Below, one piece after another: positions 1 through 64,000 of a stretch of 64,000 nucleotides of DNA. The DNA is taken from NCBI GenBank assembly GCA_036784855.1, contig JAZDSV010000004.1:310001-374000 (forward strand), written 5' to 3'. The notes below the pieces were generated by a model. That model was not told where the DNA came from and made no database searches. It worked only from the letters and a program-made list of their open reading frames with translations. Numbering within the stretch: position 1 is the first letter of the stretch; every line of letters starts with the position of its first letter. The position numbers and the translations under genes were made by a program. The DNA is from Aphelidium insulamus (Eukaryota; Aphelidiomycota; Aphelidea; Aphelidiaceae).

Positions 1-2787
1 ACTGCTGTGATGCTAGAATTGTCATTGCCGCAGACATATATGGCCGGATCCCGCTGCATTATGCTGCAATACAAGGACACCCAAATATTGCTGCTTCATT
101 GGCAGCAAAGCAGCGCTTGATTGACCCAGCTATTTGCATGGGTAGAATTTGCGGAGCTGTTCATTTGGATCATGAGGGACACTCTGCCATGTTCTACGCC
201 GTGCTGCATGGCCATTGCTCCGTTATCGAAACGCTTATCGATTCCGTCGGCGAGGTCGTAGATGTGGACAACCTTTCAATATGTAAGCAAACTTTTTTGC
301 GATTCGTAAACGATCTGCTAACATTGTTACCTGCAGTGGACTTGGAATCGTTGCCTATAAGTAACCCGGGTATTTCATCTGTTCTGCCACCTCCCTATTG
401 GCTCGGAAGAGCATCTGCCCTCGCACACACTCCACTTGCATTAGCGTGCAAGTATGGCCATGCTGATATTGCACTTTTGCTTATTAATCGCGGAGCCAAT
501 GTCAACTATGCGGACGAACGGGGAGAGACTCCGCTGCATTTTGCTGCCAAAAATGGCTTCATAGAATGCGTGCGGCTTCTGATTTCTATTAGGGCGAGAG
601 ATGAAACGGCGAGCAAGAGGTCAAATAATACTGCGCAAGCAATGAATTCGTCGTTGGCAGATCTGGAGGCACTGGAAGTTCTGTCAGCTTGGTCGCCGCT
701 ATTTTCCGCCTCTGTGGAAGGCCACATTGGTGTTGTTCGTGTATTACTTGAAGCGGGAAGTGATGCAGACCGAGTTGATTCGACTGGATGGACTGCACAA
801 GAGCATGCAATTTTTCGCGGTCATGTCACAGTTGGTGCTCTGCTCAAGTCCTTTATGAAGAAGTGGAACGTGCGAGCCACTGTTAATGTGGAAAGCGGAA
901 GAGAGGAGCCTTCGTCGCCCACGAAGTCGGGTAAATTCTTTAGCGGTACGGATGGTGCAGGGAGCTCTCTTAACGGTACTCGATCATATGGACATCACTA
1001 TCTGCAGGACCAGATTATGTTAATAGTTCACATTGGTGCCAACGATACTCGCATGTCTCCCGAGCAAACTGTCACGCTATTTGACGGCGCTTCAGCCGGC
1101 CATCCTTCGCTCTCTATGGCAGTTTCTGCCAAAAATGCAACGGGAGAAACTGCTGTGGTTGACTTGCCCGTTCGCGACCATCTACAATCAGACCCGGTCA
1201 TATTTTACTCGCATAAGGGCTGCCGATCACTCGAGGGAGTATTGCTACGCTTTGACATCCAACCCACATACGGCAGCAAGAAAGTTTTGCTTGGCCGTGC
1301 TACAGTGGTGGTTGCGGAGATGATAAAGGCATCACTTAACAACTACGGCATTCATGGCCACCACTCGGGTGGAATTAATTCGGCTCGTGTGAATGCCCCA
1401 ATAGTCAACGAACGTTTCGAGACAATCGGAGTGGTTAGCTTTGAATTGACCGCTATATCCCCATTTGTTCATCATCGCCTGTCAATTGGCTCCAAACAAA
1501 CTTACTGGAAAAGCATTGCTACCAAGGTACGTACACATGTATGTAAATAAAGTCATTTGACCGAACTGACTTAATTGACTTTGTTTAGGTCATTGGTCAT
1601 CGAGGCGCCGGAGCAAACAAACGATTCGCCGGCGCGGGAAATCTGCAGATAGGGGAGAACACTGTATTGTCACTAGTGACAGCAGCGTCACTGGGCGCAG
1701 AGTATGTTGAATTTGACGTCCAGCTAACCAAGGACGATGTGCCCGTCATATATCATGACTGGAAACTGTCAGAAACCGGGCTTGGTATTCCTGTAAATGC
1801 GGTGACCCTTGCGGAATTCCAAGCACTCGGCCCACAAGTGCGATCTAACACCGGTGGAAGAAGCTGTAGTCCTGCGCGCACTGCTGCGGGAACTACTGCG
1901 GGAACTACTGCAACGCCGGTAACAAGTGGTTCTGCCCGTTCAAGTGCTCCTGGCAGTAACGTGGCAACAACACCGGCGGAACGCGCAGCCACAACGTGGC
2001 AACTGGACGACATGTCCTTGAATACAAATGGGCGACATGTACGTGGATTCAGCTCGTCTTACGCTGCATCCACGGAGTCGGAAATGTCGGGCAAGCCGCA
2101 TCATGGCGGTCGCGCGGACCATGCGATTAAGGCACCATTTGCAACGCTGCAAGAAACATTATTGCGCGTACCGCAGCATATTGGCTTTAATATTGAGGTC
2201 AAGTACCCCAACGCGATGGAAACCGAACAGAATGACCTCAGCTTTACCGAGCTCAATCGATTCATCGATCAGGTATTGCAGTGCGTATATGACCACGCCG
2301 GATCCCGGTCCATTCTCTTTTCGTCGTTTCATCCAGAAGCCTGTCTCATGCTCAATTTGAAGGTGAGCGCGTGCTTTTACGCGGGGCAATCGATATATTT
2401 ACTATTCAGCAACCTAACTATCCCGTGTTTTTTCTAACGGATGCTGGCATGGAACTCACCTACGATCCTCGGTGCAATTCGCTGCAGGCAGCGATACGAT
2501 TTGCCAAGTTTGCCGACCTGCTCGGCATCGTGACGATGTCAAAGCCACTGGTCGATGCTCCGCAGCTGTGCAAGACGGTTAAGCAGAATGGGTTACTGTT
2601 ATTCACGTACGGACAGTGCAACAATGACGTCGACATGGTCAAGTTGCAGCGACAATTTGGCGTAGATGCCGTCATTGTGGACAAGATTGTGCCGATAGTG
2701 GATGGGTTGACTGGCAATGCAAGTTCCACCCGTGCCGCCATAATGCCAGAACTTGCCGCCAATACTGCGTCCGCGCCGTTGAAGTGA
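1..2787 (+). CDS. GDE1: GDE1-type glycerophosphocholine phosphodiesterase, 5' partial
   Basis: Likely cytosolic enzyme that hydrolyses glycerophosphocholine to choline and glycerol-3-phosphate. The frame is open from base 3 and begins inside ankyrin repeats (GRIPLHYAAIQGH, then TPLHFAAKNG and WSPLFSASVEGH). A middle region of unclear fold follows. The GDPD domain starts at VIGHRGAGANKRF and has the catalytic-type motifs HRG, EFDVQLTKD and YHDW, later FNIEVKYP and FFLTDAG. Inferred introns are 283..336 (54 nt, in frame, so it reads through), 1527..1588 and 2363..2409; splicing restores the GDPD frame each time. An N-terminal SPX domain, usual in this family, would lie outside the window. A Thr/Ala/Gly/Ser-rich insert of about 90 residues (roughly 1840-2110) interrupts the GDPD domain. 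The stop is TGA at 2785. Family assignment is firm; substrate is by analogy with yeast Gde1. Confidence 0.9.
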
Positions 2788-2927
2788 TGGCGTAAATAAG
2801 ACACTCACATCATACGCGCTACATATAGCTGTGTTTATCGCGTAAAGAGTCGGATGCTAATAGCATCATGCTATGCATGGATCAGCTAGAGTCGTTAGTA
2901 ACCTTAGACACGTAGATAAACCACGTA

Positions 2928-3872
2928 ATGTCTGCCATTGCCGCGCGAGCCAGCCAATTGCGCGTGTCTGCTACGGCGCCGCGCAGATGCATGTCATTGA
3001 CCAGCAGCAATTCTTGTACGGCAAATACGCGTGCTGGCGGTGGTGCTGTCAAGGCGCGCCTTCTCTCGCTAGGTACGTGTGCAATTCTACACGCAGTAGA
3101 TTATTGACGCGCCGCAGCACCATCTGCAGAGCAAGTGGGAGCTGTGGTGGCTCGTACTCCGGCATCGATGAGTGGTGGCATTCAAGATGATCATAGGCGA
3201 CTCTCAATTGCTCAGCTCATGGAGGCAGGTCTACATTTAGGTCACACCACATCGGTATGGCATCCGGCCATGCTGCCATTCGTGTACGGGCGGCGTGCAG
3301 GAATACACGTTATAAATTTAGAGCACACGCTGGTACATTTGCGTCGCGCAGTTGCAGTCACTCGCGAGATAGCCAGCCGTAATGGGACCGTGCTGTTTGT
3401 TGGGGCGCGTCCGTTTATGCAAGATGCAGTGATGCGCGCGGCCCTGTCGGCGCGACAATACTACGTATGCGACAAGTGGGTTCAGGGCACGCTGGCTGAT
3501 CACAGGGCCACATTACGCAAGGCCACGGCAGTTTTGGGAGCGCGTTCTGGCCACGGACCGTCTGGTAGTAGTGATACAATGTCACTACTACAGCCCGACC
3601 TGATTGTGGTGCTGGATATGGGCGAGTGTGGCGCATGTCTTCACGAGGCCCAACTACTCAACATACCCACCATCGGCCTGTGCGACACCGACTGTGACCC
3701 AAACATGGTCACTTATGCGGTTCCGGGAAATGATGACTCGCTCGCGGCCGTGGAACTGGTGGCTATGCTCCTCTCAGCTGCCGTGCGGGATGGACGGCGA
3801 AGTGCGGCAGCACAAAAGCCTGCAAGCGCGACCGCTGTTCGTCGCCGCCAACCAGCCAACAAACGTAGATAA
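2928..3872 (+). CDS. MRP4: mitochondrial small-subunit ribosomal protein uS2m
   Basis: Component of the mitochondrial 37S ribosomal subunit. Exon 1 (2928..3072) encodes an Arg/Ser/Thr/Ala-rich, acid-free leader beginning MSAIAARASQ, as expected for a matrix-targeting presequence. The intron 3073..3129 has a GTACGT donor and CTGCAG acceptor, and joining keeps the phase. The S2 fold follows: LMEAGLHLGHTTSVWHP, YGRRAGIHVINLEHT, VGARPFMQDAV, then PDLIVVLDMGE and IPTIGLCDTDCDPN, both hallmark S2 segments. The basic C-terminal tail ends in NKRR. The start is the first ATG in frame with the presequence. It lies 140 bp downstream of GDE1 on the same strand. Confidence 0.9.
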
Positions 3873-3962
3873 CTGCTTTCGGTGCAATATATGTAGAAGT
3901 TGCGCATATGTAGTAAGATTGCTGGATGAATGTATGTTTTTGTCGTGGCGACAACGAGTTCT

Positions 3963-5567
3963 CTACTCCACCAGGAAGCGTGCATAGAGCTGCCGATGCT
4001 CTTCGTCGCCAAACGTTGGCCGGAAAGGGATCCGCTGCACCCGACAGAAACCTTCCACTGCCGCATCGGGTTCTTGGTAGGCGGCGTTGAACGCGTTAAA
4101 TGCTGCCGGGGTAACGCGAGTTCGTCCACCTTGCAATCGCTACATGAAATATTACTATCACAAGATGCAATATGATAAGTCATGCAATGCAGATAAAATA
4201 GCCACTTGCCACGCGGTACTCGTTGTTGTGCTCTGCGTGCGCCTGGCCATAATCTACAACCACACACCAGCTGTCAACTCCGCGTTTTCGTGCCAGTTCG
4301 ACGTAGCGTGCGCGGTCTGCTCGAGTCGGATGTGCACCATCTACAATAACACTGCTTCCGGTGGCCAGTGCAGCGTCCACAGCGCGTGCGCACATTTCAC
4401 TGGAAAGGAAATCGTCCCGGCAAATGCGTTTCAAGAGACGATATTCTGGTCGTGTAGTGCATGCAGTCGTTTTACCGCTGGCTGGCCGACCAACAATAAC
4501 AACCAGCTGTTGATGCGAAACATGGCGCGATGATTGTTCTGCGTCCGCGACCTCCTCAACGTGCAGTTGGTCCTTATTCTCGAGAAGAACAATGCGCGGG
4601 TCAAAGCCAAGATTGTAGCCGGTACTCTGTTGCGGCTCACGCAAAAAGTACTCTTCAGGCGTGAAGAAGGGCAGACCCACATTCAGCGCAAACTTGCGGT
4701 CGGCGCATGAGTGGTCACGGCAATTCGAGCGACCAGCAGCATCGCCAACATACAACGACTCTGCCGCGGAAATCACGCCGCCAAGTTTATCCACTGCGGC
4801 CTTCCACATTCCCGTGTCCGGTTTACGATATTTGTCGCGCTCTAGCGCCGCAAGCAGCAAAACGGGGATATCGAGCTACCAACGACAATCAGGTAGATAT
4901 GTAAACCGAACCATAACGATTAGGAGAGGCGTACCTCAGCAAATATCAGTTGCACCTTGGCCTGAAACTGTTGCATTCGACGTTCGCTGCGCAACAGACC
5001 GGCTTGGTTTGATAGAATGACGACATTGTACTGCTTCCCAGAGTCTTCAGGTACAGCCAACTCTCGAAGTTTGTCCCGAATGCCGTCATACATAAATTGC
5101 CAGTCCCACTCGCTCTTGGCAAAAGTGTGATGCCCTTTAGTTCGGATGAGCGTGTTATCCTACATGATGTTAATAGTAATGACTGCATGTGCATCTCAGC
5201 TGCTTATGCAATATTAAACACCACTATGATCACTACGTGCCAGATCAAAGGCGGCAAGCTTAAGCGGCAACGGGTGCTGTGTTGCCGTTGTGGTTGAACA
5301 AGGAGCCGATTGCCTCATGCATAGCAGAGTCGGTGTGAGAAACTCGGTAGAGACGCTGTACTTTTGCGCGGCCGACTCTCCGGCATGCAAGTCAGAATCT
5401 TCCTTCATCGCTCGAGGTTTTTTCCGCGTAAAATATGACGTAATGCTGAAGGTTCCCGGTGCTGTAGTACGATCTGCACGGGGATGCAGCGTCAGTTTGT
5501 GATGTGCGATATGCCCCGACACACGTTTCTCCAAGCGAGTTGGTCCATCCGCACTGCGTTTGCTCAT
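3963..5567 (-). CDS. PNK1: polynucleotide kinase 3'-phosphatase
   Basis: Bifunctional nuclear DNA-end repair enzyme that removes 3' phosphate and phosphorylates 5' hydroxyl. The N-terminus is basic and ends in a possible PIP-like stretch (SITSYFTRKKPR). The HAD phosphatase motif AAFDLDNTLIRTK is split by an intron between L and D; VVILSNQAG follows. The kinase P-loop is VGRPASGKTT, then ICRDDF and VIVDGAHPTR. The C-terminus has AFNAFNAAYQEP and a final LYARFLVE. Inferred exons on the minus strand are 5241..5567, 4935..5159, 4206..4875 and 3963..4129. The first intron (5160..5240) has a GC donor (GCACGT): any GT alternative breaks the DxDxT motif. No FHA domain is seen, as in fungal Pnk1. Confidence 0.92.
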
Positions 5568-5676
5568 TGTATGTATATTACACGGAAGAAATTAAACTTT
5601 AGGGCACCACAGCGATAGTTGAATGTCTTTTATTCCAGGACATTCCGCTCTTCTGTAGTCAGACAAGTATGCACTA

Positions 5677-6714
5677 TTATAGCGCCGAGGCACCGGTGAT
5701 AATGTCCACCAAATCGTTCGTGATCGAAGCTTGGCGGCGGCGGTTGTACACCATGGTCAGTTTGTCGATCATTTCTCCGGCATTCTTGGTCGCATTTTCC
5801 ATGGCTGTGCGGCGTGCAGACATCTCCGACGCGTGACCCTCCGCCAAAGCATGGTACACCGAATTGGCGAAGGTGAATTCGACAAAATCCTGTAGCAAAT
5901 CATCCTCCAGCTCGAATTGTGGTAATTTCTCTGCGGAAGAGTCAATATATCATGCAGATCTATACATGATATGAATGGATGGCATACCTGAGGCGGCGAT
6001 CGATTGCTCAGGGAAAACAGGAATTCGCGTCAGCTCATACGCGATCGCCGACTTGAAAGCATTGTACAGCACTTGCGCCTGGCCATAGTCAATCTTTCTG
6101 GTGGCAATCAAGTCGACAATAGAAGCGGCCTCCGAGAAAGTGGGAACTTGCTTGCCAACATTGTTGATCGACAGTGCAATGTTGGTGCGGGCTTCTCGCG
6201 CAACCTGCAGGCGCGGCTTGTCGCCCACCACCACCACCGCTGTGGAGTCGGGATTCTTACGGCATTCTGCCTTTACGGGCTTGGATACGGTACTGTGAAT
6301 GGCGCCACACAGACCCTTGTCAGAGCTGCATGCCACCAGCATCATCTTGCTACCAGCAGTGGCGTCCAGCGGCTTGGGCTCAATGAATTTAAAAACGGCT
6401 ATGACGACACGAGCATATCAGCTGACTGCATCTACGTGAATTTTGCTGGGTGGCACGCACCGTTCGACGTATTGCCGTATATGCGAGCGGTGTCCATATT
6501 GCGCTGCGCGCGGGCCAGTTTCGTGGAGGCAATCATCTTCATCGACTTGGTGATCTTGGCGATGTTCTTGACAGACTTGAGGCGCACTTGGACTACGGAA
6601 CGGCGGACGATCAGTATTAGGCGGCTATGGTGGTGATCATTTCAAGTGCAGGGCACACGTACTCTCACGCAGCGTTGCCATCGAGCGCACCTGCTGCTGC
6701 TGTTGCAATCCCAT
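5677..6714 (-). CDS. ATP3: mitochondrial F1-ATPase gamma subunit
   Basis: Central rotor stalk of mitochondrial ATP synthase. After splicing the N-terminus reads [17 protein letters not shown] and continues [17 protein letters not shown], the conserved gamma N-terminal helix. The middle has [12 protein letters not shown]; the C-terminus has [18 protein letters not shown] and ends in ITGASAL. Introns on the minus strand are 6593..6662, 6399..6460 and 5931..5987, all GT-AG and phase-consistent. The start at 6714 gives a short Gln/Arg leader ([11 protein letters not shown]); an internal in-frame ATG begins MATLRE, so the presequence length is uncertain. Confidence 0.95.
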
Positions 6715-7124
6715 TCCACTACATGGTATCGTCAGTTGAGAGCCAAAATGAGGACACTCAGTACCGCGCGGCCGTGGCTGCAGCAAACGGGGCCGACTTG
6801 AGTGACAGCATTAGTGAGGCCGTTTTGGTGTGTCGATTGCGGTGTGTGCTGGTGCACTTGAGAGCGCTTCGGCTTCGGTTCCGGTTGCAATTCATGTTTG
6901 ATTGATACATGTGGACATTGCGGCTAACGAGACACCTATGGCACTGGCCTGAAATAAGCCTCAATTTAATTCACGAAAACTTAAAACTATGGTGCAGATG
7001 AGCGATGGTCTTCGCGAATGATGTGGTAGCTGCTGCAAAGTTATACACACGCGCAATTGCATTTAAAAGATTACAAAAGGTAGAAGTATTCAAGCTTCAT
7101 TTATGGTGCAGCTAATAGATTTAC
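6715..7124. other. intergenic region between ATP3 and SEC18
   Basis: Upstream of ATP3 and downstream of SEC18 on the same strand. No coding feature, RNA gene or repeat could be supported here. It should hold the ATP3 promoter and the SEC18 polyadenylation site, but no clear element was identified. Confidence 0.5.
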
Positions 7125-10044
<2,920 letters not shown>

Positions 10045-10071
10045 TATTGGACAAGCGCAAGTAGGGGCCAG

Positions 10072-10072
<1 letters not shown>

Positions 10073-10160
<88 letters not shown>

Positions 10161-10202
10161 GTGTGTGTATGTATGTGTGTGAGTGTGTGTATGTGTGTGA
10201 GT
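10073..10202. repeat. (TG)n microsatellite upstream of the roadblock gene
   Basis: About 75 bases of uninterrupted TG dinucleotide, followed by variant TGTATG and GAGTG units to about 10200. It sits between the divergent SEC18 and roadblock starts. Frames through it give only Cys-Val or His-Thr repeats and are not genes. Further short (CA)n runs lie inside the roadblock introns (around 10307-10331, 10565-10582 and 10691-10708). Confidence 0.95.
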
Positions 10203-10268
10203 GCAGTGTTGCAAAGGGCAACGGGCAACAACCAACTACAGCGATACATAAATCCATATTCACTCGAA

Positions 10269-10793
10269 ATGGTTCGTAGCATTGACAGCCACACACATGC
10301 ACACTTACACACACACACACACACACACACATCTAGTACTAACTGTGCCTTCACCTGGTAGTCCGAGGTTGAGGAGACGCTCAAGCGGCTGCAAGCACAC
10401 AAGGGCGTACAAGGCATTGTGATCGTCAACAACGACGGCATTCCCATACGGTCCACACTGGCTGACACGGGGCTGACGGTGCAGTATGCAGCCCTGATCA
10501 CTCAACTGGCGGCCAAGTCTCGCAATGTTGTGCGCGAACTGGACAGCACGGTGTGCCGCAGACTCACACACACACACACACACTATGTGGTGCATCATTC
10601 CTCACACACGCACAGAATGATCTGACGTTCCTGCGGGTGCGCACGAACAAGCACGAGATACTGATAGCACCCGGTGCGTAGTGTGCATACAAACACACAC
10701 ACACACACCTACTGACTGTGGCGTGCCTGCCTGCACCCAGACAAGGACTACCTGCTGGTAGTGATTCAAAATCCGCAACAGCAGCAGCCCTGA
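10269..10793 (+). CDS. DYNLRB: dynein light chain roadblock/LC7
   Basis: Small cytoplasmic dynein subunit (about 100 residues) that binds the dynein intermediate chain. After splicing it reads [19 protein letters not shown], then [27 protein letters not shown] and a final [12 protein letters not shown]. Exons are 10269..10271, 10362..10550, 10616..10673 and 10741..10793. The first coding exon is only the ATG codon. Intron 1 has GTTCGT, a textbook TACTAAC branch site and TAG; introns 2 and 3 contain CA repeats. All junctions keep phase and the product matches the family end to end. Confidence 0.92.
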
Positions 10794-10888
10794 TGTGATG
10801 GATACTGTGTGGATGCCAATATATAAATGCTCTTGTATCTACTACTGCAGCTCTACTCTCCCCGACAGCACAAGGGTGCATTCAAGGA

Positions 10889-12140
<1,252 letters not shown>

Positions 12141-15100
12141 ATGTCCTCCTACAACAATGGCACTGGACTACCACCGTTCGCACCGGCTAATGCAAATGTT
12201 TCCCAGGGCCAGCCATTTGGTGGCGACTCTGTTACGCAGCACCTGCCGCCTTTTCCCCACCAGCAGCTTCCGTCTGCCAACGCATTATTGTAAGCTGTCT
12301 TTCTTGTTGCGCCACTACACTCTCGCTGACATTCTGCAACTTGCAGCTCATCAGCTGGTATGGCGGGAGGCGAGCAGCGCGCACCAGCGCCCGGCGACGC
12401 CTCCAGCAGCCTCAGTGTGAAACCTCTGCGTTCCTCACATCCATCGCCGACCGCAGGGAATTTGCACCCACAACCGCCTCATACCGCTCTCCACAATCGA
12501 CATCCTGCCGCTCAGACTCAAATGCACAAGGGGCAATTCATTCCGCCCGTGCAAATGCATCCTAATTTGCACAACGCACCCGCTGCGCCTGCCGTCGCCA
12601 CCAGTTCCGATCCCAATTATCGCCCACTAAACGTCAAAGATGCTCTCTCCTACCTTGACCAAGTCAAGATACAGTTTAGCGATCGGCCGGATGTGTACAA
12701 CAAGTTTCTAGACATAATGAAGGAATTCAAGTCTCAGAGGTGCGTCACCTATATTGAGAGAATACGGATTTCTACAGTATGCTAATAGACTTTAGCATTG
12801 ATACGCCAGGGGTTATCGAGCGCGTATCGACGCTTTTCAAAGGGCATACATCGCTTATTGTTGGATTCAACACGTTTCTACCGCCTGGATATCGGATTGA
12901 AATCAACCAAGACCAGTCATCCTTTACTATCACGGTTCCAGACTCTGTGACCGCGCAAGCATACACGGGATCGTCTGGCAACTACTATGTGACTTCGCAG
13001 CAGTCTTACCAGGCGGTTCAGTCAATCAGTCAGCCGCAAATTTCCACGTCTACACCTGGATTCAACGGTCAGGTGCAGCAGACATCTAATGCAGTGAAAA
13101 AACCGGTAGAATTCAATCATGCTATCAATTACGTGAACAAGATCAAGGTTTGTTCTACCAATGGGACTACTTCAACGTTGTAATCTGGTTACAGAATCGA
13201 TTCGCTAATGAGCCCGATGTGTACAAGAATTTTTTAGAGATTCTTCGCACGTATCAAAATGAATCCAGGCCTATCGGTGAAGTCTACGTGGCAGTTCAGG
13301 AGTTGTTCAAAGATTCAGCTGATCTTTTGGAGGAGTTCAAGCAATTTTTGCCCGAGGCATCTCCAGCATCCGGTAGGCGATACTCATCAGGATAGTAGTG
13401 CGATTATCTTATCCCCTTGCAGACGATTTCTCGGTTTCTCAAGTAACTACGTCTGCAGTCAATGCAAAACGTAATTCTGTTACCGCACAATCCCACTCCA
13501 TTCGCAGGAGTACAGCAGATCCTTTTAACAATATTAACACGGCCGCTCCCAAGGCACGTGAATAATGGAGCATATATCGCATTCCCTAATCATGTAGGAT
13601 CTCCGATTTGATGTTGGAAAATCTGGATTCATGCGTCAATATGGAGCGAACGAAGAGTTTGAATTTTTCGAAAAGGTGAAGAAAGGGTTGGGAAGCAAAA
13701 CTACGTATACCGAGTTTTTAAAGGTGTTGAATTTGTTCAACCAAGACATCATCGATCCTGGGATGCTCATCACTCAAGTTGAGCCGTTCCTCTCAAAGTC
13801 GCCCGACTTGTACCAGTGGTTTAAGAATTACGTCAAATTTAGCGACAAAACGAACTCCTCAATTAGTACGTAGCGCGATGCATATGTGGGCAACGAATAA
13901 TTATGTAGCTATTTCTGTCCCAGAAGTCGCTCAGGCGCGCGATCTAACCGAGGCGAAACGGAGCGGCTCCAGCTATCGTCTGCTGCCAAAGGAGGTAGCG
14001 TTACGAACCAATCATTGAGCTTCCCTGAACTATCCAGTACACACAGCCATCGTCTAGCGGTCGCGACTCCTTCTGCTACGAGATATTGAACGACTATTGG
14101 GTGTGTCATCCTACATGGGCGTCTGAAGATGGCGGCTTTGTGGCGCATAAGAAAAATCAGTTTGAAGATGCTCTCTATCGATGTGAAGAGGAACGCTACG
14201 AGTTTGATTTGAACATTGACGCGAATAAGTCTGTAATTCAACGGCTGGAACCGATTGCCAAACGAATTGCCGACATGAACCCGGAAGAGCAGCGATCGTT
14301 CAAACTCCCAGACGGCCTCGGAGATGGGTTTTCAAAGACCATCTACAAGCGCGTTTTAAAAAAAATTTATGACAAGGATCGCGGCCAAGAAGTCATTGAT
14401 AGTTTGCACGAATTTCCATCCGTTGCTGTTCCCATTATATTAAAGCGTCTAAAGCAAAAGGACGAAGAGTGGAGGCGCAACCAGGTAAAGTTTTTGTAAT
14501 TACCGTCATGTTTCTCAAATTCTTAGCGTGAGTGGAACAAAGTCTGGCGCGAAATTGACGGTAAAAATTTCTACAAGTCTTTGGATCATCAGGGATTAAA
14601 TTTCAAAGCTGTGGATAAGAAAGCTATTGCATCGAAATCACTAATAACCGAGATTGAAACCTTGTACCGTGAAAAGCATTTTGAGAACAAGTTTGATCCG
14701 ATGTCCCATCGTCATCATTTGGAATATCAATTTCCGGATTTGTTTACTGTCCAGGATGTGAAGGAATTAGTTGTTGGATATATAATGCGCGCATCCGGCT
14801 ACAACGATTCAGAACAAGATCGCTTCATTAAAGTTCTCGACCGATTGATTGAGAATTTCTGCATTCCGAAGCCTTCAATGGGTGCGAATCAGACCACCAT
14901 TTTCTGCAACGACACTATATATCTTTTCTTTCGCCTCTTTCAGCTAGCGTATACACGTCTTCGAAATATGCGCGACGCTACTGCGAACATCAGTGCCAGC
15001 CCTGTCGGATATAACCGAGTTAAAGATCAGAAAAATTCGACCGCCAGCAACTTGGATCTAATTCGGACCGATGCTAGTACGTTTTCATATTGCTGTTTAA

Positions 15101-16094
15101 ATCTTTAATCTTTCAAGTGCCCGTAGAAGTTGTGAATGGCGATGTTTATCGAGCAATGCTTACATTGATTCGCAAGTTATACGAGGGAGATATTGAACCT
15201 GGTCAATTTGAAGAGCAAGCCCGATTTTGGTTTGGGACTACGGCTTACGTCATATATACTATCGATAAAGTCGTGCACAGCCTATGCAAACAGCTGGTCC
15301 ATATTAGTACTGATCCTAGATGCGGCAAGCTTCTCAACTTGTTTATTCGGCAGCACGATGCTAGCAACGATGACCGAGGTGTATTTCACTACCGACAGAA
15401 AGCAGACGAGCTGATTGACGAGGATGAAAATCTTTACCGAATTGACTATGTAAGTGTATCTTTTTGTATTTGGACCACTTCACAAACTTTAGGTTGCATC
15501 TACAGGAATGTTGCAAATTCAGCTGTTGGGCGACGATCAAGGGTCATCAGGCGATTCGGGCAATACGCTCTCTGGTCTGAACTGGTCTACTTACATCGAC
15601 AATTACGTTAAAATGGCGTTTGTGAATGAAGAGTTTTTGCCTCGAATCCCTGCGTACTTGAAAAGGTACCATATATATTGCTGCAGTTGTGTTTTCGTAT
15701 ATGTTTAGCTATGCATTAAGAAATGGAATTCAAATTTAGGTCGTTGCGTCCTTCGCGCATATCAGAAAGCTCCAACTTGGAAATGCGCAACAACTTAGAA
15801 TGCAAGATATGCATTAATACTTATAAGATGTTTTTTGTTGAAGGCTCCGAGGACTATTTTTTTCGTCGTTCTTCCGGGAAAATTTCGGGGATCCGTTTAG
15901 TGCGAAGTCATCGCGAGAACCGAAGTCAAAAATTCAGAACCTGGCTATTGTCTAGAGACTGCCTGAATGACGAGATGTCTTTGAGGGTCGACAAGTGGTT
16001 TCGCGGTGATGAAGATGATATTATCGTGCGCAGCGAAGCTAGTATTTCTCAAAAAGCTGACTGTACTATCAGGCAGTTTGTAACGCACCACTAA
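12141..16094 (+). CDS. SIN3: Sin3 histone deacetylase corepressor scaffold
   Basis: Nuclear scaffold of Rpd3/HDAC complexes. The N-terminus is Pro/Gln/Ser-rich. Three PAH domains are visible: PAH1 ([20 protein letters not shown] ... [14 protein letters not shown]), PAH2 ([22 protein letters not shown]) and PAH3 ([12 protein letters not shown] ... [16 protein letters not shown]). The Sin3 HDAC-interaction region follows ([36 protein letters not shown]) and then the Sin3a C-terminal domain to [15 protein letters not shown]. Introns: 12290..12346, 12740..12795, 13148..13194, 13373..13422, 13554..13597, 13866..13923, 13995..14046, 14485..14526, 15077..15117, 15450..15492, 15666..15739. The fifth has a GC donor (AAG|GCACGT): the only GT alternative creates an early stop. 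At about 1,100 residues it is shorter than many fungal Sin3 proteins. Confidence 0.92.
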
Positions 16095-16203
16095 GGTACA
16101 ATCTCAATATATATCTGGTTTTCAGACATTTCACTGACTGTTTATATATTGATGCTACTATGTATGATAGTGATGATACAACAACCAGAAGAAGAACACG
16201 AAT

Positions 16204-16706
16204 TTATGTAGTAAGCAATGTACCGTAAGGCACCAGCCGATATACGGTGACGCGTCCGTAAAAATCTGTACTACCGCCAAACCAGACCGTTATCATATCT
16301 ACTGGCTGGCCCGTCGCGGCATGCTCCACCTCGAATCGTTGCATCTCGTTCCCATCACGAGTCTCTAAGTGCTGCTCATGAATGACAACCAGCCTGCCAC
16401 TCCCCTCTGCGCCAAGCCGCATCAGCCGCATAAGACACGGCCGTCCAACAAATCCTCCTTGAAACATGAGACAAAGCGCCGTTAGATGAACCGGGGCGTC
16501 AAATCTAAGTGAGATAAATTGTGGGGATCCGGCATCAGAATTCCAGCACGTCTCTTCATCGACAGCCAGCACATTGCGCCTCCCGAAATGCGTCGTATCA
16601 CCATTCAACGTGGAGGAAACCCTAATAGAAACATGGTAAGGATGGCTACAAACGCAAGGCATTTCAAAATATACTTGAGGTTGGCGACCCGCTCACTCAA
16701 ATCCAT
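16204..16706 (-). CDS. NR2C2AP: NR2C2AP-like (F5/8-type beta-sandwich) protein
   Basis: Homologue of the small animal protein NR2C2AP/TRA16, a nuclear-receptor-associated repressor in mammals; its role in fungi is unknown to me. Exons are 16675..16706 (MDLSERVANLK) and 16204..16621, joined across a 53-nt GT-AG intron. Conserved segments are VSSTLNGD, HFGRRNVL, DEETCWNSDAGSPQF, FQGGFVGRPC and a terminal GSTDFYGRVTVYRL. About 150 residues form one beta-sandwich domain with no signal peptide or membrane segment. It lies tail-to-tail with SIN3, about 110 bp apart. Confidence 0.85.
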
Positions 16707-17049
16707 CACAATCAAAGAGGAATATGGGGGTTTAAAATGAGCGTGAAATGCGAGAGCCGAAGAACTTGTCCAACCACGGTTGAAAAAAAATCATATCACA
16801 GACATGGATAAAGGAACGCTTTTTACCCTATTTAGAAATCCATTTTTTTGCTTACACATACCAAAGGTTTACTGCAGAATTAAATTAGCGCCGCCTACAA
16901 AGCAAAGCCGTGTCATGAGTCACAATGAATAAGAGTCGCAGACCAGACCATTTAATGAGTTTGACGTCGTCCAATAAATGCTGCTTCGAGGCAATCAAAG
17001 GAGGTCATGTTGAGGTCGATTAATTGCTTGACTGCTGTAGTGTCAGGCG

Positions 17050-18403
17050 TGCTGTAAGTTTTAACATGAGTCACATAAAAATCATGTTATCATGTTGAGT
17101 CAAGATCAAACTACGAACTTGCTTAAATTTATCAAAGACTTCAGATTTCGTCTTCAATATAAACACAAATGTGTACCTCGTGTAGTCATCAACAAATATA
17201 ACAAAGTACCGGCCATTTCCATAAGACGGTGGATCAATAGGTCCAACCACGTCACTATGAATTAAAGCTCCAATGGAATTGTTTTGTTGTTGTGCGATGT
17301 GATGCGGAAATGTTTTGCATGTGTCTTTCCTTTGTAGCATCCTTCGCAGTGTTGTGACTTGGTTGCCAATGGCAACGCAGCACCCGTAAACATGTGATGC
17401 TTGACCATTTTCCTGATGCAATGATGACCAATATGACCCAGTCTTTGATGCCATAATTCAGTATCATTTAGCGACTGTGTTGCATTAGCATTAAGGCACA
17501 AGTCATTGTTAATTGTGCTATGAAGTATCCAGAGTCCACTTTCTTTTCCGGCTCGTAAAACTACTGCATCATCCTTTAAAGCACAACAATCGTTGTCTTC
17601 AAATATAAATTTGAGACCAATTTTAGTCAGTTGACGAACTGAGATAAGATTGTACGTGGTGTTGTCACCAATTACCACACCTTTTGTTGCCTCATCAGGT
17701 TTCAACTTTCGTCTTTTGTCGAAGACTTGTTGGTTGCCTGAGACATGTTGAGTACAACCGGTGTCTATGTACCAAGGAATACTAATTACCTTGGTCATTT
17801 CGCGCTTAGCCATCAAGGCTATGGCTGCCGAATCCTCATTTTTGGACTTCTTCGGCAGTCGACATGTAGTAGCGCTATGCCCTTTACGACCACAATTGGT
17901 ACAGGGCTTCGGTGCCAAACTTGGATTCTTGATCCAGCATTTGTCCACCGTGTGCGAAGTTTTGTGACAATGTGTACATTGTTCCTTTCGGTTGTCCAGC
18001 TTGTACTTGCGCTTGATACCAGCTTTGGCGACAAGTACTTGCTGGTCCTTCGTGGCACGCGATTTCTTATCGCGATTCAAACTCTGCGCATGTGACATTA
18101 CAAGCGCGCAAAGTCGAGAATAGGTAAGATCTGAACTTCACTCCAGATCTGCCGCTTGGTGTCATACTCGGATGACAAGCTGCGGAGCAGCGCGGCTTGC
18201 TTTTGGTCGTCAGATACCGCATGACCACAATCAACAAGTTGGTTGAATATGTCATTCAACTTGTTGATGTTTGCCAGCATGTTCGAGTCCGAACACTTGA
18301 ACTCGCACATCTGATTGGTCAGATACATTATCTGACTCTTTTCTTTCGCCTGGTACATCGCTTGAAGCTTCTCCAGTCCGATTACGCAATTTACATTCGT
18401 CAA
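17050..18403 (-). mobile_element. Ty1/copia retrotransposon fragment: gag, protease, integrase
   Basis: Read on the minus strand from 18403 it shows a gag (UBN2-type) segment, a CCHC zinc knuckle (CTNCGRKGHSATTC), the protease motif WYIDTGCTQHVSG, a GAG-pre-integrase segment with HQRLGHIGHHC, and the start of integrase (SDVVGPIDPP, YFVIFVDDYTRY). The main frame runs 17262..18098, with gag in another frame (18098..18403) and integrase continuing at 17071..17454, so at least two frame changes are present. Integrase stops before its catalytic core is complete; no LTR was recognised on the left side (16740-17050). It is a truncated, decayed copy. Confidence 0.88.
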
Positions 18404-19433
18404 CGTAACGGTGTCATTATTATTATTGCGGTTTATGTGGACGACTTAGCTATATTTGGCAATTCGGTTACAGAGATTGCAAATTAAAAGCTGATTTTGT
18501 TAGACGGTTTAAAATTCGTGATATTGGCAAACTTTAATTTATACTCGGTATTGAAATTAAACGTGACCGAGAAAAACGCACAATCATTTAGCCAAGAAAA
18601 GAACATCAATGAAATGCTGACAAAGTTCAACATGAATCAATATAAGTCAGTTGATACTCCCATAATTGTTGGACAACGTCTGGTCAAACGTGTGCTGGCG
18701 GACAATGATCCTGCCTACAGTAATGAAACGGAGATGATGAAATCCATCCCCTATGCTGAGGCCATTGGAAGTCTTATATATGCAATGGTTGTCTCACGTT
18801 TTGACATTGCCTATGCTGTCAGCGTTGTAGCGCGATTTATGTCTAATCCCATCACAAGAACACTGGAAAGCAGTTCAACGAATCTATCGTTATTTACAAG
18901 GCACTAAAAGCCATGCTATTGTTTATGGTGGATGTTCTGAACTAAAATTATTCGGATACACAGACTCTAGTTATGGCGATGATCCCGAAACCACTTCGCT
19001 CCACTAGTGGTTACTTTATGACATTAAACGGGGGGTCCAATCAGCTGGAATTCGAGCAGACAATTAACAATTGCTCTCTCTTCTTGTGAAGCTGAATATG
19101 TCGCAATGACAAAAGCAACGTCAGAGATATTATGGTCCAGAAGTCTGCCGTAAGAACTTGGATTTGAAATTATGGATCCTACAATTCTGCATGCCGATAA
19201 TCAGTCAAGTTAAAAAACTTGCCGTAAACCCTAAGTATCACGCTCGTACAAAACATATCAGTATTCGGTGTCATTTCATCAGAAATGTAATTAAACGATC
19301 TCAAGTAAAACTTGAATACTTACAAACTGAGAAAATGTTAGCGGATATCTTGACAAATGGCCTACCTAGAGTAACGCATATAAAATTGCTTACAGGCTTA
19401 GGTATGACGGCAGTACTGAAATCTCAACAATGA
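18373..19433 (+). mobile_element. Ty1/copia retrotransposon fragment: reverse transcriptase and RNase H end
   Basis: The plus strand carries the C-terminal half of copia Pol: an RT segment with IIIIAVYVDDLAIFG (the YVDD active-site box), SVDTPIIVGQ, a KSIPYAEAIGSLIYAM segment and an RNase H portion (GYTDSSYGDD near 18955, SCEAEYVAM near 19090, and a terminal TEKMLADILTNGLPR). Several stops and frame changes break it, so it is a pseudogene. Its orientation is opposite to the gag-integrase fragment it abuts at about 18370-18403. Confidence 0.87.
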
Positions 19434-19466
19434 CATGTACTCCATACGGCTTGCATTGGAAGGGAA

Positions 19467-19795
19467 TGTTGGAATATGCAACACATACGCCGTTCATCGT
19501 ACATAAAACAGTACATGAAATAATATGTCACTCGTGACATGTGTGGCGTCCCCCTGACAATCATGTGATCTAAATGATTGGCTCACATAAATCTGGCGTA
19601 CGTCAGTAAAATCTGGCGTTTTTGCTATAAAAGGTGACATGCACGCACACAAAATAGATTTACTCTTACTTTCCTCACACTCACTAATTTTACGTGACCT
19701 TTGAACACGTGCTTCCTATATACGACCTTAAAGCTCACCTAATGGCTCGCAATAAAATATATTCTTTGCTGATCAATAATCTTGTATTGCCAAAC
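19467..19795 (+). repeat. probable 3' LTR of the plus-strand copia fragment
   Basis: It begins TGTTGGAATATGCA directly after a polypurine stretch (GGAAGGGAA), the expected PPT/3'-LTR junction. It contains a palindrome TGTCAC-TC-GTGACA near 19527, a TATA box (GCTATAAAAG near 19625) and an AATAAA-type poly(A) signal near 19752. The right edge is approximate, placed at a terminal AACA. Confidence 0.7.
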
Positions 19796-20330
19796 ACTGC
19801 TACTGACGGTATTGGTGCCTATTGATTCGTTGCTCACCAGCGCACCAATGCCGTCAGGAGCCGCAACGATCAATATCAGATCAACTCTGGCACTACTTTT
19901 GGAATACACAATGCAACAGTCACTCGCAGTCAGTCCGATCGGTCAAAGTATGTTGCCAGGAATACCAAATTACTGAGCAACATCACCAATGACGAATGAC
20001 GCTGCCAAGCAATATCTGATGCCTCGGATAGAATTGGTGCTCGCGGCTATAAAAGGCGCGCATGTTAGCATCAATAAACACCAACTTCTTCTCAACTAGT
20101 ATACGTTGACACTACTACTCTACGTATATTTTAATACTAACTTGCCTGATGTTACGATATTTCTTCAGTATGACCGGTGTTACCCAACAAAATGCGGTGA
20201 ACTGGTGTTATTTATGGAAATGTGCCAGAAAAGTGTTGAATATGCAATGCATACGCCTTTCCGTACATGTCAACAATTGTCAGTCGTGACATATTGTAGA
20301 ATGTCCTGGTGACATCTTTTGTCGAAATAA
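19796..20330. repeat. degenerate LTR-like sequences
   Basis: Bases 20234 to about 20330 resemble the start of the 3' LTR (TGTTGAATATGCAATGCATACG, then CGTGACAT), so this is an old solo or truncated LTR copy. The segment before it has a second TATA box (GGCTATAAAAGG near 20047) and AATAAA near 20075, consistent with part of another LTR. An 8-bp inverted repeat (ATTGGTGC/GCACCAAT) lies near 19813-19850. No coding potential was seen. Confidence 0.55.
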
Positions 20331-21458
20331 TTGGTATGTTAACTGTAGTTCGGGGCACTCTGGAAAAAGGTGTAAACTTAAGGCTAAGGCTGATCGGCAT
20401 ACATAACAAGGTGTAAACTATAGTTCCTAGAGTGTAAACTTAATACACTGCCAGCGTTGCAGAGCATTGTGGAGCGTAGTAGGAATACGGTGAAGGCAGC
20501 ACTACGCACTAGTTGCACACGCAGCAGTGCAGAACGTAGCAGAGTGACGCACAGGAAAGTAGTATGACAATGGAGGTAACAGAATAGTGGTATGCGGACG
20601 TCCCCTTTATATACCTGAGCTGTCGCGCGTCGCGTATGATGCACCTTGGCAAAACCTTGGCAAACATTTGTCGCGACGTGACGCGTCGCGTTGAGTTCCG
20701 TATGCAACATGTGTTAGTGCAGGGAGTTGTGTAGGTGCTGATCTTAATTAACAGTTAGTGGCTCGCGGGGGGTTACTTATTTTATGTGCGATACACAGAA
20801 ATAGCCCCACTATTGTGAGCTAATCATAGCCAGAAGTTATATGTAAAGCGCGCAAAATATAGGAATGCACCGTCTACGGATGGCACCTTGCAGCTCTGTT
20901 CGTTGTAAGACCAACCACAAGTGTGAAGCAGCAATTGATAGCTATAGATCCATCATGTATAACTATGAACAGTGGTGTAAAGTATTAAATGCATCGTCTA
21001 TATCGTCATCTACACGAAGCAGTGTTGGTTGGCCCTGCCGCCTCAGTTAGCTACAAATGATTTGGACCTGACTGAACGCCAAAATGGCGCTGAAAATGCG
21101 CGTAAATGCAGCTCTAGCTGTGCCTGCCATAGAGCGCGACATTTTATTATGCAGCGGCACGACCGGTGGCACTTAACCGCTGACACACGATGAAACATTG
21201 TTTGTTGCGGGTGCCATAGCGGTGCCATCGGTTAAGGTCATCTGAGTAACCTTAGCGGGTGCCATGGGGGTGCCATAGTGACCCGAGCTATCAATCACCT
21301 ACCAAATAATTGAGTAATAAGTTACTAACTGGTAAACTTGGAAGTGAATTCGTTTCCCACTCGCTTATTTTAGCCACATCCTAACATAAATATGTAACCA
21401 GCAGTTAGTAACCACATACTTATTTTGCAGAGAGGTCATGATTTATTACGTGGCCACG
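20331..21458. other. gene-free stretch right of the retroelement island
   Basis: No recognisable gene, RNA or intact repeat. A few short self-similar words occur (GGTGCCAT several times at 21208-21280). The frames here are short and show no family resemblance. It is probably decayed repeat material plus the 3' flank of the uS4m gene. Confidence 0.5.
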
Positions 21459-22337
21459 CTAAAACTTTCGATACCTGGTATAAAAGTCAAATGCGCGCTG
21501 ATGGACCATTTCGTCGTATGGTGTAGGAACCTCACATCTGCCAGGCTTTATAACTGGCGATCGCAGGAGGCAAAACGAAAGATTATTGTAATTAACCTCC
21601 AAGTACTCCGGCACGAACATCCACGGAGCCATGTATGGCAATGGATGTAGCCCATAGTCCACGGCCGCAAACATTTCTTGCTTTCGCGTCTTGGTTACTT
21701 CGATGCCGTCGCTGCATGCATTTTCACTCCCTGCAGAGTTTTTTTCCGCCTCAGCATCGTTGATTTTGGCGTCACGGTTCAGCAGTTGCAATTTGTCCGC
21801 GCGCACCTGAACGACATCGCCATCTTCCAGCACGTAACCGGGCAACGTTACACGACTACCATTCACCGTTACTGCTCCATGTTTGCAAAGCCGCCTGGCA
21901 TCCCAAATAGATGGCACAAAACATGCGCGAAAAAGTGCCATATCCACGCGTCTCTCTAAAAACGCAAAACCTAACATTGTAGTTGGCGGAGTCGGTAATT
22001 TCAGTGCGGAGTTGATTACACCAATATTGGAGTCCCGCGGTATATCTCGTCGTCCGGCAGCTAGTCGAGGCAGTGCAACCGCGCGCAAGCGACGAAATTG
22101 CTTCTGAGGGATGTGTGGCACGTGATATGCGTGGCATAATTGCTTCGCGCGCCAGCGGAGTTGGAACGCAGTTCGCTGTGCTTCGCGCTCAGGCCCCGCG
22201 CGTGCATGTGCACTCAGGTTGAATAGATTGACCGGATGCCAGCTCAAATCCACTAGACCACGCCTGCCGCAGGTTACCCAGTTAGCATGTAGTGCAGAGT
22301 ATTATGAAGCGCCAAATCATCAGCTCGCACTGACCAT
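21459..22337 (-). CDS. NAM9: mitochondrial ribosomal protein uS4m
   Basis: Mitochondrial small-subunit protein of the S4 family. The N-terminal part has HPVNLFNLSAHAR and LRWRAKQLCHAYH. The S4 RNA-binding domain is RRVDMALFRACFV, DARRLCKHGAVTVNGSRV and LEDGDVVQVRADKL. The C-terminal fungal signature is APWMFVPEYLEVNYNNLSF, and the protein ends in FYTRYRKF. The main exon is 21459..22252. No ATG lies in frame before the S4 region, so I infer a 7-nt first exon (22331..22337, ATGGTCA) and an intron 22253..22330 with GTGCGA donor and TAG acceptor. A GTG start at 22253 is the alternative. The gene is divergent from NDUFAF6, about 65 bp away. Confidence 0.87.
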
Positions 22338-22402
22338 ATAAACGGTTTTTTCAGCGGCATTTCGCTCTACTCTCTCTCTCTACTCTCTCAATCAGGTGCA
22401 CA

Positions 22403-23693
22403 ATGAACGTTTTCTACAGAGCAAACATTCGCCCCGCGCTATATTTTACGCGACAATACTCCGTCGAATGCAGCCACAAATATGGCAATGGCTCAATATA
22501 CGCAAATTCGGTGCATATCTGTCGTAGAATAGTCAGGTGTGTAAAATTTGTCACCGTGTCATCACGCGTATGACATGTGCTAGAAACCAGGATTACGAGG
22601 GATATCTAGGCACAATCTTTATTCCCGCCAGTGATCGCCCAATTCAATGGGCACTTCGCTCGTTAAACGTAGAGTTGTCTCGCATTAATGAAACTGGCGG
22701 AGAGCTTGGAGTAGCGGCAAACCGTATGCGACTGCTTTGGTGGCGTGATGAGATCCGCGCTGTTTTGACCAAAAAGTCACGGACTGAGCATCCCGTACTT
22801 CGTGCTCTTGACTACTCTTGCCGTCAGATGGCAAGTGTTGACCGGCAGTGGACTGAATCATTCTTTATGCGCATAATTGGTGCCCGGGTACGCGATTTCA
22901 ATTTATCATTATTACTTGCATATTTATATGTACTGTGTCTATTAATATGCTACCTAAAACACACACACACACATACATATATGGCACTTGTGAGATTATC
23001 TTGCAAAAAATGATATTACTGATGGGCGAGTTATCGCCAGACTACTCTCAACTTAATTCAAAGGAGCGTGAGCTTGGAGTCTGCCAGCCGGGTTCGCTGG
23101 ATGAGATGGAAGCATATTCAGAACAAACTATTGGTTCGATGTATTATCTCCAATTGGAAGCGCTGGGGCATCGAAGCTTGCCGGCTGACCATATTGCCAG
23201 TCACCTTGCAAAAGCTGTTGGTCATGTGGTTGCCCTGCGAACAGTCGCGCATTATGCGGCACAGGGACATTGCGTTCTTCCAGCAGATGTATGCATGAAA
23301 CACGGCATTTCGGCGGAAAATGTTATAAGGATATCTCGCATTATGGTTACCACAACTTCGGCGACGGCGAAGGCGGTCAAAAACCAGCTATCTCTCGCGC
23401 ACAAATACGAGCAACTGAATGCGGTTGTATTTGAATTGGCATGTGCTGCATTGGAGCATTTGCGTGCGGCAGGCAGCCTCTGGAGCTCTGGCTATGAGCC
23501 AGGCAGCAGTCGTGAAGTTTTTCTGCCTGCGGTTCCATGCGCACTTTTCCTACGGCGCCTTGAAGCGAATGGATTCAACCTGTTCTCTTCGCGCAGCCTG
23601 GCGCCACTCTCTAGGCCGACGCTCATATATCAGATGTGGCGACACAGTAAATCTCGCAACAGCTTGCTGCGGCGGTCATTGCTGCCTAAGTGA
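22403..23693 (+). CDS. NDUFAF6: complex I assembly factor NDUFAF6 (squalene/phytoene-synthase-like)
   Basis: Mitochondrial protein needed for complex I assembly; it has the trans-isoprenyl diphosphate synthase fold but is not thought to be a synthase. A basic leader (MNVFYRANIRPALYF) suggests mitochondrial import. Conserved parts are RNQDYEGYLGTIFIP, RMRLLWWRDEI, EAYSEQTIGSMYYLQLEAL, HLAKAVGHVVALRTVAHYA and VFLPAVPCALFLRRLE. Introns: 22537..22583 and 22888..23030; the second contains a CA/TA run. The junction GAR|LSPDYS is the best phase-consistent choice. Its presence fits NDUFS2 in the same window: this organism has complex I. Confidence 0.9.
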
Positions 23694-23731
23694 CAATGTA
23701 GGCGTCACAATAAAATTAAGATTTGACAACC

Positions 23732-24793
23732 ATGGATCATGATGGCGTGTTGGACCTCTTTGAGCAGGCACGCGCCGCCCTGTGACTAGCTAGCACGAGC
23801 TAACCTACTGACTGCACTTATATAACGCAGACTACGCAGTATCGGTGCTGGCGCTTCGCGCGCCAAGAGCTGGTACAGATCCGCAGTGAATGCCGTCAAG
23901 AAGCTCTGGCTAGAATATGCGGAGAAAGCATTGCTGCATCGCAATCGACCACCCAAGACTCTTCTCGGCAGCTGGTAGCTCCGGAACCGATATCAGTTGA
24001 GGAGCAGATGACACTATGCGCCTTCTACGAGCAGAAAATTGTCGATGTTTGCCACGTGTTCCGATTTCCATTGCGCATACAGGCACGCACGTTACTCAAC
24101 AACGTGTGGTACTGATGAGAACGCTCGTTAGGCAACAGCGTTGGTGTACTTTCGGAGATTTTACCTGGTGCGGTGTGCTGCAGAATTTTCCGCGCTGAAA
24201 GACATCATGGCTACCTGTCTCTTCCTCGCTACCAAGACGGAAAATCATTACATCTCCGTGGACAAGTTTTGTGCTCCGCTGAAGATTGCTACTAAGCTTA
24301 TATTGGATACGGAGTTTGTCGTGGCTGAAGCACTGCGTTTTCACTTTGCCATAAACCATCCGCTTATGGCGCTGCATGGCATATATCTAGACTCTCAAGC
24401 GTTTATGCCTGCTCCGCAGCAGCAAGTCACTCTGCAACGGATATACGACTCGGCCGTCTCCTTGGTGCAGAAAACATACTTTACCGACTGCATGTTTATG
24501 TACCAACCCGCACAGATTGCACTCGCTGTGTTTTGTAAAAGCTCAAGCACTCTGGGGGTGAACTTTCTAAATCGGTGTGTTGCATGTATTAGTAACCTGA
24601 CCTCATTATTGCTAGCTACGTGGAACCTCGATTTTCAGCCTCTCCAGAGTACTCAAATCTGGTTGAATCGATTAATAGCATTGGTACCCTGGTGGATGAG
24701 TACGTGTCCGCTGACAAGGATGCAGCCAGGCAAATCGATCGGCGCTTACATGAATGGAAGTCGACTGTTACATGCAGCAATAAAAAGTTTTAA
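23732..24793 (+). CDS. CCL1: cyclin H (TFIIH/CAK regulatory cyclin)
   Basis: Regulatory subunit of the CDK-activating kinase within TFIIH. Exon 1 gives MDHDGVLDLFEQ; exon 2 continues TTQYRCWRFARQEL and VEEQMTLCAFYEQKIVDVC; exon 3 has LVYFRRFYLV, LFLATKTENHY and EALRFHFAINHPL; exon 4 begins YVEPRF and ends SNKKF. Introns are 23768..23830, 24083..24131 and 24575..24615. The first two have GC donors (both CAG|GCACGC); GT alternatives fail on phase or leave an intron too short. The gene is convergent with Lon: stop codons are 10 bp apart. Confidence 0.9.
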
Positions 24794-24803
24794 AAGAAAT
24801 ACT

Positions 24804-27800
24804 CTAAATTGTTGCTTTAGTAGCAAACACAAGATCAAACACCTCGTTATAAGAGCTGACGAAGTGCGGAGTAATGCCTTGGCGCATTTCAAGCGGTAAA
24901 TCACTGAAATCGGCATGGTTGGCGATGGGCAATATAATTCGTGACACGCATGCACGCCTGGCAGCCATGACCTTCTCCTTTACCCCGCCAATCTTGAGCA
25001 CTTTGCCAGTAAGCGTGAGCTCGCCAGTCATGGCAAGATCCGAATCAATTGGTGCGTTCATCGCAAGAGACAGAAGGGCCGTGCACATTGCAATTCCGGC
25101 CGAGGGACCTGCGTGAGGGCTTGATAAATAGTTCGATAAATGGTAAATGATGACAAACATAACTTGCCATCTTTTGACGTCGCACCTTCCGGAACGTGCA
25201 AATGTACGGCTGCTACTTCAAAAAATGTGTTTTTAGGATCACGCTCGCGGAGGTATGAGCCGGCAAATGAATGCGCGATATTGGCAGATTCCTTCATGAC
25301 GGAACCGAGTTTTCCCGTTTGCGTAAACGACGGCTTTGACTCGGCATCTAGGGGAGATTCCAGAACAGTCTCGATGTAAAGCGATGCTCCGCCCATGGCG
25401 CTGTAAGCTAAGCCCATTACAACACCCGGCGGCAAAGCAGAGTCGAACAGTCTTTCGGTTTGAAACAGAGGTGATCCCACAAAATCTTTCAAATTTGATT
25501 GATCAACGACTATCAAGTCCCTATTCGACACTTGAATATGTTCCGAGCTTGATAACTCCACGACCTTCAACGCCGACTTGCGATAAATTTGCTCGATTTT
25601 CTTTTTTAGGTGCCGAACGCCACTTTCGCGGCAATAATGATGAATCAGCGAATCAATGGCTCTGTCGTCAATACTGACGCTGTCAACACCAACTCCTGAT
25701 GATTGCATAGCTTGCGGAATTAAAAAATTCTTGGCGATCATTCGTTTCTCTTCAGCGAGGTATCCCGACAGGTTAATCAACTCCATGCGGTCCAGAAGCG
25801 GTCCAGGAATCGTTTCGGTGGCATTGGCGGTGCATACAAACAATACTTTCGACAGATCCACGGGTACGTCAAGGTAGTGGTCCAAGAACGATTTGTTTTG
25901 CTCCGGATCAAGAACCTGGAACCTGGATTATTACTGGCATTATAGAATCTTATAACGTACCTCAAGCAATGCAGATGATGGATCGCCGCTGTGCCCGCCA
26001 TGACCAATTTTGTCCACTTAATAATCAAAAAGCATGCAAAATGAGATACAAAACTTCGCACCTTCATCAATTAAAATTAGCGGGTTCGACGATTCCACAG
26101 ATTTGAGCGCTTGAACCAATTTACCAGGCATAGCGCCAACGTAAGTTCGTCGGTGGCCTTTTATCTCGGCGACGTCGTACAGGCCTCCTACGCTGAAGCG
26201 GAAAAACTTACGCGCAAGCGCTTTGGCAATAGACTTTCCTATCGATGTTTTGCCAACTCCTAATACCATGACTCGGGAACAGTGACAACAAGTTCATCGT
26301 ACCGGGAGGTCCGACGAGGCAAATTATTTTCCCTTCAACTGTTCCGCGCAACTGCGCAACCGCAATAAATTCCAATATACGTTCTTTGACGTCTTTCAGG
26401 CCGTAATGATTGACATCGAGCACGGCTTGAGCGTGCTCTAATCCGAAGGTTTCATTAGTTTGCTTCCCCCACGGAACAACAGTCAGCCAGTCAAGATAGT
26501 TTTGTGTCAAGTTGTATTCTTGCGATGAAGGTTTCAAATGGGCTAGTCTATCCATTTCCTGATCGTTCGATCAAGATGTAGCATCTATATGAAACGAACT
26601 TTACCTCAAGGAAAACCTTATTAACCACATCTGGCATCTTTAAAGACTCTGCGCGGCTTCGAAACTTAACTAATTGTTTATCGCGAACGGCTGTCTCCAA
26701 TCCCAACTCTTTCCGTATACCGCTGAGCCGCTCACGCAAATAAGATTCTTGCTCTTTACTTCCAATCCGACTTTGCAAACCTTGACTTATTTCGTGCTGA
26801 AGCGCAGCATTTACGTGTTCAGCCTTTAAAAGTTTTAGGCTTTTACGCAGTCGTTCCTCAACCACAGAGCCTAAGGGTTTTATGAACTGAGAAGCTTATT
26901 TTGCACTTACATTCCATTATGTCTTGCAAATGTTCAGGTTCAGCGTCAGACATTGCAGATGCAAAATCTGCTATTTTGACAGGATCATCAAATAATCCAC
27001 CAAGCGTGTTTTTAGATCGAACAAATTCGGCCATTTGATCACGAACCAAAGGATTAAGGCGCACAACTTCGTTCATCACGTCCATTATTTCTGACATGAG
27101 CACATGAATTGCTTTAGATTCCTTATCAAACGGCTGCTCATTAACTGCTTCAACAAACGCAAATGGCAATGAGATAGTTTCCGCAGTGCTTTGACCCCCG
27201 GTGCCATCTTCCGGAGTCGGCTGAGACTGCGTTTCCAAGTCCGCTGAATGCAATTGTACATCGGCGTCTGTAGCAACTTCGCTATCGTGTTCGGAATCAG
27301 CTTGACTCAGGGCAACCGATGGCGGCATTACAAGCGTTTTAATCGTCACTCGCTGGTGCGGATACAAAAGCACAGTAAGACTTCCGTTTGGGCCCGGCAT
27401 TAGATTAACGATTTGTGCAAGGCTTCCAACCCGATAAATATCAGCTGGATTTTTCAGTAGATGTCCAGCGTATTCCTCATCTTTGGTCATGAAAGCCGCG
27501 ACGAATGGCCTATTGCGCGCCAGATTCGACTTTATCCCTTCGATAACAGGTCGATCCTTTACCATGACCTAAATACAAGCATCGATATTGAAGAAATGAG
27601 GATCATGAATTCACTTACAGCCTTGTAGAATCCCGGAAATAGAGGGCGTTGCTTGACAGGCAGCACTAGCACTTGTGATCTGCCATGTGAAGCGGACTCA
27701 ACCGACGGAGTGGCAAGCGAATTCTCCAGCTACCAAAAGAGTGAGCTCAACTTTCACGTAAAAGCATATAACCATATGACGCTGACCACACTAAGGGCCT

Positions 27801-28011
27801 TCTGCATCATGGACACCGAGTCGGGCTTGTCATGGCCATCCTTGCTACTGATATGGTCGCCGTCAGCACCGGAATCCGACTTTTTTGACAGCCGTATCTG
27901 GCTGGTTAGCAGCTCACGACTAGGCTTGATCGATAATAGCGACGAGCGCCACCTAGGCATGACGACGGACAACGGCGCGCGATGTGTGAGCATGATGACG
28001 CGAGTCAGCAT
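24804..28011 (-). CDS. PIM1: mitochondrial Lon protease (Pim1)
   Basis: ATP-dependent serine protease of the mitochondrial matrix. It begins with a basic leader ([17 protein letters not shown]). The LON substrate domain has [16 protein letters not shown]. The AAA+ module has [15 protein letters not shown], Walker A split by an intron ([16 protein letters not shown]), [19 protein letters not shown] and [20 protein letters not shown]. The protease domain has [20 protein letters not shown] (catalytic Ser) and [18 protein letters not shown] (catalytic Lys). Multiple short introns; two located precisely are 27730..27789 and 25109..25167. The latter has a GC donor (GCAAGT) and lies inside the catalytic-serine motif. 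It starts 53 bp downstream of the tubulin stop. Confidence 0.94.
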
Positions 28012-28064
28012 TTTATTAAGGGACTGATAGGTCGCCGATCAACAGATCAAAATCTGACCGAGAC

Positions 28065-29814
28065 CTAGTAGGTTTCCTGTTCGCCCTCCGCATCGGCATC
28101 ATCCACAGTCGCGTCTTGGTACTGCTGATACTCACTGACGATGTCGTTCATATTGGACTCGGCTTCTGTGAATTCCATCTCGTCCATGCCCTCGCCGGTG
28201 TACCAGTGCAAGAAGGCTTTGCGCTTGAACATACTGCTAAACTGAACTGCGATGCGGTGGAACAGTTCCTGAATTGCGGTGGAGTTGCCAATAAAAGTTC
28301 CAGACATCTTGAGACCCTTAGGCGGAATATCGCAAATGGCCGTCTTCACGTTATTTGGAATCCACTCCACAAAGTATGAGCTGTTTTTCGTCTGCATATT
28401 GAGCATATTTTGTTCCACGTCTTTGGTGGAGAGGCGGCCGCGAAAGATTGCAGCAACAGTCAAATAGCGACCGTGACGTGGGTCTGCTGCAGCCATCATA
28501 TTTTTGGCGTCAAACATTTGCGCCGTCAATTCTGGCACAGTAAGTGCGCGATACGCCTGAGACCCGCGTGAAGTCAGCGGTGCGAATCCGACCATGAAGA
28601 AATGGAGACTAAGGCAAAAAAGTCAGCAATATTATATGGCCAGATATGTGGATATGCACACATATCCACGTGAATGTATGTATGGGGCGTACCGCGGGAA
28701 CGGGACCATGTTGACAGCCAGCTTGCGTAGATCAGCATTCAGCTGACCTGGGAAACGCAAGCATGTGGTGACACCCGACATAACTGCTGAAATCAAATGA
28801 TTTAGATCTCCGTATGTCGGCGTGGTCAGCTTGAGTGTGCGCAAGCAAATATCTAAGTAATAAATCTTGGATATTGTGTCAGGTCGGTACTCACCATAAA
28901 GAGCCTCGTTATCAATGCAAAACGTCTGGTCGCAGTTCTCCACCAGCTGGTGCACAGTAAGCACAGCATTATACGGCTCTACCACAGTGTCCGAGACTTT
29001 TGGTGATGGCACGACAGAGAATGTGCACAGCATGCGGTCCGGGTACTCCTCGCGAATTTTGCTGAGGATCAGTGACCCCATCCCTGTTTGTAGCACATAA
29101 GAAGCGCAAATCACAAATTTTAATGCATATAATGTATCCAGTACAATAGTATACAGTATTAGAGACCTACCAGAGCCGGTTCCACCTCCTAGGGAGTGTG
29201 TAATCTTCATTGTCAGGGTGTGTAAGTTTATCGCGTATAGTTGCGAATAAATATTAACATACTTGAAAGCCCTGCAGACAGTCGCAATTCTCTGTCTCCT
29301 TGCGCACAACATCCAGCACGGAATCAATCAGTTCGGCACCTTCCGTGTAATACCCTTTGGCCCAATTGTTACCTGCGCCATTGTTGCCAAAGATGAAGTT
29401 GTCTGGGCGAAAAATCTGTCCATACGGACTGGCGCGTACTAGAGATTTTAAAATAAGGAGCTGCAATACGATAAACCTACCGCTATCCATAGTGCCAGGC
29501 TCTAGGTCAACCAGCACAGCACGGGGTACATATTTCCCGCCGCTAGCTTCATTGTAGTACACATTAATTCTCTCCAGCTGTAGGTCATTATCGCCTTTAT
29601 AGCAACCTATACGAGGACGCTCGTGTCAGTGCACTATATGCAAAATTCTTAGACTGTGTTTGCCTGACTGGTCCAGTCCATGCTCATCAGAGCTGCGCGA
29701 TCATACTGTCAAAAAATCTTTCCCGGTACTGACATATACGTACATGACCTCCCAAAACTTGGATCCAATTTGATTACCGCATTGTCCAGTCTGTACGTGA
29801 ACAATTTCTCTCAT
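28065..29814 (-). CDS. TUB2: beta-tubulin
   Basis: Microtubule beta subunit. The first exon begins [17 protein letters not shown] at 29814. Later segments are [29 protein letters not shown], the GTP loop [66 protein letters not shown], and an acidic tail ending EGEQETY. About seven short introns split it. By alignment with the well-known mammalian sequence, residue 198 is Gln (codon at 28926-28928; [14 protein letters not shown]) where nearly all beta-tubulins have Glu; residue 165 is Cys; 167 and 200 are Phe. Confidence 0.95.
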
Positions 29815-30215
29815 TTTGAAAATTAGACGACTATGTGGCGCAAGGAGTTAGTGTGTGTGTATTGTGTGTGACAGGGTGACAGATTATGCAGACACATCCC
29901 GCGGCTAGAGCATGCAGACAGAGTACGGTACCAATACACACATGCTTCCTACCTATAGCAGTGTGTGGCACAGAAAGTGTTGAGCGCGCACAGCAAGCAG
30001 TAGCGCACAGTTGGTTGGAAACGAAGAAGAAAGAAAGCTGGTGCAGAGTCACTGTATTACTCTTGTTGCTTAGGCGACGCGCCGGATTGGTCGCTGTGCG
30101 CCGCAGTGACACGTCCCTATTTTTAGAGCGGTTCCGCGCCGCGATGGCTATATAATGTAAATATATTTTGCACATACTCATACTTTAGTTGTTAAAGAAT
30201 TGAAGGGCCTCGACT

Positions 30216-32012
30216 CTATTCCTCTTCTATTTCAAGCAAGTCGTATTCCTCAATATCTCGCAAATTTACTTCTTCATTCCCGTCGTCACACAAGTCCAAG
30301 TCGGAATAGTTGTGAACTGATGGCTCCTGATCAATATGAGAGCGACCGGCCGTCATTGCTTGTTCACGAAGCTCGTCCATTAGCCGATTTACCTGCTGCC
30401 CGAGAGCTTCATTCTCTTTTCGGCGGATTTCATTTTGAGATAACGGCTTGTCTGCGCCCGCAGCTCTAATTACATCGTAAACGCCGATTTCAATCTGCTC
30501 CAATTCTTCCGCTGAGAGTTCGCTGAAATGTTTCTGCACGCCCGACAGTGTCGACACCATATTCGAACCGCACAATACTAGACGCAACAGTTTGCGCACT
30601 ACTTGCAAGTGTTCCACGTAAAACCAACCTGTCTAGGGGAAAATTACCAGCTATAATTATGCTCTAGAGTCCTAATTTAGAGACTAAACTTACCCGAGGA
30701 TCGCATTGGGCGCGCAATTTTTCTTGAAAGTTTATAATTCTTTTTAAGAGAGGCTCTTCAATGTCACATAGCTGATATATAGGCGCGCCACTCAAGCGTT
30801 TTCTGCGCGAAATTAATGTCAATTAATATACGTACAAGTTAATATATTAACAAACGCGAGTTCTTGATGGCAGGATGTATGCAGAGAGAACATAGACCGA
30901 CACTAACCTCAATGTTTTGGTGTTTTCACTATTGCTGCTGGGTTCGTTAGGAATAGATCGGCTAGATCGCAACTCAACGAGTTGATACAAGCGCGCAGCA
31001 CAATCAGCCTTTGGATCGTATCCGTAACGCACCCACATGAATCTCCACGGTCCAGAAATGTAAAAGTATGCGACTTGCGGAAGACACTGAACCAATAGTC
31101 TTTTTTCCTCTGCGTCCGATAGAGCGCTCTCCAGTGCATGTCGAAGCCATACAGGTTTCTGAGCGAAGAATAGTGTCAACTTCTCACAAAGAGCATCCAT
31201 TCCAGCATCCTGCGCGCGTGAAACTGCAGACACAGGCGGCTCTTGTAGACATTCGTCCTCATAAGAGATTTGCCAGCTCGCCTCTCCTTGAGCGGTAGTT
31301 CGACGTCGTCGCTGCTGGGATGCCAGCCGAAAATTTGCATCGCCGATAGCGCAGTGGTGAGCGGAGTTGCCAGCGGATACATCATCACTGTCTTTTGAAG
31401 CGGGCTTGAACGAAAATGGGTACGGTGTCTGCGCGCGCGAGAACACGGGTGGCGGAATAATCCGCACGTCCCCGGCAATCGCGCCATTGACAGAACTTAA
31501 TTCGCGGCGAATTCGATACTGGCGCAAGGCATCTACATCCACGGCAGCCAGTGCATCTCTGAGCTGCAAAATGTCATCGCCGGGCGCCAAACTTGCTTGA
31601 AAGTCAGCCATCTCCCGAAAGCGATAAGCCCGGTCGACGACACCGACAACGATGGCGGTGACTGCAGAAGCGCTTCCAGTGCCTACTGACCCCAAGACCC
31701 CCACACGCTCGATCTTTGATCGTGTAATTCGCGCCACCAAGCAGTTTAGGGTAACTGCCCGGCCGTGAATTGGATGGCAGAAGGGATTATCGGGGCGCAG
31801 GCGCAACTCAAGATCGCGCGCTCCGTCAGGATTTGACCAGGCCTGCAGATTAGATACTATGGATGGCATACTGCAAAGTGGGCGACACGCACCGCGCACA
31901 CTGTACGCGCGCCACCCAGTGTCGATAGCATGTTGTCACGGCCTTCAACGCGAGCCGGGTACTCTATGAGCAGCATGGCAGCGGCAGGAATGCGTTCATG
32001 CGCCATTTGCAT
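30216..32012 (-). CDS. TFC1: TFIIIC subunit tau95 (Tfc1/GTF3C5)
   Basis: RNA polymerase III initiation factor subunit that contacts the A block of tRNA genes. The N-terminus has MLLIEYPARVEGRDN and MLSTLGGARTA|WSNPDG; then LELRLRPDNPFCHPI (triple-barrel domain). The centre has KPVWLRHALES (winged-helix part) and ISGPWRFMWVRYGYDPKADC. The C-terminus is a Glu/Asp-rich tail ending EYDLLEIEEE, as in family members. The intron 31843..31901 joins exon 1 in phase; further introns lie near 30630-30900. Two in-frame ATGs (32012 and 32006) are both possible starts. Confidence 0.85.
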
Positions 32013-32043
32013 TTGTGGAGAACAAATCTCTCTCGCCCTCTCT

Positions 32044-32955
32044 CTATTTGGACTCTCTGGCAGTGTCTCCAACCGTCATTGACGCCACGAAAGCCTCCGC
32101 CTCGTGGTTGTACGTGTGCAAGTGTCGCCGCAAATTAGACGTCACTGTGAACCGCTTGCCGCAGGTGGCACAGCCGAACGGTCTTTCGCCCGTGTGAGTG
32201 CGCAAATGCTCCTTCAGGGCGCCGACGCGTGTGAATCCTCTGTCGCAGTAGGAGCAGGTGGCCACGGTGCTCGAGGCCGTGCTTTTGCTGTCCGTGGCTG
32301 TGGCGGCGCGCTGCGGCCGCGAATGACCCACGGATGCACTGTTGCTTCGTCGGGGCACGCGCAGGGACAGTGAGTGCACGCGCGGCAAGGCTATCCGACC
32401 TGACGACGGGCCATGTGCAGAGTCGCTGGTTGCCGCCCGTCCTAGTACATAAGCTCTTTGCTGCAGCACGAGCGGTGCTCTGCTCGACTCATCGGTGGAG
32501 GAGCGCCTCAAGGATGTTACGTGTGCGTCATCCGTCACTGTACCAGCTCGACGCGGACTGGTTGCAGTGACAGGGGAGAACGAGTTCGCCATGGACGATT
32601 CGCTGTCAGCAGTTGCACTGTGCCGTGGCAGCCACGGTCGAGGCAGCCAACGTGATTGCAACACGAGCGGACTCTGCAGCTCTGGCCTGGGGGGCAACAA
32701 TGCGGAAGCGGCGGGGCGCTCCAGCCGTAGAGGCGCAACTAACAGCATATCAGTCTGCGCTTCCGCGTCCATCAACCACACTGTCCTCGCGGGCACATTG
32801 ACCAGTCGCTTTTGCGAAGGTTGATCCAACGGTGAGGGTAATGCTGCGTCAAACGGCGAGGACGACGCTGACGAGTCACTCTCCGCCGCCGCCAGCAGTA
32901 GGGACCGTATGCTCACTGCTGTCTGGCTGTAGCGCTTATCAACTTCTTCTGCCAT
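32044..32955 (-). CDS. C2H2 zinc-finger protein with two C-terminal fingers
   Basis: Single-exon gene for a protein of about 303 residues; likely a DNA-binding transcription factor, target unknown. Most of it is Ser/Ala/Pro/Arg-rich and presumably disordered. The end carries two tandem fingers: CSYCDRGFTRVGALKEHLRTH, linker TGERPF, then CATCGKRFTVTSNLRRHLH, followed by a tail YNHEAEAF. The TGERPF linker is typical of DNA-binding arrays. The start at 32955 (MAEEVDKRY) is the first ATG; a GTG start would add 11 residues. The stop is 31 bp before the TFC1 start, in the same direction. Confidence 0.8.
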   Translation of the reverse strand: MAEEVDKRYSQTAVSIRSLLLAAAESDSSASSSPFDAALPSPLDQPSQKRLVNVPARTVWLMDAEAQTDMLLVAPLRLERPAASALLPPRPELQSPLVLQSRWLPRPWLPRHSATADSESSMANSFSPVTATSPRRAGTVTDDAHVTSLRRSSTDESSRAPLVLQQRAYVLGRAATSDSAHGPSSGRIALPRVHSLSLRVPRRSNSASVGHSRPQRAATATDSKSTASSTVATCSYCDRGFTRVGALKEHLRTHTGERPFGCATCGKRFTVTSNLRRHLHTYNHEAEAFVASMTVGDTARESK

Positions 32956-34218
32956 AAGTAAATATACTGTGCTGTCACCGGCTGTCACTGTCGGCGGCTG
33001 TCAGTGCTCGCACGATTTCCCCCAATCAGCGCTGGCTGCTGGCTTGTTCAGATTGCTGTCTGTCAACGTCGTTGAGCATTTCCGCGGCTCACCGATCATA
33101 GCTGCACAAATTGTAAATGGACTAATCTAGGGAGGACTCGAGCCCTCGACGGAGATTGGAGGACTCGCCGGCAGCAAACAACAACGCCATGCCAACGGCG
33201 GTGTTGCCAGGAAACAATAGAAACCTTTTGTAACAGCCAATGAGATTCAATAATGCATTCCGCTGAGTCCCCAACTGTCCGCCTGTTGTCTTGAAAGGCC
33301 AACTGCAGCTTAAGTGACAGCGCCTCAACACCACAGTGCCATATTGGGGCATAGTGTATACACACAGCCATCGACAGGCAGTTCTGTTGCCACTTGCCTC
33401 TGGGTAGAGAGATAGGCATACGTTTAGGCCTCGGCGCCTGCATTGACATTGTTGCATTCTGCTATCAGCATACAATGACATTAAGGCTTATACTAACCAA
33501 AACTAGACAATAATATGTTCTGCAGATGAAGCAGTGACAATTTCCTGGCAGTGTAAATTGGGCTAAATCATTGAACCTCCTGAAGAATGCTCGGCATCAT
33601 TGGTACTGTGTAAGTCAGCTCCTGTTAGATCTAGTGGTCACGGTCTGTCAAAAGAACCACTTTCCTTTAATATGCGCCATCTACGTACCGCATTATTAGC
33701 ATTATATAGCTCGGACAGGCGTGCATTCAATGTCTTGTATTGTGCTATTAAGGTGGCAATATAAGTACTTACCACACCATACGTGTTTAAATAAGGAATG
33801 AAATGTATTGCAGACACATGCAATATGTGCAGTCAGTATCACACGCTGCTAATAATATGCTGTGTTTCGGGGCAATGAGAATATAGGTTATAGGTTATAG
33901 GTTATATGATTTAGTGGCGCTGATAAGGCCCATATTGATGATTTGAATACCAGAACTCATGACATTGCATGCCACATATATTTTGGTAACGTTTCATGGG
34001 GGTGAACACGTCTCTATGCTTCAATATACACCGAAAAGTCAATTTAATATCAAAAACGATGTTCTATCTTTGAAAATTATTTGATCAACTTGAAAATCTA
34101 TCCATTTTAACAGCCAACAAGCTATCAATGCCTTCGCAATCGGTAGCTTGTCACTTTCAACTTGAAACATATATTACACAGCTGGGCATTGACAGGTCAT
34201 TGACACCGCTGGAATTTG
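32956..34218. other. intergenic region with a short TTATAGG tandem
   Basis: No gene, RNA or mobile element could be supported. Frames up to about 119 codons on the minus strand (33096-33481) show no recognisable domain. Three to four tandem copies of the 7-mer TTATAGG occur at about 33885-33907. The region should include the upstream parts of the zinc-finger and dehydrogenase genes. Confidence 0.5.
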
Positions 34219-35420
34219 ATGCACTGGTGCGACCACTTGGTTGCCGTATGGGAGTGGGCATGGCATTGGCTGTGTTGCAAGTGGGCCGTCGCTGTCGGGG
34301 CGCAGACACAACTAGTTTCGACTGCAAAAGGGCACAGAGGCGCGGTCCTCGTTACTGGTACACAATCGTCTATGTGGCAACAGGGTGCTATCTGTACCTG
34401 ATTGTGCGCTGTGACAGGAGCTGGCAGTGGCATTGGGGCGGATTGCGCCATGACACTGGCCACTAACGGATTTCTAGTGTTTGCCGGCGTTCACACACTG
34501 AGCGACGGCGATCGTTTGATGCGCTGGTACGAGAATGATTATGTCGCTGTCGCCGGGAAAAGTGACTCTGGTAAGTTGCGGATTGCTGCCATGTAGACTT
34601 TTACATTGCCGTGATAACAGTGGCTGCAAATATTGCTACACGCCTGGTAGCGGCTCTACGACGCGCTAGACCAGTCTCGGTGCGGATGCCAGGGCGCATA
34701 CACCCCCTTCTCCTGGATGTGACTGATAGCGTTTCAATTTGCGCTGCCCGAGATGAGGCTGTCAGTGTCATGCACAACGAGGACGACGCACATGAATCGG
34801 TACATTTTTGGGGAGTCGTCAATAGTGCAGGCATTACAACAAGGCAGCATGTAAGTACTGCGATATTGTCGCATGGACGTCGTGTTATGGATGTCAATGT
34901 TTTCGGTGCTGTCGACGCGGTGAAAACGTTTCTTCCGCTGTTTGACCGGCACTGTCAGTCAGTCGGGGGGCGTGTGGTCTTTATCTCGTCAGTGGCTGGT
35001 CAGTGCGCATTTCCCGGAGACGGCTTCTATGCGGCTTCCAAACACGCTGTGGAAGCGATTGCAGACTGCCTGCGAGTAGAACTGGCTCTGGAGCACAATC
35101 AGGGTCCGCCACGTGCACCAGTTCACATTGCCGTAGTCAGACCAGGCCGCACACTCTCAAGCATATGGGCGGCTAGGCGTACACCACAGTCACACCACGG
35201 CATCACAAATCTCTTGCGGCAACACACCGGCACAACTCCATGTCGCTACTCTCAGCCCGTGCACTACGTTAGTGCGGCCGTGTTGCACGCTTTGATGTCG
35301 GACCGTCCACAAAAGTACTACACCGTTGGTTGGGATGCACGTCTATTGCTGGCGCTACACGGTTGGCTGCCGATATCATTGATGGACAAAATCGTAATGC
35401 TTCGAGGTGCACAAGATTAG
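34219..35420 (+). CDS. short-chain dehydrogenase/reductase
   Basis: NAD(P)-dependent oxidoreductase of the classical SDR fold, nearest in style to retinol/hydroxysteroid dehydrogenases; substrate not predictable. The cofactor motif VLVTGAGSGIG is assembled across intron 1 (34358..34417). Intron 2 is 34571..34620. Later motifs are VVNSAGI (NNAG-type), VMDVNVFGAVDAVKTFLPL, VFISSVAGQ (catalytic Ser) and FYAASKHAVEAI (YxxxK). The segment before the Rossmann fold is Trp- and hydrophobic-rich and may anchor it to a membrane. The start is the first ATG in that frame. It is convergent with pantothenate synthetase: stop codons are 10 bp apart. Confidence 0.85.
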
Positions 35421-35430
35421 ATCTGTGTTA

Positions 35431-36193
35431 TCATCGTTGATCCTTCACCGTCAGAAGGACGATGTCAATTATTCTAGTTTTGCCGACACGGAGCGCGCCC
35501 GACAGCAAGAGATTTCCCGTTGGCACAGTGTCCGGTGCCATCTCCATGAAGGTCTCCGCCGATGCCAGGCTAAAGTACTCCAAGGCCACAGGAACGTTGG
35601 CCAGGTGCGGCGGAAGTGGTGCATGCAGAACGGCGTGGCCGGCAGCTTTAATGTCATCTGCAGTGGAATTTTCATTGCGGGAAGCAACATCGCGAGCGGC
35701 GCAAAGAGCCCGATACAGCGCTGGTGCCACCTCGCGTTCCTCGGCTGTCAAGTACCGGTTGCGAGAACTCATTGCCAGACCGTCGTGTTCGCGTGCAGTG
35801 GGAATGATTCGCACTGCGCACGGCAATAACAGATCTCGTACCAGCTGCTTTATCACTATGCATTGCTGCGCATCCTTCTGGCCGAGATATACAGCGCTGG
35901 GTCCCACTGCCACCAACAGCTTTGTCACGACTGTTGCCACGCCGCGGAAAAAGTGAGGTCTGATGTGCCCCTCGAGCTGCTCGGAAACACCATGCACTGT
36001 CACAAAGGTCCCCCGCTGCTCTCCGACTATCTGAGTTATTCCAGCGGGATATAGATCTTTCGGGGCCGGTGTGAATAAAGCGTTGACTCCAGCTTCCGCG
36101 AGCAACTTTGAGTCGGCTTCCAGCACACGAGGGTACCTGTGACACTCTGGTCAACAAGGTCCATATTTGCCGAGATGTGCGATGCATATTGTG

Positions 36194-36235
<42 letters not shown>

Positions 36236-36645
36236 ATATGTAGACACATACACCACCACTATGTACAATGATGCATGCCTGGCGAAATCTTCGTGCGGGG
36301 CAAATTGCGCCGGATTGACAAAGATGGACACTACCACGATATCGTTTTCCTTTTGCGCCGCACGAACTACATGGCAGCAGTAAAGTGAGGGATGGTACCG
36401 GCGGTGTGAGTCTATGGCAGCAGCATGCGCAGTCAGTCTCCCCACTCACCCAGGTCCAGGTGACCGCGATGCAGCGCACCCATTGTCGGCACAAATCCAA
36501 CAGTGCCCGCACTGCCGCGCACGAATTGACGCACGTCCTGCACCGTACAGAGCCGCTGCATAGTTGCCAGCCGCCGCTCACTGCCGCCACTGCTGCTGGC
36601 AATGAAGCGACGACCCGCCGCCGAACAGAATGCCGAACGAATCAT
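35431..36645 (-). CDS. PAN6: pantothenate synthetase (pantoate-beta-alanine ligase)
   Basis: Makes pantothenate, the coenzyme A precursor, from pantoate, beta-alanine and ATP. Motifs: VGFVPTMGALHRGHLDL (nucleotide-binding HxGH), VSIFVNPAQFAPHEDF, YLGQKDAQQCIVIKQLV (KDxQQ) and LAMSSRNRYLTAEER. Active-site segments are all present. A Ser/Arg/Ala-rich leader (MIRSAFCSAAGRRFIASS) suggests mitochondrial import. Two introns: one after HLDL near 36450 and one near 36150-36280 holding a (TA)n run. It ends in a TGA stop at 35431-35433. Confidence 0.92.
36196..36231. repeat. (TA)n microsatellite in a pantothenate synthetase intron
   Basis: About 36 bases of uninterrupted TA dinucleotide inside the intron between the PAQFAPHEDFARH exon and the exon encoding YPRVLEADSK. 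The long Tyr-Ile frames crossing it are artefacts. Confidence 0.93.
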
Positions 36646-37050
36646 CCCTTCTACGCAATTGAAGAGAAGTGCCGTTGTACATACACATACGTACAGTTAA
36701 GGTACATACGGATGCGTGTGTCCAGTAAAGTGGCGTCGGGCCTTCAATGGCAACCGAGGACTGGCTGGGCCGGTTCTGGTATGTAGCTGCATCAAGCACA
36801 CTTCAATGCTGTCGGCATCGCATAGGCTGTACACTTGCGGCACCAATGTATATATGTCGATGTATGTCAAAGTCTGGTGCATGTCATTTGCACTGATGTT
36901 ACGCCGTACCGCAGCACATCAGACATGCGTATGTTTCCTACATGCAACTCCCATATACATATATATATATATATAATATATGTATGAGAGTTGCATGCCG
37001 TTGCTGCCATATGTATATATATATATATATGTATATGTATATGTGTGTAT
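36646..37050. other. intergenic region with TA-rich runs
   Basis: Lies upstream of pantothenate synthetase and downstream of PEX10. Two short TA runs occur at about 36958-36979 and 37012-37031. No gene is supported. Confidence 0.55.
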
Positions 37051-38163
37051 TTACAGCAACGGCAGCAAGTGCGAGGGAGACGCGATGGCGGCGCGACACG
37101 ACGGGCACCTAGATGCTGCACTGCCGCACCACCGCTGAATACAGTGCCAGCAAAAGACATGGCCACACGGCGCGCTAGTGGGTACTTTGGAAATGCCCAT
37201 GCACAGTATGCACACCGTCCCGCCACTCCCGGCAGCAGGTGATGTGTCTGTGCACTCCATGTCGGCACCTGGCTGAACATGAGCGCCACTGGATCCGGCG
37301 AATCCGCGGCCGCGAAGCAGCCGCACCGCGACAATCAGTTGCACCAGCACTCGTGCGGCCAGCGCAGCACCCAAAATATCATACAGGACACCGGTCCGTG
37401 AGCTGGGGACAGCGCGGCGGTTGTTGCTAGCGCTGCCATCGGCTCCAGTGGGCACTCGAAACTGCAAGCAGCATTGGTGTCAGTGAGCGCAACGGTGGCC
37501 AACAGCGCGCAACTTGCATAACGCAGCGAGAGCACCCGGTCGCTTATCCGCAGATACACGCCCGAATAGTAGAAGGCGGCCAGATGCCCGGTCTCGGCCA
37601 GTTGCAGCCACGGCAGCCACTGGCGCGCCGACCCGCCGTGGTGTTTCAGCGACTGGCGCAGGGCGTACGGCACCGCCACCGCCAGAATAGTCTGTGCCAC
37701 TCGCCTCTGCAGGCGAACACACGCCGCGGCAGTCAGCGGTCAGTGAAGACACACTACCATTCTCTGCATACCGCCATGCTGGGTCGGCGGCGCGCGTGAG
37801 CAATGAGCACGTAGGCGTACTCTTCGCCCAGCGTCTGGCCGGCGCCCTGGCCACCGCTGAGCAGCAGCCACGGCGCTGCACAGTACAGCAGAAGCCACAC
37901 GCACTCCAGTTCGTCGCGATATCGAAGCGCGAGACGCGCCCCTGGACACTGGTCAGCGTGAGTGAATGTCGCCGCGGCACGTACCGAGCACCCGGCGAGC
38001 CAAATCGGCCTGGTTAGTCGCATCCAGCAGCGTCTCGGCAAACTGGCGGTCCTTCTGCCGCGCCGGGTGAGCCGTGTGTCACCGTGTCACTGTGCACAAG
38101 GACGCGTTGCCGTGCACGCACCTGCTGCGCAAAGAGAATGTCGCCAACTGCGGCGGCCGCCAT
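37051..38163 (-). CDS. PEX10: peroxisomal RING E3 ligase Pex10
   Basis: Peroxisomal membrane ubiquitin ligase that monoubiquitinates and recycles the import receptor. The N-terminus MAAAAVGDILFAQQ is followed after an intron by KDRQFAETLLDAT. The middle is hydrophobic with likely membrane segments (for example TGHLAAFYYSGVYLRISDR and YDILGAALAARVLVQLIV). The C-terminal RING reads CILCMGISKVPTSAPCGHVF, CWHCIQRW and CPSCRAAI, ending HLLPLL. Several introns; one is about 40 nt just before the FRVPTG exon. The ATG lies only 35 bp from the importin ATG on the other strand. Confidence 0.9.
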
Positions 38164-38198
38164 TTCGATCACTTTTCACGTGCCCTCAATTGCTCTCA

Positions 38199-41100
38199 AT
38201 GACCGCGCCCAACGTGCCCGCCCCGGTTGTGGGCGTTTTGGCCGCGCCGAGCGCCGCCGACATACACCAGCTGCTCGGGTTCACCTACCACACAGATCCC
38301 GCCGTTCGCCAACAGGCCGAGGCTCGTCTGGCCGCGGTAAGCGCGTCTCCTCTACAGATCCTCCACAGCGCTGCTGACGCGTCGTGGGCACAGGTGGCGC
38401 AGCAGCCGGGGTTTGCCGGCAGCCTCATGCAGATGCTCATGTGCGGCGACTACGACCTGAGCGTGCGCCAAGCCGGTATGTGTGCAACGTCAATGCGGCA
38501 CAATGCCCTGACTGACGCGTCAATTCGTGCAAGGCGCCATCTACTTCAAGAACATGGTCAAGAAGGGCTGGGCAAAGGGTGGCGCGTCACCTGATGCCGC
38601 AACCTTGATATCTCCCGCTGACAAGGAGCTGGTGCGGCAAAATATACTGCCGGCGCTAGTACACGCGCCGCCATCGATCCGTGTCCAGCTGGCAGGGGCG
38701 CTGGCATGCGCAGTGGAAGATTACCCGGCGCAATGGCCCGGCTATCTGCCCGCAGTAGTGTCATTCATTTCCTCTGGCGTGGACCATCACCAGGTCATGG
38801 CTGGGCTGATCGGCCTGCACGAGCTGGTCAAGATATTCCGGTTGGTGCTGCTGGCCTAACTTCCATCATCGATATCTAATGTGTATTCGTATTATCGTTG
38901 TACCGCCTATTGTATTGAATGCCTGATATACTGTTGTGTGTGTGTGTGTGTCTATATTTAACCGTGCGTGCACAGATGGAAAGTGCAGGAAACGCACAGT
39001 CCCATGGTCATTGTGGTTAAGGCTGCTTTCAGCCAGCTGCTCGATATCGCGGAGATGCTGGTGCAAGGCGGTGCCCCGGATGCATCCGGCTTGGATGCGG
39101 CGTTAATGTTGAAGACAATCATGAAAATTTACTACGTGGCGGCGCAGTACGAGCTTGCAAAGCCTTTGCGCGCCGAGGAAGCACTGGCCAGATGGTGCAC
39201 AGTGTTTGTGAACCTGGTGGGATTTTCCATCCCTGCCAGTGCGCTTAATGGACTTGACGCCGAAGATATCGGCAAGCACGTGTGGTGGAAGGCCAAGAAG
39301 TGGGCTTTCCAGTGCCTGAACAAGCTCTTTAGCAGGTCAGTGAGAGCATACGTTGGTGCATATAATGCTAGTCCATAACACGGCGGTCTATCAGATATGG
39401 CAATCCGGCGTTGGAGACTTTTCGAGATGGCACATATCGCTCGTTCGCTAAATCATTTATGGAAAAGTTTGCACCAGTCATACTTACGGCATACATGGCC
39501 GAGATTGAGAAAATTATTGTTCATGGAGCAGTTGTCCCGGACAAGATCAAATACTGCCTGGCCTCGTTTCTGGCAGACAGCGTCAAACACAAAGTGACAT
39601 GGTCATTGATCAAACCACACGTTGACACAATAGTGTCCAAGTTCATATTTCCCGCTCTGTGCATCACTGACGCTGGTAAGAATTGCTCTTGCCTAACTTA
39701 GGGGTCAATTTTGCCCTTACCTATTTCACTCATATTTTCTAGACTTGGAGCTCTGGGAAGATGACATTGTAGAGTTTGTGCAAAAGAAAGTTGATCCCAT
39801 GGAGGACTTCCATACTGCGCATTCCGCCACCACGAACTTGCTCATTACTCTGGTGACAGATCGTCCGAAAACTACTTTCATTCCCGTGCTGCAGTTTATC
39901 AACAGTGTATTCTCTTCATTGCCAAGCTGTCAGAGGCTTGCTGGTCCACGCGAGAAAGCCCGGGCAAAGGACGGCGCCATGGCCATGCTCATTGCCGTGA
40001 GCCGATTGCTAGTGGAAAAGGAGGGCGTACGCGAACAAGTGGGCGACGTGGTGATTAATTTCATCATTCCGGAACTGGCGTCGGATGTGCCATTCATCCG
40101 CGTTCGCGCCTGCCAAGTTGTGGGCGCCTTATGTCGAGAGGACGCGGAAACGAACATAATCTTTGGTGATCCGTCACAGCCGCAAAAGTTTCCCGGGGGC
40201 TGGAACATTGCCGCCGAAAAAGTGCTGCACTTACTGAATAGGGCAGAGGATCTTCCGGTTCGCGTGTACGCCGCATTGGCTTTGGAGCATTTGAGTGAGC
40301 GTCCGGAGTTGCGCGATTCTTTCGCGCAGCATGTGCAATTTGTCATGCAAGGTCAGTGGGCTTGCGCGTTTGATGATTGTAAACTTTTCCAGAGCTTCTG
40401 AATCTTACAAATACGATCGACATGGATGTGCTGACTGATGTGATGGAACGTTACGTTGAGCTCTTTCCCAACGAGTTGGCGCCTGTATCGATTCAGCTGT
40501 GCGAGCAGCTCGCGGGCTCGTTTGTTCGCATTTTGTCTGAATCGCAAAATCAAGCACAAAGCGGCACAGAGAATGACGACGAGTGGGACGAAAATGGCGA
40601 TAAAATAATGGCTGCTATGGGAATTATCAAGACCATGAACACATTGTTATACTCCATCGACACAGATGCTGGCAAAAGCAAGGACGCGAGCTCTTTGGCC
40701 CACAATATTCAGCTAGTCGAGAAGCTAGAGGCGGTCATTGTTCATTGCGCAAGATTTGTCCTGCAGCATGAGATCGTGGGCAAGTCTCAAATTGCACTGA
40801 TTAAGATGATTCATGTCGCACTGTCAGATCTATATGATGAGATTTTTGAAATCATGGACTCGTGCATGGACCAGTTGAAGCGCGTTACGGCAACAATGTG
40901 GGACTTGTTTGAGCTACTCTGCAATACGATCCAAAATTCTGCAATTGATTTCATCGAAGGTATTATATTCCCGCGACTATAAGTTACTAATTAGTATGCA
41001 GAAGCACTCCCAGTACTTGATAACTATTTCTCGTATGGTGCTGATGTGGTGCGAAGTAATGAAAAAGTTCGCGCCATGATATTTGACATCATCCGGCAAG

Positions 41101-42161
41101 TACTGTACTCGGATACTCTAGACGACTGCGACAGAGTAATGGGATTTCGGCTTATTCAGTCGGTGCTGCTTAATTGTCGTGGATTTGCCGACGAGCTCCT
41201 CGAGCCATTTGCCAAGATCGCTTTGGAAAAACTGGACGCTTCAAAATCTGCCTCGTATTTCGTGCACTGCCTTGAAGTTCTGCTTAACTGCATTTACTAC
41301 AATCCCGTCATGACTATGCAATTCTTGAGTAACTCGAGCACTCTGGACACATTCTTCAATGTCTGGGCCAGTAGCAGCAATCGAATGTCTCGCGTGCATG
41401 ACAAGAAACTCGGTATTTCCGCAACACTTGCAGTGCTCCGGTGCGTGTCCAGTGGCGCAGCGCAACAGCGCGGCGTCGAACTCACGCAAGATCACATTCG
41501 AGCCATAATGAAGTGCTCTGTGGCGTACTTTGAATCCTTGCCACGTGCGATGGAAGAACGTGAAGAGTTACTGCGTATGTACAACATGGACGACGACGAC
41601 TCTGATGACTCTGACGACGAGGCATCATCAAAGGCCGAGAACACGACGGACACCGTACGATCCGGCGCCACTGGGGGGAATGATGAAGACGATGCAACGG
41701 ACGAAGAATCGTATGGCGACGATGTGGAATTCGAAGGTAGTGCCCGTTATTATTTACGTAGCATTTAACTGTGCTTATGTATTCTAGATGATTTTGAGGA
41801 CAGCGGCGACATACCAGACGATGAGGCGGCCTACATGGAAATGCTGGCCAGGCAGGCGCATGATGCCGGCGGAGTTGTCGATGACGACGAGGACTGGAGC
41901 AACGAATTGAGCGAAGAACTTTACTACGGTACGCCTCTGGACAAGGTGGATGTTTATGTCCAATTTGTCCAAGCGATGGAAGGTGCGTCGTGCTGCAGCG
42001 TTTTTCCTTATTCGCTTATAATCATTGTATTTGCAGAAATTCAGCATGTGAACGCTCAGCTGTACGCGTTGTGTCTCGGTGGGCTTACGGAGCCGGAGCT
42101 TAATGTTCTCCAAACGGTGTCAAAGGTCGCCAGTGAACATCAGGCGCAGCCGTCGCTGTAG
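38199..42161 (+). CDS. importin-7/8 family karyopherin (Nmd5/Sxm1 type)
   Basis: Nuclear import receptor of the importin-beta superfamily that uses RanGTP. The N-terminal region has DPAVRQQAEARL and, across intron 1, DLSVRQAG|AIYFKNMVKKGW, typical of the importin-beta N-terminal domain. HEAT-like helices continue (PPSIRVQLAGAL, EDYPAQWPGYLP, ETFRDGTYRSFAKSFMEKFA). Acidic insertions occur late (DDDDSDDSDDE, DDDEDWSNE). Introns include 38475..38533, 38841..38975 (with a TG run), 39336..39394 and 39676..39742, plus several further on. Length, about 1,050 residues, fits importin-7/8; which yeast paralogue it corresponds to is not decided. Confidence 0.85.
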
Positions 42162-42190
42162 ATACCCACTCTCAATAAAATAATTGGATC

Positions 42191-43257
42191 ATGCGTTCGC
42201 TGATGTCCACCGAGTTTCTGGCGACGTGCAGATCGTCAAACCTGGTGAAAATGGATGGAAGCTGGCACATGCCAGCATCCGGACGCTCAGCGCGCCAAGA
42301 GTTTAACGCGTCGCGGTTGGAGGTAGGCATCATGTCGGAGGAGGCGGTGACATGAATGAATCCATTGCAGAATTCTCGCTTCTTTGACCTAGACACCGTA
42401 TGCGACACCGCGTCACCCCTGCCACACATGCTGCCCTCGAAGCTTGAATTTGAGCGCGCTGCCGGCGAGCTTGGCGTCTCGGCAGATAGCCATGTGATTG
42501 TGTATGACAGGTCCGATGTAGCCTCGGCCTATCGAGTGTACTGGATGTTCAAATTATTTGGCCATGTGCGAGTCTCGGTGCTAGACGGTGGCATTAACAA
42601 GTGGACAAGGGAGGGACGAGAGGTTGTTCGCGGTGCACCAGAGTCGTCGACGGTATATTATATGTATACATACATGTGTGTCACTCAAATGTGAGAAGAG
42701 CACACGAGTGAAATACGAAGCAAAGGGTTTTAGGAGCGACTTGCTGGCTACTTTTGACGGAGTGTGCGCTGCTATAAAGGCACCAGCACTAGGAAAAACT
42801 CAAATTGTCGATGCACGCGCCAAAGAAAGGTGGATTGAAGTAGTTGCGCCTTGTTGTCCAACCCTAATATACATTCATCAGATTTTCTGGCGCGATTGCT
42901 GAACCGCGACCTGGCCTTGCTGCGGGACACATGCCGGGTGCTTTAAATCTGCCTTTTTCTATGCTTTTGCATGGACCCGACAAATGCCTTAAGCCGCATG
43001 ACGAGTTGGCCCAAATATTCAGTCAGCGCGGCGTTGACATTTCCAGGCCGATAATTTGCACTTGCGGTAAGCTCTTGCAACAATGACCGCCATTCGATGG
43101 TAATATGTGTGCAGGAAGTGGAATAACTGCTGCTGTGGTGTACTTTGCTGCCGAAATGCTGGGCTGTCCCAGAGTGTCGCTGTACGACGGCTCGTGGACA
43201 GAGTATGGGGGCCGCCACGATAACTCAGGAATTGAACGGGGAGATTCCAGTAATTAG
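42191..43257 (+). CDS. TUM1: mercaptopyruvate/thiosulfate sulfurtransferase (tandem rhodanese)
   Basis: Transfers sulfur from 3-mercaptopyruvate or thiosulfate; in yeast Tum1 feeds tRNA thiolation. There are two rhodanese domains. The first has LVKMDGSWHMPASG, RLE|NSRFFDLDTV, HVIVYDRSDVASAYRV and VSVLDGGINKW. The second has QIVDARAKER|FSGAI, GHMPGALNLPF and the active-site loop CTCGSGITAAVVYFAAE, with catalytic Cys. Introns: 42323..42370, 42653..42698, 42830..42881 and 43067..43114. The start ATG is just 29 bp after the importin stop on the same strand, with an AATAAA signal in between. The ending is short: ERGDSSN. Confidence 0.92.
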
Positions 43258-44101
43258 TGGTGCTTCATGATGGCATAATGAACCGGGCAATTACCAAAGA
43301 AACAAATATTTATTAGTTTAGCAAATCTTTAGTATATCTGAATTCACCGCAACTATACAGGTGGCGCCGCCGCATTTGCTTGTGCGACCTTGACCGACTG
43401 GGCCACAGCCTGTTAGGCGCAAATATAAAAGCGTGGTGGTGGCGCACGATTGCAACACGCACAATTTGAGTAATCTGCGCGAAAACCGCCTAAGAGTGCG
43501 GAGCGCAAAGTCCTATATTGAACAATATAACGCCACGCCTCCTGATTGGCCTGCATAACCAGGTGGTGGTGGGGCGTCTTCAATTTGATTGAAATTGCTA
43601 CTGCAGACAACGCGATTAGCTGACTGCAATGTCGATTATTGTTTTAATATATTGCTTTAATGCGATTAGTCCGTTGATATATTGAAATTTGTACGTCACT
43701 GCGCCGATAAAAGCGGCGCAAATCTCTTATTTTCCTTTGTGCCTCCCAATTTTGTACATTCCCGAGCACGCCGAACACACAACGACACTTACAAGACGCT
43801 TACAACACACACACACACACACCAGTATGGTAGCCAAATGTTTCTATGTACATTCCTAACCGATTAGCAAAAAGCTGTACTGGCTCTACTGTCTCGGCAA
43901 ACGTCAAGGCAGCTGAGTATTAACTCAGGTGGGTTAAAGCATTAATGCGTTTTTGCGTCACATGTATGTTGTTCACAAGTACTAATAATATAGCTAATAA
44001 CTACACACTGTGAATACAACTGTCATTCACAAGAGTTACCGGCAAATATCAACGTATGCGTATATAAGAAGTGATATCACAAATCATCTCACGGTGTACA
44101 G
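43258..44101. other. upstream flank of the Fanzor gene with a putative promoter
   Basis: No coding sequence seen. A TATA-like GCGTATATAAGAAG lies near 44060, about 40 bp before the Fanzor ATG. A perfect 16-nt inverted repeat (TATATTG-AA-CAATATA) lies near 43512-43528. A (CA)n run lies near 43805-43822. The left end of any transposon carrying the Fanzor gene should be in this stretch, but I found no terminal inverted repeat by eye. Confidence 0.5.
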
Positions 44102-46098
44102 ATGAAACGCGCTTCAAAGCGTGCAGCTGGAGCCCCTCCAAGGCATGATGCTGCAAAACGTACGATCCTTGATGGACAGTCACATAGTGCGCATCGAATG
44201 GTGACTTATCAGACGATCAATACTGGCCTAAAGGGCATTCTTAAGGCTGGATCAAACGGTTCAACTGCAGATCAGACTTTGACTGATATCAAGTCGGCAG
44301 TCTATCAAGCCATAGCATTATTCAAAGATTACGTGCTCCGGGAATACAATGCCGGAAACCCGCTTCCACGTATATCTCGAAATTTTGTCAAGCTGACGAT
44401 TAAATTGCTGGCTTTACCGCCGCGAAATGGCCATCACTTTGGGCCGAATGCAAGAGCAAATTCAGCCCCGCGTGGAAATGTTTTTGCGCGACATGGAGGT
44501 CCATCGTGACAACTACACTGGACTTTCAAACGTCATCGAGTTTCTAACCATCGAGATCATAACAATGTACGAGAACAATATTAAGCTGCACTTTGTGGAC
44601 TATGTGCAGCGTTTTGTGAACATTTCAATGAACATGCGAGAACGGCTACTTGCGTTCAAGGAGGATCAAAATGTCGAGCGACGGCGAGCGGCAAAGTCTC
44701 ACTTTTGTGACTTGCTGAAGCGCGTAAAGACCGACCTACTTAGTCATGGTGATCTTACTGCCGAGCCAGAGCATCACGAATGGATTCAAGCTCAGCGACT
44801 TCATGTCCTACCGCAGCGTGAATTGAACATCAATGCGGCATACGATTCTCAAAATTCACCTCAGGACTACTTGCGACCAATGATATACATGATGCGTTTG
44901 GTGGAGGCACGTGGTGAGAAGCTACTCAACGTAATTCCGTTGCGCAACAACATTATCCCAACCCATATACGACTTGACACCAAAGCATTGATGGACATTT
45001 GTTTCCCCCACATCGAAGACAGGCAGGTCGACTTTAAACCGCTAAATGCTGTGAACAAGAACCGAGTGTGGCGTCTCTTTTTCAAACTTGACAAAAAAGC
45101 ATTCCGACCTCGAAATGACAATGAGGATCAGTTTCATTTTGATTACCAAATTCAAACCGACGGTGTCAGCTGCAGCATTTTACTGAAAAAAGAGGTCATG
45201 GTGCAAGGAGATCAAGTACACGTTGCGGCTCAGAATAACGATATATACATTGACGAACTACCAAACTATGACAATTGATGCGTAAAACCATTGTGGCCAT
45301 TGATCCAAACATGGGAAATTTGCTTTACTGCGTGGATGGAACAGGCATGCATGATACTTAATGTGATACATCTATTAACAGTTGTAGAAAAGAATCAAGA
45401 CAAGTTTCGCTACACTCAGCAGCAGCGCAGAAAAGAAACGCAATTTTCCGAGTACAGGCACATTCGCCGCAACAAAACGTCACGAATGGCCGGAGACAAG
45501 TATGTGCGAGAGTGGGAGAATGAACTAAGCGCGCTCAATTCAAAATCGCTAAATGTGGATCGATTTCGCGAATATTGCGTGGCCAAAAACAGATGCAACT
45601 TACAACTATTACCAGTTTACAGGGAGTGCATGCTTCGAAAGCTGAAGCTCGGTAGCTATATACTGCGCCAAAAATACCGAGGCCAAGATGATCAAGATAT
45701 TTCGACAGAAATATGGCGGCCCAGATGAAGCCATTGTGGCAATTGGAGATTGGGCGCAGCGGCAGCATCGACCCTTCAAGGAACCAGTCAAAGGCAAAGG
45801 TTTTCGAAAAACGCTGCGCAGGGCTGGATATGAGGTGTACTTGGTGAATGAGTTCAGAACCAGCAAATACTGTAGTCACTGTGGCTCGGTAGGAGTAGCG
45901 AGTGAGTGCAAATGGTTTCAGCATTAGACCAACCCAAATCCAAATCGGATAGCTACAGTCAAAGATCGCAGTCGGCTCAGGTGTACAACCTGTAGTCGCC
46001 TGTGGAATCGAGATTGCAACGCGGCGTCAAATATTTGGATAGCAGCAGAGAGTGCAATACATGGTCGAGAACGACCACGCCATCTGCAACGAGCGTAG
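44102..46098 (+). pseudogene. Fanzor (eukaryotic TnpB homologue), RNA-guided nuclease, with frame breaks
   Basis: Fanzors are eukaryotic relatives of transposon-encoded TnpB, shown in several species to be RNA-guided DNA endonucleases. The N-terminal part (44102..45278) is basic and helical with no named domain. The RuvC part has IVAIDPN (Asp at 45302-45304), KFRYTQQQRRKETQ, AIVAIGDW, HRPFKEPVKGKGFRKTL, VNEFRTSKYCSHCG (Glu at 45850-45852) and WNRDCNAASNI (Asp at 46012-46014); the zinc ribbon is CSHC ... CTTC. Candidate introns are 45345..45387 (GC-AG, TATTAAC branch) and 45889..45927 (39 nt, GT-AG; removes an in-frame TAG). Frame still changes near 44400, 45275 and 45675, where no splice acceptor fits. 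So it is a very recent pseudogene, or has sequence errors. The uninterrupted length would be about 640 residues. Confidence 0.85.
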
Positions 46099-46242
46099 CA
46101 CGCAAGGGGTCTCAACTTCGGTTATGCCGGACAGTCCCGCCACAATGCTAGATCAATTTCTAGTAGTTAATATTTACTTGAGTAGCATTGCGCTGATTGG
46201 TCGGCAGACGGCCAGGCCTTTTTTCACTTACGTGCAATTGCA
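46099..46242 (+). ncRNA. candidate guide-RNA (fRNA/omega-RNA) region after the Fanzor gene
   Basis: In TnpB and Fanzor systems the guide RNA is usually encoded next to or overlapping the nuclease 3' end. Here the 144 bases between the Fanzor stop and TIM23 contain a possible stem TTCGG-TTATG-CCGGA near 46118 and a CTAGA/TCTAG inverted repeat near 46150-46164. This is inference from position and small hairpins; no conservation was tested, and part of it must be TIM23 promoter. Confidence 0.3.
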
Positions 46243-46977
46243 ATGAGCGGCCAAGATCGCGACGAGGCAGCGGCCACCGGTACCGGCTATGACTCAGCCG
46301 TGGACACCAAGTCTGCCGCGGAGACCCGGTACGACTCGATTCAGATCTCGCAAGAGTATGGCTCGCCTGATCAGCCCGATTACTCGAAGCAAGAGTCACC
46401 CTACACGGTCAGCGCCATGCTGAACGGCCTGGGCGCAGAGACTGGCGCCCTGCGCACCCCGTTGGCCGGCATGCCAGCATTTTCCGGGCAGGGTGGTGGT
46501 CAAGTAGACTATTTGTTCCAGGATGAGGTGAAGCGACGCGGCGAGCGCGGTCTGGGCGAACGGCTGTGCTACAATACGGGTACATTTTACGGACTCGGTC
46601 TGGCAACAGGAGGCCTGTGGGGTTTGGCGGAGGGGCTGCGCGTGCCTGCTGGAACGCCAATGAAGCTGCGCGTCAACTCGTTGCTAAATGCGTGTACGCG
46701 TCGCGGGCCACTTCTCGCAAACTCTGCTGGAGTTGCAACCCTGTTTTTCACCACGTTCTCGCACACCATTTCCAAGGTTCGCGGCTCTGACGACCATTTG
46801 AACGATATTGCAGGTGCGACTGTTGCCGGACTACTCTTGAAGTCCACGGCGGGCGTGCAGACCGCCCTCAAGACTGGCGCGGTATTTGGCGGCGTGGCTG
46901 CCATTGTCTGCGGCACTGCCTACCTCTATCGACAGCGGCAGGAAGAGGCTAGATACGGCAGTGTTCTGCATCACTGA
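46243..46977 (+). CDS. TIM23: mitochondrial inner-membrane import channel Tim23
   Basis: Core subunit of the presequence translocase. Single exon, 244 residues. The hydrophilic N-terminal half faces the intermembrane space (acidic and Ser/Tyr-rich). The C-terminal half has the Tim17/22/23 domain: NTGTFYGLGLATGGLWGLAEG, LRVNSLLNACTRRGPLLANSAG, and TVAGLLLKSTAG and GAVFGGVAAIVCG, giving about four Gly-rich membrane segments. The start ATG is the first in frame, 145 bp after the Fanzor stop. Confidence 0.93.
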   Translation: MSGQDRDEAAATGTGYDSAVDTKSAAETRYDSIQISQEYGSPDQPDYSKQESPYTVSAMLNGLGAETGALRTPLAGMPAFSGQGGGQVDYLFQDEVKRRGERGLGERLCYNTGTFYGLGLATGGLWGLAEGLRVPAGTPMKLRVNSLLNACTRRGPLLANSAGVATLFFTTFSHTISKVRGSDDHLNDIAGATVAGLLLKSTAGVQTALKTGAVFGGVAAIVCGTAYLYRQRQEEARYGSVLHH

Positions 46978-47264
46978 ACAGTGCTTAATGCGCGCAAGGA
47001 AACTACTAGTAGACGCCATTAGACGTGTGTGTGTGTGTGGCCTTTCATGCTCAAGGTACATATCATGCAGTTGAACTCTCATTATCTCTCAAACCGGCTC
47101 TTGAAGTTGTTTACTCTGACGTCATGCGTGCATAATCACAAATTATGTGTAGATTTCATTAAAAAAAAGAAAAAGAAAAGAAAAAAGAAGGCGGCGCCAA
47201 ATGAAATGCGGCAAATGTCGATTGTCTCTTTACAGTAAGCGCACGTGCACGCGTTAATTTAACA
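46978..47264. other. short intergenic region with a purine tract
   Basis: Separates TIM23 and PHO84. It holds a 30-base pure-purine run (A-rich with interspersed G) at about 47159-47191. No gene or RNA is supported. Confidence 0.6.
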
Positions 47265-49223
47265 ATGAAGTCAAATTCAGTCGACACCGCGCCCATTCTA
47301 CTGCACGAGTACGGCACCGTTGCAGATGCGCGTGCCAACGCTCTCCGAAAATTGGATGAGCAAAAGTTTGGTGCATTTCATATCAGAGCCGTCCTGGTTT
47401 CGGGAGTGGGGTAGCGTAGCGGCAATGCCTGCGCGCGTATATTCACGACTAGATTCTTCACCGATGCATACGACTTGTTCATCATAAACATGGTAGTACC
47501 GATGCTGGGCTACGTGTACTATGCCGATCAGGGGAACAAGGTGCCGAGCAGCCTTGATGGCGCGGTGAAGGGATCCGCAACGCTAGGAACGTTTGTTGGG
47601 CAACTACTTTTTGGCTATCTGGCCGACAGGCTTGGTCGTAAAAAGGCTCGCATGCTTGCTAGAGCGCATAATTTTATGTCAACTTTTGCAGATGTACGGA
47701 GTGGAACTGATGCTGATGATTGGCGCGACCGTTTGTTGCGCAATGTCGGCCAGTGCTGCGCGCGGCATCGACGTGATCACAATGCTGTCACTATGGCGAT
47801 TTGTCCTCGGTGTTGGAATTGGTGGGGATTATCCTCTCTCGGCTGTAATCACGTCCGAATTTGCCACACGCAAGCATCGCGGATCCATGATTGCTGCCGT
47901 GTTTGCCATGCAGGGCGTTGGTATTCTGGTGGCATCGCTGGTGGCAGTGATAACTTTGGCTGCTTTCAAGCCAATGATTCTGGAGGACCAGTTGAATATT
48001 GATTACGTATGGCGTATCTGCTTGGTGAGTGGTCACAAGTTCATTGCAATGAGAAAAATTACTTGCCAGGGTGTCGGGTGCATACCAGCTGCGTTGGCGC
48101 TGTACTCTCGTCTAACCATTCCGGAGACTCCTCGATTTACATTTGATGTGGATGCCGATTACGCCAAAGCGCACCAAGATATCCTTACCTGCCTCGACTC
48201 TGATTCGGTGGCTATTATTGCAAACACTACTCAGCAAGCTAACAGTACTGACACCACATTGCTAAACGATACGTCCGACAGATCTTCTGTTACTCATGCA
48301 TCCTTCTTTCGGGATTTCTGCGCCCATTTTGGCCAGTGGCGTAATGGCAAGGCGCTGCTGGGTTGCATGGTGTCGTGGTTTGCGCTAGACGTGGCCTTTT
48401 ACGGTATCAATCTAAATCAGAGCATTGTTTTGTCTGCCATTGGCTACTCGCCCAAAGGTGCATCTCCATACGACACCTTGTTCTCTCTGGGAGTGGGAAA
48501 CTTGATTATTGCACTTATGGGCACAGGTGGGCACAGAAATTGTTTGTAGTAACGATGATATTTAATGCACAGTGCCCGGGTACTGGATAAGCGTGGCCTT
48601 GATTGAGAGAATGGGACGTATTCGCATCCAGTTAATGGGCTTCATTGCTCTCACCGCCATATTTGTGGTACTGGCAGCCGGGTAATTAGTGCGTAAATTG
48701 TTGACTCGTACTCATCATAAGGTATAATGCGATATTGGCCACGTCCGTTCCGCTGTTCATTGCTCTATTCACCGCCGCACAGCTATTCTTCAACTTTGGC
48801 CCTAACGTTACCACATTTGTCATTCCTGGTAGGTTGCAGAAGCTGCTCAAATGTTCAACAGGGAATTGTTGAATAACACATAAACAAATATTGACACCAA
48901 CAGGCGAGCTGTTTCCCACCAAGTTTCGGAGCACTGCGCATGGCCTTTCCGCCGCATCCGGTAAAGCTGGTGCTATATTGGCTGTTTATGCATTCTCTCC
49001 CGTGAAAGGTACTTGACGAGGGAAACGATTGCGTTGGATCCGCCGCCACATGCTCACATTGACCGTAGACATTGGCGGAGTGAATGCCTTCATGCCACAA
49101 GTTCTGGCCATATTTGCCGTGTTCATGTTCATTGGACTGATGGCCACGCTATTGGTACCGGAACCCAAAGGACTGGCACTGGAGGAGTTGGACGGTACTA
49201 TTGACCCCGAGTTGGAGGCGTAA
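47265..49223 (+). CDS. PHO84: inorganic phosphate:H+ symporter, Pho84 type
   Basis: Plasma-membrane phosphate transporter of the major facilitator superfamily (PHS family). The N-terminus is cytosolic; TM1 reads IRAVLVSGVG|FFTDAYDLF with the family Asp-Ala-Tyr-Asp. Then GQLLFGYLADRLGRKK|MYGVEL (MFS loop 2-3 motif), WRFVLGVGIGGDYPLSAVI, TIPETPRF, ELFPTKFRSTAHGLSAASGKAGA and an end EPKGLALEELDG. Introns include 47411..47452, 47646..47691 and 48025..48069, with four more short ones. The second has a GC donor (AAG|GCTCGC) inside the DRLGRKK|MYG motif. A start at 47265 gives a full-length protein. Confidence 0.94.
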
Positions 49224-49271
49224 ATTTACACAATTAATATAAATATGAGTCGTTTATTTCACAGTGTCACA

Positions 49272-50718
49272 ATGACCGCGGAAGAAGGCGACAAGGGCGC
49301 GGAGCAGCAACTGCTTGATGGTATGTAAGAATTAAGCACCACCTGCTGCATACCGTGCAGTACGTGTCTCACTGAACGGTAGCCGTGCTGGATGAATTCG
49401 TGGACGCTCCAGTGCCCACTACCGGCATCAAAGGACGGCCACCTCCCGCATCTGGCACCACCGGAAACTCTGACCACTCGGTGGACGACGCGTTCCTACA
49501 GGATTTGACGCGTGGAATGGAGCAGATGCTGGCCTCCTTCGCAGCCAATGGCTCTACGACAACTGCACCACCAACCGACCAAGATGGCGGCGGAGATGAG
49601 GCAGCCGCCATCGCCAAGCTGCTACAATCTTTCACCGTGCCCGCCACCGCAGACAATACAACGAGCGAAAATAAGGACTCGTGCAAGGATGTAGCGGCGG
49701 CTGACGCCCTGGCCACGCGAATGGAGCAACTATTCACAGCCAGCATGTCGATTAACAATGATGCTGCTGAAGACGATGGACACACACCTCCAGCGGGTGG
49801 GCCAGGGCCTACTCCATCGTCAACTACACAGACAAATCCGCTCGATGCCACTATGCACAGGCTGAAGCAGAGTGCGGCCAAAGTTAGCGTAAGCGACATT
49901 GCGCGCAACGCCACATTGACACTCTGATATTGTATTATGATTGTAGGATGATTTGCATGCAATGCAGTCGCAACCAGCCGCCAGCGATCCAGAATCTGCA
50001 ATGCTGGAGGCCATGCTCAAGTCTCTCGGTGGAGTAGAGGGTCTGGGATTGCCTGGTGGAGCAGGTAACGGTTCCATGCTGGATGAGGGTGCCATCGATG
50101 GAATGCTCGAGTCGCTGATGGGCGAACTTGTAACCCGCGACTTGTTATACGAACCGCTGACCGAACTGGTGGCCAAGGTGTGTATATATATATCTATATC
50201 ATTTAACGCTCAAGTCGGCTGCGGTGCACACTTTTTCTTATTAATATTTTCAGTACCCAGAATGGCTCAAGGAACACGGTGCGCGGCTGTCACGAGCCGA
50301 CCGCGAAAAGTACCAGCAGCAGCAGGCGCTGTGCACACAAATCATTGGGATTTTTGACGCCGCCGCCGCTGCTAATAGGCAGCCCGACTCGCTAAAGATC
50401 ACCGAGTTGTTGCAACAAATGCAAGAGCACGGAGCGCCGCCCGCTGAAATACTTCAACAACTGGTCCGTCCATGCAGTGTTTAGTCGTCGATGTACCATG
50501 TCTCTTTCCGAGTTGTGAGGCTACTGTGCGCTCATGTCCATCACAATATCACCGATAAGTAACATCATCTGATTTGCATTTCACAGGCACCGGGAATTGC
50601 AGTGGGAGAAGACGGCCTGCCAGAAATGCCGTCATCAGCCGACGGTCTTATGGCAGCGATGCAGGCGGCATCCGCCGCTGGAGGTGCTGGCGGCAGCGAT
50701 TCTTGCAAAGTTCAGTAA
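49272..50718 (+). CDS. PEX19: peroxisomal membrane-protein import receptor Pex19
   Basis: Cytosolic chaperone and receptor for peroxisomal membrane proteins. The N-terminus is acidic and disordered (MTAEEGDKGAEQQLLD, then LDEFVDAPVPTTG). The middle has DDAFLQDLTRGMEQMLASF. The helical C-terminal domain has ESLMGELVTRDLLYEPLTEL, YPEWLKEHGARLS and YQQQQALCTQIIGIFD. It ends in CKVQ, a CaaX farnesylation box, as in known Pex19. Introns: 49321..49382 and three more near 49890, 50180 and 50465. The start is 48 bp after the PHO84 stop on the same strand. PEX10 lies 11 kb away. Confidence 0.92.
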
Positions 50719-50763
50719 TTATTGTGCATGGAATACACTTGCATATAGTATACATCTGCAAAA

Positions 50764-50862
50764 TGCCAGTTCTTATCAGTGAGTTGGACGCGGCGCTGAG
50801 AGCCGGCAGAACACTGCGCATATTTTATCTCGGAGCAGAAGAGTTGCGTAATGTTTGTATGT
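50764..50862 (+). other. short open frame upstream of the CCDC97-like gene
   Basis: A 32-codon frame beginning MPVLISELDAALRAGRTLRI lies between PEX19 and the CCDC97-like start. No splice that joins it in frame to the next gene was found. It could be an upstream ORF in the leader or chance. Confidence 0.25.
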
Positions 50863-50893
50863 GACATATTTATGTAGCAGTCAGCATTATAGA

Positions 50894-51727
50894 ATGGCGT
50901 TGGAGTGGCCGCTGACCGTTGAAGATATCATGGACGCGCTGTGCAAAGCTGTAGCCACCGCGCCCCGCTCAGACAGGACTGCACCGTGGTCCCGCGATAC
51001 TTTACTCTCGTGGCTTACCACGCAGCCGGCCACCTTCATGGAGAGGTGTGCAGCATATATGCCGCGCGCACACGTCGACCACATCATGGCGGTGGTGCAA
51101 TGCGACGCGCCTCAACGAGCGCTAATGCAGCGCTGGGCACGACACAAGGAGCACCCGGTTGGTGACTCACGATCGCTGGGCAGAGCGCAGATACGGAATC
51201 GTCGCTTCCGCTACATGCGCACGCACCTCGCCACCAAGACACCATATTTCTCTCGCGATAATGTGCGCACAAGGTTCCGAGCACTGTGGGATGCGTACGC
51301 CGTGGAAGATGACGCGGCCGGCGATGCAGCTCGCCAGCACCAACCGTGGGGAGATTACCACGGCGCAGCAACTGGTGGTCGTCAACTAGTGGACGATTGG
51401 GTGGCGGCGGAGCAGTTGGCAGTGTTTGGCCGGCCGTCACTTGCGCCATTGTCCAATGCGGCAGTTGACGGGGCTGATAGTGAAGAGGAGGCTGTGCGCA
51501 TTCGAGACGGTAGCGTGACTGGCGAGCTACTCTGGGCCGTGGAGCAACAGTTTCTTGCAGGCCGCGACCTCGACTTTGACTACGCGGCGCTTGTGGACCG
51601 CGACGAGCAGTGGGACGATGAGGCACAGCAAGATATGGACGCGGCGGAGCTGTACTTTGACTCGGCGGATAGTGATGCGGTGCTGGCAGAAAACATCTGC
51701 ACTGACACTGGAATTTGCGACTATTGA
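50894..51727 (+). CDS. CCDC97-like protein
   Basis: Homologue of the coiled-coil domain-containing protein 97 family; animal CCDC97 has been reported to associate with splicing factor SF3b, and the role here is unproven. Single exon, 277 residues. The family core is visible: QIRNRRFRYMRTHLATKTPYF, then RTRFRALWDAYA, and near the end VEQQFLAGRDLDFDYAALV and AAELYFDSADSD, matching the FLxGxDxDFDY...YFD pattern. The N-terminal 90 residues include LLSWLTTQPATFMERC. It is convergent with OTU1, stop codons 28 bp apart. Confidence 0.72.
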   Translation: MALEWPLTVEDIMDALCKAVATAPRSDRTAPWSRDTLLSWLTTQPATFMERCAAYMPRAHVDHIMAVVQCDAPQRALMQRWARHKEHPVGDSRSLGRAQIRNRRFRYMRTHLATKTPYFSRDNVRTRFRALWDAYAVEDDAAGDAARQHQPWGDYHGAATGGRQLVDDWVAAEQLAVFGRPSLAPLSNAAVDGADSEEEAVRIRDGSVTGELLWAVEQQFLAGRDLDFDYAALVDRDEQWDDEAQQDMDAAELYFDSADSDAVLAENICTDTGICDY

Positions 51728-51755
51728 CAACACAAAGTCTCTGAACATAGGCATC

Positions 51756-52424
51756 TCATGGTCGGTTTGCCGCGGGAGCATATTCAGCGAATTGCGGGTG
51801 ACCCGTCAGGCGACAGTGGTCCTTTACAATTAGCGAGTGAACAGGCGTGCACGATATTTGTACAAATGTAGCTATAAATACATATGGACAACTGAACGAC
51901 TAACCTGAGCTTCCGTCTGTCCCACCAATGCCACCTTGCACACCGCGCACTGCAGCGTGAAGGAGGCGGTGTTTGTAAAGCGGCGCGCTCGTTGCTCTTC
52001 CGCCGCCACGCTGAGCGCCCCACCAAGCGCCGCACCGTCATCACTCGCAAACAGTGTCCTCCACTGTCCGCTAGCATTGCTGCGCTGCGCCACGGCATCG
52101 TAATGTATGCCGCTATACAGCAGGAACACCCGGTTTGCATAGCCGGCACCCTCTCCAAAGTGGTATGGCTTTAATGTCTCCACGTCGATGGAGACAATCT
52201 CGGTGCTGAAGTGTTGTGCAAATATCGCCAGTTCAATTGCACCTCCCCACGTCATCGGACCGGTGATCAGCCGGCAATACTCTGCAACTGAAGTCGTGCC
52301 GAGCATCGCGGCGGTGTATATGTCGGGATGGGCGCGGACAGCCTCGGCAATCAGCAGCCGTAATGCATTGCTCTGGTCCCTCGCCTGGTTAAGCAGGACA
52401 AACCTGCGCAATAATTATACACAC

Positions 52425-52463
<39 letters not shown>

Positions 52464-52973
52464 CATAAAACGTATACATACGCACCCAATTGCATTGAAC
52501 AGACAGCTGTTGTCGTCGGGAATCGGGCAGCGGACAAACTGTTCGGCATTATCATTGTTGGCATTGCCAGCGGTATCACCTGGTGCAAGTTCAGATCAGT
52601 CGAGCCAAATAAGCATGGACTCATCGTGCCTGCCAGACTACGGCCTGTTATATCGATCAACAGAGTGTCCCCGTGAGTCACTCCTTCGTCGTCAAGTGTT
52701 CGGCTGCCGTCGTCGCTGAGACGAGTGAAAGGCGCGACTCCTTTCTTGACTACATGCTACAGTGTGATACATAAATGGTGATTTTGGGGCGCATACACTG
52801 GAGCGCGGTGGTCGCTGGCAGGGACATGTTCTGTAGCAGTTGTTGGCGTAGCCGCGATACTGGCCAGGCAGGCTCTACCGACAGCGTGTACTGCTTGCCA
52901 TCATGCGGGTCGCGGCAACGAATTTTCTGCCATTGAGTAAGGAAGTGCCCGCAATAGCGCGGCTACTTGCCAT
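51756..52973 (-). CDS. OTU1: OTU1/YOD1 ubiquitin thioesterase
   Basis: Cdc48/p97-associated deubiquitinase. The N-terminal UBX-like part begins M|KIRCRDPHDGKQYTLSV; next APFTRLSDDGSRTL and THGDTLLIDI. The OTU domain has PDDNSCLFNAIG (catalytic Cys), YCRLITGPMTWGGAIELAI and YSGIHYDAV (catalytic His). The C-terminal zinc finger is CAVCKVALVGQTEAQ|DHCRLTGHPQFAEY. The ATG alone is the first coding exon: the intron 52927..52970 has a GC donor (GCAAGT) and a GGCAG acceptor. Another intron contains a long (TA)n run (about 52428-52459). Divergent from NDUFS2, 156 bp between starts. Confidence 0.9.
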
Positions 52974-53129
52974 ATTGCGTCAGTCCGTTTGGGTGCCTGG
53001 ACTCGCTGTGCTGAATTGTCTGATGTCTGAGTTAAGGTTCGAGATTGTCTGGGCTTTGTGTTGCCTGGAAAAATGAGTGTGTGTTGAATACTAGTCAACA
53101 ACAATCGTCACGGCACCGCGAGCTGAATC

Positions 53130-55021
53130 ATGCCGATGCTCACGAGACTGCGCGGCTTGCTCGGCCCACGGCGCCTCCCCTCGACAACAATCCGCTCTGT
53201 CGGGCAGATGCCACTGGAATGCATGCATTTGTCAGTTGGTAGTAGACGCGCACTCTCTCGCTCTACTGTGCTGTGCGCATCCGAGTCTCCCACACAGCCA
53301 CCGCACGAGGCCAAGAAGCCGGCCACCACTTTCTCTACCATCGACACCAATACCACCACATTTTCCATAAAGACTCCAGAGTACCGTGTCATTCAGGTGC
53401 AGGACAAGAGTTTCAAGTACGGGCTGGACGTGGACATGGGCGAGATCCGCCTCAAATTCCAGAACCTGCAAGAGAAGGAGGTCAAGCGTCTATATGAGCT
53501 GCTGGAAGCAGGTTTGTTGCATACGTGTTTTTTCGTATGCCATGTATCAAATTTACGCCAACTACGCACAGAGGGAAAAGTGCGCAAGTATGACGACGTG
53601 GAGATGAATTTGCCGCACAACTACTTTGCAATGTTGGAGGATGAGGAACTCGCGTCTTTGTGGCCTCGAGGTAAGTCTGGCCTAAATTAGCAGTTGATTC
53701 TGACTGTGTGCCAGTGCTGGAGGTGAAGAAGGAATTTGACTTGATGGACGAGGAAAACTCCAACATGAAGCACTACATCCTCAACTTTGGTCCGCAGCAT
53801 CCAGCTGCCCACGGGGTACTTCGACTCATATTGGAACTGACGGGTGAGATTGTGGTACGCGCCGACCCGCACGTTGGACTGCTCCACCGTGGCACAGAGA
53901 AGCTGATCGAATACAAGACTTACCTGCAAGCGCTACCGTACTTTGACCGTTTGGACTACGTGTCGATGATGTGCAATGAGCAAGCCTACTCGCTCGCGGT
54001 AGAAAAGTTGCTCAACATTGACATTCCTAGGCGGGCCAAGTACATACGCACACTGTTTGCGGAGATGACTCGCATCCAGAACCACATCATGGCACTGACC
54101 ACGCACGCTCTCGACATTGGAGCCTTCACACCGTTTCTCTGGATGTTTGAAGAGCGCGAGAAACTGATGGAGTTTTACGAACGCGTGTCTGGAGCGCGTA
54201 TGCATGCGGCATACGTGCGACCCGGCGGTGTGGCGCAGGACATGCCAGTGGGTCTGCTGGACGACATTCATCTATGGTCGGTGCAGTTTAGCTCTCGTGT
54301 CGATGAAATGGAAGAGCTGCTTACCAGTAATCCTATTTGGAAAAGTCGTTTGATTGACATTGCGCCTGTTACGGCGGATCAGGCGCTCGCTTGGGGATTC
54401 TCGGGGCCAATGTTGCGCTCCACTGGCATTGCGTGGGACTTGCGCAAGCAACAGCCGTATGATGCGTACGCTGAAGTGGACTTTGACGTGCCCGTGGGAA
54501 CGAAGGGCGACAGTTACGACCGCTACCTGATCCGAGTGGAAGAGATGCGACAATCATTGCGTATAATTGTTCAGTGCCTGGACCAGATGCCTGCCGGTCC
54601 TGTCAAAGTTGATGATATGAAGATTGCACCGCCTTCAAGGTCTTTTATGAAGGAGAACATGGAAGGTCTCATCAATCACTTCAAACTCTACTCTGAGGGT
54701 TACACTGTACCTCCTGGCGAGACTTACACCGTTGTGGAGGCCCCCAAAGGTATTCTAAGACAAATGTTGATGTGGCGCTAAAATGGCATAGGCGAGTTTG
54801 GAGTATTCTTGGTTTCGGACGGCACGAGCAAGCCATATCGGTGCAAAATTCGCGCTCCAGGATTCGCTCACTTGAGTGCTTGTGACTGGCTTACTCGCTA
54901 CCATCAAATCGCAGACGTAGTTGCTATTATTGGCACCTGCGATGTAGTGTTCGGTATGCGAGCGATGTTATTTACAATTGATAACGATAACTTGAACGCT
55001 ATAGGCGAGATCGATCGGTGA
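53130..55021 (+). CDS. NDUFS2: complex I 49-kDa subunit NDUFS2
   Basis: Core subunit of mitochondrial NADH:ubiquinone oxidoreductase forming part of the quinone site. The basic leader ([18 protein letters not shown]) fits matrix import. The core begins [17 protein letters not shown], then [59 protein letters not shown] and [14 protein letters not shown]. The C-terminus is [28 protein letters not shown] and [17 protein letters not shown]. Introns: 53512..53571, 53671..53714, 54750..54791 and 54954..55004. About 150 residues precede the core beyond the leader, including [19 protein letters not shown] do not recognise this extension. Confidence 0.95.
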
Positions 55022-55104
55022 ATGCCACAGTCAATGCGCAGCCTCCTACCAAAGATTAAAAGACTTGGAAACTGGACTTTTATATCAAGGTGCACGCTAT
55101 ATTG

Positions 55105-56181
55105 CTAGATTGCACGCAGACTATCGGCAAATTGCTGCCAACACACCCTATGATCGAATGCCATGTCATACCAGAGATTAATTGCAATACAAAGACCGCC
55201 GCCACCCAGCTCCTCGTCATTGTCCAAAGCAGCCTGATGTACTTCATGGTACCAAAGAGCGGGAAGGTAAAACAGATCACCCGCTTTAACAGTGACGGTG
55301 AATGGTGGAGGCGTGTCCGGCCGCTTCGACTCGATCTCGTACCAAGGGACTTCATGAGCAGGGTCTTCTTCCACTAGCTCTCCATTAGCTGAATGGCGAA
55401 ATACTGGATATTTCTTTGAAGATACAAAGTATGCATCAGTGGGCTATGCATGCACGCGTATGAGCAGCATAAAAGCTTTTAGAGGATTCATTGTGAGCCC
55501 AAACCGGATAGAGTACAAATGTCTTTTGGCCGCGAACTACCGCATACAAATTTTCATAGTTATCTGTGCAGTAATTGATGCATTGATAATTGATGAATCG
55601 CATGCCAGCACAACTACTCTCGTACCTTTATGCAAACTGGTTATACTGGCAGATGTGCCCATCCAAAAGTTTACGGCATCAGGGCTAGTGCCGAAAACAT
55701 CGTTTGCCCAGTCAAAGTCTGACAAAATTATATCTTCATGCAGCGAGCCGTATTCACGTGGCATAGAGTCATCTTGTGGCTGCAAGTAAAGAACACCGTG
55801 CCGCGTGGGCTCTTCGCTTTCGTATACGTCTAGCACCTCCGTCATGGTCATAAAGCACTCATGTGGCAGTGCGAAAACGCGCTTGCCAGGAATTGAAGGA
55901 TGTGGTTTTACCGCGTCGGCGCGTCCATCCGGCACAACAGATACTCTCAAAGCGCGGCGCGCAAGCATTTGGCGAAGATAATTATTGGTCCACTTGTACA
56001 TTGCCGGCCACTGTGCCACCTGCCCCTCGATTACCACCGGGCGGTTCTGCATTACGAATCTCCTCGTGAAATCCATCGGTCTCGGCAACGTAGCTCTTCT
56101 CTCTACTTCAGAGCCCAGATAGAGCTCTGCCGGCGCCTTAGCGAGAACTCTTGCAGCAGCGCATGTGCATACCGCGTGCAT
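55105..56181 (-). CDS. JMJD7: JmjC-domain protein, JMJD7-like
   Basis: Fe(II)/2-oxoglutarate oxygenase; animal JMJD7 hydroxylates a lysine on TRAFAC GTPases. Conserved parts are QNRPVVIEGQVAQWPA, ALRVSVVPDGRADAV, PREYGSLHEDI, VNFWMGTSASITSLHK|DNYENLY (the HxD iron site, split by an intron), YAVVRGQKTF and the distal-His region GDLFYLPALWYHEVHQA. It ends CIAINLWYDMAFDHR ... FADSLRAI. Two introns are apparent, one in the HKD motif near 55560-55625 and one near 55435-55490. The first ATG at 56181 is taken as the start; a short unseen upstream exon is possible. The RAD2 stop is 33 bp upstream, same strand. Confidence 0.88.
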
Positions 56182-56214
56182 CAGTGGAAAGCCGAGCAGC
56201 ACATTGCCGAATAC

Positions 56215-59200
56215 TCATTCTTTTTTGCTGTCGCCACGCAGATCTTTTACCTTTTTTGAGCGCGAGAGTCGAGTGATTTTTGAAGACTTGCGCTTGGTAC
56301 GCTTTGGTAATTTCTCGGACAACAAATGACCTTCTTCGCGGGGTGTATCATCCAAATGGTCACTCGTAGGTTCAGCATCGAGTACGCAGGGTTCAGCAGC
56401 GCCGGGTCCATGTTTGAGCACCTCAATAGCCGCATTTATTCGAGGGCGCATTAGCAAAATGCGATCGGTCCACGAGTCACTGTGGGTGAAGTAATCGCTT
56501 ATCGCCTTTTGCTTCTTCAGCTGCAATAACATAATTCATTATTAACAAGACTGACCAACACGAAGCAATAAAATTCGCACACCCGGTTAATGCCCATTTG
56601 CTTGATTATTGGCAGGACATAGTTGTCGACTTTTTGTTGATTCCAGCCGACATTATCTTGCAGAAATCTGCATTTATGCATTTAATTAAGTGCAACGAGG
56701 TTGCTTTTCCCGTCAACATACGTTCGTAACGCAACTATGTTCGGTTCTGCCCAGCTGAACTGCTCTGCTGAAGCATCGACCTCTGGATGTAAGTAACCTT
56801 GCATAATTTTTGGATCCGGAAATCCGTCCGGAATGGCAAGTTTGGCTGCAGTTTTTTTCTGCATTTCATGCAATAAGCTTTTATCAGATGTCACATGAAA
56901 CTCATATACCAGTCGCTGGCGAATTTTGGACTGCTTTGTATCTCCGCCTCCTGACACACACTCAGCTAGCCAGTCACGGAATTGTTGCAATGATTCCAAG
57001 CCAGGGCCATTCCATTCTGCAAGAACTTCTACAGCGCTAACATAGCCTATCCCGCTAACGCCCTCTGCGAGATATCAGCAAGCAAAGACAGCGCTTTAAA
57101 AAATGCTGAATACCAGTGTAATCACTTCCGGTCAAAAGCGCCACCAAAATTAAACGCTCTCGAGTGAGCCCCATAAGGCGTTCTAAATCAACACTGGCGT
57201 AGAGACGCGAGTCTTTAGCCGACGAGAAAACATTTCGATACACATGACGTGCTCCAAACAAGAATGCGTCCGAATCATCAGTTATCGTGCCGTTTGACAA
57301 ATTTAGCTCTTCTAACAGTGCACATTGAGCTTCTGCTTCCATTGGCGCGGTAATGTACGGTACACCAAACAGTGTCAAAAGTGTCTGCTTGCGTGGTTAG
57401 TTTTGTGCAATATTGAAATTGAATACGCCACGAATTTACCTTCACCTGTTCAATGTGCTCGTTAGTGACAGAAGCCGCATCTCGAGCGGCGCGCCGTTGT
57501 TCATCCTCCAACTGCTGAGCTGCATGGGCCATTTCGGCAGCAAGAGCATCAGTGGTCCGCGAGTTTACCAGTTGAATAAATTTCCGTTCGTTGCTAGTGG
57601 AACCTTCGATCTTCGAATTTGGGGCAGAGACGGCTTTGGACTTTTCCAAACTATGTTCAGTCTGTATGTGTGTGGTACGCGTACTTTCCTTCTCGGGCAA
57701 ACGCTCAGATACATCAACATTTGCATCGTCCACATCTGGTGGTGCTTTGCTTGCATTTTGCTGATTTAAAGCAGAAAAATTCCAAGACGAGGCTGCATCG
57801 GCTGCTACACTCGATTTATCGTCATCGGCGTCAATTTTTTGACTGCTTTGATGCTTTGTCGATTCATCGCGCTTCAGCTTCCGTTTGTCATGTTCGTCCC
57901 ATACTTCTCCACAAGCAGCATCACATTTTTTGACATGCTTCACTTGATCCTCGGCAATTGCATCGTTATCGATTGGTATCGTATTAACCGCACTCTTGCT
58001 TTGCTCATTCGTGTTCAGGCCGACTTCGACAAACTCATCATCACTATCGCTATGCGTTACATCGCCACCAAGCATTGTGATCGCCTCATCCACAAATGAC
58101 AAGCAAAACACCAGGTCGGTAATAGCTTCCGTTCCTACTGAACTACGCTTATTATTCAAATGCTGCTTATATTCCAAAAAGTTCTCGCGGTCCATGTGCG
58201 GTGCTTGCTCGAGCAAAAATTTCCGAAGCCATAAGGCGGACTCAACGGATAACAACTTGGCCCATTCATCACAAAGTAAGGCCAAAGGTGGTCCATTTGC
58301 ATCAGCGCTAACAGTGACAGCACCAGAAGTAATGGCGCCGAGGCCTTCCTCTAGTTGAAGAATCTCGGAATATAACACACTGCTGCCCGGATCTGCTTTT
58401 GTCTTGCTTTTCTCCGACGTATGGTCGACAATCATGAGCGCATTTTCAGCAACAGACATTTGATTTGCAGGTTTGTATTCATCAGGCATTGGCGGTGGAG
58501 ACCGACCTGAATCTTCTTGCGTTGAAGCAGCACTATTCTGAAGAGACCATGTGGCACCGTCCTTATTTTTCACCAAAAGGTACTGACGGCCAGCTTCTCC
58601 AGCCACAATGCCGCTGTCAGTGGCTAGAAAGCATTCAGCTTCAGGGTTGCCCGACGAGGGAGCATTTACTGAATGCATTGCCTGCAATTGCCTCCACATT
58701 GCATTGCGGCGGACAAGATTGCCGATTTGAAAGGTGGAGTAGTCGTCGGCACGATCAGCCAGGTCTGTCATTTCGCGGAGTTTACCGAAATTCTGCCGGC
58801 TTCGCTGCCGATAATCATGCAACAACTCTTGCTACAGGTAGGTTGCAAATCAAAAAAAAGTACGTACGCAACGGCCAACTACTCACCTGAATGCCAAGCG
58901 GAAGCTCGCGGAATAGCTCGGTGTCAACGCCCATGTCTTGCAGTGGGTCAGAGTCCCCGTCCGCATCGACGCCGGCGGATTCCACACCCTCGCGAGGCTC
59001 ATTGGCGAAAAATGACATTACATTTTGGGGAAATTGAGCGCGAAGCCGATATTCAATGTACGCCAACTCTGTGTCAGTGCCTTCAGAATCAGGATAATTA
59101 GCATCATTGTTGTGGGTGTTGTCGCCTTCGCCAGCCATGCTATCGCGTCGAGTCAGACAGAATACGAGTTCAGATATAAATATACATATTGCGCATTAAA

Positions 59201-59787
59201 CTTGCCGCATAGCATCGTCAATTGGTGCACTGGCGGGCAGCTGGAATTCGCTTCGTAGTGGCACCGAGCCGAGTCGACGCCAAGCGGCCACCGAACCATT
59301 TGAATCAGTTGTGGCATCATCGTCTGCCGTGCCACTACCGCGAATCTGCTTCACCGCCAGCATCTTCACCTTGTTGCCGACAACCTGCCGGGCAAAGTCG
59401 TCCGCACGGCGACCCATGCCCTCTCGCCGATCGCGCCGCTGCCGAATGGTCTCGCGTTTCAAGGCCGGCACGCCACCATCAAACACAAAGATGGGACGGA
59501 CACCGTGATATAGCAGCTGCGCAATGCGGCGCATAAAGCCAACTATCAGCGTGTTGGTGAGCGCAGAGTCCTCTGGCGCTGCAGAGGCCGAGGATGCGGC
59601 GGCCTTTATGAACTGGTGGAACCACAGCGACGCGTCGATGCCCAACCGCTTTCCAGCCAGCGACTCCATGGACGCCGGTCGTGCAACCTGTAACCACGAG
59701 TGTGAGTGCCGAGACGCCCATACATATATGGATGCATGCATGGGCACACACCGGCTCAATGAGATCCCAGAGTCCTTGCACGCCCAT
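56215..59787 (-). CDS. RAD2: XPG/Rad2 structure-specific endonuclease
   Basis: Makes the 3' incision in nucleotide-excision repair. The N-region reads [21 protein letters not shown] after intron 1, then [11 protein letters not shown] and [17 protein letters not shown] (catalytic Asps). A long acidic spacer (58.8-57.4 kb) separates it from the I-region: [39 protein letters not shown] and LLTGSDYT. A helix-hairpin-helix part follows ([10 protein letters not shown], near 57040). The C-terminus is Lys/Ser-rich ([18 protein letters not shown]), fitting a nuclear localisation signal. Spacer length, over 500 residues, matches Rad2/XPG rather than FEN1 or EXO1. Confidence 0.92.
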
Positions 59788-59853
59788 TTGAATAATGTGG
59801 ATGACACGATGATTTATTGTGCTGGCAGAGAACAAGATGTAAATACTTTGCCA

Positions 59854-61452
59854 TCAGTTGGCGGTAGCGGCGATCTCTTTGCCGATTTGAAATGCGCCAA
59901 TGAGAGCGCCAAGTTGTATGCGTTCCGTACACCCGGCAGCCAGTCGATATCTACATACGAGGGGAAATCAGTCAATGGCAGAGGTCGAGGCACAGCTTAC
60001 TCAATCATCGAAATCTCGTCCAACAACAATACCTTCATGTTGGCCGGCAACGTCATTGTCTGCAGATAGTTGAACACTTCGGTGACCAGGTCCGACAGCG
60101 CCAGCCCTTTGTCCCTCTTCAGACTGTCAATGTCTACACAGTGTCATGGTGTAAGTACTTATGCTGATACAGCACATAGTCTTGCATTGATATGCGGTGG
60201 CAAAATCCTTTTCCAGCAACCATCCGACAATCTGCTCCACGTCGCGCGGTTCCGGGTTTCCGGTGCACACGTACACACTGCTCTCATCTACAGTATCGTA
60301 GGCCGCCGCTGCCGCTTGCAGAATATTTAGCGCTTTGCGCATGTCACCGCGGGCCAATGTCAACAAAGCGGTTCGTCCTTCCGCGGTCACATTGATGCTG
60401 AAATCAGTTGATTATATTAAAAAGATTTGATATTCAAACTTACGCTTCGTTCTTGATAATGTAGTGCAGACGCTCTTCGATCTGCGCACGCTCCAACGGG
60501 GCAAACCGGAAGCGCGTGCAGCGCGACTGAATAGCCGGAATAATCTTGCTGACATAGTTGCAGATGATACAGAAGCGCACATTCTTGGTGTATTTTTCCA
60601 TCACTAAATAGTTGATTTTGGTAAGAAGAAAGAAATTTGTTAAGAAATAAGACAGAAGCGCACAAGAAAACAACCGATATCGGACCTCTGCGCAATGCTG
60701 CCTGTGCCGGCTGTGTCATTGAATCTGCTTCATCGAGGATAATCATCTTGAAACCGTGGCTGTGGGGGGGGGGGGGGGGTTAATTACGTATATATACACA
60801 CACAGGCACACAATTCTTTACAGATGCACAACTGACCTGAATATCTTTTTCGTGCTCGCGAAATTGATAATCTGTTCGCGCACGACGTCGATGCCGCGGT
60901 CGTCCGACGCGTTCAGCTGAGGGCAGGTCAACACAGACATGAGACATATACTCAATAGTCACCTCTAATATCATGGACTTGTATGCTGGACCGTACAGAC
61001 GACGCGCACACGCCAGTATGGTGGAGGTCTTGCCGGTGCCGGGTGGACCGTAGAAGAGCAGATGCGGCAGGCGGTTCTCGTCCATGAACTTTACAACTGT
61101 GCACAGAGCATTACGCGTGCGGCGTGAAGCTCAATGCCAGCTTACCAGTGCTGATGATATCCTTGTGTGACACCAGGTCTTCCAGCACTGTGGGCCGATA
61201 CTTTTCCACCCTGGTGCCGTGAGTAGGGTGCCTGGAGTGCACATTACCACACTACCATGGCATGTGATCGCCATCGGCAGAGGCGCCAGCCTCCACAGCA
61301 CGGCCCTTGCCCTTTTCGGCAGCAGAGCGGCTAGTAGCAGCAGAAGAGCTGGGCATGTTGGGCATGGCAGACGCCGCGGGACCCTCATGCTCTTCCACGT
61401 CCATCATTATAATCGGCGAGTCGCTGTCGCAATGAGCGCTTTCCACGGCCAT
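59854..61452 (-). CDS. RFC3: replication factor C subunit 3 (RFC5 in animals)
   Basis: Clamp-loader small subunit that helps load PCNA. The N-terminus is Ala/Ser-rich and acidic ([12 protein letters not shown]). Then [28 protein letters not shown] (Walker A), [22 protein letters not shown] (Walker B), [63 protein letters not shown] and the C-terminal [19 protein letters not shown]. The CTGNP and final-helix segments match Rfc3/RFC5 rather than other subunits. About seven short introns; one ends in a run of 16 C residues before its CACAG acceptor. The RAD2 start is 66 bp downstream of this stop. Confidence 0.93.
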
Positions 61453-61912
61453 CGAGTGTCGTTATACGCCTGTTTGACGGATTGTAGCTACGTCGAATGA
61501 TTGATTGATCGGTCGTTCATGACGTTGCACCATTGGTTGCCCGAGTGCGTGTTGAGACATATACAACATATACTTCAGTTCACAGTGATGGACTCCATAC
61601 GGAGAAAAGTGGTGTGGTCAGCCGTCGCACTGCGTGAAAAAGTTTGCAAGTACTGCTGCCGCTTGTGAATGTCGTCGAGTGATGGCTACAAATATTTATA
61701 GTCAAGTAGTATTTATTTTTAATTTAATATAATTAAATTTAAATTAAATTTAATATAATTTTATTTAATAAATAATACGTTCTCATGGGCTCCACAATAC
61801 ACAATGTTGATACGTCATCGCGTCCCGCCTTATGCGACCCGCGCTTACGTATATGGAGCGTTGCCAGGCTACCGCCTGACTACTTAAGGCAGCGCGGCAA
61901 ACAAGTACCGCC
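61453..61912. other. intergenic region with a near-pure AT patch
   Basis: Contains about 90 bases of almost pure A/T at 61695-61785 with internal inverted words such as AATTAAATTTAAATTAAATT. No gene is supported. It could be a replication, scaffold-attachment or boundary sequence, but nothing proves that. Confidence 0.6.
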
Positions 61913-62860
61913 GTGTTAGATTCTACTAGCTGTGTGTGTCTGCGTCCTGTTGGTCTTGACACTACTAAAGAATCCACGCGACAGGTAATATAAGGTGTTA
62001 GATTCTACTAGCTGTGTGTGTCTGCGTCCTGTTGGCCTTGACACTACTAAAGAATCCACGCGACAGGTAAATATAAGGTGTTAGATTCTACTAGGTGTGT
62101 CGCGTTGGTCTTGACACTACTAAAGAATCCACGCGACAGGTAATATAAGGTGTTAGATTCTACTAGCTGTGTGTGTCTGCGTCCCGTTGGTCTTGACACT
62201 ACTAAAGAATCCACGCGACAGGTAATATAAGGTGTTAGATTCTACTAGCTGTGTGTGTCTGCGTCCCGTTGGTCTTGACACTACTAAAGAATCCACGCGA
62301 CCCAACGTGCCTGCAGGTGTTAGGTTCTACTAGCTGTGTGTCTGCGTCCTGGTCTTGGCCTACTAAAGAATCACGCGACAGGTAAATAGGTGTTAGATTC
62401 TACCCCTAGGTATTACTCCTGTTGGTCTTGACACTAATAAAGAATCCACGCGACAGGTAAATATAAGGTGTTAGATTCTACTAGGTGTGTGTGTCTGCGT
62501 CCCGTTGGTCTTGACACTACTAAAGAATCCACGCGACAGGTAATATAAGGTGTTAGATTCTACTAGCTGTGTGTGTCTGCGTCTGTTGGCCTTGACACTA
62601 CTATAGAATCCACACTTACGACAGGTAATATAAGGTGTTAGATTCTACTAGCTGTGATAACTGTCTACGTCGGTGAGGTCTTGTACTACTAAAATCCGCG
62701 ACAGGTAATATAAAGGTGTTAGATTCTACTAGCTTTGTATTGTCTGCGTCGTTGGTCTTGACTCTATAGAATCCACGCACGACAGATATAAGGTGTTAGA
62801 TTCTGTGGCTGTGTGTGTCTGCGTCCTACAGTGTAACACTAAAGAATCCCGCGCGACCCA
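61912..62860. repeat. minisatellite array, ~82-bp unit, about 12 copies
   Basis: Tandem units begin GTGTTAGATTCTACTAG, continue through TGTGTCTGCGTC and GTTGGTCTTGACACTACTA, and end AAAGAATCCACGCGACAGGTA. Unit starts fall at about 61913, 61996, 62080, 62150, 62233, 62318, 62390, 62468, 62551, 62635, 62718 and 62795. Left units are near identical; those right of about 62630 are shorter and more diverged. Each unit has an inverted GATTCT/AGAATC pair. No coding sequence crosses it. Confidence 0.93.
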
Positions 62861-63008
62861 GGTTTCGCGGGCACCGCACAGCGTTTAACAGGAGCAGTGT
62901 GGGGTTGTTTTTAACCGCACTGTTGGTAAAAACTTTCTATGCTCTAATCAAGGTTTTAGCACATAATTGTGTGCGGCAGAATAATACCAGCCTATGTATA
63001 CACTACAC

Positions 63009-63860
63009 ATGCAGCGACGACTGCTGCTTATCGCCGGCCTGGGCAACAACGCGGCCTCTGGGGCACCCATGCAGATGTACGCGCACACCCGTCACAATGC
63101 CGGCGCCATGTTTGTGGAGTACGTGAGACGAGAGCTGTGCGCCGATGCGGTGGACAGCTCCGGCGGTTCGGCGGTGGAACGGTATGGACGCGCCGTGACT
63201 TGTCGCGTGTCGATCCTGACCGCGTCCCTGCACCACGCCCTCCATCATTAAGTCGCTGCTGAAGCGCTTGCGTGGACTATGCTCTCCTGTTGATGTAGCC
63301 AGTGTGAATGATGGAGCTGTCAGTGTGAGTACTGGTGCCGCCGACGTGAAAAATGGTGTTGTAGACGCGCGCCTGGTGCTGGGCGACTGTCTGATGAACG
63401 AGTCTGGCCGCGCACTGGTGCCTGGATGTCTGCAAGTGGCTGCCGCAAAAGATCAACATCGCAACACCGGCGCTGGCACTGCCCCCGTGCTGATTGTGGT
63501 GCACGACGAGCTGGACAAGTCTGCCGGCAGGTACAGCTGGTCACTGGGCGGGAGCGCCAATGGCCACAACGGTGTACGCTCCATGCAGACGGCCCTTCGC
63601 GATGCCCGGCGAGATTCCCTATTTCTGAAGGCAAGTGTAATGCTCTGCCGTACAATCCCGCTGCATGAAGTAAACCATGTTAGGATATGGTGCGTCTCAG
63701 ACTGGGAGTTGGGCGGCCGCAGAGTCGAAGTCACACCCACATGGCCTCGTATGTGCTGGGCGCCGTGCCCGCCACGGAATTGGATCAGTGGCACCAGCAA
63801 GTATTCCCCGCTTGCCTGAATGACTTGCGATGGCTGCTGCCCCAGTTGGTGATGACATAA
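63009..63860 (+). CDS. PTH1: peptidyl-tRNA hydrolase, bacterial (Pth1) type
   Basis: Recycles peptidyl-tRNA, probably in mitochondria. It begins MQRRLLLIAGLGNNAASG, then YAHTRHNAGAMFVEYV (catalytic His), LVLGDCLMNESGRALVP, VLIVVHDELDKSAGRYSW (catalytic Asp region) and GGSANGHNGVRSMQTAL. After the last intron it reads DMVRLRLGVGRPQSR and SYVLGAVPATELDQW, ending LPQLVMT. Introns: 63207..63252 and 63631..63683; the second has a GC donor (AAG|GCAAGT). An in-frame ATG at 62994 would add five residues. It starts 150 bp after the minisatellite. Confidence 0.92.
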
Positions 63861-63899
63861 TGCTAGCATGTATGCGTATATTTGACGGGCGCGACAGTG

Positions 63900-64000
63900 T
63901 CACGGCTTCCAACCAGAGTGCACGGCTGCCACGCCGTAAGTCAAGTCCTCCCACTCCACGCTGTGAAAGCCGGCTGCACGAATCATCTCGGCAAAGCGTG
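63900..64000 (-). CDS. COQ5: ubiquinone C-methyltransferase Coq5, 3' end only
   Basis: The last 33 codons lie in the window and read [19 protein letters not shown], then [13 protein letters not shown] and TGA. This matches the end of Coq5/UbiE methyltransferases (AGF..V..E.LT.G..A.H.G). The rest is beyond the right edge. It is convergent with PTH1, stop codons about 40 bp apart. Confidence 0.85.

Follow-up and report, generated by a model that had tools for sequence, protein, structure and literature searches.

The nuclease gene at positions 44102 to 46098 is best explained, with a probability of roughly 0.85 for the reading as a whole, as part of a dead, left-truncated copy of a transposon family that carries Fanzor1 and probably moves by the mechanism proposed below. 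Positions are those of the window, the whole 64,000-nucleotide stretch analyzed, which corresponds to C108:310001-374000 in an assembly of 17,953,404 bases and 169 contigs. The gene in the window copy is of a known kind and is dead; the family is notable for the chassis on which it is built, for a second gene (ORF1), and for a prediction about target motifs. Chitin synthase matches at two loci in the assembly agree with a fungal host, without proving it; the chitin synthase family is not strictly limited to fungi.

Identity of the window copy

Translation of the window placed all motifs named in the original prediction on the forward strand within 44102 to 46098, in the claimed order. MKRASKRA starts at 44102 in frame 1, and YENNIKLHF lies in frame 2. 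RuvC motif I (IVAIDPN; 45290 to 45310) is in frame 1, the conserved stretch KFRYTQQQRRKETQ at the start of exon 2 occupies 45402 to 45443, and KFRYTQ is in frame 2. AIVAIGDW (45730 to 45753), VNEFRTSKYC with RuvC motif II (VNEFRTS; 45844 to 45873), and the first CxxC of the zinc ribbon (CSHCG; 45871 to 45885) are all in frame 0. The second CxxC (CTTC; 45982 to 45993) and RuvC motif III (WNRDCNAASNI; 46003 to 46035, frame 0) together span 45982 to 46035, and the final stop is at 46096 to 46098. All three catalytic residues and the ribbon are present, as predicted. The original prediction does not mention that the motifs are spread over three frames (0, 1, and 2) and that an in-frame stop (45925 to 45927) separates the two CxxC pairs. 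A loose pattern of the three catalytic motifs, in order and within 1.2 kb, matched once on the forward strand of the window and never on the reverse strand; base-shuffled windows, scanned on the forward strand only, gave a match in 0 of 100 cases. The pattern was composed after the motifs had been seen.

Two forward-strand frames (44102 to 44509 and 44397 to 45278) hold the remnant of the first Fanzor1 exon, its REC/WED part, with matches to SpuFz1, GtFz1, and PpFz1; against the PDB, the piece from 44397 to 45275 gave E values of 4.7e-12, 2.5e-8, and 2.8e-6, respectively. The open piece at 45646 to 45924, which contains AIVAIGDW, motif II, and the first CxxC, matched PpFz1 (E = 7.7e-12) and SpuFz1 (E = 7.6e-6). 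Judged by these matches, the window piece is Fanzor1, which supports the Fanzor gene of the original prediction. The piece scores below the profile cutoffs. For the zinc-ribbon domain PF07282 it reached 23.4 bits (E = 6.9e-5; cutoff, 26.3), compared with 37.4 bits for the related locus L019, and for NCBIfam guided_TnpB the scores were 17.6 bits (window piece) and 38.1 bits (L019) against a cutoff of 100. The best PDB match of L019 was PpFz1 (2.7e-29), with SpuFz1 at 1.5e-25, and the two stop-to-stop frames of L013, representing the two exons, matched PDB Fanzor1 at 3.8e-17 and 2.4e-15. The first-exon frame of L013, which belongs to the same subfamily (A) as the window copy, has 1,648 homologues at an E of ≤0.001 among 4,608 scored candidates, the best hit being 42% identical. 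The published Fanzor1 signature is D-X(125,275)-[TS][TS]XX-C4 zinc finger-X(5,50)-RD (PMC3627910), and the translation of L019 reads accordingly (D623, TS at 796-797, two CxxC pairs, and RD five residues further). Every part of this signature is present in the window copy but split over frames and by a stop. A search of a phage collection with one window piece returned 0 matches.

Alignment and frame reading point to a GC-AG intron of 37 nt at 45345 to 45381 on the forward strand (43 nt with an alternative acceptor ending at 45387), which would account for the frame step from IVAIDPN to KFRYTQ. This intron is present in the subfamily A copies that cover the site (L014 is deleted there), and the frames of the other two subfamilies, B and C, have no intron. 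The remaining frame changes in the window copy are, by the same alignment, damage.

A Fanzor1 family of three subfamilies

Searching the assembly for further copies with two window pieces yielded 23 firm Fanzor loci and two marginal ones (C2 and C153). The copies fall into three Fanzor1 subfamilies with a protein likeness of about 45%: A is approximately 42 to 46% identical to B or C over a long REC/WED piece, and B is 44% identical to C over 621 codons. Subfamily A comprises the window copy, L009 to L014, L022, L023, the partial L021, and C53; subfamily B comprises L015 to L018, L026, and L027; and subfamily C comprises L019, L020, L024, L025, L028, and C96. Two pairs (L022/L023 and L015/L026) are segmental duplicates. 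Fanzor copies lie within a few kilobases of the ends of contigs C95, C12, C117, C38, C53, C96, C115, and C149, a placement that could stem either from a preference for subtelomeres or from repeats at which the assembly broke.

A shared left module with a second gene

A full member of the family is about 5.4 kb long (L019) and runs from a left end (A|TC) through ORF1, the Fanzor1 gene, and a conserved 3' stretch to CTAG|T. The left module, approximately 2 kb with ORF1, is common to copies of all three subfamilies and was found whole or in part in L009 to L013 (A), in L015, L018, and L027 (B), and in L019, L020, L025, and C96 (C). Although the Fanzor proteins of the subfamilies are only about 45% alike, the DNA of this module is 88 to 96% alike across A, B, and C copies over most aligned stretches, the exceptions being L012 versus L027 (84%) and about 500 nt of L018 (only 75 to 80%). 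The ORF1 of L017 is only 64 to 69% alike in DNA, and no left module of the shared kind was seen in L016.

ORF1 has five predicted exons, with the same intron positions in the aligned copies, and is broken in several copies. Over its first 184 codons, the L019 and L017 variants share 69% amino acid identity with a dN of 0.233 and a dS of 1.351, and the resulting ratio of 0.17 shows that ORF1 has been retained as a protein. The L019 variant had no match in Pfam and none among 2,113 word-sharing candidates of a large protein collection, a search limited to relatives that have short exact words in common. For the L017 variant, Pfam, NCBIfam, and PHROGs gave no match, and the best PDB match was at chance level (0.78). 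A known transposase was rejected as the identity of ORF1 on the absence of Pfam, NCBIfam, PHROGs, PDB, and protein-collection matches; our guess would be a DNA-binding transposition helper. We also considered other cargo at the ORF1 loci that lack Fanzor. Of nine such places, four were looked at, C156 and C132 in short pieces and C107 and C98 at length, and the latter two turned out to be deletion derivatives.

Element ends and proposed mobilization

No inverted repeats appeared at the element ends that were inspected. The left end reads A|TC in six of the seven full-length left ends inspected (L010, L011, L013, L019, L020, and L025) and T|TC in L027, with the exact base uncertain because the end lies within ATC repeats (L036 is an example). 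The right end is CTAG in 21 of 22 independent ends and CAAG in L037, and the next base is T in every one of the 22 independent right ends that the match covers completely. This count leaves aside L041, in which the match stops 17 nt short and CTAG is followed by G, as well as L011, C96, and others, in which the contig runs out or the sequence was absent from the comparison. The second base after the right end varies with the subfamily when duplicates are counted once: A in 8/9 A-type ends, A in 6/7 C-type ends, and C in 6/6 B-type ends.

In the left-truncated copy L015, the 11-bp sequence TCGTGGAACAA stands immediately after CTAG and recurs without a mismatch at the left junction (chance expectation for such an exact duplication, about 5e-6 for one copy and about 7e-5 for all 15 copies tested). 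Candidate duplications in L010 (6 bp) and the window copy (5 bp) could be due to chance, and the full-length C copies L019, L020, and L025 have no notable matching duplication at their junctions. Derivatives reduced to the right end or internally deleted (L037, L038, L040, L041, L042, and L045) were found for A, B, and C types, and C-type right ends without the gene keep the conserved core.

Just before CTAG, where Helitron1-type elements carry a hairpin, subfamily B has a long and strong one (z of -5.9 to -6.8 in the last 60 to 100 nt). The terminal fold is moderate in subfamily A (z of about -3 to -3.6, with 10 nt of host flank in the input) and no better than shuffles in subfamily C. For the conserved 3' stretch, the z scores were -4.92 (B), -2.27 (A), and -0.96 (C), and Rfam gave no match. 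In the window copy, sister alignment delimits the 3' noncoding stretch up to CTAG (46099 to 46163, forward strand), a candidate guide RNA scaffold and candidate terminal hairpin; the fold of 46040 to 46165 has a z of -2.29.

Helitrons insert between A and T. Because of the TC...CTAG ends, the AT insertion, the right-end-only copies, the left truncation, and the duplication at a truncated copy, we regard the family as probably consisting of non-autonomous Helitrons that depend on Helitron mobilization. Helitron1-type ends are 5'-TC and CTRR-3', and the Fanzor1-bearing Helitrons of Chlamydomonas likewise show an excess of 3' ends and duplications at truncated copies (PMC3627910).

A rather unlikely alternative is that some other, unknown transposase without a need for inverted repeats moves the family and that the Helitron-like ends are coincidental. 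It would fit with the search for the Helitron Rep/helicase (PF14214), which returned 0 matches and no control match either, with the weak hairpins in A and C, with the left end blurred by ATC repeats, and with the G after CTAG in L041. It does not explain why T follows 22 of 22 right ends and A precedes the left TC in six of seven cases, or why three full-length C copies lack a duplication while a truncated copy has an exact one of 11 bp, as in the published Fanzor Helitrons.

Under Helitron mobilization, a rolling-circle (Helitron-type) Rep/helicase acting in trans would copy the element and insert it between A and T. Copying that halts early would produce copies without the left part, such as the window copy; in the window copy, however, the left part could instead have disappeared once the element was in place. 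We infer that the Fanzor1 of an intact member would be loaded with an RNA composed of the right end and the adjoining host sequence, the latter serving as the guide. The nuclease would then cut the empty allele beside an AT-based motif, and repair would copy the element in.

Loci with PIF1 helicase matches were considered as the missing partner and set aside, as none of the 6 rows (of 21) inspected by eye was Rep-like or had a Rep part. A protein containing a PIF1-type helicase part recurs at L032, L033, L034, and C63:5569 (contigs C165, C162, C10, and C63, respectively) in open frames of 336 to 1,049 amino acids, and in L032 it also has a long N-terminal part. This protein looks like another mobile element.

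Comparison with described Fanzor1 elements

Fanzor1 is already known from fungi and from Helitrons (PMC3627910, PMC10432273), and given the 1,648 homologues, the original prediction of an undescribed system was too strong. The novelty lies in the present example, in ORF1 as a partner gene, and in the match of the AT insertion site to the ATN motif of Parasitella Fanzor1, which can be tested.

The elements CRe-1, -2, and -3 of Chlamydomonas reinhardtii, of the Helitron2 type (Bao and Jurka 2013, PMC3627910), resemble the family described here in that an intron-bearing Fanzor1 gene sits on a non-autonomous Helitron-like element, 5'-truncated copies have flanking duplications, full-length copies have none, and 3' ends are in excess. 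They are described as inserting after TTTT and as having two hairpins with asymmetric inverted repeats (PMC3627910), whereas our family has TC...CTAG ends as in Helitron1, an AT site, and ORF1 as a second gene. The multicopy Fanzor1 of the fungus Spizellomyces punctatus (SpuFz1) and its ghost loci also show conserved right ends even without the gene, but those elements have 30-nt inverted repeats, and the described SpuFz1 locus is a single reading frame (PMC10432273). Near-identical 5' parts on different 3' parts have been reported for Sola2-Fanzor1 PPa-1, -4, and -5, in which the 5' part encodes a Sola2 transposase (PMC3627910); here, that part encodes ORF1, which has no known relatives.

PpFz1 of Parasitella parasitica (PDB 9cf0) has an ATN target motif, which fits the A|T insertion site, and a folded insertion inside RuvC (FRI) (PMC11423790). 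In L019, a long repeat-coded stretch rich in R, G, and H stands before RuvC motif I, where a 27-bp tandem repeat array (L019:4410-4591) lies in the open frame. The RNA scaffold of other elements takes in the fixed next bases (PMC10711439). If the same holds here, the bases at the left and right junctions would give the target motifs ATA in subfamilies A and C and ATC in subfamily B, the left base being readable for B in two copies only, L015 (A) and L027 (T).

One chassis thus combines three Fanzor1 subfamilies, young near-identical copies, gene-less right ends, and a right-flank base that varies with the subfamily (TA or TC). The prediction that follows is that the target motif of each nuclease is the insertion site of its own element, for which the ATN motif of PpFz1 is suggestive, and ORF1 is a conserved protein that can be tested as a transposition partner. 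The biological role of Fanzor cutting has been stated to be unknown (PMC10432273).

More tentatively, and with odds that we put well below even, the family may be a two-gene Fanzor1 transposon. ORF1 would then serve Fanzor1 as its dedicated partner within a rolling-circle element. A single chassis, with its A|T site providing the motif, would have received interchangeable Fanzors whose target motifs match it (ATA in A and C, ATC in B), and the nuclease would recopy the element precisely where the transposase inserts it. Mariner elements carrying Fanzor1 and two other genes have been described (PMC3627910), and we found no Helitron-type Fanzor1 element with an ORF1-like companion in the open-access literature searched, which includes few subscription papers.

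Open relatives and CpG decay

The original prediction also held that sister copies may be fully intact and active. Sister copies exist, and L019 has a fully open stop-to-stop frame of 877 amino acids, as predicted from its sequence, with all catalytic residues (in IVGIDPN, VDEHRTS, and ARDRNAATN) and two CxxC pairs. Relative to the near-identical L020, L024, and L025, it shows a 1-nt insertion and, at a distance of about 35 nt, a 1-nt deletion, so that a short inner stretch of L019 is read in another frame than in these sisters, whose own frames are broken by other 1-nt gaps. Pairs of C copies differ by 5 to 21 substitutions in approximately 2.7 kb and by 8 to 16 gap openings, nearly all of single bases. 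The single-base gaps among L019, L020, L024, and L025 look like assembly error, which casts doubt on many of the single-base frameshifts seen in this genome. In L013, the gene is open in two pieces, with frames of 466 and 272 amino acids that overlap at the intron.

In subfamily B, L017 has an open frame of 765 amino acids with Asn in motif I, and L018 has one of 663 amino acids with Asn in motif III. Because active GtFz1 has Asn at the third catalytic position (PMC11423790), only the motif I change would be expected to kill the nuclease. The dN/dS ratio between the Fanzor genes of L017 and L018 is 0.64, which points to weak recent constraint.

Bacteria have TnpB-derived repressors, and subfamily B could in principle be a comparable lineage, nuclease dead yet spreading. 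Motif I reads Asn for Asp in L015, L016, L017, and L026 (L015 and L026 being one duplicated locus), and the long frame of L017 has stayed open. We nevertheless dropped this explanation as very unlikely, because parallel CpG decay suffices. Among five B copies (L015, L016, L017, L018, and L027), the 121 CpG sites have 34 transitions, against 33 other changes at the 845 remaining sites. Both catalytic Asp codons stand in CpG contexts and have changed in conflicting combinations among the copies, and an Asn in motif III does not preclude activity, as in GtFz1 (PMC11423790). The CpG-transition excess in B suggests cytosine methylation and decay linked to it; subfamily A shows an approximately twofold excess (28 on 379 versus 76 on 2,290).

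Decay of the window copy

By blastn and alignment against its sisters, the subfamily A element copy in the window extends on the forward strand from a left break at 43324 to the CTAG end at 46163, beyond the span given in the original prediction. Everything to the left of 43324 is absent, so that the left end and ORF1, which make up the left module and are present whole or in part in the sisters L009 to L013, are missing. Within the copy, alignment against the sisters revealed at least deletions of 1 and 20 nt at about 44307 to 44322 and of 11 nt at about 44448, together with frame changes by a single base at about 45272 and 45671. The internal stop falls within a run of substitutions. Near 46140, a 16-nt deletion has removed part of the conserved 3' stretch, and eight sister copies keep these nucleotides. 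Substitution divergence from six sisters is 3.7 to 5.6%, compared with 0.8 to 3.8% among the sisters themselves; the window copy has the highest mean divergence of the seven subfamily A copies compared and 70 private substitutions.

The original prediction had taken the surviving motifs as a sign that the copy is recent. That view finds no support, given motifs in three frames, the deletions, the stop, the 16-nt loss, the missing left module, and the largest mean divergence, and we rejected a recent or active window copy on its frameshifts, stop, deletions, and divergence. By its sequence, the copy is a relic. A functional window copy that looks broken only through assembly errors, as the single-base gaps among near-identical C copies might suggest for its single-base shifts, is extremely improbable, since single-base errors do not account for the 20-, 11-, and 16-nt deletions, the stop among substitutions, the 70 private substitutions, or the absence of the left module.

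The window copy has a rhodanese-domain gene on one side and a Tim17/22/23-family gene on the other. Its right end lies 79 bp upstream of the ATG of the latter (46163 to 46243) and may be part of the promoter region of that gene.
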